From contig NC_092579.1 of the NCBI RefSeq assembly GCF_037975245.1, forward strand, positions 1,307,501 through 1,371,500: a DNA stretch of 64,000 bases. Direction: 5' to 3'. The position numbers and the translations under genes are program-made. This DNA comes from Apostichopus japonicus (Eukaryota > Echinodermata > Holothuroidea > Aspidochirotida > Stichopodidae). The notes under the pieces are model-generated. The model worked only from the letters and a program-made list of their open reading frames with translations. It made no database searches and had not been told where the DNA came from. Shown in pieces: positions 1 to 64,000 of the stretch (position 1 is its first letter; every line of letters starts with the position of its first letter).

Positions 1-275
1 TGACCCTCAAGTATAAACCGTTTGCTGATGACAGTTGCTTCTTTCGGTCACAAATCAAGCAATCAAATGTTTAAGTAAGACTCAATGCCAACCATAAAAC
101 AATATAAATATTACATTTTATGGAATGAAATGCTGCCGATACGTGAGAGAAAACCGACTGATAATTTAATGATCAAATCGTTTTGTCTTTACATCTCCCA
201 TGTAGTTCATAATCAATAATTGTACGTGAATTTACCCTTGTAAAAGAGATACCGTAGGCATCAATACTCCATTTC

Positions 276-532
276 TTAACTTCTCGCTGGTCTTATCTTC
301 ATCTCTAGAAACTTTATATTGTTGAAATTACCTCCAGGTATGTTCCTCCAATAAAGGCTAGCAGAACCGGATCCGTTATATAAGCCATTAGGATTGAAGT
401 CGCCGCAAATACTATACCAATACGCTCCGTGACCCTCCACTGCACATTCACCATGAACGTCCGTGTGTTTACCATTGTCGCGATCCTTTGTGGACCAAGC
501 TGATTGTATGTCCCATGCCATCGCATCTCCTC
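276..532 (-). CDS. FBG gene exon 6: fibrinogen domain C-terminus and stop
   Basis: A 257-nt terminal exon beginning in phase 1 after TTTCAG. It holds the second disulfide pair (C355 and C368) around GHGAYWYSIC, the NGLY motif, and a terminal MKIRP followed by ARS and TAA. The usual calcium loop DxDND reads DRDNG (342-346), so one acidic ligand is replaced by glycine. Metal binding may be weakened. Confidence 0.85.
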
Positions 533-3500
533 CTGAAAGAGAGAAAATACACAAATAGACAAAAAAAAAAAGTATTGCAAACACATATTTAAAATAGAAC
601 AATTTTCAGTGTTTCATAAAGAAATCATATGTTTGGCCAACCGCTATTCCTCTTCTGTTTTCTAAGATATGAACTAAGCCCCCCCCCCCAAAAAAAAAAA
701 AAAAAAAAAAAAAAAGACAATGGTCCACGTCGTAGCTTCAATTGTTTTAAATCTAATATCCTATCTACTTTCCGTAGGACTAAGTGTAGGGAACTTGTAC
801 AACATGATGCTTTTATCTATTTGTTTTGTCTAATAAAATATATGTCAGGGCCTAAATAGTATGTCATTGCTTGTCGTAAGGCCTTGCGTTATGTATAAGT
901 TTGTGCTGACGGTCAGAAGTTCGGCGAATATTTAATTTATGCTTGAGCGATCAAAAATGTTCTTTGGCGAGCCCTCTAGTCACACAGTCTTAACTATTGA
1001 TACCGTTAAAACAACTACGTGATGCTTATCGGTAGGACGATTTGTGAAGAAAAGCACACTGCTGTTTGTGAGGATCATCAGTTGCTTGTGCTTCATCTTT
1101 TGGAACTAAACAATGTTCCATCTAGAATGGAAATAATTAAAAGTGTCCTTCACATATTTAGATCAAACTCAGAACGACACACTATAGTGAAAAGGAACGG
1201 ATACCAGACAATGAGCTTCACACAACTGTGACGGTCATTCTGCACTTGGGTTAAAATACTCTTTTTTACACTCTCAATTACTCACCAAAAGTTAGTGACG
1301 GGAGTACATAATTTAAGTTTTGGTACCAAATACGAAGGAGTTCCATAAAGTCAGAGAAAGAGAGAGAGTAAGCTAGGACCCGTAGTTGATTTGGTAAGGA
1401 CTGTCCTTGGTGTGTGATTTACTACTTATCTAAAATCTAACTGTGCAACTTTAGTGACGGGCCTTTTCGTCCCTGTTCTCCTTTGAAAGCATTTTTTCAT
1501 ATCTTATCCCTGCCCATAGCCTTGTGTTGGGTATGAGATGTTGCACTCTATCGACCATGTTTTGCTATCTTTTTTTTTCTCACAAACATTGCTACCTACC
1601 CCACACCCACCGAGGTTCTGTACTGACACTCGATGGACTGCAACAATAATATAAGGTGGACCTACAACTTTTGACTAGTGGGGGTCAAAAAGTAATGAGT
1701 GTGTGCGTGTGTGGGTGTGTGTGTTTGCGTGTGTGTACGTGTGTAAACAAGAAATAATTGTCACGAACTCCTGCTAGACCGTAGGCTGTTGACTTCAAAC
1801 TATATATGGATGTACAAAACCAAAAGTTACACGATGTTCAAAGTAGGTGAGATGGCAAATTTGTGCGATGAAGGGTTTACAGCGTCAGGTTGCATAAAGC
1901 AGGATAGATTTGCTGAAGGTTTAAAGAATACCAAGGTTTGAAAATATAAAAAAAACATATCTATATACGAAGGCAGACAGTAACTCTCCAAAGTTAAAAT
2001 GAACCCGCTCCCCCATCCAGAAAGTAATAAAAACTGATTTCATTACAAAATTTGGAAAATAACAAAAAAGGCTCATTCAACATTTCATAACTACTGAATT
2101 ACTTAATTTACTTTTAAGAAGGAATTACATACCTGTATTTCCAGAGTAGCCATCGATATCCGTCAGCCTGTACAAATTGTCCTCATTCGCAATCCTGAAG
2201 AGTTCATACTCGGCGTAGTAATTAAGACCATCTAATGAAGATATCATATCGACACGAAGATTGTAATCTCGCTGATTGGTCAATAAATGTAACTTGTCAT
2301 TCCCAAGCCAATGTTCATGGTCCACGTTTCCAAAACCTTCTTTGTAATCAGTCCAATTAAGATAAAAGTCAACTGATCCGTCGAATCGACGCTGAAATAC
2401 CTTAAAAATGGAAAGAAGAGGAAAACAAAAACCAATAAGCATTATGGGATTTAAATTTTAACATTTCGACTCAACTATAGTGACAAGTTCAGATTAATAA
2501 CTTTCTTGCAAATTTGGTTTGATTTTACAGAGCTGGCAAATTACATCAATGGTCGATTTTTATGTGTTTTTTATGTCTTTTTTTAAAATTTTGAATTATT
2601 TTAAAAGTAAGAAGGCCTGACGTTTCGATCCTAGCAGGATCTTCTTCCGAGGCTGAAGGAGGCACATTTTACACATTCTCTTACACAGTCTCTTTATTGG
2701 ATAAGCAGTTTGCTTACAGTGTTGCTTCAGTTTGAATTCTTTTAATCATTTCGATTGAGGTTAAATCAATAGAACCTTCGAAATAAACGCGGAATTAAAT
2801 TAAGAATACAATATTCTGTATTTTCCTCATTAGCAACAGTCTGTCAGTAAAACGTTTCATACCGTCCAGCCGCCACCCGAGGTGTCCATATCACAGTAAA
2901 CTTCAAATGAACCGCTTGTCCAGTTGGTCGGTGTGATGATGTAAGTACCATTTTCGGTGAATCCTGCATTACGGTAGTCATCGCAATCGAGAGCAAGTGT
3001 GCAAGTTAATCCATCGCCATAGTAACCATCATAGCAACTACATATGTTGGTGCCATTGTCTGGTTGACATGATGCATAGTTGCTGCAACGATATTCGTGA
3101 TCACATGTCAAGTTTCCCAGAGTGCAGTTACATCTTTGTGTGCAGTCGTTGTTGACAGAGAATTTGCCTGGCTGAAAAGGGAAAGAAAACAGTAATTTCC
3201 TTTTGGTGATATATTAAAGAAGCGTTCCTCATAAAGTGAGTTCATAATTATTGGACGCAACCGTTAGCGTCTTGAGACCGTCAATAACAAGGTCACAAAG
3301 GCTCTACATAAATCTCTTGGCTATTTTTTATATGCCAGTGTTGTTCGACGACGGTTTCGTCTTCCTATATATTAATCTTGTCACCAAACAAAGAATAAAT
3401 GCAATCATTTTTTTTTTAGCATTTTACAAGTTCTAAGGAGACCATAAAATACGTGTGCTTTGTTTGATAGTACACGTACCCTTTTGGCAATGGGCCTACG

Positions 3501-5206
3501 AATAATCCGTGGTGAACATGATTTGTTTCAAATGTGCTTCGTGATTAGTTCATGTTGATTCCTGAATATATCAGTCTCCTTTTACTTTGGAGAACCGAAG
3601 ATACAGCTTCAAGACGCAAAGAAAAATTCTTATGCTCTTTGAACAGGCTTTTACGAAGAAACAACTAAGTACTTGGTTATTTATTAAAAAATAGTATACA
3701 ACCTTTTGTGTATCAAAACTATTTGTCTTAAAAGAGTTATTTGGAAAATCAGTTGTATATATGTTGCGACCGTTACTACATATGTTCTCTTAAACATCTT
3801 CTTTTTGTTTCTACTTTTGAATAAGTCCTTTGGTAACTGCAACATTTTACTATGTTCCCGGCTATGCTACTGAATGGTCACTTCTCGGTATACACATTTT
3901 GCATGATTGGGTTCCCACACAAATGATAGACTTATGATACATGGTCTTTTCTTAACTATTGTAATAAATTTGGCTTACTTGGAGGAATCCAACATCTTGA
4001 ATGTAGCATTCACACTCCTCGATTGGGACACAGTCCTCCCCGTCCATCAAGAAGTTATCTGGCGGGCAAAAGCAAGTTTCAGGTTCCTCACAATTACCAT
4101 GGCAACCGAAAGGGTCTGAACAAGTTCCATGACAGCTACAGTTTCCAAACACCATGTTCATTGGACACTGAATTTGCGTAGAAAGAGCGATTTCCTGAGA
4201 TGGTGCTGAAATGTATAGATTTGAGGGGAAATAGATGGACGAGATTTATAAGTTAATGGTCAGCTTTATAGAAAAGTTGTGTTTCTTGACATACCGGGGA
4301 CATCTGGGTACGTCATTCTTACTATGATTGGCATATGCTAATACTTTTCTGCTCTGAAATGTGATGGCTATCTCCGATTGCTATCATGCCTTTAAAGGGA
4401 GTAAAGACTCGCGCACAAAGAAACGTCTGATGCCGGTAATCTGATCTAGTTTCGAATGAGGTGTAACAGAAGTGTTAGACACCACCATTGATCCCAGAAA
4501 ATACACACACAGCATGCTACTGTCGGTAATTAGACACTAGTGTATACAGTCAATAAATGCAGCTTCGGTCAATTCCCACAACACAGTGTACATAGCAGCG
4601 AGGGGCATCTCAGCAGGGAGTTGTTATGGAACTGCCTGATCTCAGGTCCAGATAAAAGATAACAAGGTACAACGTTTCACTGCTCTCTGCATTTTGTAGC
4701 GACAAGAAGAAAAGTTCACTTGCAAGCAACGGAAAGTTAATCTTTTTTTTACCGGAGGGCGGCACGTGGTTTGGGGCGAGTCTTCAATGCCTTTAAGGAC
4801 GTTTTCTGTCACATTTTTAGCGAAGACCTAGGTCGAATGTATCCACTGATATATTGTTCCTAGAAGGCATACAGACTGGAGGAGGAGGAGGAGGGGTGGG
4901 GGGGGGGGTTAAGGCTAATAATAGTTGCTTTCTCCAATACGTAAACCAACGCAATAATCTAAACATATCTATAAACATTATAAACATCCAACTCCTTGAA
5001 ATGTACCTCTGGGCAAAATTTGCAAGAAATTGGGATGATCTTTATAACTTTACTTTTTTTATTAAAGAAACAACGCTATTGAGGCCGGACAATATTTATT
5101 CGGTCGACCAATACCGACATTATGAAACCCTCATCTCAATCTACATTTTATGAAGCCGATTGTTGTGAAAAAATGAATTAATATAGTGGCTTCTCTTTTC
5201 TGCAAG

Positions 5207-5283
<77 letters not shown>

Positions 5284-8200
5284 TTTACTCATTCGTTCAT
5301 TAATTTCGAACTCACTCAAATCTGATATACACGGTTCCAGTCTACTATCAAATGTTTTATGCCATCATCTGAATCGCCTTTCAATTTTGTAATATTCACT
5401 TCATTGAACATATATTGCATACCAGAATTGTCTATACTTTATTACCGTGCAAAATAAAAATCATTTACACCGAAGAGAACAATGGCATATTTTTATGCCC
5501 TTGCGTAAAGTTGAATATTGATAATGCATACTGAGTCTCAAGTGAAATGATGACCGAATTTCGTTCCAAGGTTTATCGACTTGGAGACGATAAGATGTTT
5601 ACTTGGATGTCAAACAGAATGGAAGTTTGCCAGCCATAAAGTAAGTTCCTCATTTCGTGAAAATGTTTCCTACTTCTCCGTATACTTACTTGTCTCAATG
5701 GTTTCTTCCGCCGCATAGTTTCCGAAAGAACAGTTTTCTGCCATCTTGCAAGAAGATACTTCTTCAAAAGTGCATAAGTCTAGAATGAGAGATATTATGT
5801 CAAAAGCCAGAGGAGCCTCAGGCGCGTATCCAAGGGGGGGGGGGCGAAGGCGGAAGCCGCACCCCACTCCCCTTGAGCATCTTTTTTTATGTTTTTATGA
5901 TATCGTTAGTAATATCAAATGAGAAAATGCCAAGACGCAACTTACAAGGCCTGTGAAGTGCCATTTCCAGCGATCTGGGAGGCATTTACAGCCAAAATTT
6001 TATTGTACGCTTCGCGCCAACTCATAGTGGCGCTACGCTTAGATAGTTTGCAATGCCGTATCTACGTCTCTCATAGTTTGCCTACAGTTTCCAGGCGCGT
6101 ATCCAGGGGGGCGTTGGGGGTGCGCCCCCCGGGTAAGAAAAAGAGGAGAGAAAAAAAGGAGAAGAAAAAAGGAAAAAAGAGGGGGAAAAAGAGGAGGAAG
6201 GAGAGGAAGGAAGGGAAAAGAAAAGAAGGAAAGAGAAAAAGGAAAAAAAGGGAGTGTTAGTGACTGATCACATTTGTCCTAATAAGCAAGTTCATGTAAA
6301 CTTCTGAACATGAAACTTAAATCACATGAACGTATTCATATTGAAATCAATGAGTCTAGAGTAAATTTAACTCTATATTATACTTCCTGATAACAAGGTT
6401 ATTTACATAGTTGATTTTAGAAAAGCCGTTATGGTGTACATGGGCGGCGATCCGTACTTCCGAGTGGGGGGGATATGACCTTGTTGACTATCTAAGCGTA
6501 GCGCCACCATGAGTTGGCGCGAAGCGTACATGAAAATTTTGGGACTTACAAACCCTCTAGATGGCCGGAAACGGCACTTCCCGAGGTTTCCAAGCGGCAT
6601 ATACCAAACTTTAAAATAGGGATATCATGTCCGAAATATCTCATATTCAGGATCCAAAATACTTTTTTTTTTAATTTCGGGTGTTATTTTGGGAAAACTG
6701 CCCCTGTCAATCTTGTTTCAGGCGCTATGTTAGAATGTTCGAGAGCTCTTTTATATTATTCGATGAAGAAAATGGCCTCATGCAGGCTATTATAGGCCTA
6801 TATACATGCAATACACAATTACACATAGTTACATTCCTAGGTACCGATTGCTAGGGCATCCAGGTGAAACGTGTATTAAGCATTACCCTGGTAACATGAG
6901 ATTCTCAGCTGTTCGAGGGAACATGTACGTGTGTAGGCCTACTATAGGGCCTATATGAATACTATGAGGGTGCATATATGTACTATATCAATACCGTGGG
7001 CGCAATAATACATTTTGTTGTTATAGGGCCAATGAAGCCCACAGTCAAATTTTCTTGCTTTATAAAGACGGTTTATTTGAAAAGATCGCACTGCGTTTAT
7101 GGTAGGCGAGAAATGAAGCTAATAAAGAGCCGTACATTCACGATGATGCATAAATGTAGGCATGAAAATATTCTTATCCCTGGCATTTGGTGGGGGGGGG
7201 GGGGATATGGTGTATTACATCCCCTCCACCCATTTTCATGGGGGGATATATCCCCCCTTCCTCCCCAGGATCGCCGCCCATGATGGTGTAACCTTGTTAG
7301 GCTAAGGGACATGCAAATGTCTCACGGCTCATATGCATGTCAACGCAAATGGAAGACAACCTGTAACCCCTGGCAACATTGTCATATGAATAGAGTGTAT
7401 AAAAGTTAACTAATTGTAATTCCAAAGTGCAGCAATACATTCGATTACAAAATACAATATTATGTTATCTACTCTATCTTAGTGCTTTTCTTAGGTTTTA
7501 TAGGTTTCTGACGGCTTGAATATTGTAATATATTGGGTCTGAAAATAAGAGGTCCTACACAGAAGATAGCGGATTAGCAAAACGAGGTTTATTTAACGAT
7601 CAACTGTTGGGGGTGCATAGCAATACATATGCTCCTATTCAAGTTTGTTACAAATATGACTATCATCATTCTGTGTTCGTCGAAAATGTGATGATTTAGT
7701 TTTCTGTACCTTGTAGAACGGCAGTCACTTTAGAAATCAATTGTTGTTTATTCATGTAAATCCTTGGCTTTCGAGTGAATTTGTGGGAGAATAATTAATT
7801 GTGTAAATTCTATTGTCTTTAATCAGGAAGCCATGCCAACTAGTTTATTTCTTGAGAAGATTTGGTTTCACATATAAAGGACATTATTACATTTGCATTA
7901 TATAATAGCTTCCGTTACGTCCATTTTCTTTCGCGATGTCAAAGGCATAATGGATATCTTTATCTGCAGATGTGTTAGAACATTAAAATTGTTCATATCT
8001 ATCTTGCCATTTTGCACGTTCCTTTTCTGTATACACTTATATATACGTAAAAAACAACTATTAATTGACTATAAGGATAAAAGATGACACGTTCAACATT
8101 CCGCCATTAACTAAAATAGTCCCACATAGTTTACGGAAACTTTAGACGTTATATACGATTTTTGATAAATCTTTTATCTGCGAACATCGAACAAATGGAA

Positions 8201-8318
8201 TTTTGTTATGAGATTCTGGTAGGTGATTAAACTTACCCATTGATTCTACAATGCTGCACAGATATATCACAGTCGTCAAAATGGCACCAAAACGGAAACT
8301 TCGCGACTGAGTTGCCAT
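276..8318 (-). CDS. Secreted TIL/EGF/fibrinogen-domain protein, 6 exons, complete
   Basis: Six exons join without a phase conflict: 8318-8237, 5779-5690, 4205-3979, 3171-2863, 2400-2133 and 532-276 (82+90+227+309+268+257 nt, 410 residues plus TAA). The product begins with a hydrophobic signal peptide (about residues 1-27). A short unique segment (28-69) follows, then a cysteine-rich TIL domain (about 71-124), a TILa-like stretch (124-156), an EGF module (162-190) and a fibrinogen C-terminal domain (about 195-408) ending in the family's usual MKIRP. TIL and TILa domains are known from mucin-, zonadhesin- and FCGBP-like proteins. Fibrinogen domains of FREPs, ficolins and tachylectins bind acetylated sugars and act in innate recognition or adhesion. 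An extracellular lectin or matrix role is therefore inferred. Several N-glycosylation sequons (NCS, NCT, NLT, NGT, NWT) are present. No transmembrane segment follows the signal peptide. The precise orthologue is not recognised. Confidence 0.85.
629..2132. other. Last intron of the FBG gene, no gene seen
   Basis: This lies within intron 5 (533-2132). It contains a C-run followed by an A-run near 680-714 and a degenerate GT-rich microsatellite near 1700-1745. I see no exon with acceptable splice sites. Confidence 0.5.
2133..2400 (-). CDS. FBG gene exon 5: fibrinogen domain core
   Basis: A 268-nt exon, phase 0 in and phase 1 out (donor CAG|GTATGT). It encodes the central fibrinogen fold: QRRFDGSVDFYLNW, YKEGFGN, EHWLGNDKLHLLT, a strand LRVDM, YAEYELFRI and YRLTDIDGYSGN. 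These are the family landmarks in the right order. Confidence 0.85.
2863..3171 (-). CDS. FBG gene exon 4: TILa-like, EGF module and start of fibrinogen domain
   Basis: A 309-nt, phase 0-0 exon (103 codons). It first completes a TILa-like piece (residues 134-156, C143, C147, C149, C156). An EGF module follows (residues 162-190, six cysteines, GYYGDGLTC at its end). The fibrinogen domain opens at residue 195 with DCDDYRNAG, then NGTYIITP and FEVYCDMDTSGGGWT. The first disulfide pair of the fibrinogen fold would be C196 and the cysteine of VYCDM. Confidence 0.85.
3979..4205 (-). CDS. FBG gene exon 3: TIL domain
   Basis: A 227-nt exon, phase 1 in and phase 0 out. It carries eleven cysteines between residues 71 and 124 with the TIL pattern (CPMNMVF...C.C..TC...GC...C....CFCP) ending in GEDCVPIEECEC. 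TIL modules occur in serine protease inhibitors and in VWD-TIL-C8 mucin-like proteins. The closing ECEC and the next exon's GKF...C...C.C fit the TIL plus TILa arrangement better than a free inhibitor. Confidence 0.8.
4392..4796. mobile_element. TTAA-flanked MITE, copy 1 (405 bp)
   Basis: The element lies in intron 2 of the FBG gene. It is bounded by TTAA on both sides and has inverted ends: AGGGAGTAAAGACTCGCG at the left, and the complement of AGGCATTGAAGACTCGCC at the right. Its interior (TTTCGAATGAGGTGTAACAG and following) is shared with the copies at 23039 and 29876. There is no coding capacity, so it is non-autonomous. TTAA duplication is the hallmark of piggyBac-type transposition, but the AGGC ends are not the usual CCC/GGG, so the superfamily is inferred. 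Confidence 0.8.
5033..5280 (+). repeat. Dispersed module ending in (TA)n
   Basis: About 175 bp of unique-looking sequence (TGATCTTTATAAC..., GACCAATACCGACATTATG, GAAGCCGATTGTTGTGA) runs into a (TA) tract at 5207-5278. The same sequence followed by a (TA) tract occurs several times in tandem at 8461-9560. It sits in intron 2 of the FBG gene. Confidence 0.8.
5690..5779 (-). CDS. FBG gene exon 2: short linker
   Basis: A 90-nt exon in phase 1-1 with acceptor CATTCTAG and donor A|GTAAGTATA. It encodes DLCTFEEVSSCKMAENC and a Glu/Thr-rich tail. It has three cysteines and one NCS sequon, and no domain I can name. Being symmetric it could be skipped without a frameshift. Confidence 0.75.
5815..6060 (-). 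repeat. Fragment of the 6439-7282 transposon family, inverted
   Basis: Positions about 5955-6056 are the reverse complement, with some mismatches, of 6486-6590. The shared core includes TACGCTTCGCGCCAACTCAT and GGCGCTACGCTTAGATAGT. The left part contains CAGGCGCGTATCCAAGGGG, a transposon-end-like motif repeated at about 6093. No target duplication was found. Confidence 0.55.
6134..6256 (+). repeat. Pure purine (A/G) tract
   Basis: About 120 nt contain almost only A and G. This can form triplex (H-) DNA and creates a spurious Lys/Arg-rich open frame. It is not a gene. Confidence 0.8.
6439..7282. mobile_element. Non-autonomous hAT-like element with perfect TSD (844 bp)
   Basis: The ends are perfect inverted repeats (CATGGGCGGCGATCC and its complement). 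They are flanked by identical 8-bp duplications ATGGTGTA at 6431-6438 and 7283-7290. An 8-bp duplication is characteristic of hAT (and P-type) transposases. No transposase frame is present. It lies in intron 1 of the FBG gene. A G-run occurs at about 7192-7203. Confidence 0.85.
7300..8230. other. Intron 1 remainder, nothing recognised
   Basis: AT-rich intronic sequence upstream of exon 2. No splice-flanked coding segment and no repeat structure is evident by eye. Confidence 0.4.
8237..8318 (-). CDS. FBG gene exon 1: start codon and signal peptide
   Basis: The ATG at 8318 opens a 27-codon exon. It encodes a short basic stretch (QSRSFRF) followed by a hydrophobic core (AILTTVIYLCSIV), a typical secretory signal. 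The donor is G|GTAAGT and the exon ends in phase 1. This ATG was chosen because it is the first one 85 bp downstream of the TATA box and gives the signal peptide. Confidence 0.85.
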
Positions 8319-8402
8319 ATTCAGATATCAATCAACTTTCACACTGGCTGGAAACAACTGAAAACCATCTGCAATCGTAGTAACATGTATGCTGTAATAG
8401 CC

Positions 8403-8410
8403 CTTATATA
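8403..8410 (-). promoter_or_regulatory. TATA box of the fibrinogen-domain gene
   Basis: TATATAAG read on the minus strand, 85 bp upstream of the ATG. It would place transcription start near 8375-8380 and leave a 5' UTR of about 60 nt. A real TATA box is common in inducible secreted-protein genes. Assignment rests on sequence and distance only. Confidence 0.55.
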
Positions 8411-8460
8411 CCCTTCTTTTATTATAACAACGTTATTCAGACAAGACACCTATTCAGCTG

Positions 8461-9562
<1,102 letters not shown>

Positions 9563-9878
9563 TCCATTAGATTAGAGTCCTATCATACGTGGTATGCCAT
9601 AAGAGATACCTCCATCTGAGATATATTTGGCATCGATAATTTTGTTGGTAAAAACTGTATTAATTTGGAAATATATTACTTTTTAATTATACTTCTTGTA
9701 GTAATAAGTTTACCGAATATATGCATATTTTTAGCAAAGAAATTAATTTTAACTAACGTAGTACTAATAGTGTGGTGGTAAATAACTAGGGAACAATTCA
9801 TAACTTATTACTACTGGATAACGTAAACTTTGTTCCATAATTTATTTCATCTTTTATCGCCATCATCTCCTTATATAG

Positions 9879-10041
9879 GTCCAGAAGCATATGATAGGTG
9901 CCACTAACTTGGATAGCAGTGTCAGAAAGGTTTTATCATTCCTAATTAGCAGTGCCTTGGCCACAAAATTCAACTGGTTAGGCAGGGGGAGTGCAGAAAA
10001 GAAAGCATTTTCTACCCTTCTTTTGACAGATTTGATTTTTA
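9879..10041 (+). pseudogene. Orphan exon resembling DUF4806
   Basis: An open segment of 54 codons plus 1 nt lies between an acceptor (CTTATATAG) and a strong donor (A|GTAAGTATA). It encodes SSVRKVLSFLISSALATKFN, then WLGRGSAEKKAFSTL and TDLIF. From memory of the family this matches the DUF4806 core: a helix with v.ril..lls..la, then nW.G...K.aF..l.l...i. DUF4806 proteins are uncharacterised and often lineage-expanded. I found no upstream exon. A phase-compatible downstream segment at 14018-14134 is unconvincing. It is either a gene whose other exons I cannot see or a retained fragment. Confidence 0.45.
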
Positions 10042-10059
10042 GTAAGTATACAAATGCCT

Positions 10060-11930
10060 ATTCTTACACAATCGTCCCAGTTGTTCAAATTGTATATATA
10101 TGCTGTGTCAAACTACTTCAATGGTGCATAATGTTACATGCCTTTGTGTAGAAAAGCTTCACACTGTACTACACACAAGCTTTATGCACTGTATACATCT
10201 TTCCCGAAAGGCCAAGGCTCATATTTTAACCATCAAGCAACTTTGTTTAGATTTAATGGTTTTTTCAGACTGCATTGTGTGACTGTAATCCATATATGAT
10301 AGTGTTCTCATCGTTGCAAAGCCCTCAGCGTTCGCATATACCTAGGCCTATTATGATCAGAAGTCCCACATTAAGACTGATACCGGTACATCCGGCAAGA
10401 CAAAAGTTCTGAATATGGTACAACCTTGTCACAGTTATTTATTCAGTGTTGACTCTGAGATTTCCAGAGTATCTGCTTGCACTTCATATGTCGAGCAATG
10501 TTTTCAACCTAAGATGGGACTGTTATACTGATCTGAATAATATTTAAGTAAATATTCTATCTTGTGTGTATCTCTGATATGGCCTTATAGTCTTACAGAT
10601 GACACTGAATAATGTAGCCGCTAAACACATTTCTAGGGCCATATAATATATTCAAGAAACTGATCTAGGCTGGTAGAACTGTTCTAGTGTATAGGATCAA
10701 ATCACATTGTGACATTTGTAAAAAAAAAAATCGTTTCCATCCCCTGCTTTCTGACCGGCCCTCAAGTCACATCTCTAATTCTTATTGAAATGAGTCGCTC
10801 GTGATGATTTTCTGTAATATTTACAGATTAATAGACACAATTTAAAAACAAATGATTAATTCTGATGTGATCCCAAAGCCAGCAAGTAAAGTTCCTAACA
10901 TTTCGGCCCATACATGCAGCCGGTGCACAGTTCTCCATTTTCCATGATTTTGTCCCATATTTTTGCAATACTGATATGACAAACCTTTTGTTCTACTCAT
11001 ATCTTAATGTTGGCAATATAAATTACCTGTGCATATGAGTTGAATAAAGAAGAGAGACAAACTGCTATTCTTATATGTTATAGTATGCATCTCTCTTCCT
11101 AAAGAAACAAACAAACAGAGGATAGATACAGAATTCCTTCATGGAATCCCTGATATATTTAAGAGGAGACAACAATTAATTCTTTTTTTTTACATTATTA
11201 GGGAGAACCTAAAAGCCTCTAAAATGAATAAAAGAATTATATAAACTAACACACATAAGGCATAGCTTCTGTGCCTCAACACTGTGGCACACAAAAATTG
11301 ACCAATCAGTGTCCTCAGATTTGGGTATTCTCTGTCAGGTCCATTAAATGACTTGACAAGTCTATGTGTCTATAATCAGAGTTCGGAGGGGACGTTAAAT
11401 TGCGGTCCCGGGAGCAAGAATACACCCTTGCCTCGTTACTTCAGGGCACTATTCGAAAAGAGAAGGCGAGATTCGCCAGTGTCCTTCCACGCACAAAAAC
11501 TTGGAGCCTCAATAATTTTCCGACTAAGGATTTCCTTAGTTTGCTGAAGCACCTTCGGGTGGAAGCATAATACGAGGTATATCATATCATATCATCATAA
11601 TCAGAGTACTCTTTCCATTTAAAACAAGTCTTTGAGGACAATAAGAGATCAAAAGTCCAATCTGGACTACCAATTAAGTCAAAAGAAGAGAGTCAGGAAT
11701 CATACCAGCTAGGGTAATTGAAATTCAACAAAGCTTTCTCATGTGTGAAACCTCCATGGAATTGATGAATTAAAAACTGTTGCATTCTACAACTGAGGAC
11801 TTACATGTCAGGCATACAACCATTACAATAAGGGAAAGGCATATAGCCAAATTATGATAGGCCTACAGTACACTGATGGGTGAAATTCAAAGAAATATAT
11901 GGTGTACATGCTGATTGAAATTAGGACAAA
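10060..11930. other. Intergenic, nothing recognised
   Basis: AT-rich sequence between the FBG and P450 genes. No splice-consistent coding exon and no clear repeat was found. Confidence 0.4.
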
Positions 11931-11946
11931 ATCATGTTTAATGTGA

Positions 11947-12546
11947 GGTAAAACTGTCCTACAATTAGAGTAAAATCATGGTAAACTGAGGTAAAACTAA
12001 GGTAAAAGCGTGGTAAATCTACGGTAAAATTGGGGTAAAAGAGCGGTAAAATGTGGTAAAAGTATGGTAAATTGAGGTAAAACTAAGGAAAAAGCATGGT
12101 TAATATATGGTAAAATTGGGGTAAAAGAACAGTAAAACTGTGGTAAATTTAGGGTAAAAGTGTAGTAAAATGCGTGGTCAATCTAGGGTAAAATTGGGGT
12201 AAAAGAACGGTAAAAGCGTGGTAAATTGAGGTAAAACTAAGGAAAAAGCGTGGTAAATATACGGTAAAATTGGGGTAAAAGAACGGTAAAACTGTGGTAA
12301 ATTTGGGGTCAAAGCGTAGTAAAAGTGTAGTAAAAGCGCGGTAAAAGTATGGTAACACTGTGGTAAATTGCGGTAAAAGTGAGGTAAAACCATGGTAAAT
12401 TTGTGGTAATTTACTGCGGTAAACCGCGGTTTACCGCGTCCATAGGGCCAAAACACCGCGGTAATGTACAACAAATTTACCGCGTTTTCTCCGGTTTTAC
12501 CGGGGTAAAAGTGTGGTATGTGACCGCGGTAAATTTGAGGTAATTT
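11947..12546. repeat. Satellite built from GGTAAA words
   Basis: Dozens of GGTAAA or GGTAAAA words are spaced by 5-15 nt. They are organised in longer units of roughly 150 bp (for example ACTAAGGAAAAAGC recurs near 12084 and 12237). The right part grades into GC-richer CCGCGGTAAA. The minus-strand translation gives Leu-Pro-x-Phe-Tyr repeats, which is a by-product. Beside it at about 12655-12670 is GGATTGACGCCCATG, resembling the right end of the 6439 hAT family. Confidence 0.75.
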
Positions 12547-12791
12547 TTTTCCTGGGAGTGTTTCAAAGGTGCACAAGTTGGGAGGATGGGGGGACATTTG
12601 ATGTTTCCCTCCTGTCTCAAAAAGTGGGGGCCCGCGTGTCGCCCCCCCCCCCTCAGGATTGACGCCCATGGATCTAACAGTTGTCGGATGAGGGATGTGT
12701 CTGTGGATTCGTTGAATGCAAATGCCCTGTAGGGGTCCCATCCCGTTCAAAGGTCAATACTGCTTTCTGATCAGAATCAAACCTTTTAGAC

Positions 12792-13721
12792 CCTAGGTTA
12801 TCAACCTTTTTCTATCCGGGGACCATTGAGATAAACTGAAATGTTTGGAGGACCCCCGGACAGTGACCGCCGGCCTGGGGGAGGGGTGTCCCCCTCCCCT
12901 ATTGAATTTTTTTTTCAATATTTGAGGGTTAGATGCGAAATGGTGCACATTATTTTGTGACTTTTGAAGTAACTTTATGTTCAAGAATTATGTTCAGAAA
13001 TGCACTTTTCTGGGACTGGAATGCAGTTTTCCTAGACCTGCAAGTATTGCTAGGCATAGGCCTACTTGGAAATTGTTACTTTCAAATTATATATATCCCA
13101 ATTAAATTTTAATTTGGAAGCGATGAGTTGTCAGATACAAACTGGTTGATTCTGTATGATGTCAGGAGAATTATGTGTTTTCTTTGTCAGAGATAGCTGC
13201 AAATGTCACCGTTTTCTGTGTCAAATCCAAGTTAGTTATAACTTTTCCTCCACCAAAGCCTTATAACTACCGCGCTTCGCTGTGTCAACAGTGAGCAACG
13301 CATCATAGTTATTGCTCTGCATATTAGGATGTATAGTGTGCAGTTAAGTTGTACACAACACTCGGGTGGCATGTTATCCATACCTCACCGAATGTATACT
13401 AATGAGAAACTATATTACTTGTTTTCATCGGAAAACGCACGCTTCAACATTTATCGACTACTGACGATACGGTCTGATCATCAGGGTCCGAAGTATTGAC
13501 GGCTAGCCTAGCCCAGATTTCTAGAGGCATACATACTTGTTCCTTCGACTATATCTCTCAATCCATTTTTGACAAACCTCTTCGGCTTTCGCGGACCCAT
13601 ATTTTTTTCACGGACCCTTATTTTTTCACGGACCCCCTGCGGACCCCTTTGCCCTTACGGACCCCAAATAAATTTCACGGACCCCCTAGGTGTCCGCGGA
13701 TCCCATGGTTGAGTAACCTGG
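12792..13721. mobile_element. Probable hAT-like element (930 bp)
   Basis: The ends are imperfect inverted repeats: CCTAGGTTATCAACC at the left, and the complement of CCAGGTTACTCAACC at the right. They are flanked by TTTTAGAC (12784-12791) and ATTTAGAC (13722-13729), 7 of 8 identical. Subterminal GGACCCC-rich sequence repeats inside both ends. No transposase is seen. Confidence 0.6.
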
Positions 13722-13739
13722 ATTTAGACGATAGATTTA

Positions 13740-15540
13740 TAGGTATAGATGCAAGTTTGTTCTTATTATTTTTGAATTTTCAAAAACTCCTCCAACTGAA
13801 AGTCTCCCCCTCCCCCTCCTCCTTTGGGTATGTGCCAGTTACCTATGTCATAACAGTTTGGTAATTATTTGTCTTACAGCAATGGGTAATTTAGTCATGC
13901 ACCTGCTTGATGTAACATGAAGATGAATATAATGCCATTATATTTGTGTCATAAGTTTGTTTGACCTACTTAGTATCAAGTCTTTTAAGTTTGGCTTAAA
14001 TAAAAACTATTGTTTCAGTGTATCGTGTTGACATGAACCACATGAAGTTAATAATCCTGGAGGCTGTTTTAGAACTTGCAGAATACTACCTGCTGTCCCA
14101 TATAAGACAACAGTTTTTAACAGGAAGAGTATAGGGAGTACAGATTTTCATGGTGAAAACTACTATATGTACTAGATTTCAAATAAGAAGCCACTTGAAG
14201 TTTGTCAAGTAATCAGCTGCGCTCACATCCATCTGATTGGGAAGTTAAATGGAACTCCTGGGAGCAATGACAATCACATGCCCCACTCATTATTCTCTGA
14301 ACACCCCCTACGGAATGGTATCTGTTGGTATTCAGCGGAGAAAATCTCTTGGATAGGGTTTCAAATGAGCTTCTGTTAGCTTGCAAACTGTAGGAGGTAT
14401 GATGGAATTAAGTACCATAACCATAGGCATAACTGGTTTAAGTTTTGAAAGAAGCAACGTTCACTGGACTTCATATGTGGGACACCACTTTTCATTAAAG
14501 AACTAAACAGTTGATATTTAACTTGTTTATTAGGAGTATTAATCAAACTCATATGACCTCTAACATGTCTGTTGTAGAAATACAACATTTGTCATTTAAT
14601 TTATAAAGTGAAAACAAAATATTATCAAGTAATTTTGCCATATTAAAGTTGGAAATGCATAATTATGAAGGAAATCAATACAAAAATATCAAAACTTTAA
14701 GCAGTTGAAACATAAGGCCCAAATTGTTTTACCTGCATTTTCCTGATTCCCAGAGAGCAATCCATATGTGAGTGGTACAACAACATATACTAAGACTTGA
14801 CCTAATACTATTGATGAAAATCATCATCAGATTGTCAAATTGTACTTAGCAATTTTATCGACACAGTTCCCCACTGTTACAGCTGAGGTTCCAGAATTTT
14901 GGGAAGTGGCCATGGGGTCCCGAGAGATGTATTGAGAAGAATTGGCAGATACTGAAATTAATACTTGATAGTGGTGCATAAAAACAAAAGATCAATAAAA
15001 AAGTAAGTAATGTACACACTCGATGGGTGCTAAGTATTTTCACTATGTACCTTGCTTGGACTAAAATTACATTGGGCTACGCTTTTGTACAAAACTGTCA
15101 AATGAGGTGGCTGAGCCCCCCCCCCCCCCTGGATCCTCTTTGGGAGCCCCTCCTTTGATCCAACTATGGATTTGCACCTGTACTGTCACTGCTGCATCAG
15201 CTATGGTAGTGCATTTGGTCATTTTCTTTGTCTTCAGTTTCTTTCTACAATTTTTAAATATATCATTGTAATATTAAATTCCCTTCACCCGAAATATAAA
15301 TGTATATATAAAGTTCAAAACAGAGAGGTAATTATTTAATTAAAACAAAACAAAATGAAGAGTCTCTTAAATGTTTTCAAATTAATCAAACCGATGCAAT
15401 GCCCCACAATTAATTTTCTTATTAATAAAGCTTTAATATGATTTACCCGTTCTTCAAATATATTTTTGAAAGTACAATTCAGGCAGTTCTCCACATCATC
15501 ATATAGACTTTCCATTTCCAAAATAGCAGCCACAAACATT
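13740..15540. other. Intergenic 3' of the P450 gene, nothing firm
   Basis: AT-rich, with a C-run at about 15115-15129. A minus-strand ATTAAA at 15432-15437 may serve as the P450 poly(A) signal, about 120 nt after the stop codon. Confidence 0.35.
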
Positions 15541-15556
15541 TGCTGCTGTCATGCAA

Positions 15557-15810
15557 TTAAAAGCGTTTCTCTACAACCACTTCTATATCCTTCAGCATAT
15601 TCAGTGCAGCCTGGGGATCTCCTTCTGAAAAATCTTTCTCTTCCTGCCCGATAGGTTTGCTGAACTTGTAATGCTGGAATAACCACGCAAAGAGAAGAAA
15701 GAGCTCAGCCTTGGCAACCGATTCACCGATGCAGACACGGCGTCCGGTTGAGAAAGGCATGTAACCTTCTGGGTGGAGACGAACTTTTCCGCTCTCATCC
15801 AGGAAATGTT
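15557..15810 (-). CDS. P450 exon 9: heme-binding loop and C-terminus
   Basis: A 254-nt terminal exon. After EHFLDESGKV it carries FSTGRRVCIG (FxxGxRxCxG, Cys452) and the L helix AKAELFLLFAWLFQ. It ends EVVVEKRF and TAA at 15557-15559. The EHF replaces the usual ERF; His for Arg at this position is uncommon. Confidence 0.93.
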
Positions 15811-16287
15811 CTGCCGGGGAAAAAAAGAGTTGATATATTATTATCATACCATGTTACATGAGGGTGGTCTGGAGTGGAAACTTTAAGCTGCCTCCTCCAA
15901 ACTTTAGAACATTGTACTTCTGTTTACCTCTATACAGTTTGTAAACTAATACTATGAACACTATGCCATCATCATAACAAGCTTTGGATTATTTATATAC
16001 TGTAATGTTAGATTTAGTCACGAGATGGACGAGAACCTGTTCTACAAATAAAAGACCAAAGCAGAGATTATTGTATGAATGTTGACTGGCTGCAACTTCA
16101 CGACCGGTTTCTCTGTACAATCATAACATATGCAGACTTGTACAGAGATACCGGTCGTGAAGTGGAATTTTTCTGGTGTGTTGGTTTTTATTTATTTACT
16201 ATATATCTGTCATACCACTTGCTACACATTCATTTCTTATTTACGGCTTGGCTTGCCTATAAAAAGTGTGTTGTTCTTTATTTATTT

Positions 16288-16324
<37 letters not shown>

Positions 16325-16627
16325 AGACTAGTGGAACACTAGTAGTTGTTACTCAGAGTTTCACGCGTTGTGCGATCATCAGACTATATATATATATTTA
16401 TATAATTGAATTCGTAGTGAGTTGGAAAATCCAGAACAGTGAAAAAACTTCCAGCCTCCACCGGGATTTGAACCCAGGCCTCTGGCTTTATATGCTGATG
16501 CCCTAACCACTAGGCTATGGACACTGATTGTATGTCCAGAGATTCAAAACCGGTAAGGAAGGTCCCATTCCACTGTAGGCGTTTGTCACCTGTATCGAAC
16601 AATACTAGTTCTGTACATATATACTAG

Positions 16628-16674
<47 letters not shown>

Positions 16675-19600
16675 TCACAAAAATTACCTGGTGTGAATTT
16701 TTTAGGGTCGTCCCAGAGTTTTTCATCATAGTGCATGGAGTAGATGTTCACTAAAACCCAAGTATCTTTAGGGATGGTATAACCACCTACAAATTAACAG
16801 AAAAACAGAAGACATATACCTGTAAAGCAATCAGTAAGCATGGAATGCCGAAAGGGTCACCAGATGTGAAGATTTTTGGACGGAAATATCTATGGCCTAT
16901 ATGATACGTCTATGTCCATTGGCGTGTGTGCTAATGTGAAGATATATGTCACTGCTGTAGAAAGGCATATAAATCTGATAAACATTTTAATGTATTGAAA
17001 GCAAATCTATCTTTTACTGAGAGGGTATAAAATCACATTTTGCGCTGTCCTATTGATGGAATATAGCACTCCCTGATTAGCATAGCGAGAATTTTCAAAG
17101 GAAAACATTTTTGATATGCTGTAGACCAACTTCTTTAAGGTTTTGAGAAATGAAACTTTAAAAATCTGAGGCTCATGAATGCAAGTGGCTAAAGACCGCT
17201 AGACTACTTAGCATGATTACATTACAAACTTGTCAAGGACAAATGGTTTGGAAGGTCACGAAAGGGTAATCAATTCTTTAACTGAAATTAGGATAAAACA
17301 TGGTTAGGTTGATTTATTAGCATGTATGGATTAATAATAACATTGAGGCATGCACTGAGGAGCCAACACCATCATCAATTTATTCTCCAGCCAAGCCGCT
17401 ATCCAGTTGTTACATAATTGGCAATGACATCTTACCAAGCTCCACATCTGCCGATGTAGCATGCGGCACGGCTAATGGAACTAAGGTACTGTACCGCATA
17501 ACCTCGTACAGGGTCGCTGTGGTGTATACTAGCTCCTCACGGTCATCAAGTGAGGGCAGCCTATCTCTTCCCACGACACGATCCACTTCGGCGGCTACTT
17601 TGGCTTGCACCTCTGGATATTGCACCATCAGTCCAGTACACCATTGTAAGGTAAAAATGGACGTATCCGTACCGGCTTAAAAGTCAAGAAAATGAAGACG
17701 TTGAGAAGATTTACAAGACACAAAATACCAAATCTATAGATAATTTCTAAATAAAACTCTTGCCTACTTCACTGCATAAGAATTTTTAATGTACATTAAA
17801 TAGCATCTGACAACATCTAAATGATGAATAGCAATTGAAAGATTGATTTAAATTTTTCTGTTTTTGTTATTCCTTGTTTTGTGTGGTTTTACTTTAAGAA
17901 TATGAGAACATAAATATATTACCCCTCCCTCCCCCCACCCCCCTAAGAAAAAGGTAAACAGTTTACACAAAGTGCTGAGTCCATACAGCTGCTTTTCAAA
18001 TAATATACACATTTCATAGATATCCAATTTTCAGTTAAAATACTAACTGCTGAGTCACACATGGATCAGTGAGTCAAAAAAATTGGATGCAATGTTTTCA
18101 GCGATTGACATTATTATGGTGATTTCTATAAAAGTTCAGACAATTCAAAAAACCAATTTTTACTGCAACTGTTCTGTAGAATAATGTTAGATTTATAGCA
18201 GGCTAACATTGTTTCCATTCCATAACTATGGACTAAGAGAAACCTCCCCAGTTGGAAATTGAAGGAGAATGAAGATAGAGGGAAGGCAATCATGTTAGAA
18301 TGAAAGATGGGGACAAAGACAAACCAACAGGAAGATTAATCTCTACCTGGAACCTCTGCTAGTCCTTCCATGAATATTCTTACTCTTAAAAGGAAACATT
18401 TATAATTGGAGATCCTTACCTCCAAATACATCTACCACTGTCTGTCTGATATGAGCCTCTGTTATCAAACTCATGTCTTCTTTGCCTTCATCTTTGATTT
18501 CTTGTCGAGACTGAAAGAGCATCTCTATGAAATCTTTCGGTTCACCTGTGTGAATCGGAGAAATGTAAATGTGTCAAGTCATTTGTACATCCCTCAAAAA
18601 CAGCTTAGATGATATCACGTCAACTTGAAAACATCACTTGAAGACATCACGTGGCGCCGCAGACATCCTATTACGACAACATGAAAACATCTTCACAACT
18701 AGAAAAAGACATCCTTTTACACTACACAGATCACTGGAAAATAACTTTAAAGACAGCAAACCAAATACATCACTTCAAGACATCACTTGACACCACAGAC
18801 ATCCTATTAGGACAACATGAAAACATCTTCATAAATAGAAGGTACCACTTGAAGACATCCCTATACACCACACAGATCACTGGAAAAATAACTTTAAAGA
18901 CAGCAAACCAAATACATCACTTCAAGACATCACTTGACACCACAGACATCCTATTAAGACAAAATAAAAACATAAATAGAAGGGACCACTTGAAGATATC
19001 AATTAACAACACATGAAGATAAATGTGAAGACATCTTGCTAACTTGAAGAATTCACATGAAGACATAACTCGACTCCACACACATCACACTTGAAGTCAT
19101 ACAAAGATATCATCTAGAATAAGGTGACCAGACGTCCCCGATTTTCGGGGACAGTCCCTGATTACAGTGTGCTGTCCCCGATGAACAAGTGTCCCAGAAA
19201 ATGTCCCCATTCGTCAAAATGTTCAGGAATTTCGAAAATATCCCATATTATTAGTAATATAATTGTAAAAACAAAATATAGTCAAGTGTGCAGTCGCAGA
19301 ACGGAACTAACCAGTACTTCAGGTAGGCCAGTGTAAAGTGGAATATGCTACTGTAGTTTGATCTAGCCTAGCACTCTTTCGTAAAGTAAACAAATTCATC
19401 TAAGAAAAAGCTACATTTTCGAAAATAAACTTGATTTAAAAAGTGCTTTTAAGTTTCACCATTTTACTTCTGAGCACCTTAGGTACTTGAAAATTTTCCA
19501 AAAGGGAAGGGGGACACCTCACCTTAGACCCCTCCCCCATATCAGTCATACAATAAATGTCCCTGATTCCAGTCAGGTAATATATCACCTTATATATATG

Positions 19601-22600
19601 GTCACCTTAATCTAGAATGACAACCTGGATAATTCCTTAACGTGTAACATAAATATCGAGAATTCTGATTGAAAGCACTCAAATTATAGATGGGGTTAAG
19701 AGACTCGCAATGCCAAACAGGGAAACAACTAACATAATGTGCATTATAATCATCTTTGTGAGCTATGGTTTTGTCTTTATTACAAATTCTAAGCGTTCAA
19801 TATAAATACCTTCTCTCAATTAGTTGTGCATGTTATTTGAACAGGCTCAAGGAATCACTGAGAACAAAATTGTGGTCAGTGTAATGACTGGGCTCCTCTA
19901 GTAGTACAATGACTCTTCTGGCTAACTGCCCCCTCCTCTACCCCTGCCCTACCACCCAGTGGCGGAGCATCCATATAGTCAGGGGGGAGGGGCGAATGCC
20001 GTTTTTTTGTGACCACCAACATATACATACCCCCATCATACTTCTCACGGTGTTCATCCACTTCCTTGTTGACCAAGTTAAAGAAATCTTTAAAAATAGC
20101 TTCCAGTTTTCTCTGACCAGGGGTAGGAACATATTTGAAGATTGGTATGTAGTCAGCTAGAAGACCACTTCCAGCAATATCATTCCCTTCTTTACTTAGG
20201 TACATCAAGCGAGTAAGTTCCGGATCATCAAATTCGTACCTAGTAAATGAGGGAGATTACAGAAAGTTTATTGCAATAAATGGAAGGCAATGCTAAAAGT
20301 CAAGAATTAATTTACTCGTAACAAACTTTGTTTACCCACAAAATACACAAACAACATGCTGTGCACAAAAAAAAAAACAATAGGTAGACATCCTTAAGAT
20401 AGGTATTTTGTGTAACCTTTTGCAATCCTAGACCAGATTAATAATTCCCCTTTAGTCTATTGATGATAAACTTGAAAGAAGTATGTGTACATCATACTTA
20501 TTGTGGGAACCATGTCAGTAATACTACCAGAATGTACAATGCACAATTTGACCATTGTTGAACTCAAACGACCATTGAACTCCACCCACAACATTAGGCT
20601 TCTTGTACTCAATATGGTACAATTACATACCAAATATGCAATCTGCCCAAAGTTCCCCTTCTTGCAAAATCATGTTTACAAGGTTTTCACAATTTGACTC
20701 TTGTTGACCCCAAATGACCATTGACCTTCACCAAAAACTATAGGCTTCATGTACTCAATGTGGTACTTTTACCCAATAAATATGAGGTCTGCCCAAGCTT
20801 CTCTTCTTGAGATATCCTGTTTACAAAGTTTTCAAAGTTTTGACCCCTGGTGACCCCAAATGACCTTTTAACTCCACCAAAAACTATAGGCTATTTGCAC
20901 TCAATGTCATTCATATACATTTTAGATATGAGATCTTCCCAAGCTTACCTCCTTGAGATATCATGTTTACAAGGTTTTTAAAATTTGACCCCTGGTAACC
21001 CCAAATGACCTTTGACCTCCACAAAAAACAATATGCTTCTTGTACTCAAGTTGGGGGTCACAAACACACTGATGCCATCATCAATGTAAAGGTTAAGACT
21101 TTCATCGAAACCGAAATCTGAGGTTATGAGATGATAATTAAACAAGGTCAAAGTTCATTTGAGACTCTATATTCATGAATGTAGTTTATATTGCCACTGC
21201 GCAATACTTGATATGTTATTTGGCAAATTATTTTACTTATACATATAAAAGCATTAGTAACTTACTTATTTGCACGGACATTTCCAGGTATCACTTAAAA
21301 TATGTCACAGTAAACATTCACACAGTTGCTTACTTTGAAGAAATGATACATAACTAAAAGCACAAGTTAAGAACACATTGGGTGAGGGGGGGGGGGGTAT
21401 TAGCATGAGGTGTAGAAGAGAAAATAGAGTCTTTGTATGCAACCTAATGAAAACTTTACCGACAGAAGCACTACATTGGTGGCAACTGCTTCCTTCTCTA
21501 CAGAGAAACATTTCTACATTAGATACAACTGCAATTTCTTAACTTACTGTTTGCCAAAGCATAAACTCGCCAAGATATTATATATGGATGATGCAAGAAC
21601 TGTTCGTGTGTCAAATGGTTCTGACCCTTTGGAGTCCAAGTTTGCTGTAAGGGCAGGAATGATGGAATAAACCAGCTTTTCAAATCTCTTGTTGTCACCA
21701 GTAGCCAACTTCCTGAAACATAGAAAAGGTTATTGAAAGTGAACATTTCATTCAATATATTAAATATAAAGTAACTAAAAATAAATTCTGTTCTGTACTA
21801 TCAGGTAATAATTGCAAGCTTAAACAATCTTCAAACATAGAATAGTAATTGAATACCTTCCTTGGTAAATATGTATGTTTGTGATGATTTCATCATCCAC
21901 TAATACAACTTATAATACCAGGAAGCTGGAAAACAGCTCCCTCCTTAACACAGGTATAGAGGTAACAGTATGTTCAACACCTGGCACATGCAAACAAGTA
22001 CTGTACATCTCGGAATCCTCAACATTAGTACATGAATACCCCGTGGGGGCATACAACAGACTCCGAATTTGATGGAATGTACGAATGTGATGAGGATGAC
22101 AATTTTCACACCAGTCCAACTTTGTACAGATAGGTACAGTGCATGTAGGCATATCTCAACACTGCACTGATAGGGATATTCCAGTGGCAAACAATTGAAA
22201 CCTCATCTCAATATCTTACTCCTAACTAGAGATAGAGCGATTGAATCGAACCTATTTTGACAGGCTTAACTTTCAAATACTCTGGCAGGAAGTTGTTGGC
22301 TCACAGTAGGGTAAATTTGGAATGTTTGATTTCCTGTCAAACCTCTCTGTTCTTTAAAAAATTCCATCAAAATGTACATGTTTTGTACAAATATTCGTTT
22401 CTGCTGTGGATAAATGTTTGACAAATTGTAAAGAAAAAAAAACAAAGACATTTTCGACTGAGGTGCCCTGATGACATCATCCATTCTGCTGTTGCCAGAT
22501 GCAAAATATCACAAAAATTTGACAAATTTAGCGATACAAAATGCTACAAGGTTGTGGTTTTCATCTGATAGGTTCTGTTAATTCCGGCAAATTTGCTAAG

Positions 22601-25600
22601 TAATCAACTTCAGCCAACAGAATATCTTTTTCAATGTAATATATGTGTAGGCACGTAGCTATAAATGTCTACAAATTTATGCCACTAAGATATTCCATTT
22701 CAACATCGTAGAGAGCTACATACAGCTGTGGAGGCATTTCTCAACAGCAGTTCAGCTCAGTTTGCCCTAGCCCTGTTATAAGGGCTGTAGACTATTCTCT
22801 CAAAAGCTGCCTCACTTGCTTCTACCAAACTTCCTCTCTACTCTTTGATGTTATCAAGCCAACCTTTCTTTCTTCTTCCTCGTCTTCCTCTTGCGCACAC
22901 CTCTCCCTGAATCGTTGCCAAACTTAATCTGTTGCCTCTTCTCTTCCAGTGATCATACTTTCTCAACTTCCTCTTCCTTAATTCTTCCAACATTCCTTTC
23001 TCTACAGTGATACCAACTCTCCTCCTCAACAGCAGTACTTAAAGGGTGTGAAGACTCGCACAAAAAGAATTTTAATGATTTGACCTAGTTTCGAATGAGG
23101 TGTAACAGAAGTGTTAAACACCATCGATCCCAGAAAATACACACACAGCTTGCTACCGTCGGTAATTAGATACTACTGTACAGTCAGTACATACAGCTGC
23201 GGTCAATACCCACAGCACAGTATACAAACGATACAGCGATGGACATCTAAGGTCCAGCTAAAGATAACAAGGTATCAGGTTTCATAACTGTCTGCATTTT
23301 GTAGTGACACAAACAAAATGTCACTTGCAAGCAACAGAAAGTTAACTTTTTCAGATGGCCGCACGCGGTTTGGGGCGAGTCTTCAATGCCTTTAAAGTAA
23401 TACATGTGAAGGCACATCCTGTAGCTATACATGTGATGACAGGTATATGATCCCATGTTTAGCCCAATCTTAGACCAAATGCAATGTTAGTTTGATTTAT
23501 TGTGCTGGTATAATCTTCTAAAACTTTTACTCTAACCCCTAAGTGCACATATGTATGTTTCAGCACTTCCCACAAATTTCTGTTACTTTGTTGTGTACGG
23601 TAAATCTAATATGTTGAATGATGTTAGCAAATAAGTAGAAACATTAGACGATTCTAAATAACATTACCTGAAAGCAGAAAAGGCCAGCTTTCTGTGTAGC
23701 TTCCAGGAAGGGGAATACTGACCAAAGACAATATCCTGCCCACCTTCAGTGAATAAGTCAACTACAGGTAAAAAGAGAAAAAAAAATTTCATCAATTGAA
23801 TATATGTCATTTCATAACAAAGAAAGTACTGTATAAAATACACTTCATCTGCCTTCTTTGTGTGTATCTATCAGTGGCATAGGAAGGTACATTTTAGTGG
23901 GGGGGGGGGCTAAAGACTGATGGCCGGCCTGGGGGAGGGGTCTAAGGGGACCCCTCCCCTTTGGATTTTTTTGGCATTTCCAGGTGGCCTCAGATGCAAT
24001 TTGGTGTAATATAGCACACTTCAACACCCACTCCATTTTTGTAAATAATTTTGCATTTTCACCTGGCCTTAGATGCAATTTGGTGCTCCAAATGAGATTT
24101 TTTCTCATTTGGAAATGAAAAAGGGATTTTCTGACTTGCGGAGCGGGGGGGGGGGGGGGGGGGGGGAATGATACTTCCACCCCCCATATTTTTCACTGGG
24201 GGGCTAGTGCCCCCCCCCCCCGCCCCCCCCCCCCCGCCCCCCCCCCAGTTCCTACGCCCTTGGATTCTATAGCAAAATGGGTTTACATCTCAAATGCTCA
24301 CAACTGAGTGGTTACAAAGTGTATGGTTGTCCAACCAGTCTAATGTAATGAAAAGGTAGAGAAAATAAAAACGATAAGAAACTAATTTAAACCTTAATTC
24401 CACATAAAATTGTCGAACATTTGTTGGTTGCCACAAGTAAAAATTTCTTGTTCATGGCACTGAAATGGAACATTTCTTTACTTTGGGCTGACCTCAAAAT
24501 ATGAGTCTCTTCCAATAATTGAAGTTAACTCTGGAATTTTTTTTTCATCAATTAATATTACTAAAGACACAATAATTCTGAGCACCCAGTAATGTAACAA
24601 CAGTACTACTGTAATAGTTTGCTTCTTCTGGAAAAAACTGCTGTCTTTATCTTCATAGCAAAAAAAGTGACTTGAACAATTAGATCTGATGTTGCAATTT
24701 ATACATCTCAATGTACCAAATCTCTTTCAATTGTTATTTTTAAATGTTAATTTCTTTAACAAGTCCTCAACAAAAATGAACAGTAAATATGTCAGTCAAT
24801 GACTGACAGAGTAACAACACCTACATAGGAAGTATACCTGTAGAAAAGCCATAGGAGATTTTACCGTCATAACTATCATAGATTTCATCGCCTCCACCCC
24901 AACAACCAAAACAAAAATGAAACAATTTGCATGCTAAACAGCAGGCTTACTTGTGACGCTTGTTGGTCTGTTTGCAAACTCCACACCCTTCTTCAGGAGA
25001 GCTTCCTTTATCGTAGCAGCGCCATTCAGGACTACAGCCCACCTCTGACCTACTCTTATGGAAAATATATCACCATACTCCTTAGCATATTCCGTGAAGA
25101 CAACAAAGGCAGGCTTCTCATTACGTGCAAGCTCTGTGAGAAATCAAACATACTTAAATCGCAAATGATTTGAGGTGGTACAGCGAATAGATTAGGCCTA
25201 CTATGTATGTAAAGTAGACAACATGTTACAATTTACCAAAAAATTGCAGTTAGTGGTACAGAAAATTAACAGTAAATTTGACTGCAAACAAGCAACTTCA
25301 TCCTTAAAAGCATGAGCAACTGTGATGGTATTATTATGAAAAATAAATGCATATTTTGAAAGAGCTTTTTTCAAACAGCACCCCTTGGAGAAAAAACAAT
25401 TTTGAGTTTTCTGACTGAACAAGCTTGGCTCATCATAATTATTTCTTTTAACATTAATAATTAACATAATGTACAGACACGCAATATATCCATTTCGATA
25501 TCATTTACAGTACATTGCCTTGGATGAGACTTAGACTGTTACTATCATTAGTTAAATACAAGTACAGATCCTTCAGTGACAGCAGCTTCCTATCTCTACT

Positions 25601-25841
25601 CACTTTTGATGTTTCAGGCTATATATAGTATGTTACACATAGGCAGCATTGGGATTAGCTGACACCTTTATCTACCCTTACCCAGGATATTGCCAATGAG
25701 AGGCCATCCCTTTGGTCCAGGTGGAAAGTTCTTAGTCGGCTTTTGTTGACTCCATATCCACATTCCAGCCAATACTGTTGTTATGGTAACCAGAGTTAGA
25801 GATGTGGAATTAACTACCACTGCACTAGACTCAAAAGCCAT
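15557..25841 (-). CDS. Cytochrome P450, CYP2-clan type, 9 exons, complete
   Basis: The exons are 25841-25682, 25133-24951, 23761-23668, 21712-21548, 20239-20031, 18545-18420, 17675-17436, 16786-16688 and 15810-15557. They sum to 1530 nt (509 residues plus TAA) with all phases consistent. The protein has an N-terminal membrane anchor followed by PPGP (microsomal P450), a C-helix WKLHRK, an I-helix AGTDTS (313-318), a K-helix ExxR (E370, R373), a PEHF in place of PERF (425-428), and the heme loop FSTGRRVCIG with Cys452 as thiolate ligand. Length and nine-exon layout fit CYP2-clan enzymes (CYP1, CYP2, CYP17 and relatives). The reaction is NADPH-P450-reductase-driven monooxygenation at the ER. 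The substrate cannot be read from sequence: xenobiotic, sterol and fatty acid are all possible. All catalytic motifs are intact, so it should be an active enzyme. Confidence 0.93.
16330..16520 (-). mobile_element. tRNA-derived SINE in P450 intron 8
   Basis: On the minus strand, box A TAGCCTAGTGG (16507-16517) and box B GGTTCAAATCC (16464-16474) have tRNA spacing. An unrelated body follows, running toward a (TA) tract at 16291-16320. Pol III promoters are intact but the cloverleaf is not, so it is a SINE and not a tRNA gene. A second (TA) tract lies at 16632-16671, just 3' of exon 8. Confidence 0.65.
16688..16786 (-). CDS. P450 exon 8: K' helix region
   Basis: A 99-nt, phase 1-1 exon encoding GGYTIPKDTWVLVNIYSMHY and LWDDPKKFTP. 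It ends inside the PERF-type motif, whose next residues (E, H, F) come from exon 9. Confidence 0.9.
17210..17400. repeat. Dispersed repeat, copy in P450 intron 7
   Basis: It shares GTCAAGGACAAATGGT, TGGTTGATTTATTAG-like and GAGGAGCC blocks with 56440-56600. That second copy's left part in turn resembles 53950-54100. Family unknown; ends not defined. Confidence 0.45.
17436..17675 (-). CDS. P450 exon 7: I helix oxygen-binding motif and ExxR
   Basis: A 240-nt, phase 1-1 exon. AGTDTS supplies the acid-alcohol pair (Asp316, Thr317) for oxygen activation. LYEVMR supplies E370 and R373 of the K-helix salt bridge. ALL invariant residues are present. Confidence 0.92.
18420..18545 (-). CDS. P450 exon 6: H helix to start of I helix
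   Basis: A 126-nt, phase 1-1 exon. It encodes PKDFIEMLFQSRQEIKDEG and THE start of helix I (IRQTVVDVFG), with the codon split G|CC at the alanine of AGTDTS. Confidence 0.87.
18610..19060. repeat. Degenerate tandem repeat in P450 intron 5
   Basis: Blocks such as CATCACTTGAAGACATCAC and CCACAGACATCCTATTA recur. Two longer units of roughly 170 bp are nearly identical (around 18720-18800 and 18860-18960). Confidence 0.7.
19120..19609. mobile_element. Non-autonomous hAT-like element with perfect TSD (490 bp)
   Basis: The inverted ends TAAGGTGACC and GGTCACCTTA are flanked by ATCTAGAA on both sides (19112-19119 and 19610-19617). The left end continues AGACGTCCCCGATTTTCGGG, a sequence type seen in MITEs of many animals. 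No coding capacity. It lies in P450 intron 5. Confidence 0.85.
20031..20239 (-). CDS. P450 exon 5: F/G helices
   Basis: A 209-nt exon, phase 2 in and phase 1 out. It encodes YEFDDPELTRLMYLS, LLADYIPIFKYVPTPGQRKL and FFNLVNKEVDEHREKYDG. The 'adyiPifky.p' region is typical of the CYP2-clan F-G loop, which sets substrate access. Confidence 0.87.
20547..21050 (+). repeat. ~146-bp tandem repeat in P450 intron 4
   Basis: About three and a half copies are present. The landmark TTTGACYCYTGGTGACCCC recurs near 20692, 20839 and 20985 (146-147 bp apart). A related copy in inverse orientation lies at 60290-60560. Confidence 0.75.
21006..21018 (-). promoter_or_regulatory. Perfect DR1 nuclear-receptor half-site pair
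   Basis: TGACCTTTGACCT is two AGGTCA half-sites with a 1-nt spacer on the minus strand, the consensus for RXR/HNF4/PPAR-type receptors. It is part of the 146-bp repeat in P450 intron 4, so it may be accidental. Similar imperfect pairs occur in neighbouring units. Confidence 0.3.
21548..21712 (-). CDS. P450 exon 4: D/E helices
   Basis: A 165-nt exon, phase 2-2, with acceptor TTTCAG and donor CA|GTAAGTT. It encodes KRFEKLVYSIIPAL, DTRTVLASSIYNILASLCFG; the closing SLCFGKQ matches the CYP2-clan sicFGkr motif. Confidence 0.87.
22790..23036 (-). mobile_element. LINE reverse-transcriptase C-terminal fragment
   Basis: The minus frame encodes KLRKYDHWKRRGNRL and GRRGRRKKGWLDNIKE. These match the well-known 3' end of non-LTR retrotransposon ORFs (lr.fGHv.R, then G.R.RGRp...W.dnik.w). 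It is truncated at both sides, abuts the TTAA element at 23039, and lies in P450 intron 3. Confidence 0.65.
23039..23395. mobile_element. TTAA-flanked MITE, copy 2 (357 bp)
   Basis: TTAA at 23039-23042 and 23392-23395. The ends AGGGTGTGAAGACTCGC and the complement of AGGCATTGAAGACTCGCC match copies 1 and 3. It lies in P450 intron 3. Confidence 0.8.
23668..23761 (-). CDS. P450 exon 3: C-helix
   Basis: A 94-nt exon, phase 1 in and phase 2 out. It contains DIVFGQYSPSWKLHRKLAF. The W-x-x-x-R-type C-helix motif contacts a heme propionate and the reductase; here it reads WKLHRK. Confidence 0.88.
23872..24262. mobile_element. Decayed hAT-like MITE (391 bp)
   Basis: The ends CAGTGGCATAGGAA and the complement of CAAGGGCGTAGGAACTG are inverted. 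Flanks GTATCTAT and GATTCTAT agree at 6 of 8 positions. Long G and C runs near both ends are common in this type of element, and they make sequence here error-prone. It lies in P450 intron 2. Confidence 0.5.
24951..25133 (-). CDS. P450 exon 2: helix A and beta-1 region
   Basis: A 183-nt, phase 1-1 exon. It contains TEYAKEYGDIFSIRVGQRW, VVLNG and EALLKKGVEFANRP, the expected A-helix, beta-1 and B-helix order. Confidence 0.88.
25682..25841 (-). CDS. P450 exon 1: anchor and proline hinge
   Basis: The ATG at 25841 starts MAFESSAVVV, followed by a hydrophobic anchor (LTLVTITTVLAGMWIW). The hinge PTKNFPPGPKGWPLIGNIL comes next, the standard microsomal P450 beginning. Donor G|GTAAGG, phase 1. Confidence 0.9.
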
Positions 25842-27700
25842 GCTGCTAGTTTATGGATCCTGAGCAGTTCACTATAGTGACAGAAGAAAAATAATACATC
25901 TTTGACTCTTTCGTAACTATTAATCACCTTTAGAAAACAGCCATGTCCCTACCATTTAATTCATCATCCTGCCTAATTTTAAAGATAACATTGCACCTGA
26001 TAAACCCAGCGATAACCTACATAGGCGTATATGATGTCACAAAAAGTCCGGTATTAATTTAGAATCCGTACCAATCGACCCTACTTCTTAACCCCTAACC
26101 CTATTCCCTACTTCCTTACCCTACTCCTTAACCCCTAACCCTATTCCCTACTTCCTTACCCTACTCCCTAACCCCTCACCATATTCCCTACTTCCTAACC
26201 CTAATTCCTAACCCTACTCCTTAACCCTACTTTCTAACCCCTAACCTTATTCTGCCATTTCGAAGTAAGCTTTCCCATTCATATGGTACGGATTCTAAAG
26301 TTAGGCCAAAAGTCCTCCTCTAGGCCTATCAATGTAAGCATTAAATAAACTTTAATTCTCTGAATAAAAGTTGGGCCCTGCAAGCTTTCACACAATGTTG
26401 GCTACTACTTTGAGCACTGTAACAAAGTTGGCCTTGGCCAGTACTACTGACACAATGGCCATATCTTAATTAGCCCTTACTGCTACTGCGCTAACGTAAT
26501 GTTAAACTAGGAAGCCCTCAGACTCAGAGCTACCTGTAGAGTCAGACACAAGTTGATGAGCTGCCACCAGGTAATCCACAGTATAGGTCTGGCCTACCTG
26601 TATTTTGTAGTAACTATTGTATGACGTACGTAGCTTATTAACATTATGGGTACATTATGAAAACTTTTACCCCTCCCCCCCCCCAAAAAAAATGGGAAAA
26701 TCGGCCTGAAATATATAGCGTATATAACTCATGGCTCGTCTAATTGCTTACGCGAAAGTGGCCAGGGTATAGAGTTCTATAGGACCTAGAACTAATAGTA
26801 ATACTATAGGCTACTACTACTGTACTAGTTACCGTTAGTTAGGCCTAGGCTAATCCGCTTCAGAGTCACCCCTTGGAAATATTGCTGCTCAGTGCTTTCA
26901 CAATTTGGATAATCAGTGCAGGATTATATGAATAACGTCTGCCAGTGACGATGAGGACAAAGAGCTGATTATCCTGGATTGATAGATGATAATTGTGGTG
27001 ACAAATTCGATGAGACTGTCTACATAATTATGGTTTACTCAATCCAGTACCTGGACATTTGAGATACGTCATTAATTCAAAAAGGTTTACAGTGTATACA
27101 CTGTACTGTACAGTAATAATTAACTACAAATACAAGGACAATCTGGCACCTGTTGCCGATATGCGGATATACACGTAACTTCACTATGTTGCGTAACTAC
27201 GCAAACTTGTTGCTGCACGCGTAGCTTTGGCCGGTTCGCAGTTATATTACCAGAATTTAGATTAGAACATGCGCGATATGATGGAAATTTCCCTCACAGT
27301 ATGGTACTTTTTGCCTTTATTATAATAACACAACTAAAGAGAGAACACATACACGTCTGATCTGCTTGGGGTTTAAAGACTTGCTTTTCTCATTCAATCA
27401 ATGATCTTTGCGACTCTTGACTTAATTCCTCTGCTTATCATCTATTTTCTGGATATGTATACATATATTTCGGTATAAGTGGAGAAGAAGAAATGCTCAA
27501 TTCAGAATCAATTTTCACATTATGTTAATAATTCCTTTGTATCATTCAGATGACATACCTATGTTGGTATCAGAACTCTAAATATAATCGATTTACCACA
27601 TACATGTTTAATAATCGTGAATAAATGAGACGGGAAAATTATTATTATTATTAATATTAATATTATTATAATTATTATTATTGTTTTTATTATTATTATT
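25842..27700. other. P450 upstream region
   Basis: No TATA box is evident near the P450 ATG. A telomere-like block lies at 26085-26256. Otherwise AT-rich, with no coding exon seen. Confidence 0.4.
26085..26256 (-). repeat. Degenerate telomere-like repeat
   Basis: CCCTAA- and CCTAACCC-type words dominate. A 40-bp unit (TAACCCCTAACCCTATTCCC and following) occurs at 26089 and 26129 and then decays. It resembles metazoan TTAGGG telomere repeat read on the complementary strand, but expanded as a minisatellite. Confidence 0.6.
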
Positions 27701-27705
27701 ATTAT

Positions 27706-28652
27706 CAGTGGCGTCGCAAAGGGGGGGGGGCAGGGGGGCACGTGCCCCCCTGGATAACCTAGTGCCCCCCGAGTGCCCCCCCCCCATCTGAGATTTGGGT
27801 TGGTAAAAAAATATATATATATTTTGTTGTTATATTCAACTCCCATCATCTCAGTTGGTTTTTCTTAAGGACAAAGAAGCACAGTAATTCGTATTTTCTT
27901 CAAATGAGCTGCGAAAAATGAAAATTTTATCCTTGACCGTCGGGTGTCGAAGTCGTAACCCGTGCCATCACAACAGGTGTCGATATTTACATTGAATATG
28001 TCAGTGCTCACGCCATACCAGCGGCTATACACGTCCGCTTGACAGGTTAGGAGCTGACGAAATGTGAGAATGTGAGGCACCATACTTGCCTATATTTGTG
28101 GACCCATATATTAACCCTGTTGTGTAGGGGGTGCAGAGGTCATTTGAGGTCAGATGCTTGTAGGAACAAATGGCGAATGTTCACACCTGCATACTGAGCC
28201 ATACTCGATGTGTGATCAAACTTTGGATTGCATGGTGAGATCCCTGATAGGAGCCAATAACGATGCTGGAACCTGTTACATTTAATAGATAATGGAAGAA
28301 AACGAGAAGGACAAGAAAGGAGTCGGGGGTCATGCACACATTAATTCAACAAATGTAGGTTCTATTTATAGGGTTAGGCATAATATCGACAGCATGTGGT
28401 TCATATCCTCTGCAAAATTCTGCGCATTGTTAAAATCATTACCTCAGAAATAGCAATTTCTGGAGATATCTTCAGATCGAATTTAGCATCAAATGTGGCA
28501 CCATTTTGCATCTAGCCCATCCTCCATATGCGAAAATCCCTCCCCTTAGACCCTTCCCCCAGGACGGCGATCCGTATCCACCTAAGTGCCCCGCCATCAG
28601 ATGCTGGTGCCCCCCTGTGCCCCCCAGACTGAAAAGTCTGGTGACGCCACTG
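27706..28652. mobile_element. hAT-like element inserted in an (ATT)n tract (947 bp)
   Basis: The inverted ends CAGTGGCGTCGC and the complement of CAGTGGCGTCACC are flanked by ATTATTAT on both sides (27698-27705, 28653-28660). Because the flank is an ATT microsatellite, the duplication alone is weak evidence. The inverted ends make the call. C- and G-rich subterminal runs are present. No transposase is recognised. Confidence 0.75.
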
Positions 28653-29875
28653 ATTATTATCATTATTATTATTACTATTATTACTATTATAACAATTCTG
28701 TCGATTTCATGACAGTCCTTTCTTTGTTGCTGTGTCAAGTTGATTAAAATAATTATATCATCCATGCTTTTTAGAAATCGTCTCGTAATGTAGTGCCATA
28801 ATAAGCCTATAGCCGTAATTTAGAGTAGAGCAGATGCCACTTCTGATTTCTAGGGTGCCATGATAGGGACCAAATACACACGCTGTTATCGGTTAGACAG
28901 CTCCAGGGTGCCATTCCCAGGACAGTCAAAACAAGTTTCCTCTTCGTTCAAGAGTAGGTAGATGACGTCATGAATAATGCACGTCTGCGATTGGCTTGTT
29001 ATTTACCGGCCTGGTGTATGAAATTTTTTCTTGTCCGACGCTGGAAACATCGCCTGACCATTTTGCCTGAGTCTTACAAATGTAAGCCGCAATATTCTGT
29101 GGTATTTTCCCCAATTACTCACACGTTTCAATATTCATTAAAGAGGCATGAGGAAAAATAAATATACTTTGACATTGTAAACTTAGAACTCGAATTTCAT
29201 TTAAATTAGAAATGCGTAGTCTTTTAACTCTGGATAGTCGTAGGCTTGGCCTAGGCCACTAAGTAATACATGCTAGGCCTAGTTACGCTATATTTTCGAG
29301 AACATAGAAGTTTAATGACGCGGGACCAATCAACTACGACTAAGTTTGGAAATTTCATAATTTTACAATAGCAACAGGAAATAAAACAAACTTGAAGAAT
29401 GAAAGCTTGTCGCTCAATGTGCTTTTCACAACAGTGATGATGTAACTAAGCCCAAATGATCGTTTTCAGTAACATTTTTCATGTTACTATCGGCCTAACC
29501 TAGTTAACTTCTATACAGCTACCTAAAGCAGGGCTAGCCTATACTAGTGGTTTGTATCAGCTCAACTGGTGAGTAATAGTTTTCAGTGGAAATAAAGACG
29601 GAAAGAAATGTACTCAGACAATGCTTTGTATACGTTTCTTTTATACTTTGCATAGTTTTATTAAAACAAAGGATAGGCTAGTTATTGTAGCTCATTTGAG
29701 ATTGCTTAGGCCTAAGTTTACTTCAGCTACATTGGACTCTAGTTTTATTCCATCTGTGTCATAACCTTTTATGCCTAGCCTATCTTGGGTATCACAGCTG
29801 CACCGTTATAAGCAAAGATGTTTGAAAATTCCCATCGATATTTTGTCAAAAACATGAAAAGATATGTACAGGTTG

Positions 29876-30232
29876 TTAAAGGAAGTGAGACTCGCGCAAG
29901 AGAAACGTCTAATGCCGGTAATTTGACCTAGTTTCGAATGAGGTGTAACAGAAGTGTAAGACACCACCATCGATCCCAGAAAATAAGCACACAGCTTGCT
30001 ACCTTTGGTAATTATACACTAGTGTACATACAGCTGCGGTCAATACCCACAGCACAGTGTACAAACAATACAGCGATGGACATCTCAGGTCCAGCTAAAG
30101 ATAACAAGGTATCACGTTTCATTACTGTCTGCATTTTGTAGCGATAAGCAGAAAACTTCCCTTGCAAGCAAGAGAAAGTTAACTTTTTCAGAGCTCGAGA
30201 CATGGTTTGGGGCGAGTCTTCAATGCCTTTAA
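29876..30232. mobile_element. TTAA-flanked MITE, copy 3 (357 bp)
   Basis: TTAA at 29876-29879 and 30229-30232. The ends AGGAAGTGAGACTCGCG and the complement of AGGCATTGAAGACTCGCC flank the same interior as copies 1 and 2. It lies between the P450 and CEP95 genes. Confidence 0.8.
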
Positions 30233-30537
30233 GATATTTCCAAAGCTAGATATGTACATAAGATTAAGACAACTTTGTATGACAAATTTGAGTAGGGCCT
30301 ATATAAGTTGAAAGTTAAAATCTTAAATGTTTAATAATTGAGCTTCCAAATAATATCACATTCAGCATTCATAAACAGTCACACTGAGACAGTTGGTTAA
30401 TATTATTCAGAAATATATGAAACTCTAATTACTCATCCCTAATGTTAAGATGATTACCATACCTGCAAGGCAAAGCCTTGGGAAATGTTTAATTCAGCAA
30501 TGAAACTGAAAATCCAGTGTATCCAGTGTACTTATAT

Positions 30538-30610
30538 AATAATAATAATAATAATAATAAATACTACTTATAAAGCGCCTCCCAGAAATCTCGAAGCGCT
30601 GTACAGTGAA
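30538..30610 (+). repeat. (AAT)n with SINE-like tail
   Basis: An AAT microsatellite is followed by ACTTATAAAGCGCCTCCCAG and CGAAGCGCTGTACAG. This AAAGCGC...GCGCT hairpin type is common at retroposon ends in invertebrate deuterostomes. The boundaries are uncertain. Confidence 0.45.
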
Positions 30611-31047
30611 GAAAGTCAAAAACAGAAAAACCTTATATTCGATTACAAATGCTTCTTCGCAATCAGAAGATTTGCATGGATGATTGCCTCAAAGAGTGAA
30701 CTATGCTGGTCTAAAGGAAATCCTGAAAGACAACACACCAGTTGACAGTTGATACAATTGCTATAAATGTGTAAGGAACTATGTACATACAGTAGCCAAC
30801 ATTTCTGGATACATTCTTGATAATTAGGGGAAAGGGTTTCACATAGAACTGTACATCGAACATTTGAAACATTCTGTTAGTGTTGCTGTTATGCACATTG
30901 GTTAAAACCTTAAAATTTCTGAACAATTGTGTATAACATTGCATTAAATTATGCAAGATTCTATTCCACAAGTACAAAGTGGACATAGTTTCTTCAATTC
31001 TTCTCAAATTTAATATTTTTGCCTTATTTATAGTTTACACCTGCAGT

Positions 31048-31096
31048 ATGGATATTCCATCTTCATCCTCATCTGAATATGGAGAATCTCAAACTG
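31048..31096 (+). CDS. CEP95: CEP95 exon 1: start codon
   Basis: MDIPSSSSSEYGESQT plus one nucleotide. The donor G|GTTTGT is weak, but its phase 1 joins G|GG TTC of exon 2 to give GFIETANEF, where the human protein also begins its first helix a few residues in. Start choice is moderate. Confidence 0.6.
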
Positions 31097-34000
31097 GTTT
31101 GTAGATTTTAAGTCTTTTGAATGTTTATTAGATAGGAACCCCTTTGGAATGGTTGTTGGTCAGTGAACATACTTGTTTGTAATGAACAGTTAGACTTGAA
31201 TTGAAACCGATGTTCTAACTTTCTCTTTCCTATCGTGTTTTCAGGTGGACTTTTTTCCACTAAATTTTGCATTAGCATTAAAACTGTATGATTTCTGTGC
31301 ATATGCATATCATCTGTGTGATTATGAAGGTCAAAAATTGGGGTTTTTTGGGGGGATGTTGTGTGGGGGGGGGGTGGTTTAGATACCAACTGAGGACCCC
31401 ATAAAAGTAACTAAATGTTCACAATTGCAGTATTATTTACTTTTGGTATTACACACATTTGTTTATCCTTTGTCTATTTGATTTATTCACTTTCCTTCTA
31501 CTGCCCCACTTTTGTCTGAGTAGCTTTTGTTGTTGACATTTTCATTCCTACTAGTCAAAGCTGATTTATTGATTTTATAGTATGCCTTATCATCCAACAG
31601 TCTAAAGCAGGAGTTCCCTAAATGGGGTGCATAAACCCCCAGGTGGTGCGCAAGCCCATCCCAGGGGGTTCGTGAGACGTTTCTGAAAGCCTAAACTAGA
31701 GTACTTTTTGTTGAACTGAAATCTGATATGGATAATACCTGTGCCTATCGACAAACTCTTTTCCCGTTCCATACGCATATGTTGCCATAATAGTATCGTA
31801 CCGTGCATGTGATAAAATAATTGAATTATGAAACAGATACAGGCCGCATGACTTTGGTGAAGTTGGTGTACGCATGACAGTACGTCTTGAAGATAAAGAG
31901 CTGATCTGATCTTGAAGTTTCCAAATAAATATTTGTTCATCTCTTGTTTTATTGTTGTCACAATATTACACTATGGAACTTGATCTTTTATGAAGCAGTC
32001 TTATGCCTATTATAGTATAATAATGCATAAGATCGTGTCTCGAAAGTTGGGGGTTCATAGACAACTCTGACATCCACAGGGGGTTCGTGGGGGGATAAAG
32101 TTAGGGAAACCCTGGTCTAAAGGTACTATTCAATCATGATCAATTTCATCTTCTTTCTAAAACCTGTATTAACAATTTTTCCCTTGGGTAAAAAAATTTG
32201 TTGTAATGAAATTGAAAAAATAAGTTAAGTTCATTATGTTTAAGGCTCACAGGAACTCTTGTTTACTTTTCCCACCAGCAGGGTTCATAGAGACTGCCAA
32301 TGAATTTCTCCTGAAATATGGACTTGACCGAGTCTCTGACCTGGCAGAAGTTACGGCTTCAGTATTTGTGACCGTCTATGAACTTATTCTGGGCGACAGA
32401 TTGGAAGGTAAAAGTTCCAGACACTCACAGCAATCTCCAACTCTAGAGTTTTACAATATTAATCACTTGCTAAAAAATGCCAGTGGTGCATAAAATAATC
32501 TACGAGTTTGCTAACATGGAATTCCCACTCGAATTGCCTTGAATTAATACAATCACAAGATTCCTTTCGCAGAAAAATGCAGATTCCTTTTTTTCCCCAT
32601 CTGGCAAGCAGATCCACTAACATTTAACCAGTAAACAGCCTGAATTTCGAGCCTTGATCTCTTTTCCAAACGGTAACATGGCATTGCTCTATTGTTGTTG
32701 AAGTGTCAGCCTGAAGATCAATTTGAACTGAGAGCTGTCGCTATTTAATATTGGAATCCTTCAACTTATTGCTTGGAAACATGTTGCAGCTTGTCTCCTG
32801 TTCACTCATTAAGCAATTGGTTGTCAGTGAACTACCTCTGTATTCAGTTTCATAACCAAAAACTCCTAGTATGCTAGAGCAAACCATAAGAGGTTCGAAG
32901 CTTAACTACATACATCACTGACATGACCCAAATCCAATTTGACAAAGTACTAAATTGTTTGGAAGAATTTACTTCCAGTGTTTTCACCACCGGAAAAGTA
33001 CTTAAATAGTCTTGTTATTTTAGCATTCCAAAATCTGAGACCATTGCAGATAAAGACTTTTGACAAAGATGGAATATCAAATTATCATTTATTATATTAC
33101 ATTACTCATGCTTCTGTGGTGTTTCAGAGTTTGTTCAATCAGTGCTTGTCAAGAACCAAAAAATGCTTCAAGGGTGTTATTTACAGATTCACAGAACAGT
33201 ACTTCTTACACGCAAAATGATTGGTCGTGTTGAAAGGATTTCATTCTATTTTCAACAGGGAAAGCTCATAGCAAATGACTATCTTGATACAATATCCTGT
33301 ATTCTTACATATTACATATTAGACACTTGTATAGCACTGCTACATCAAGATTGTCTTAGTCTTGGTCATTGGTTACTTGTCACACCTACATACCCAAGGG
33401 TTTGGCAATTCAATCAATCTCTCCTGGGGCACCACAGTGCACCCCAACCATGTATTTCCTGGTGGACTTCCCATAAGGTGCAGCCACAAATCGGCGCACT
33501 ATTTTTACAAGTTACCTCGCCAGTCCTCATTTATACACCTGGGTGAAGAGAGGCAATGGAGATAAAGCGCCTTGCCCAAGGACACAACGCAATGAGTCTG
33601 GCCAGGGCTCGAACCTGTAATCCTTAGATCACAAGTCCACTGCCTTAACCACTTGACCACAACGCCCTCTCATTTAATCTATGTTGCATTCTTACTTCAG
33701 GAGTCATCAAAGATGTGGTAACCAGAGAGGATGAGATCAACAACATCCAGCGTTTGATTGACAGTCTTGCCAATGACTTTCTGCACTGTGACCTGTCACA
33801 CATCACTGGGGTGGCGGTGGCAGACGGTCGTGTGACCAGCATTCAATACCTGTTGGAGATTTTCCTTGCACTTGAAGCATTCTTAATGGAACAGATCAGT
33901 TTAGACTCCTCTAGCCATGCTGATGGTACGTCTGTACTTGGTATAGAAAGACACATTATGGTGGAAGATTTGAAATTTACTGCAATTAGTAAACGCCAGT

Positions 34001-37000
34001 CTGTTTAATTATATGAATAATGTAACATCATTTATTTAGTATATATAGTAAATTATAATCTTCCCTTAGAGGGAAATTTTATTAAGTTGAAATAATTTGT
34101 TATTGTTAAGATCATTGACATGTGATTATTTATTATCATGTTGTTTGGTAGTTTTACTTGAAAATGTTTGTTATTTACTTATATACATATGTAATATTTT
34201 ACTTAAATTATTCCATTACTATTTACTTCAATAGGTAGTATAAGTTCAGTTTATGTTATGATATAAATAGTCATTATTGATGGGAGGTCAAAGCTTCCTA
34301 GGCCGCGTTGATTTATCTAGATAATACAAATAAAACATAAAATGCTTGGAAAAAGTTCAGCTTATCCCGTTGGCCAATCATTGTGTTTCCTCTCAATTAC
34401 TGTTACATGATGTTAATATTAGTAAGATTACTGTCGAGATGTCACATATCCTACCGCCAAAATTATTTTTTCTATCAGGGAGACATGTATGAGAGAGGAA
34501 ACTTGGCAAGCATGTATAATGAAATTATATATTTGACTATAATTGATATGTATTAAAACATAGTCAGCCAATTCCCCTTACGTAAGTTACTTATTTTGGA
34601 TGATAATTGTCCCCAGCCTGGTTTTATTAGCATGGAGGCAGACTTTTGTAGTCAATCTTACATTTCAACAACCTATATATTTGAAATATATCTTTCTCGA
34701 TTGCAATTAACTAAACTTAGATACAGTTTGAGCATTTAACACTGTTAAAATTGACAGAGAGGAATCTCTTAAGAATAAGAGATACTTATACATTCTGCTA
34801 GGAGAGACTCACCATGTTAGAGGCATCGAATCCTGCAAACAACATAAACAATGTATGAAAGGTATTTCTGGTTTCTTGACAGCACCACATGAAGAGGATT
34901 TAGATGTGGTTACCATGGGAACAGCACATGCTATATCAGAGGTGTTGAGAGAAGAAGGCATCAGTTCACCTCCTACCAAAGATGACACAGAAACCAGTAT
35001 TAGGTAACTAAGTATTTTTATATGTTAGTAGTAACACACCAAGATGGGGAAGCTATTTGATTTATACTGTACTTACTTATACTGTACCATGTCATGCTTC
35101 AAAGCACTTGTTGTGACAGTTTGAACAGAATGAATATATCCTGTTCATATCAGATAATATGGTTAGGAACTATCCATACTGTCAGTAAGAATGCTTTTAA
35201 GCATGATTTATTTGTGGGACGAAATTATTGAGTGGTATGAGCAGGGGTAGTTAATTTTCCCAGTTTGATGAAGTAAAATTGACAACAACATCTATCTGCT
35301 TGCATATTCATGACCTTACCATTATTAACTTGTCTTAATTATATTGTTGCACAAGAGGTGTTTTGCAGATCTCATGGAAAGCTGTTACTCTCCAAAACCG
35401 ATGTGAAAACTTTATCATAAATGTCATAAATCATATAATATCATAACTAATGGCTACCTCATAATACACAAGCTCGAGAGTTAAGTTTGGTATGTACAAA
35501 TCTCGGTAGAGAATTTTTATTTTCTAGCTTTCAAGTGAATAGCAGAACTACCAATACCTGAGTATGCCTTGTTCTGGTATTGTTTGCATGGTGCACACTG
35601 CACTGCATTAATATACAGTAATTAGTGGGTGTGATGAAGCAGTGCATCAGTTGGAAAAAATGCATATATGGGTATTTTGTTTTGTACAGCAGTCAACTGG
35701 TTGAAATACACATGATGTTTTATATACATTCATTAACAATGATATTAAAAAAACACCAAAACGATGAAGCTTCTAAGTCTAGGACTGATTCCATATATTT
35801 TCATATATGATTCCATATGTGATTCCATGTATGGTTTTGACAATTTATCTTTCACTGACTTTTTCATGTTTGCTATTAGTAGTTGTACCAGAGGTGATTG
35901 TCTGAAACTCCAAAAGTCACAAAGTAGGATTAATATTCGACATAACTTTTTTTCTAATAGGGTTGTGAAGGAGTGGAACGGTTTGCCTGAGAAAGTTGTA
36001 CTTGCTAGTAGTGTGAATGGGTTTAAGAATGCTTTGGACAAGTTCTTTAAGCATTGTAATCGGGTCTGAGTGTATGTGTCTTCAGGTTTTTTTTTCTCTT
36101 CTATAGGGTCCTTGATGGGGACTTGAGTGTCCCTCCTGATCCTTTTTTTCTACTCAACTCAACATATGAAGTGAAGATTTGTTTGACTATATAGTGAAAC
36201 AGTCAATGTGAGGGAACTGATAATACTCTGTAACATGTAATATGTAATGAACTGTGTAGGCCTGCCACTAGATTAGTGTTCAACCGATTAACCTAATCGG
36301 AATCGGTACGAATATTGCATAATCGGAACATAATCGGAATCGGTAAAAATTACGTGGAATACCAGTTATTTCATACCGATTATTCAAAAACATATGGAAG
36401 GTGAAAATATCATTATTCAAAAACATATGGAAATTGAAAATATCAACTGATGTATTAGGTTTGTTCTTTTACTACGAAATATTAAAATAAGACACCCTCT
36501 ATATACGTCTTTCACAGTGTATACTTTCATCAATTTACGCTGCCAGGGTCGCCGATTTAGCTTCCCTCGTGGTTAGTGACTTCAAATTTCTTGGCACAGT
36601 AGGCATAGCAGCAATACCAATTTCGCGAACTAACGAATGTGCTTGACAGGGTCGAAAATAAGCGGGAGCGATGTGCTAAAAAGCCCTCCTAAAGCACAAT
36701 TACGAGTGTGAAAAAGAAATATAAGAAAATCGCCCTCGTTATATCAGGTGTCTGTGTAAAATTAATTGTGACATGCGTTTGCTTTAGCTAGGAATTGCAG
36801 TTGCAGCGCGAATCGCGCAAACAGTTTCACATCTCGCATCAAATTTGAAGCAGTGCGGTAGGGTCGCGCACAATCCCCGGGAAGTTACCGTGGAAAATTA
36901 CGGCATGCACGAAGCAATTTCAGTACCAGCGAAAATAACCTAAAATCCTCACAAATCTCCGACCACATGGTAGCCTTACTTCACACTAAGTCAACTGCAT

Positions 37001-40000
37001 GGAAATCTAACCTTGCCATCTGTTTATTCGCTCTAGTTGTGTCGCAAATACAAAATAAAAATATCCACGGAAACTGCAATCTTCGACCACATGTTAGCCT
37101 AACAACCACACTAAGTCAATGAGAAATGTAGCCTAACCATCGGTTTGCAAAAAAAAAATGCGTAGCAAACTTTCATTTTGCTGGAAATCGACATTTGTTT
37201 GGAAGGTACTGTAAGTGATATGTCTTATAGAGGGAATGTAATCTGGTATTACATTTTAGAGTAATTTTAAACAAGTTACGATGGTACAATTTGCTTTTCA
37301 GTTTGATTGGCCTAAGCTTACATTTTCTAATTGAACCTGAATAGAGTTAAATAGGTAACGAATAGGTATGTTTAACTTGAAGTTCGTAACATTTCTATTT
37401 GTTCATAAACAGTATAATACTGAAAATAAGTAGAAAATAATGTCGGAATGAAGGCAACATGTCATTAAAATTTACACTTTGGTAAAGATTGAAGATGGAT
37501 GGTTTGTCTGAGATACTTTTTGAGATGGATATTTTGAGTAACTATTCTTAGCCCATTTCAAGCCATTAACAGGTGACATTCATGTCGAGGTGGTTAGGCC
37601 ATTCGCTTAGCACAGTACTGACTAGGTAGGATGTCATATTTCCGTATTTTGGAAATTTAAAAAAAAAACACTTTTTATTTCTTTCCAAGAAACTCCAGAG
37701 GTAATTTGGTACATTCAAAATGATACCTTAGAGCCTTGTATAACAACGAAGCAAAAGGAAACAGGGGAAAATCACAACAATTATTGTTTCAAATTCTGTC
37801 AAACTTTATTGCCGATTTCGTATATACGGGATATTTTCGCATTTTCAAATAATCGGAATCGGAATCGGTACGATTTTGGAAAAAATAATCGGTAATCGGT
37901 ATTTTCTGTTATGCATAATCGGTTGAACACTACACTAGATTGTGCCAAATATAAAGCAAAGTAACCCATGACAATGATAAAATGATCCTATAAATAGTGA
38001 CACCATTTATCATATCATGTAATGGCATCTTAATACCACCTTATTATATGCCAAGTCATATAAATCTACGGTGATATTTCATCCTTAATATATGTTAAAC
38101 CTGATATATTTAGTCTATAACGTTGTTTCAATTTCTCCTGTTTGGTTTCATATTGCTCTTGCAACATGTCAGCTATAGTTATGTATCGTAATACACATCA
38201 AATCAATTCAAGAAAAACTTAAATACTTTTCTATCATTTTCATCTCCTTTCAAAGAAGTTTAGATTCTCGTCTACCGAGCTCCATCTCGGGTGGTGACCT
38301 AGAGCAGCATCAGATCGAGAGTGACTTATCGATGGAGGAACTCATAAACTTGGGAGACAGAGCTGTTTACGGACAGTCTTATCCACAGAGAAATCTACCG
38401 CCCTCTACTAGCGCTCCCCCACACGACGATCGAAATCGTGTTCCTCGTACGAAGCATGATTATCTGATCCCCTCGCGGGATGAAACCGGAGCAAAGCCGT
38501 CATATTCTTACAGGGATCAGAATTCTAGAAGAGATCCTTTCACATATAGGGATCAAAATAAATTCAGAAGGGATGATATATCTGAATCTGGCGATTTACA
38601 GAGAGGCTTGGATGGTCGTAGATTAGAGGCAAAATCAGATCATCAAAGGAACCCACAGACATCCAGACATGTTCATCGCTCAAGGGATCTGGATGGAGAA
38701 AACCAACAGTGTGCAATTAAAGAACGTAGCAGATCCAAGCCTCTATATATATCTACTCACCAAAACCAACCCTCCAAGGTCAGCCCGATGCCTGATACAG
38801 TAACAGGATCAGTGCAGAAGGTAGTACTCTTTAATAGTTTTCTTTGAACCTTGTCTTGAACAAGAAGGGTAAAAATTAGAAAAAACAAAATGTGTTTTAT
38901 TCCACCAGTTACAACATATTCCAATTTTTCAGTTACATTCAAATGATTTAATTTATAGTATACAAGTAAATTTACTTTCAGCGGTTTATGTTTTCTCGAA
39001 AATAAAATCTTGAAGGAATTAAAATCAGAATTTCTTCCATGTTTAGTGAACCACCCCTTCCTATTTTCCTGGTTTAATTGGACAATGTTTGTTTCTATTT
39101 TTTGGTAGTCAAAAGTCATATTATTCTTGGTTTCTTGGGAATAAAGGTTAAAGCAAAGAATGACTTCATCAGCAGCCTCCCCACCCCTCCCTCTATTCTC
39201 CTTGCACCTAGTTTTGGCTTCAAAGATTGAGTACATTGATGTAAGACATGATATTTAAACAGCCCTCTCCCCTTCTCCTCTAATCCCCTCCTTGCCTCTG
39301 GTTGAATAAGTTCTGTATGGACAACATTAAGTTAAATTATGACTCTGTACATAGTAGTTTTCTTGCCCCCCCAAAAAAGTTTAGTAAATCAAAGAATTGC
39401 TTTGACAAACTCTTGCTTTAAAAGTTCTTACCCTCATCATGGTTCATAAGAATTCAGATAAAGACAACAAATTCTCATTTTATTTGTCCTCATGACTGTT
39501 TATTTTTATGTGCATGCAAAAAATATGTTTCCGATAACTGATTGATTGTTCCTGCTTCAGAAAAGTCACAGAGATGAAGATGGAGCCTCAGAAGGAAAGG
39601 AAAAACAATCGAATCTAGCAACCTCTCTGGATTCCTACCTCTCAGTCAATGCCTCATCAAGGCCATCCGCTGCACATTCAATGGTACGACCATTTCAAAG
39701 TTTTATTCCCCATTTTAATTATCTACTGAGGGATAAACAAGGGATATTCTGGTGGCTGGAACTGATTGCTTAGTAGAAATAATTGAAACTTGAGGCATCT
39801 TTAGGTCAAAACCACATCCTCATAGCATCTTGTATTTATTAAGATATATCATCATTTTGGGGGGTCAAAAGTTTGGGAATATGTTTTGAAAGTATCTTGC
39901 AACAGTAAACTTAAAGATGTCATTATGGCAATTCAGCTAGAAAAGTAAGGCTTGCAGAACATTTGCCAATCACAGACCACCTTATGTGATCCCAGCCCTG

Positions 40001-43000
40001 GATTGATGGAGGGTTTAACCAATCAAAATAGGTTACATCAATCAAGCATAGAGGGCTTAACCAATCAAAATAGGTTACATCAATCAAGCACAGATGGTTT
40101 CACCAATCAAAATAGGTTACATCAATCAAGCACACAGGGCTTATCCAATCAAAATAGGTTACATCAATCAAGCACACAGGGTTTAACCAATCAAAATGGG
40201 TTACATCAATCAAGCATAGAGCGCTTAACCAATCAAAATAGGTTACATCAATCAAGCAAAGAGGGTTTAACCAATCAAAATAGGTTACATCAATCAAGCA
40301 TAGAGGATTGAACCAATCAAAGTAGGTTACAATCATTCAAGCATATTTTGAATTAGGGACAAAATATTGTGATGGGGTTTTCAACTAACAGTGCAGCATT
40401 ATTTTCTTTTCCATGTAAGTGTCACACTTGTCTGTCACTGGAATGTCCATCTAAAGTACCAGTTGAGTTTCCTATGAAAGGTTTCTTTACTATTTGAATA
40501 CTCAGTATTCCAGGGTAATGCAGTTCATTAGTTTACCAGTCACCTTTCATTCATATTTTTTCAGAAACTTCCAAAATGACCATTTCTAATTGGGATTTTC
40601 GCATGTACATCATAGTAGTATGAAAAAAAAAATGTCTGGACAACGACAAGTTTCAGAAGTGAATAAAATAAGCATAGATAGAAGAAAAATATATGTTTGG
40701 AATTATGTGAAAAAATAGAAAAAATTATGCTTGTGTAAAATTAGTTCAAAATGTCAGTGAATTTGCATATATACATTGCCAGCTTAATACTGAAGGTTAT
40801 AATTGTTATTTTGCAAACTGAAGTGTCATAATGTAAATTCCCTTGAAGATTTAAAACTCTTGACCTTGTTAACCTCCAATTACTTCTGGTAATTGAGAAT
40901 GATTAATTAAATGATAAAGTTAATCATGAATGTCAAATCTCAGGCACAATGAATCCCTTATCCTGAAGTAAAATCTAGATTACATCAGAGTCTGTGGTTG
41001 TCGTCGTGTTGAGGACCCTCTGTAAGACTGCATGTCATATTGGCCAGACTTGTCACAAGTCATTTTCCCTTTCTTCACATGTTAGAACACAACATTCAGT
41101 AATGCAGTGTGGCCAGTACACATTTGTTGTATTATGTTCCATATGTCTGTGTGGTCATGTTGAGTTACAAAGGCACAGTCATATTGGCCAGACTTGTCAC
41201 AAGTCATTTTCTCTTTCTTCACATGTTAGAACACAACATCCAGTACTGCAGTGTGGCCAATACACATTTGTTGTATTATGTTCCATATTTCTGTGTAGTC
41301 ATGTTGATTACAATGACACAGTCATATTGGCCAGACTTGTCACAAGTCATTTTCCCTTCTTCACATGTTAGAACACAACATCCAGTACTGTTTCAAGTGC
41401 AGCGTGGCCAGAACCTCCATCTTCTAAGGATAGATATGCGTTGAATGCAGAACTTGCTAGTGTTGGAACTGGTATTCCAAGAACCAATCAGGAATCTAGG
41501 AAAGTTCCTACTCAACAACATACGCACACACATCATCATTATCACCAGCCTGGTATGTTTCTTTGTTAGTAAATGAAGCCTAACCTGATTACTCCATTTT
41601 CATTTATCCAGTAACCACTAAGCCCACATATGAATATGTGAATGCTGTATATTGTGTTGATTGACTTTTTGGTGAACCTGCCCATTGGACAAGTTTAAAA
41701 TGACCTCTGTGTGTACTTTGACTTTTGTACATATCACTTGCTTACAAGAGTGTTGAGAGAAGAACATCTTTTTCTTAATAAGATGATTTCAAAGGAATCC
41801 TCCCCAACTAAAACATGCATTGAGCAGATAAACTTTACCCTAAAAAGCAATTAAATTTGTGATAATAACATACTGTAGATGCCTATAGTCTTCTTACATC
41901 ATCTTTGAAAATATTGGAGGTCTTGGCTTTAGTGGTACTATCTTTATTTTGAAATTAAGTCAGTGTATTGCTATTCTAATATTAGTGGAGCACGTGTTTG
42001 CTATTTGTTATTCAAAGTTGTTTTTATGATTGAGCTGCTCAGGAGGGGACTTTAAATGTCCACCCCTCTGATAAAGGTATGGATAACTAATAGGTGTTCT
42101 AGATCAAAAAACAATATTTACAGTGTATGAATTAAAAGAAAACTAATTATATAAGATGAAATGGTTGGATCAATCTTGCTGCTTCTTATCACTAAACCAA
42201 GATGCAATTTGAATAATGTCAGAGCATCCCTTAAAGTGAATGGACTCTCTCAAAGTGGTGAGCCTCAGTTCTGTTAAAATACAACAAACATATGATATAT
42301 AATGCACTCTATGGAGTCCTTGTATGACAGAAGATGTTACTTTGCCGACGGTCAGACTTTTTATTCTGTAGAAGTAAAATACATCTTTTATTCTCCTCTC
42401 AATAGTTGTCTTTGAAGCAGACAGAGATGGGAGACGGCCAGCTCCGGGTGGATCGCTACCAATCTCTCGTCCTCCATCAGATAGAGCAGTACCCCTTGTG
42501 TCGACATCCTCTTCACAGAGTCCACCAGCAGCTGGGGCTTCATCCATCTCAATACCTCCTAAATGTGGTAAGTTGCAGCGGGATTCATTTCTCAAAATAC
42601 GAGCGATGCAGAGCCTAACAATGATATATAATTATTAAAATGTAAAGAGAGATTACAGGAGAGCTGCTTACCAGGGACTGTACACTGGTTGAATATAGGA
42701 GAACAGCAGAATGAAATCTGTTGCTCTTGTTATGATGGCGTTCATTAATGGACCAACTCATGATAATCTATGCTTTAAACAGATCATCAACTGAATGGGA
42801 TATTCATCACCAGCGTGATGATATATTAAAACAGTTACAGAATGATGCTTAGGTCTAAGCAGCATATTCCAGGGACAGACAATGTGGACAATTACATGGA
42901 AGAGAAACATATTCTACGAAAACCCCATCGCAATACCTTGTTCCTAACCCGGGATACGGTGGTTGAATGTAACCTATTTTGACTGACATAAACCCTCCTT

Positions 43001-46000
43001 ACTCCAGGAAATGGATTATAGCAGGTAGTCTGTGATATTGTTGTGGTAGATGTTCATCAAAAGCATTTTATTTTCTATTATAGAAAAGAAGTACTATAGT
43101 CATAATATAGTTGTTATTAATATATAATATTCTTGTTGATACATTTAGAATGGTCGCTTTATTAGTTGTCAGTGTTGCTTTCATTAAGAATTTCATTACT
43201 CTGCAACTCATTTGTAAGTTTATCAGCCTCCTCAGGGGAGAGCTGAATTGTTAAATTCAGGACGGCACTAACATTGCTGTTTTACTTGTTTTCATTTCAT
43301 GGAATAGTAAAGAAAGATTACCCCAGCCGAGATGCTTTTATCTCCCTGACTCCACCTGCCAAGCTCCCAAGAGAGCAGTCCAAGAAAAAGGCTAAACAAG
43401 AAAACATGGCCTCACGCTTAGGTGCTCGTAGTGGGAAGAACGTAACCAGAGACAGGAAGGCAGCAGATGCTAACACTTGCGACGCAAAGATGAAAAGAGA
43501 TCGACAGATTGCAAAGTCTAGATCCTGGGACAATGACAACATTGAACGATCGGAGAGAACAGCTGACGAGAGAAGTCTTCATATGAAGAATCACCGCAAA
43601 AGCAAAAGCGTTGAAACGGAGGGCAAAAGAGAACCAGGACCATCCAAAAGGAGGGCAAAGGTAAAATATAAAAGGAAAGGAATAAATTGAATCAGTCGAA
43701 ACTTACTCTTCTCTGTCTCTTAAATTGTCAACATACCTGGATTCTATGATGGTGTAATTAGGTTAGGGAGTGGTGGGTAGTAAATTATTTTCAACTATGG
43801 ACTGATTTACATAGTAAAGGAAATTAACCCTTCACATGGCTTGATTGGTAGCTGGCTGGTTCTAGCTGAATTATTGATCAGATCTGTCCATTAACCCTGC
43901 ACATGGCTTGATTGATAGCTAGCTGAATATTTATCAGATCTGTCCTTCAACCCTACACTTGGTTTCATTGATAGCTGGCTGGTTCTAGCTGTTGATCAGT
44001 TCTGTCCTCTGACCCTGCACATGGCTTGATTGATAGCTTGCTGGTTCTAGCTGTTGATCAGATCTGTCCATTAACCCTGCACATGGCTTGATTGATAGCT
44101 GGCTGGTTCTAGCTGTTGATCAGTTCTGTCCTCTGACCCTGCACATGGTTTGATTGATAGCTGGCTGGTTCTAGCTGTTGATCAGTTCTGTCCTCTGACC
44201 CTGCACATGGCTTGATTGATAGCTTGCTGGTTCTAGCTGTTGATCAGATCTGTCCATTAACCCTGCACATGGCTTGATTGATAGCTGGCTGGTTCTAGCT
44301 GTTGATCAGTTCTGTCCTCTGACCCTGCACATGGTTTGATTGATAGCTGGCTGGTTCTAGCTGTTGATCAGTTCTGTCCTCTGACCCTGCACATGGCTTG
44401 ATTGATAGCTTGCTGGTTCTAGCTGTTGATCAGATCTGTCCATTAACCCTGCACATGGCTTGATTGATAGCTGGCTGGTTCTAGCTGTTGATCAGTTCTG
44501 TCCTCTGACCCTGCACATGGTTTGATTGATAGCTTGCTGGTTCTAGCTGTTGATCAGATCTGTCCTTTAACCCTGCACATGGTTTGATTGATAGCTGGCT
44601 GGTTCTAGCTGTTGATCAGTTCTGTCCTTCAACCCTACACTTGGTTTCATTGATAGCTGACTGGTTCTAGCTGTTGATCAGTTCTGTCCTCTGATCCTGC
44701 ACATGGTTTGATTGGTAGCTGGCTGGTTCTAGCTGAAACATTGATCAGATCTGTCCATTAACCCTGCACATGGCTTGATTGATAGCTAGCTGAATATTTA
44801 TCAGATCTGTCCTTCAACCCTTCACTTGGTTTCATTGATAGCTTGCTGGTTCTAGCTGTTGATCAGATCTGTCCTTTAACCCTGCACATGGTTTAATTGA
44901 TAGCTAGCTGAATATTTATCAGATCTGTCCTTCAACGCTACACTTGGATTCATTGATAGCTGACTGGCTCTAGCTGTTGATCAAATCTGTTCGTCTCCAG
45001 TTGTTGATTGTTTTATAAATAAACATAAAGGTGGTTATTTATTGATAACCATTGTATGCTGTATTATGTTTTTTGAGCCGTCAATCCAGGTGACTTGTTT
45101 CAGCTTCTTCCTTTGCTAACTCTTTCGGTAGTCCCAGCAGCAGCAGCACCCGGAGCGTAAGGTCGCTTTTCACTTGGAAGACGAGGCTGAAGAAGAAGAT
45201 GATGAAACACTGGCCAAGCTTGCTGTACTCTCAAAATTAAGGCAAGTTTAGAATATTTGTTCTGGGTTCTGTAAAATAAAAACTTGTTTATTTTGTTACT
45301 GTGTTTTGATGCTGCAAGTGACATTTTAATCCTTTTAGATTTGTTTAAGTTGTTATCTTCTACTAGGAAAGAAGTCCCCACATCTGATGTTGACGGTAAT
45401 TGTCTTTAAACAGATACTGTACCTCAGGTTGGTTTATAATTTATCGGTGCGGAACCTACTGTGGCAAAGAGGTATAGAAAAGCAGACAACACTGATTAGT
45501 TAATCGCGCATAAGTTCATATAACTTTCAGATGGTCAATAATCCCTCCACTTTTTCTAAACTAATGGTCACCTTCTGTCTTGAAGAGGATGACCTCAGGA
45601 GACAAAATCTCAACAGTCACTACTAATTTGTGTGATAGAGATAACTGTCTTTCAGAACAACTTCCCTAAACAGCTAAGAAAAATCATATTCCTTTTGGGA
45701 GAAATAACAGATTTAATGATATTTAACACAGATCGCTGGGGACTTGATCAAGTCTAAATATGACATCATGAAGCCACAAGTGCTTCAGTTCTTATATTCC
45801 TCTCTTAATTACAATGTTTATTGTCTGTAATGGAGTTTGCAATCTGTGACACCCGTAACATTCTACCTGGAAAATGGGAAAAGCAAAACAGAGGGAAAGT
45901 AAAAGGTTTCCGATCCTACTGGCTTTATGACATTACAGATAAATTTACAATATGGCAGCTTTCAGACACAATTTTGTAACTAAAGATATCTCCCAAATGG

Positions 46001-49000
46001 AGCAATATATTTCTTAGCTGTTTGAGGGAGCTGTTCTCTGTCATCTAAGCTGAAGGTAATGGTTGGGTTTGTGTGTCCACTTTTAACAAGCCTAAAGAGG
46101 TGGAATTCAGATTGTCAGTGACTGGCATCACAATCAAAATGGCCATTGTGAAGGACTGGCAATTCATGAAACATGCTTGAATGGTTAATGAAAAAACAGT
46201 TGGTTGGTTTTTGTAGTACAGTATGTTCCTCACACATTGCTAGAATTCATTTGTGACTTTAATCTTGAGAGCCAATTTACTTTGTTCTGTTTTCGATCCG
46301 AGGTAATGAAAACGTCGGATAGGGTTACCTGATATAACCTGCTGTAAGCACTTGTAAGCCTCCATTTTTTAAATGTTACATTATTTTTTATTCTCCCTGA
46401 AGGGCTAGACTGTCCTCCAGCGATGACGAAGATGATGATGATGATGCTTCCGATTCAGCTGTTGCGATTCACAGCGACAGCATCATTGATTACCAAACAT
46501 CTCCAAAGGCAGACCTCCGTCAGAAAAAAACAAGACGCCTCCGCAGAAAAGGGGCACCAAAGTCTCCAGTGTCTGGCAGCCTCCTACAAGGTCGATCCCC
46601 ACCCAGGGTTAGATTTGAAGATGCGTTGGATTCACAGGCAAAGGGAACGATGGGTAAAATCAGACGAAAGATTGGAAAAGAAAAAAAAGTCCACGATATT
46701 GAAAGAAAAGTAAGACCATCTTTTAGGAAATAGCAAAAGTGGTTTAAAGTTAGCTAATGACTCTTGAAAATTGCAGCTTTTAAGATTGAGGTACACATGA
46801 TTAAAGTTTTAGACACATCGGCAACAGTTGTTAAGTGTTATGTTGGAACATATAATGAAGAAGGTAATAGGATTAGCAAGAGGAGGGTGTAGATTTCTTG
46901 CTTCACAGTTGAATAGTTGATTCAGTTTACAGTCTCTGTGGCAATGAAAACAACAGGTTGTGCTCTGCTTAAAATTCTGTTGCTTAAAAGGCAATAGAGA
47001 GTTGTATCTTAGACAGGTATGTACTGAAAATTTGTCGTGAGAAAAGGCCCAGACATTAATTGGACAATGTCACAAGCTTTATTATCATCATTGTGTGTCT
47101 TGTATGTATTATTACATTTTCAAAGGGTATGGAGATATATAATTGGAACTCTAGGAGTTGTGAAAGGTTCTTTCTTTATTTTGTAAGCTGCCTTTGTGTT
47201 ATAAAATATTGTAGGTATGGTGTAATCTTGGTTCAAATCTGTGGGGGGGGGGGGGGAGTGGGGCAGTAACTGTGGAAGTCACCCATGGAATTATAAAAGG
47301 ATGTAGTTGTGATGTTGTTTCAAATCTTGGGGCTGTGGAGGGGTGGGGGGTTAATAAACCTGGAAGTCACCATTTGAGTTTGAGTAAAAAATGAGTGTGA
47401 CAATATTGTCACCGTGGACTTGAGTGATGTTTTTTTGGGGTGTCACTCTGTTCTACCAAAGTACTAACATTAAGGTTATGAATGAGTCTCCCCTGTTCAT
47501 TTGAGATGAACAAATTGATAAATAAATTGATTTCACTATATAGAACTTAAGATGCTTACCATCTAATTAATTTCTATTTTTACAGCATATCCTTAAAAAG
47601 GTTGCAAAACCTCAAAAAAGTATAAAAACACCAATATAGTTTGTAGAGTGTAGAGAAAAGTCCAAAATGCTTCAAAATTGACAACAAGAAGAAAGGAATA
47701 AGTGCCAGAGCCAAATGCAAATGCAAATCCTGATCAAAACTTCAAGCTTGATATCATATTTGTTCCATTTCTTTTATTACAATAAATGTTATTGAAGAAA
47801 CCATTTAATAAATCAAATCAATCTTTCTGAATTCCCGTCACCATCTCTTCTACTTAGACTTTGCAGTTTCTCTACTCTGCTGGCTTAAAGGAACTTCAAA
47901 GGGAAATGGAAGAACAAGGAGCTAACCGCAAGAGATTAGTCAAACAGCAGGTAAGCTAGTTTCCGAATCATATGGAGGTTTTGTATCAGGAAGTTGATGT
48001 GTTTACGATGTGACATGTCCTGCTATAGTGGGATAGCTACAAAGAAACGGCTATGGAAGACTACTGCACTTAAGAATACTGCTACATGGAAATTAACTGC
48101 TAGGAGGACTGCTATACCGAGAGACAGCAAGAAAGAGATTGCTCTCAAGAGACTGGTACAGAGAGACTGCTACGAGACAAAAAAGAACTGCTCTAGACAG
48201 ATCCTGCTATGTTGTGACTGCTATAGTGTGCTATGGAGAGAGTGCTTTGTACAGTAGGAGTGCGGCTGAGAGACTGCTGAGTGCTACCAAAAAAGAACTG
48301 CTTTAGACATAACCTGCTACATTGTGACTGCTATAGTGTGCTATAGAGAGAGTGCTGCAGTAGGAGTGCTGCTGAGAGACTGCTAGAGAGAGTCTGTTGC
48401 AGAAAGACTGCTACAGTGAAGTGCAAAGAGAGACTGCTTCTTGATGCTACAGCGAGACTGCTGCTTTATGCTACACTGAGACTGCCGCTTTATGCTACAG
48501 TGAGACTGGTACTTGATGCTACAGTGAGACTGTTGCTTGATGCTATAGAGAGACTGCTATTTTATGCTATAGAGAGACTGCTACTTTATGCTATAGAGAG
48601 ACTGCTACTTTATGCTACAGTAGGACTACTACTTTATGCTACAGTGAGACTGCTATTTTATGCTACAGTAGGACTGCTACTTTATGCCCTTGTAGACTGC
48701 TACTTTATGCTACAGGGAGACTGCTACTTTATGCTACACAGAGACTGCTACTTTATGCTATAGGGGGAGACTGCTACTTCATATCAGGCCTAAGTTCCAT
48801 GTAAAGTGGATTAGTGCATTTTAATGCAACAATCATGTAATGTGTTAACTTCTTAACATATCCTTAGTATTCAACTGCTATTGAATAAAATGAAGTAGCA
48901 AGCAACAATCATTAATTTAAGTTCATTATAGTTGATATTCTGGCAAGTTCTTAAGTGAGATGATACTGCATCTTACAATGTATATTTTTATTTATTGTCA

Positions 49001-52000
49001 AACTATGGTCAGAATTGCCCAACTTAGAAAGGAAATAATCCCAGTACACCCAAAGTGATTTCTTAAACTTTAACATGTGTTCATCTTCCTAAGTTGTACA
49101 TTTAACAGTGTCTCTTATGTTAAGAAGTTGTGTCTACTGTGATAAACAGTACGTAATCTCTATATACATCAGTCAATCCTAATGTCAGTAAGTATTCCTA
49201 TATTTATGAGTAGCAAAGAAGATAAAATATAAAGCATTTGCAATTCTTTTCTCTTCATAAATCCCACAGGACCGAGAATACAAAAGAAAAGTACTGAAGA
49301 AGCCAAAGACTTCTATCAGTCGACCCGCAGGGAAATATTCTACGAAATTGTTACCTCACGCTACTGGTGGACAAGGTGGAAGGAGAGGTCAAAGGGCAAA
49401 ACGTAAGCGAAGCCCCAGTCCACGATTCCGAAGGCAAAAACGTTGTAAGTGTTCATGTGAAAATAAAAATGTTATTGACCTGTCGAGGCTGGAGAATAGA
49501 AACACACCGATACAGCAATGAAACTCTTTATCTTCTGTTATAAAATATGAGAGGAACAATTGTACCTCACAGATAGAAGTTTCTAAGTATCAGGACAAAA
49601 TACCAATTAAAATGGGACATTTTTGGGGGCAAATAGTTCATTAGAGAGGTGTCTACGACAGAGTATGATTTATTGCTTGATGATTGCTGATATGCTGTCG
49701 GAAGAAAGGAGATGGAATTTGCCAATGTTTAATCCTAAATATCGAAGCTCTCGGCAATTTTCTTCCTCTTCAGTCATGTATTGAAATGCGGAAGGGAGGC
49801 TTTTAAAGAGAGTCCAAGTAGTTGTCACAAGATAAGATATGTAAGATAAGAATAGATGGATGGATGGCCAATAAAGAGTCAAGATTTTAATCAGTTCTAG
49901 GCTTGGTGAGAATAAGAAAAAGTCACAAATGAACCCGAAAGGCAGGTTGCAACTGATCCAACTTGATGCGCTTTAAAGCTCATTGCTCTGGGGCTCATAG
50001 GAAATGACGTTCGTTGGTTATGCAAACCCTCCTTTCGTAACGATAATCCTCTCCCCAAAGGGATTCCTCACGTCAATACGCATGCATAATTAATTGTCTC
50101 CAGCGTATCATTTCAGCTTACTGACAGAGCATAACTCCAACGTACTTCGCAAATATCATATGTTTCCTACATTTTTTTTATTTTTATTTTTTAAATTTGT
50201 TATTGCTTCTTTTGTAAACTTATGACAATCACAACCCATTTTCTCTGGACTTATTGGATGGTTTCAGTTTTGACTTTTTGGATCGTTGCATGTTTGTGCG
50301 ATACTTGTTTCAAGTGACAACTTAATTAGGACTTCCAACTTATTCAAATTGATTGGGGAAAACAAAACTATGTTCTCTGCAGATTATCTATGAGGGAAAT
50401 TAAACCTGCTCGTTCCTTATTGTTTATTATTCTGCAGGAACAATGGTCAATTAAAACCAAGTAATGATTAATTAAAGATTAATTCATATGGAAGGTGCTG
50501 ATTACAAGCTCAAAGTTTTCCCGTCACTTTTTCGTTCCTCTTCACAGTAACTGTCGGCGATGATGAAGTGTTACCTGTGCTGTTGAATGAGTTCCCTTTC
50601 CTACACGTTTCCCCGGAAACCGCCCATTCTATGTGGACCAAACAGCTGAGACAGGTGGAGCAACTCACCAAACTAGGGATAGAACAGAGCAAACACAACA
50701 AGCTGCAGAAGAAGGTAACGACAATCACTAAAGAGGATGGAAAACTGAAGAGAAGGGAGAGAACAGGGGGCTGGAGGGGGTAGGGATTAAGTATCAGGGT
50801 GTGAAGAAAGGGAAAGGAGGGAGGGATCATGGAAATATAGAGACCTCTAGCGGGTAAATACTGAAGGGATATGGAGGAGGGAGGGACCAGCAGCAGAAGA
50901 AAGTCAGAGGGGAAAATAGAGTTCAATAGCAGAGTGCAGGGCAGAAGAGGAAGAGAATGGGGGAAAGGACACTGGAAGACAGAAAAATGTGAGGAAGAAG
51001 GGACTGGATGGGGGGGGGGAATAGAGGGAGGGGGATAGGAAAGGATTAAAGGTATTACAGCACTGCCAGAAATATCAATAACTGTTGCTGTTTCTGAAAT
51101 TCTGACCAAATTTATGACCAATGAGAAATTTTGCAATACTCAGAATATCATATCTTTTAAATCTGTTGTAATTTTTCACGTATTTAGTAGAATTTCATGA
51201 ATTCATCTTCATGTTTTCCTTTTTCATTTCTATCTCTCTTTGGTTTGTTAGTGTCTCATTCTATAAATGGCTTCTATCTCTCTTTGGTTTGTTAGTGTCT
51301 CATTCTATAAATGGCTTCTATCTCTCATTGGTTTGTTAGTGTCTCATTCTATAAATGGCTTCTATCTCTCATTGGTTTGTTAGTGTCTCATTCTATAAAT
51401 GGCTTCTATCTCTCATTGGTTTGTTAGTGTCTCATTCTATAAATGGCTTCTATCTCTCATTGGTTTGTTAGTGTCTCATTCTATAAATGGCTTCTATCTC
51501 TCTTTGGTTTGTTAGTGTCTCATTCTATAAATGGCTTCTATCTCTCATTGGTTTGTTAGTGTCTCATTCTATAAATGGCTTCTATCTCTCTTTGGTTTGT
51601 TAATGTCTCATTCTATAAATGGCTTCTATCTCTCATTGGTTTGTTAGTGTCTCATTCTATAAATGGCTTCTATCTCTCTTTGGTTTGTTAATGTCTCATT
51701 CTATAAATGGCTTCTATCTCTCATTGGTTTGTTAGTGTCTCATTCTATAAATGGCTTCTATCTCTCATTGGTTTGTTAATGTCTCATTCTATAAATGGCT
51801 TCTATCTCTCATTGGTTTGTTAGTGTCTCATTCTATAAATGGCTTCTATCTCTCATTGGTTTGTTAATGTCTCATTCTATAAATGGCTTCTATCTCTCAT
51901 TGATTTGTTAATGTCTCATTCCATAAACTATTTCTATCCTTATAGTATGGATACTTGGAATTGTTGAGATGTCCAGGGAAAAGTTCAATTAAAGACAATT

Positions 52001-52627
52001 GTTTCCTCAATCTGTGAGAAAAGTTAGGACAAGAGTTCAAATGTTAGGGTCGCACATGGTATTAAAACATGTCCCTATAGCCAAAGAGGAAACATTATCT
52101 AAAAACATCTTCCAAGTTCTACTATATCTTCTTAAAATCATAATTATGACCTTGAGGGAGAAAGTTTCAGATTTTGCCTTGCGACATCATATCTTGCACT
52201 TCTGTTTCATCAATTGATAATCATTTTTGGCTTGCAAACTTCCTAGAATGTGTATATGTAGAGTCTTAATCTTAACGCTCTCTGTGCCAAGAGGCACACA
52301 AGGCCGTGACGTCTTCCCTCCACTTCTTCCTGTTCGCTGCTGCTGTCCTGGCTCTGTTTGAACTATGTAGATTGAGGCCTTGGTCTTGAGCCTTCTGGGG
52401 TCCATCCCAGGGCTATATGTAGAGTAGGCTTAATTTATTGATCATTGTGAACACTGTAAGTACCTCTGACTTGTTAGTTTGAAGTTGAAGAAAGCTCAGA
52501 ATAGTTTTCCACGTGAACATTCCTCTCTGTTTTTATTTTTGGACTAATGTAGGTTGGAGATGCAGAACAAAGGCAAAAACTGTTGGTGGATATTATGAAG
52601 AAGGATCTTGCACACAACCAAAGAATG
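31048..52627 (+). CDS. CEP95: CEP95-like centrosomal protein, 15 coding exons, 3' end outside window
   Basis: The exons are 31048-31096, 32282-32407, 33701-33925, 34883-35003, 38256-38820, 39561-39683, 41372-41552, 42406-42567, 43308-43660, 45132-45241, 46403-46709, 47858-47950, 49270-49444, 50548-50714 and 52553-52627. They give 2832 nt (944 codons), all phases consistent. The N-terminus (17-125) matches the calponin-homology-like domain of CEP95 (CCDC45): FIETANEFLLKYGL, VFVTVYELILG, IDSLANDFLHCDLSHITG and SIQYLLEIFLALEAFL. A long Ser/Pro/Arg-rich low-complexity middle follows. The conserved block EFPFLHVSPETAHSMW and QLRQVEQLTKL then leads into the coiled coil. Human CEP95 (about 820 residues) localises to centrosome and spindle poles; that role is inherited by homology. 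This middle region is much longer than in human. The C-terminal coiled-coil exons were not found before 64000, so intron 15 exceeds 11 kb. Confidence 0.88.
31608..32114. mobile_element. Non-autonomous hAT-like element with perfect TSD (507 bp)
   Basis: The ends CAGGAGTTCCCTAA and the complement of CAGGGTTTCCCTAAC are flanked by GTCTAAAG on both sides (31600-31607 and 32115-32122). No transposase frame. It lies in CEP95 intron 1. Confidence 0.85.
32282..32407 (+). CDS. CEP95: CEP95 exon 2: first half of CH-like domain
   Basis: A 126-nt, phase 1-1 exon with acceptor CCAGCAG. It encodes FIETANEFLLKYGLDRVSDL and VFVTVYELILGDRLE, aligning with the start of human CEP95. An alternative acceptor 3 nt upstream would add one residue. 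Confidence 0.85.
33365..33669 (-). mobile_element. tRNA-derived SINE in CEP95 intron 2
   Basis: Minus-strand box A TGGTCAAGTGG (33649-33659) and box B GGTTCGAGCCC (33605-33615) are followed by TTGTGTCCTTGGGCAAGGCG and CCAGGTGTATAAATGAG. This body is frequent in SINEs of invertebrate deuterostomes. The tRNA-like end stops only 31 bp before exon 3. The 3' end is uncertain. Confidence 0.75.
33701..33925 (+). CDS. CEP95: CEP95 exon 3: second half of CH-like domain
   Basis: A 225-nt, phase 1-1 exon. It encodes EDEINNIQRLIDSLANDFL, LSHITGVAVADG and SIQYLLEIFLALEAFLMEQI. This is the most conserved part of CEP95 and the main basis for the identification. Confidence 0.9.
34883..35003 (+). CDS. CEP95: CEP95 exon 4
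   Basis: 121 nt, phase 1 in and phase 2 out. It encodes PHEEDLDVVTMGTAHAISEV and LREEGISSPPTKDD. Acidic linker following the CH-like domain. Confidence 0.8.
35830..36165 (+). mobile_element. LINE 3'-end fragment (CR1/L2-like)
   Basis: The frame ending at 36069 encodes FDNLSFTDFF, RGDCLKLQKSQSRINIRHNF, FSNRVVKEWNGLPEKVV and GFKNALDKFF. This is the standard C-terminal tail of CR1/L2-type retrotransposon ORF2 (rLDiRk.FFsnRVv..WNsLP..vV...s.n.FK..LD). A short 3' UTR with GACTTGAGTGTCCCTCCTGA follows. 5'-truncated, in CEP95 intron 4. Confidence 0.75.
36274..37932. mobile_element. hAT-like element with subterminal ATCGG repeats and perfect TSD (1659 bp)
   Basis: The ends TAGTGTTCAACCGATTA and the complement of the right end (TAGTGTTCAACCGATTATGC) match over 17 bases. 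CACTAGAT is duplicated at 36266-36273 and 37933-37940. Inside both ends ATCGGAATCGGTA words repeat in inverted orientation, a layout of transposase-binding subterminal repeats. The interior (about 36960-37140) contains a partial internal duplication around GACCACATG(G/T)TAGCC. No long open frame. It lies in CEP95 intron 4. Confidence 0.88.
38256..38820 (+). CDS. CEP95: CEP95 exon 5: long Arg/Asp/Ser-rich linker
   Basis: 565 nt, phase 2 in and phase 0 out. It encodes a disordered stretch with two imperfect repeats (SYRDQNSRRDPF and TYRDQNKFRRDD). The acceptor is NAGNAG-like (AAAG|AAG|T), so isoforms differing by one residue are possible. Confidence 0.82.
39561..39683 (+). CDS. CEP95: CEP95 exon 6
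   Basis: 123 nt, phase 0-0, with acceptor CCTGCTTCAG. It encodes KSHRDEDGASEGKEKQSN and a Ser-rich tail ending AAHSM. Symmetric, so it could be skipped in frame. Confidence 0.75.
39990..40340 (+). repeat. 42-bp minisatellite, CEP95 intron 6
   Basis: About eight copies of a 42-bp unit (CCAATCAAAATAGGTTACAT plus CAATCAAGCA and a variable 12 nt). Because 42 is a multiple of three and the unit lacks stops, both strands stay open (14-residue repeats). No splice sites link it to exons 6 or 7. Confidence 0.9.
41036..41402 (+). repeat. 143-bp tandem repeat spanning the intron 6 / exon 7 junction
   Basis: Units begin at 41036, 41180 and 41323 (CATATTGGCCAGACTTGTCA). Each contains a pyrimidine tract, CACATGTTAG and AACACAACAT, i.e. 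the real 3' splice site plus exon start. The third is used by the gene model; 41084-41085 and 41228-41229 are copies. Confidence 0.85.
41372..41552 (+). CDS. CEP95: CEP95 exon 7
   Basis: 181 nt, phase 0 in and phase 1 out. The acceptor CACATGTTAG was chosen because the nearer AG (41401-41402) gives the wrong phase after exon 6. It encodes NTTSSTVSSAAWPEPPSSKD and a His-rich end (HTHTHHHYHQP). Its first bases and its acceptor lie in the third unit of a 143-bp tandem repeat. Confidence 0.7.
42406..42567 (+). CDS. CEP95: CEP95 exon 8: Pro/Ser-rich
   Basis: 162 nt, phase 1-1, with acceptor CAATAG and donor G|GTAAGTT. It encodes FEADRDGRRPAPGG, ISRPPSDRAVPLV and SSSQSPPAAGASSISIPP. Confidence 0.78.
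43308..43660 (+). CDS. CEP95: CEP95 exon 9: Lys/Arg-rich
   Basis: 353 nt, phase 1 in and phase 0 out. It encodes DYPSRDAFISLTPPAKLP and a strongly basic region with KKKAKQ, RDRQIAKSRSWD and KRRAK. Multiple nuclear-localisation-like or microtubule-binding-like basic clusters; function not assigned. Confidence 0.8.
43835..44985 (+). repeat. 62-bp minisatellite with 186-bp higher-order structure, CEP95 intron 9
   Basis: About eighteen units of GTTGATCAG, then TTCTGTCCTCTGACCCTGCA, CATGG(C/T)TTGATTGATAGC and TGGTTCTAGCT. Variant units recur in fixed order every three units (for example the same variant at 43991, 44177 and 44363). Outer units are diverged. Confidence 0.9.
45132..45241 (+). CDS. 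CEP95: CEP95 exon 10, GC donor
   Basis: 110 nt, phase 0 in and phase 2 out. It encodes a Gln run (SQQQQH), KVAFHLEDEAEEEDDETLAK and LAVLSKLR. The 5' splice site is AAG|GCAAGT, a GC-AG intron with otherwise perfect consensus. The phase matches exon 11 (AG|G GCT), which supports it. Confidence 0.8.
46403..46709 (+). CDS. CEP95: CEP95 exon 11: acidic then basic
   Basis: 307 nt, phase 2 in and phase 0 out. It encodes a Ser/Asp cluster (SSSDDEDDDDDASDS, a likely CK2-type site) and a basic tail (RQKKTRRLRRKGAP, GKIRRKIGKEKKVHD). Confidence 0.8.
47858..47950 (+). CDS. CEP95: CEP95 exon 12
   Basis: 93 nt, phase 0-0, encoding TLQFLYSAGLKELQREMEEQ and GANRKRLVKQQ. Predicted helical. Confidence 0.78.
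48020..48775 (+). repeat. ~24-bp minisatellite, CEP95 intron 12
   Basis: Repeats of GACTGCTACTTTATGCTACA plus GAGA, about 24 bp, clear at 48420-48775 and degenerate to the left. The 8-codon period keeps a long meaningless frame open. Confidence 0.85.
49270..49444 (+). CDS. CEP95: CEP95 exon 13: basic linker
   Basis: 175 nt, phase 0 in and phase 1 out, donor T|GTAAGTG. It encodes DREYKRKVLKKPKTSISRP and RRGQRAKRKRSPSPRFRRQ. Confidence 0.78.
50548..50714 (+). CDS. CEP95: CEP95 exon 14: conserved block before coiled coil
   Basis: 167 nt, phase 1 in and phase 0 out. It encodes LPVLLNEFPFLHVSPETAHS and MWTKQLRQVEQLTKLGIEQS, which closely follows the human CEP95 segment leading into its coiled coil. 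Confidence 0.88.
50740..51050 (+). repeat. Purine-rich (GGGA) tract, CEP95 intron 14
   Basis: About 300 nt rich in GGA, GGGA and GAA immediately after exon 14. The reverse strand has a 208-codon Ser/Pro/Leu frame that is only a composition effect. Confidence 0.75.
51229..51945 (+). repeat. 44-bp minisatellite, CEP95 intron 14
   Basis: About sixteen nearly identical copies of GGCTTCTATCTCTCATTGGT plus TTGTTAGTGTCTCATTCTAT and AAAT. Variation is confined mostly to T/A in CTCT/CTCA and to GTTAGTG/GTTAATG. Low divergence implies recent expansion or strong homogenisation. Confidence 0.92.
52553..52627 (+). CDS. CEP95: CEP95 exon 15: coiled-coil start, last exon in window
   Basis: 75 nt, phase 0-0. 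It encodes VGDAEQRQKLLVDIMKKDLA and HNQRM, matching the human VEIMRKEQEHNQR-like stretch. Donor G|GTAACT. Downstream exons must lie past the right edge. Confidence 0.82.
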
Positions 52628-53939
52628 GTAACTTCAGAAATATTTATCCATTTTTTGAAATCATACAACAGATGGTATCAAGATATTGTCTGTGTTTCTG
52701 CCAGTTGGGACCAATGTTTTCAATTTCAGTTTCTGAGCTGGATGGAAGGGGTGTTTGATTATTTCAACCAGGTATTAGCATTACTGTTCCTTCATGCAAA
52801 ATAAAAGGTTCACTGTTGATAAATAAATAAATTAATAAATAGTTGAACAAATTTAACTTTAGTTGACAATTTTATAGGTGTCTGTAATTAAATGACTACT
52901 ATATATATCCTGTATAACCCCAGGAATCAGTTAACACATTGATACGGGATTAAGAAAGTAAACAAGGAAGGATGATCAAAAACAAAATAGCAAGAACAAG
53001 TATTGCCATAATCCCTATTTTAAAATGATCTAGCAGATTTTGAACTGATCTAGCAGATTTTGCTCAATTCCAAATTGGATCAAGTTTTAAAGGGTTTGTG
53101 TATTTTAGTTGCACATGTGTTTACTGGAAGCCATTACAGGTGGTTGTTTAGGCAACATGGTATCTCCTGTCACATAAACACATTTGCATATGTTTTTATT
53201 TTAATTTTGGGGGGGGAGTTGAAGGGTTTGTATGTTTGTGCCACAACATAGGAATATGAGGAATGAGAGAAGGTCTGGTTCCGGTGTTAAAGGTGTTCTT
53301 TTTTTGGTAACACGCTATATAGCTGGTTGCGTGCATAGCTTTGGGAGGTGGACTGATTGTGTGATAGTCTAGTAAGCCTATACAGCTATAAGCACTCTTA
53401 AATACAGCCCATTAAACAATTGGTTTGATTTCCTGGATGATTTATTCACGCCATCTAATAAATGCATTTACGCAAAGACTTGTACAGCCATTACTTGGAA
53501 GAAGCAATTTGAGACCTGATTCAAGTAAAGGATCAGATTTCACAAAAGATTGGGGGATTTGCAGTAATGATCTTGCAGCTTGAGGGAGACTGCTAATACA
53601 TGGGATATTATTTACAGGCTTGACATTTGTGAAAATGAGACTTCACCCCTCAAAAATGTTACTAGTGAACTCTGCATTCTATTTGACTGTTGAGACACAT
53701 ATCTGGCTCTTGAAACCTCTTTTCTGGAAATGCTTTATTAAAGGACATGTCAATAATTCTGTAAGTTATATTAATTCTTTGTAATAGTGTGGGATATGAC
53801 TGGCACATAATCAAATACCGAAAGATGACTCGAAGTCATCCCGGCTTGCTCCGAGGGAATTCAAAGAAATTAAAATTAATTTTGCTATGTTGTATTTCTG
53901 TTACAATTTGCTAATTTTTTTGGGAGACATGCTCCTTTA

Positions 53940-54180
53940 AACAGCTGAGGGTCATCCAATTAAAGTGACTGGACAAGATAGTCTAACACCCAAACCTTTG
54001 GGTCTGTGCCTCAGATGAAACACAAAACTCAATGGGGAAACATGAAGCCTTTTATGGCCAAATATCACATGCTGACAAAGTATTACAATTCTTTCAAGGG
54101 CTAATGGCGTTGTTTGTCGTGGAAGGATGTTCTGCAATTTTTATGAAGTTTAATGGACATATATTGGGTTGAGTTTGATT
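53940..54180 (+). repeat. Dispersed repeat, related to 56340-56600
   Basis: GTCTAACACCCA, TGCCTCAGATGAAACACAAA and ACTCAAT match GTCTAAAACACAGA, TCCTCAGATGCAACACAAA and ACTCAAT at 56339-56392. It may be a degenerate copy of the element from which the 41-bp minisatellite arose. Confidence 0.5.
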
Positions 54181-55854
54181 TGACAAAGAATTGATAAAAC
54201 AATGGCTTTAACATTAACAATTCATGTCTGTACATAACGAGGAGGAGCTGATTTTATGATCAATTAATCCATAAGGGATCATCTCCAGGAGATTAGTTTA
54301 TTTTAAACTATGGTGAATAAAGGATCATCTTCAAGAGATTAGTATATTTTAAACTATGGTGAATATCTTGAAAACTGGAGCAGCTATTTGATAGACAAAT
54401 AGGAATAGTACTAGCACTCAAATTGTTTTTTTTTTGCTTTGATATGACATATCAACAAATAAATTTCTGTCTAAAATTATCCTTTAAAGTAGCTTACCAG
54501 AGTAAATAATACCACATGGCAGTAAAATGGCTACTGGGCTGAACTTTGAATGTGGAGCAGATCATATAACATTCTGGTACATCCTACAAATGCTACCTTT
54601 CAAAATGAAAACCTTCACATTTAATCAAAGAAATTTGAAGCTGCAAATAAACTGTTGAAGGAGAATTTCACAAAGCCTCACACAGAATGTTGAACCATAG
54701 TTTGAAACAATTTTTGGACAACTGTGACTTTGACAAAAACAAGGTTGTAAATTGAAAGTCAATATCACATATATGGGTCAGATCAAAAACAAAACTTCTC
54801 ATTTGTTTGACAGAGAAGTTTGGTTGTTTAGATTAGAAACAATGATACAAGGAAGCTGGTATTGTTCTGATTTAGCTTGGAATATCCCAATGGAAGAGTT
54901 TAAGGCTACCTGCATCCCAATCTGTACACTTTTGCTAGTAAACTTGAATTGTTTACCAAAGATAGGGAGTTAAAACAGACTGCCCGGTCAAGGATTGACA
55001 CCTTCCCTGAGAAAATAAAAAAGATGTGGTGATTAGAAGCTCTTATTTTGAAGTGTTGCGTTCCCCATTTTTTCTTTAAGGGCATCGAACCTGACGCCAT
55101 CTTGGTGTAATATACGTATCTCTTGGGAGATACATTGGTCACCAGCAGACTTTGGCCACATCTGAGTAGCCTCAGAATTGCCTGTGACGTTATTTTTAAT
55201 TCCCATTCAGGCCTCCACTAATCTTAGTCTCATACATTTCACGATATAAAGGTGGAGTGAAATTTAATGACACTTTCCCAACACCTTTGAAATTAGTCTT
55301 GGCTAGTACATTTATCCTCTTATAAGGTGTTCAGCCTACGAGCTATTTATTTGGTTGAATCGAGGTCAAGTAAAGAAATAGACAGCGAAGCCTGGAACAG
55401 CGTCTACGTAGAATACAAGTTCTGGAGGTGTGAGGTTTTGAGGACATGTCAGTATGTGGGACACTTCAGTATTGTACAATTCTATGTAGAAAAACCTTTG
55501 TCTTCATGCAAACAACGTTTATGAGTTAATTTTAGTAAAGTTTTGATAATAATCACCCTTGAAATCCAGTAGCAATACAGCTCATAAACTTGTCTAGAAG
55601 AGGCAACTTTTTGTTGCACATAAAAAAAGAAAGTAGATCCCTGTCTGATCAACCTTCTCCTTGCATCCTCTGGTAAATTCTTTATATGAATGTGTAGAAT
55701 GCAATAGATAGCATAATTTTACTAATTAAAAGATGATTATGATTTTAGGCACAAAATTGACATGTTGTAGACTGTTAAAGACTACTGCAGCTGTCAGTCT
55801 TGGCAGTATTGAATGACAGGTTTTAGAGTTTGTGAATGACCATGTAAAACAGAC

Positions 55855-56350
55855 AAGGGTTATCAATGAAAGTGGCTGGATGACTCAGTCTAACACAGAC
55901 CATCAATGAAAGTGGCTGGATGACTCAGTCTAACACCCAGACCATCAATGAAAGTGGCTGGTGACTCACTCTAACACACAGACCACCAATGAAAGTGGCT
56001 GGATGACTCAGTCTAACACAAAGACCATCAATGAAAGTGGCTGGTGACTCAGTCTAACACACAGACCATCAATGAAAGTGGCTGGTGACTCAGTCTAACG
56101 CACAGACCATCAATGAAAGTGGCTGGTGACTCAGTCTAACACACAGATCATCAATGAAAGTGGCTGGATGACTCAGTCTAACGCACAGACCATCAATGAA
56201 AGTGGCTGGTGACTCACTCTAACACACAGACCTCAACAAAAGTGGCTGGATGACTCAGTCTAACGCACAGACCATCAATGAAAGTGGCTGGTGACTCACT
56301 CTAACACACAGACCTCAACAAAAGTTGCTGGATGACTCAGTCTAAAACAC
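55855..56350 (+). repeat. 40-42-bp minisatellite, CEP95 intron 15
   Basis: About twelve copies of CATCAATGAAAGTGGCTGG, then (AT)GACTCAGTCTAACACACA plus GAC. Length varies by loss of AT after GCTGG. Confidence 0.9.
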
Positions 56351-56439
56351 AGACTATTAGGTCAGTTCCTCAGATGCAACACAAAACTCAATTGAAAAGT
56401 ATATTAAGACTTTTATGACCTCAAATGAGATGTTTAAAA

Positions 56440-56600
56440 CAAAGAACCAATTAGTCAAGGACAAATGGTGTAGGCCATTGAATGTTGCTATGCTGTGGTT
56501 GATTTATTAGAACATATACTGTAAAGCAATGGGGCAACATTATTTAGGCCTGCACAGAGGAGCCCAAATCATTATCAAATTAGCCTTATAGAAGCATTCC
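56440..56600. repeat. Dispersed repeat, second copy of the 17210 family
   Basis: Shares GTCAAGGACAAATGGT, GGTTGATTTATTAG and GAGGAGCCCAAATCATTATC-like blocks with P450 intron 7 (17210-17400), in the same strand orientation. Confidence 0.45.
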
Positions 56601-57795
56601 AGAGATTTAGCGTATTATAAAAGTGGATATCTTGAACACTCAAATAGCTGTGGAAACATTACAAGCTTCACCCAAATGTTTTTTTTGTCATGGAGTGTAA
56701 TCTATCAAGACTAAAATTCTGCTTAAAGACATCCATTAGCAGGCCATATCTACTTGAACAAGTTCAACATTTAGATAAATATGTGATTGTTTTACAACCG
56801 AATGCCAGAAACTGTTCTATCCCCCACCCCCCCTCCTCCCGCCCCAGCCATTTCAGAGTTTCATTGACTCTACATTTTGGTGTCCTTAGCTTATCAATGG
56901 AAAGTTACTCTGTAAGTAGGGAAGGTAATGACTAAACATAACGGGGTTGGTCCCGGAAGGAGGACAAAAATAAGCGAGACATTTCTTAGGACTAGTAGTC
57001 TAATTTTATTTATCATTTCCTAGTGAGTTTTCTGTTGTTCATTTTTCTTGATATATACATAAAAATCCAATTTTCTCTTATCCACTTCCTAGCATGCTTT
57101 GTGGGTTAATGGTATCAAATGTAATTTGGTTGCAATTCTTGGTATGAAAGGTACTATTATGGCTACTGGCTGGCCCCAATTAACCTAGAAATTATGAAAG
57201 TTTGGAAGTGTTACAAGTCTGTATCAATTGCATGTGTTCTGTGCTGGATTGCACAGTTATTTGCACCTAGCAGCATTTTGCTTCATTACAACTGAGTTTC
57301 TTGAAGATTTAACAGAATAGATAAAAGGATAAGTCTAAATGTTTGTTACTCTAGACTCACTCTCAGTAGAGAAAATTTAGGAGGCTGGGTTTGGTTTTAG
57401 TGTTTTTGCAAGGGCAGATGAACTTTGTGAGTTCTTAAGACAAAAATATCTGAGTAGTATGCTCTTTGCAAAATGAGACCTGGTTTGACCTTTTAGAACT
57501 GCCATAAGATGAACCTAAAATCCCTCTATCAGGAGAAGACTACCCCCCCCCCCCTTTAAGTTCCTATTTTGGCACTCTCTAACACTAAAATACTGGAAAG
57601 GTTGGAAGATGGCCCTCATCATTCTTTTGCCTTCAGTGCTTCTGATCCAGTGGTAGACTGCCCTCTGTAGAATAAGGTCACTTTACCACTATCATCTTTT
57701 TATTGTATTAATTACATATTTATAAAGTGACTTCATCTTAGTGAATTCAAGAACTTTTGTTTCATAGAGGGGCCAAAGCCAAAATTACCGTAATT

Positions 57796-60125
57796 GTGGT
57801 GGGACGGAATTTGATAGACCTTTTCAATAATACCGCTTTATATGTAGCATATATGAAGGAATCAGGATATCCACACAAACAGGTCAGTCACAGACTGCAA
57901 CCAGACACAAAAAAAACAGACACAAATTTGAAGATGTTGCCATGGTAACACAAATATATTGACGTGGTGGGACGGAATGATAAATCTCATGAAATCATGA
58001 ACATGTAACCTTTATGTAATTATTATCAAAAGTAGTACAATATCATAGTAATTATTAACACTGAAATGGAGGTGAACTATTCTTCTACCATTAGGGAAAC
58101 AATGGCAGAAATTATACTTCACGCATAGGAATTGTGTTAATTTTACCGAAAGAATGTCAATGTGGTGGGACGGAATGTGGTGGGACGGAATTTTTTTCCA
58201 ATGTAAAGGCTGTTGATTAGGTACGAAAACAATAAACAATTATGTTTTCTCTCACAAGAAGTTCATAAGCAACAATGAAATTTATGCTGTCCAGAGTGAA
58301 ATATTAAATATGCTCGATGATATCTTGGACTTATTCAGTCGGAAAGTTATTTCGAACATTTGTAATGGATGCTTTGTACGCTGCTCGATTATTTGCTTTC
58401 TGGTTGGCCCTTTGCCTTTTCTTCCTACTCCACTCCCATTCTGGAAATACCTCAGCAGTCAGCACCCCATTCTCTCCTTCTTTTTCCTTCCTATAACGTA
58501 TGTATCTGCTAGCAGACACATTTTGAGGCTCAGGATTTTCCATATTGATCTGCTTTGCAAAGAGAGATAAAAGGACATTCTTACCAGCCGGATGCATGAA
58601 AAGAGGACTGGGGGTGGGGGGTATAGCCACACACATTTCTAGCTTAATTGTTAAGAAGTTGGGGGACCAGGAAGCAATAGTGGTCTTCCCCCATATGCCA
58701 ACATGTGAATAGAAAGAAAGAATAAGTTGGCTTCACTATCCTGTGAATTGTGTATTACAAATGCAATATGACATGAGAGTTGGCCTCATAATGTGCAGTT
58801 ATGAACAGGCTGAATAATTGCTAGGCATAGACAGTATACACTTCCTGCACAATATATTTCAACTAGCCTATATTGTGTTTTGGTTCACTTTTTTTGCATC
58901 GTAGGCTACAAGTTTCAAAACCCAACTTAGTATGGTAGATAGCAACAGCTTAGGCAGCATACCATATCCTGTTAGGCAACAGCTTAGGCTAAAACATTAA
59001 TTTGCTAGGCTAGACAACTCCAGCAAAATATGTAATATTTCATCTAACAGGTTTGCTTCCTTGCACTAGTACTGTAAGCTACACATTTCTACCTCTCATT
59101 ATATTATAAGTTTTGTTTTAAACCTTTCCAATATAACATAGTCTGTTAGGCAACAGCTTAGGCTAAATCATAATTATAACTATCAAATTGTCTGAATTGC
59201 CTATAACCATGAACTGGAGGTAAATTAATATATTACTTTTGAGGAGCAAACTGAATTCTTACCTTAATTCTTGCAATCTAGCTCTTCTATCTTGTATGCT
59301 TCAGTATGTGAGTACCATAACAACTTGACTTTAAGGTCAATTTCTTGTGCACGTGGATCATTGTTCATCAGCAGATGATATCAATTCAAAAGCACATGTT
59401 CTACAATGGATAGTTTAGGAAAGCCAAAAGGGCCAAGAAAGAAATCTAGGGTGAACAACTAGGACTATTTCAATGGTGATGGGATTTATTTATGCATGAT
59501 AAAAAACCCATTCTCAATTTACCCAAAAATGTGTTGTTTTGACACATGAGGTTCAAAACTGATGTGATGTGTACAGTATGTATGGAATATCCAGATACAT
59601 AAAATTTTGAAGTATATATCATCAATTAATCACATTGTTATAAGGTAGGGTGTTCAAGGAGTCTGAATAAGTTTGTTATCTTAAGTGACAGAGGTAAATT
59701 TTGGACCAGACATGCTGTTTGAAAATGCCTTCCATTTAAAATTCCGTCCCACCACACCTTGTTTCCGTCCCACCACGAAAATGTTGGACTATCCCCCTGT
59801 CTATCCAGGATAAAATATTTATATTTTCTCCACTCAGAGGTGTCAGTTACATACATAGTTGATAGTTTGGAGTGTTTAAAAAAAATTATCATTTTTTTCC
59901 CCCTTGGAAATTAAAAAAATATTTTCAAAAATGTGGTGGGACGGAATTGAACACTTTCGTTTTATTTTTTTTTCATTCAAGAACTACTATTGATACATTT
60001 TATAGTGCATAAAGTATCCTCATTAAAGGCAATTTATACTGTCAAAAACAGAAAAGTTCAACTTTGTTCCCATATGTAATTACCTCATTTTTCTGAAATT
60101 CCGTTCTGAAATTCCGTCCCACCAC
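57796..60125. mobile_element. Block with eight GTGGTGGGACGGAAT motifs, suspected transposon
   Basis: Forward copies are at 57796-57810, 57964-57978, 58162-58176, 58177-58191 (back to back) and 59933-59947. Reverse copies are at 59741-59755, 59763-59776 (one base short) and 60111-60125. No other copies were seen in the window. The block lies in CEP95 intron 15. The minus frame 58331-58636 inside it is Lys/Arg-rich (RKKRQRANQKANNRAAYKAS) and may be a decayed protein fragment. Ends and target duplication were not identified, so the transposon reading is inference. Confidence 0.4.
58960..59175 (+). repeat. Duplicated segment GTTAGGCAACAGCTTAGGCTAAA
   Basis: TGTTAGGCAACAGCTTAGGC followed by TAAA occurs near 58970 and again near 59145. 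AGCAACAGCTTAGGCAGC near 58939 is a partial third copy. It lies inside the GTGGTGGGACGGAAT block. Confidence 0.6.
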
Positions 60126-60289
60126 ATCAGGAGTGTGCTACCTGCATTTTGGAATGACCGCATTCCATTGTTATGCGAGTTATCGTAATTTTTTGTTATG
60201 ATTACAGAACTTTGGTTAGTTGTTCTCATAACCATGGGTGAAATGAGCCTAAGTGGCAATGTTCAAATTCCAGGTAAAGTGATGACCAT

Positions 60290-60560
60290 TAATGGCTTTG
60301 GCCCAGAGGTCAAAAGTTATTCTGAGGTCACCACAGGTCAAAATCTGAAAACCTTGTTAACACAATAATTCCCCATGTAAAGCTTTGAAATGAACTTTGT
60401 ATGTGATGGAATAATTCACTTAAAAGAGTACAAGAGTTGTATTTGGTAGCTAGGTCAAATGTCATTTGTAGTCCTCAGAGTTCAAAGTCTACAAAATCTT
60501 GTAAGAAAGATAACTCCAAAAGTAAAGTTTTGGATGAACTTGGCATTAGTGTGTGGATTC
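60290..60560 (-). repeat. Copy of the ~146-bp repeat family, inverted
   Basis: GAGGTCACCACAGGTCAAAA and CTGAAAACCTTGT are the reverse complement of the unit in P450 intron 4 (20547-21050). Roughly two diverged units. Confidence 0.55.
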
Positions 60561-60569
60561 CACACTTTT

Positions 60570-63500
60570 ATGTAAAAGATTATTTTGATGGTTTTAATGT
60601 TGAAGAACCTTGCTGATCATGTGATTTAAGCTTTGTTCAAAATTTGATATCTTTCCTTCATTGTTACAATAAATATTGGCATATGGGATGTAGCAGTGAA
60701 TCACTGACAGTCTGGGTTTGGCATGAATTAAGCATTACTGATGTTAGGGTGATGACATTACTGTTACCTTAATATAATTGCAGCTCCAGCCTCGCAAGCT
60801 ACCCTATGTGAGAGCTTCATATGTTTAATTAGCCTCTGTAGGTGCACATTGTTGAGCCTCATACCCTTGCTAACTGTCCGTAAATGTTTCTTTTTTGGAG
60901 GGGTGGGGGGGGGGAAGGAAGTGAACTTTTGAGTCGTTATTTAAGCTATATCTTCTAACTACCTGAAATTGTGTGGCATTGATTTCTTAAATCCTTCATG
61001 TTCAAAAAAGGATTCTCTCTCAGAAAGTCAAATTCCTACTGTACAATTAGTCTTACCTCTCACATGGGTAAATAAAACAACAATTTCAGAACGACCTTTA
61101 CATACAGCACAGCCCATTAAATGTCTGAGTGATGATTTAAGTTGTCATCACAGTCCTGTTGTGTCTCATCAAAATGCCATTTAAAAAGGTAATTTTTGTA
61201 TCGTTTATTATTTAGACAATTTCCGATAACAAATCTGAACTTGAAGAACTTTACCTTTACTGTTCAGCTTCTTTTCTCTCTGTATTTCTCTGTGTCCCTA
61301 GAGAAATATTTCTGAGTGGCTTGTATCCTTTGATTAATTAAAAGAATCATTGTTTCAAGGTAGAGACGATGCTATGGTATTAGAACATCAAACGGAATGA
61401 TATTCTCCAGAGATTCTCGGTAATTTGTTTGTCTTTCAAACCATTTCTTGGTTAATGAATATTTCCCAGAATTCGCCAAAGGTACTTCTTGAAGAACACC
61501 GGCGTAATCTATCGGATTAGTTAAAATTAACTGGGTTAAATCCAGTTACATTATTCTGACATTTTGAGTTGTCTATTAGAACATCATATTAGGTTAACAG
61601 ATATTTTTGCATTTTGGCTCATGTTCAGATGGGATCAATACCCTTGTCTGTCAGAGTGAAGCAACTACATCTATAGAGATAATAATGGTTAATTCTGAAT
61701 TTTACACGATGGTGAAGCTTAAAATGAGAAATTAACTACAACTCTATGTAAACGGTATATTTCAATCAAGCAGAAATTGTCATTCCTGATAGGACAATAA
61801 ACTCTTTTAAAAATTATTGTATATATCTTTCAGATTCAACAATCATTTCTGTATCATACTTCTCCCGGAAGTTGAAATGCATATGTAGGTATGTGTATTA
61901 ACATAGGAACTAATCTAAATGCTGGCCCTAAGCTAGGGTTGGAATGTTGGCCAATGTCCATCCAGGGTAGAAAAGCTTAGAGATCAGATGAGATTAGAGA
62001 TCAGATTAGTCCTTGCCAAATATGAATCAAGATTAAGGATTTGATGTGGTTCTTGAAACTGAGTAAATCAAGGTTAATTAACATGATAAGATAGATACAT
62101 ATTAAGTGGGATTAATTTCAGAGTTCAGTCCTTGTCCAAATTTGAATTAAGACTATAGGGAATTGACCTGTATCAACTTTGTTTGTAACTTGGAAAAGTT
62201 TTCAGTAGGTTGGATTTAAGTACAGTAATTAAGGTTAACTTAATTATGGTGAAATTAATTCATATTTCCATCACCCATATCTTGTTTGTCAAGTTTTCTA
62301 AGATACTACAGTTGGAAAGAAATTAAGAGTAGTGTCTAACAAATCTGCTTGTGATAATATTAACAGTCCTACATTAATTCATTAATACATAGTTACTGTG
62401 TATATTTCCATCACCCATATCTTGTTTGTCAAGTTTTTATATTTTGCTTAGTCATTTCTGTTAGCCAATCCTTGAACTCACCATGTATGTCTCTACCTGG
62501 AAAAGCCATTCACCTGGAAGGTATTTAATGGTTTTAATTAGTTTGTTAATTATGGGTAACAAGCATCTGTCAAACAGTGGCAAGTTATCACAGATATGTC
62601 ATCAGAGAAAATTTGTGCAATAATGAATATTGAGTTGTCTTCTTCATAAATAAAATGAAACTTATTCGGAAAATATGTCAGTAGATGTAAATTGATACCA
62701 GAGGGCAAAAGAAACTAATTAAATATGCAAGTACTGCATTAAAGGTAAAGATTTACCCAAATTGTCAGTGGTAGTAGTAACTTGTTGATTAAACAGAAAG
62801 GTAGGTGCTGAGCAATTAAAATTTTATTAGAATTTACAACTCAAGTTGACTATTTGAGTTTGTGGTACTGTATATATTTAAGAAATATCAGTTTCAATTT
62901 TGTGTCATCTGTCACCATAACAAAGAAATTATTCTTTATCTTCCCTTGAATAACTGTCATGTATTGCATGTTAAATGTTTCTATGTTAATATCAGACTGT
63001 CTTGGTATGTATACATTAGAAAGATTGTTAAATATATGCCAAGCGTTAAAGGGGTATTCCATTGGTAGAAAACGAGACACAATCTTAAAGAGAAAAATAT
63101 TCCGCACTCCCCATCTCAATAAGTTGTCCGTTTAACTTGAGATATATGGTTTATTGACTGTAGGGTAGCTAATATTTGAATTATATAATTATTATTTGAA
63201 TTGGCTAATCCTTCCCTCCCTCCAGGAAGTGTATAGCAGTAAGCGGTACGTGATGTCTTCAAAGCTTGACTACTCTGTTAGAATCTTCTTCATCTTGATT
63301 CCCTGTGTTTTATTTAGCCATCAATCTTTAGAATTCCATCAAAAATACAACTTTGTTGTAGAAATATTCCTTTAACTTATTTGAAAAGATAAACAATTAC
63401 AGTTCAGTTTCCACGATGTCATTGTTCACTGTGCCTAGTTCATTTTACAAACTATCACCAGTTTTAAAATTTGTAAGATTAATATCTTCTTCATGACAGA

Positions 63501-63590
63501 ATCATGACACAAATGCTATGTAGATGTGGTTGTTGAGAAATAAAGATAGAAAGTTTTTTCAGTAATTTTGTTAAGCAACCATATCTAGCT
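60570..63590. other. CEP95 intron 15, nothing recognised
   Basis: AT-rich intronic sequence. I looked for the next CEP95 coiled-coil exon (basic, Gln/Arg-rich helix) on the plus strand and found none. Confidence 0.4.
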
Positions 63591-63594
63591 TAAA

Positions 63595-64000
63595 AGGATG
63601 ATCCCTTTAAGTCAAGACAGCTAAATGGATGATCCCTTTAATACAAGACAGCTAAATGGATGATCTCTTTAATACAAGACATCTAAATAGATCCCTTTAT
63701 TACAAGAAAGATAAATAGATCCCTTTAATACAAGACATCTAAATGGATGATCCCTTTATTAAAAGACAGCTAAATAGATCCCTTTATTAAAAGACAGCTA
63801 AATGGATGATCCCTTTATTACAAGACATCTAAATAGATCCCTTTATTACAAGACAGCTAAATGGATGATTCCTTTATTACAAGACAGCTAAATAGATCCC
63901 TTTATTACAAGACAGCTAAATGGATGATCCCTTTAATACAAGACATCTAAATAGATCCCTTTATTACAAGACAGCTAAATGGATGATCCCTTTAAAACAA
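63595..64000 (+). repeat. 28/31-bp minisatellite, runs off the right edge
   Basis: Units of GGATGATCCCTTTAATACAA plus GACAGCTAAAT (31 bp) alternate with a shorter form starting AGATCCCTTTATTACAA (28 bp). Confidence 0.88.

Follow-up and report, generated by a model that had tools for sequence, protein, structure and literature searches.

In the maize elements Ac/Ds and En/Spm, transposase-binding words are repeated in both ends and in both orientations; their duplication lengths and tips are other than those reported below, and we know of no conserved lattice with a family-specific word in either of them. Other DNA transposons offer further points of comparison. Hermes carries short repeats with a 5′-AAGT core, 17 and 14 of which occur in its ends, and its target site is 8 bp long; the BED domain of its own transposase binds the left-end repeats, and the presence of several sites helps multimer assembly (PMC10368747). 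Sola2 elements have terminal inverted repeats (TIRs) of 12–13 bp and AT-rich 4-bp duplications, i.e., AWWT, ATAT, AAAT, and ATTT (PMC3627910). Ginger elements have mostly 4-bp duplications, TGTNR tips, and TIRs of ~40–270 bp (Ginger1) or 50–180 bp (Ginger2), with CCGG/CCGT as the targets of Ginger1 (PMC2836005). Repbase classes nonautonomous elements by the length of the duplication and the first 11 bases (PMC4455052).

Here, we describe a cluster of short words in the window, i.e., the whole stretch of 64,000 nt of Apostichopus japonicus DNA that was analyzed. The cluster belongs to family A, a nonautonomous cut-and-paste DNA transposon with 12-bp TIRs and 4-bp target site duplications (TSDs), for which we found four related families (B to E). 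Family A resembles Hermes and other hAT elements in that a short word is repeated in both ends, in mixed orientation and asymmetrically between the ends, but the word is 14–15 bp long and present in about eight copies, and the duplication is 4 bp long in comparison with 8 bp in Hermes (PMC10368747). A further difference from Hermes is that the sister families described here keep the positions and change the word. In how it works, Hermes is the best-described parallel (PMC10368747). Sola is matched in the 4-bp duplication and the short TIR (PMC3627910). The duplications described for Sola2 are AT-rich; those of family A are mixed, and those of the other four families are for the most part AT-rich as well. 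Ginger is like the present families in its 4-bp duplication but is excluded, since the tips here begin with GGGC, the TIRs measure 12–15 bp, and the targets of Ginger1 do not fit either (PMC2836005). The duplication of family A is 4 bp long and not the 8 bp of hAT elements, and TTAA, the target of piggyBac, was found in 0 of 14 family A duplications, which excludes both groups. Academ duplications of 3–4 bp occur elsewhere. The 4-bp duplication of family A weakly excludes Academ, for which a 3-bp duplication has been described (PMC5199201).

Word cluster and element boundaries

The initial annotation had described eight copies of a 15-nt word, five forward and three reverse, with one reverse copy lacking the last base, and had seen none outside the cluster. 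We found all eight again at the same positions (Table 1): seven are exact copies of GTGGTGGGACGGAAT, and the eighth (59762) is off only at its last base. At ≤3 mismatches, the sole further match in the 64 kb is located at 35211. The chance expectation for matches of this quality is 0.87, and the observed 9 were reached in 0 of 100 shuffles. In a whole-window scan for clustered 13-mers (≥4 copies in 3 kb, with simple words excluded and neighboring words merged), the cluster was the sole place occupied on both strands; the remaining places are single-strand and lie in or beside tandem arrays.

Elsewhere, the 15-mer was found in 20 stretches of viral contigs, with a single match in each, and in at least 118 stretches of prokaryote contigs, with one match apiece in the 80 stretches listed; plasmids yielded 5 records, at an E-value of 1. 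A literature text search for the letters of the motif found no occurrence. Among the matches listed for a shorter motif and the TIR words, none was a transposon paper by title, and those listed for the TIR words of the relatives were bacterial by title. Among the titles and starts of abstracts listed, no transposon paper with the letters of the motif or the tips was found, but the family may nevertheless have been described before.

Outside the cluster, a perfect inverted 12-mer, GGGCCAAAGCCA, was the single find, with AGAG on both of its outer sides. This 12-mer occurs twice in the 64 kb, at the two tips, and has no copy with one mismatch in the window. Among 19,857 random placements of the same geometry, an inverted 12-mer occurred in 574 and an inverted 12-mer together with a 4-bp duplication in 0. 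Inverted matches of 9, 10, or 11 bases with a duplication were likewise found in 0 of ~4,950 placements each, and those of 8 bases in 13 of 4,960. Homology to other family A copies ends at the predicted boundaries with overruns of ≤8 bases. A hAT-type left end (TAGAGGGGCC), considered by eye, was discarded, as it has no counterpart at the right end.

Table 1. Features of the word-bearing element, its insertion site, and its relatives (positions refer to the window unless a locus is named; site distances are measured from the tips)
Feature	Position	Strand	Evidence or remark
Nonautonomous DNA transposon, family A, 2,535 bp	57770..60304	+	TIR and TSD; homology ends of other copies
Left TIR GGGCCAAAGCCA, 12 bp	57770..57781	+	12/12 match to right end
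Right TIR	60293..60304	-	Inverted match of left 12-mer
TSD AGAG, left	57766..57769	.	Other copies have different 4-bp duplications
TSD AGAG, right	60305..60308	.	Pairs with left AGAG
Older dispersed repeat, likely insertion target	60306..60655	.	Right part aligns with array 20545–21049; left part apparently at ~57741–57769 (moderate support)
Subterminal site 1, GTGGTGGGACGGAAT	57796..57810	+	Identical in 13/13 copies
Subterminal site 2	57964..57978	+	Identical in 12/13 copies
Subterminal site 3	58162..58176	+	Identical in 13/13 copies
Subterminal site 4, abuts site 3	58177..58191	+	Identical in 12/13 copies
Subterminal site 5	59741..59755	-	Identical in 10/13 copies; 2 copies with a single substitution, 1 copy lacking the site through deletion
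Subterminal site 6, last base A not T	59762..59776	-	Variant shared by 12/13 copies; deleted in 1
Subterminal site 7	59933..59947	+	Identical in 11/13 copies
Subterminal site 8	60111..60125	-	Identical in 13/13 copies
Lys/Arg-rich open frame, apparently spurious	58331..58636	-	Stops/frameshifts in 11/13 copies
Family D element (674 aa), 3,820 bp	L194:1732-5551		Tips GGGCTATTCCAC/GGGCCATTCCAC, TSD AAAT
Family E element (737 aa), 4,617 bp	L195:1662-6278		Tips GGGCAATTCCGT/GGGCAGTTCCGT, TSD ATTT
Family A site distances	27, 195, 393, 408 and 180, 358, 529, 550		
Family B site distances	27, 194, 391, 405 and 181, 347, 517, 536		
Family C site distances	14, 192, 380, 395 and 360, 525, 542, 562		
Family D site distances	13, 193, 381, 403 and 362, 529, 543, 567		Ends exchanged relative to the other families
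Family E site distances	14, 183, 372, 393, 428 and 363, 519, 539, 552, 567		

Judging from its surroundings, the element probably lies within an older repeat, whose left part is moderately supported. Specifically, the array at 20545–21049 is an AGGTCA-rich 146-bp tandem repeat, of which the right flank from 60306 is a diverged dispersed copy, and a gapped local alignment of the joined flanks to the array runs on into the left flank. When the left flank was anchored at the junction and the duplicated bases were excluded, 66 of 18,647 random stretches scored as high in the sum over four array units and 293 of 18,647 with the best unit, as did 56 of 5,000 and 165 of 5,000 shuffles, respectively; with the duplicated bases included, the numbers were 1 (sum) and 12 (best unit) of 4,666. 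Searched by itself, the left flank was not significantly similar to the target repeat (its score was 31.5, in comparison with a mean of 26 and a maximum of 42.5 for shuffles), and the blastn match of the joined flanks stops at the junction, with none running across it.

The element also hosts a second repeat, unrelated to the word, at 58942–59163 (GCAACAGCTTAGGC three times, twice within a 39-bp repeat), which is present in other family A copies too, and a small tandem duplication at 60091–60117. Other features of the window include a tRNA-Tyr call with an odd anticodon, ATA, at 16452–16525 (−), which lies between AT repeats and may be a tRNA-like repeat, as well as open frames with Pfam matches to Fibrinogen_C with EGF/TILa at 2128–3213 (−), cytochrome P450 at 19879–20256 (−), and DUF5745 at 33649–34005 (+).

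Family A copies across the genome

The 14-base core of the word displayed 98 + 91 matches in the genome (671,581,487 bases, 35 contigs), in comparison with 0 + 3 for a control word. The 100 core matches listed fall into 15 groups and one single match, giving 16 loci in addition to the window. All 16 align with the window element, and homology ends at 57770 and/or 60304 wherever the end was included in the fetched stretch. Fifteen copies, the window included, could be scored at both ends, a count that excludes L169, which is truncated, and L178, whose left end lies beyond an insert and outside the fetched stretch. A perfect 4-bp TSD flanks 14 of these 15, in 12 different sequences (AGAG, TACA, TAGT, CATT, ATTC, AGCA, TGTT [three times], CCCT, TTAC, TACT, GTAA, and ACCT), and the remaining copy, L182, has no matching 4-bp duplication. 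The tip GGGCCAAAGCCA is found at both ends in 15 copies, with a single substitution at one end in L175 and likewise in L184.

The initial annotation had offered two readings of the cluster, namely, subterminal transposase-binding repeats or arrayed sites for a DNA-binding protein. The genome-wide motif search and the alignment of clusters revealed shared boundaries and 4-bp duplications at other loci, which defines a transposon. The first reading is thereby upheld as regards the transposon and the subterminal position of the words, with the binding of a transposase remaining putative, and the second, insofar as it dispenses with a mobile element, is refuted by the same boundaries and TSDs. An immobile, enhancer-type array of host regulator sites beside a gene is hardly conceivable for this reason. 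The clustering of identical sites where genes are present would be in keeping with such an array, but it is refuted by the exact boundaries and the 4-bp duplications, which recur at numerous loci unrelated to one another.

The 13 full-length copies in the alignment (L169, L178, L183, and L184 excluded) are 92.5–100% identical over ungapped columns. BLAST revealed two near-identical pairs, L173/L182 (99.76%) and L174/L179 (99.72%), and the flanks within each pair do not match. Pairs that are >99.7% identical at unrelated sites therefore represent separate, recent insertions. A search with the whole element, in which 40 of 52 candidates were scored, gave at least 43 matches; 20 of them, the window included, span positions 1–2535. 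The 230-bp derivative at L183 (C9:31588000–31592000; 1662–1891) retains the two tips and a single exact word, in addition to a GTAA duplication, and is a possible miniature form; if L183 moved as this short form, fewer than eight sites suffice. The view of L169/L185 as a copy with a new interior was rejected in favor of a truncated copy. A weak match (73%) to element positions 108–268 at C19:5780578–5780733 perhaps represents another related family.

Conservation of the word and the Lys/Arg-rich frame

Among the 13 copies, non-majority letters account for 7 of 1,532 positions in the eight words vs 704 of 30,965 elsewhere, i.e., the word is approximately fivefold more conserved. Random sets of eight 15-base windows were as conserved in 2 of 20,000 draws, and in 17 of 20,000 when drawn within the subterminal parts; removal of one copy per near-identical pair gave 1 of 20,000 overall and 13 of 20,000 subterminally. 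Family A copies were found via the word itself, and a copy without an exact word would be missed, a bias that should be small at 2% divergence.

A Lys/Arg-rich minus-strand frame inside the cluster had also been singled out by the initial annotation. It is indeed open in the window copy, but it is not gene-like and is broken in most of the full-length copies (Table 1). In L175, a frame of comparable length is open, but its middle part differs and it terminates one codon sooner. Changes in the frame by codon position number 27, 41, and 42, with the third position not favored. A translated search with the frame produced no Pfam match, and the only PDB hit had an E-value of 1.1; among the 24 listed open frames in and around the element, ten were searched against Pfam with no significant match (best E-value, 0.23). 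Judged from these comparisons, the frame does not look like a gene and appears to be no part of the mechanism.

Sister family B

Five loci that match only element positions 1–215, at 69%, constitute a second family, B, of ~2.9 kb, which has the same tips. Perfect 4-bp TSDs were found in 4 of the 5 copies (L193, L202, and L203 excluded from the count), the fifth, L189, having ATAT/ACAT. The positions of all eight sites are kept, and the word is GCGAGGGACGGAAT in 39 of 40 site copies. Between the A and B words, the 3′ half, GGGACGGAAT, is constant, with the exceptions of the last base of site 6 in A and one mutated site in L189, whereas the 5′ half is GTGGT in A and GCGA in B at every site, and the flanks differ. 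The more diverged B copies (L193 and L202) show scattered word changes. Genome-wide, the tip word GGGCCAAAGCCAAAA occurs 42 + 30 times, with 0 + 0 occurrences of a control.

L193 (C19:17924340–17931240) is a B copy with a ~5-kb insert near its position 315, plus a deletion. A 6.7-kb pair of TIR words on C19 resembled an autonomous element, but this reading was rejected, as the pair belongs to a B copy that has undergone a large insertion as well as a deletion. A 600-aa open frame, leucine-rich-repeat-like by eye, is located at L189:3894–5696 (+), next to the B copy near the start of C1.

The relation between A and B bears on the idea that the uniformity of the words is a functionless by-product of recombination or slippage, such as gene conversion among sites. 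In favor of such a by-product, the words at 58162 and 58177 abut as a perfect tandem, and the duplication at 60091–60117 is another small tandem. However, the sequence between sites is not homogenized, the word is conserved above background among copies of one family, and the same changed 5′ half appears at all eight B sites while the flanks differ, all of which makes a by-product highly improbable.

Transposase-like proteins and families C, D, and E

Family B copies carry decayed protein pieces on the strand opposite to the left-end words. A 70-aa piece displayed 39 genome matches, of which the best 20 (83–100% identity) include all five B copies; weaker matches fall within two long frames, one of 674 aa on C11 and one of 737 aa on C10. 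Over 624 columns, the identity between the two proteins is 29% (E-value, 3e-68), and the stretches QxDF, SDGxSSxFK, and HGKGxVDGxGG are present in both. Pfam gave no significant match for either protein, nor did a PDB search with the 674-aa protein, and the protein motif words were not found in the literature. B copies match the 674- and 737-aa proteins in order (L202, E-value of 6e-27; L203, 8e-16). No intact A/B-type transposase was found, the longest matching B pieces measuring 136 and 176 aa (L189, L190, L202, and L203), and the interior of the window copy has no transposase remnant (best E-value, 0.61). The link of family A to the transposase-like frames thus runs via sister family B and not via the window copy itself, the protein kinship being common to families B, C, D, and E. 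Given that it has acidic stretches and is located between inverted repeats, we read the 674-/737-aa protein as a putative RNase H-like transposase. The relatives encode a transposase-like protein of ~670–740 aa or derive from elements encoding one, and we infer the same for family A, which would be moved by a transposase supplied from a relative.

The 674- and 737-aa frames belong to families D and E, respectively (Table 1). The D word, GTGACTTACGTGAC, is present in eight copies, seven of them exact, and the E word, GTGACGGACGTACA, in ten, of which five are exact, four differ at one position, and the last differs at three. The tips of D and E were selected on two grounds, namely, agreement in the first three bases and a 4-bp duplication free of mismatches; with the words themselves set aside, they are the best pairs (11/12), with weaker pairs behind them. 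The GGGC start that both share was not a selection criterion.

We predicted that further relatives carry word clusters of their own, and four of six that were fetched have the word of one family, C. Clusters of GTTACTCACGTTACA were evident at once in L196, L200, and L201. The fourth, L199, is a decayed C copy ending near 4432, with unequal flanks, ATGT and ATAT. L198 has no word cluster, and L197 (C12:25383000–25390000) is a transposase-like fragment amid satellite DNA, where 36 copies of AATCACCTTAA masked the cluster test. Both tips and a duplication were found in one of the four C copies, L200 (tips GGGCAATTCCATGG/GGGCAATTCCATGA; duplication ATAT, inside an AT repeat), and L196 and L201 have one good tip each. 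The tip scan for C asked for GGG, and for C, D, and E alike, the tips and TSDs were themselves among the criteria of the scans that yielded them. A candidate "family F" (L199, right tip at 5336) was rejected, as L199 is a family C copy, and five families are therefore counted.

Shared site positions and private words

The distances of the sites from the tips (Table 1) exclude a B hit with three mismatches at 611, include an E hit with three mismatches at 14, and for C are those of L200 only. Agreement in position among A, C, D, and E was equaled by 0 of 5,000 random placements and 0 of 5,000 shuffles of gap order. In a cross-scan at ≤2 mismatches, families A, B, C, D, and E displayed 8, 8, 8, 8, and 9 sites of their own word, respectively, and 0 of the words of other families. 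Both the cross-scan and the position comparisons also took in a construct from L199, later assigned to family C. Between families, blastn (E-value, 0.01) matched only the first 215 bp of A and B and short coding stretches. The five families have five different words and one site lattice. The words resemble one another by eye (G-T/C-G/T-A … ACG) and may, because of this resemblance, share descent. All 17 long gaps between sites measure 156–198 bp, a spacing that, speculatively, would suit wrapping around nucleosomes.

The cluster, which makes up the subterminal portion of a nonautonomous transposon, is very probably to be explained as follows: the word, as the putative binding site of the transposase of its own family, serves as a family-specific key on a fixed lattice. 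That the word changed at all sites while the positions were kept is what argues for such a key. The 15-bp word would be bound by the own-family transposase, several units of which would load on ~4 sites per end, located at ~14–27, 190, 380, and 400 bp from one tip and at ~360, 525, 540, and 560 bp from the other; families A and B have one more site, near 180. The resulting multi-unit complex would pair the two tips, and the enzyme would cut at the GGGC tips and join them to a 4-bp staggered cut in the target. The pattern of sites suggests that the lattice may reflect the fixed geometry of the assembled complex.

The same sites could instead, in what remains a transposon, be those of a host DNA-binding protein such as a zinc-finger repressor or a nucleosome-positioning factor. 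A word of 14–15 bp is what a host multi-finger protein would recognize, and the 17 long gaps come near the nucleosome repeat. Against this, each family has its own word only, as would be expected if the factor diverged along with the element, and the lattice is measured from the element tips; we therefore regard host-protein sites as unlikely.

Implications

Tentatively, and with more doubt than conviction, we propose that the five families represent a hitherto undescribed group of animal DNA transposons, possibly ranking as a superfamily. Their fixed site lattice, with nucleosome-like gaps of 156–198 bp plus a close pair or triplet, would be kept across families whose ends have ceased to align, while the 14–15-bp word at all of the eight or so sites would be replaced as a set. 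If this is true, each family would own an orthogonal transposase key, and the families would form a natural series on change in DNA specificity. Many transposons have repeated end words, and the joint change in specificity of a transposase and its dispersed sites is hard to study. With five families that have the same positions and different words, the coevolution of the DNA-binding domain with its sites would become directly testable, and the private words could yield integration tools that do not interfere with one another.
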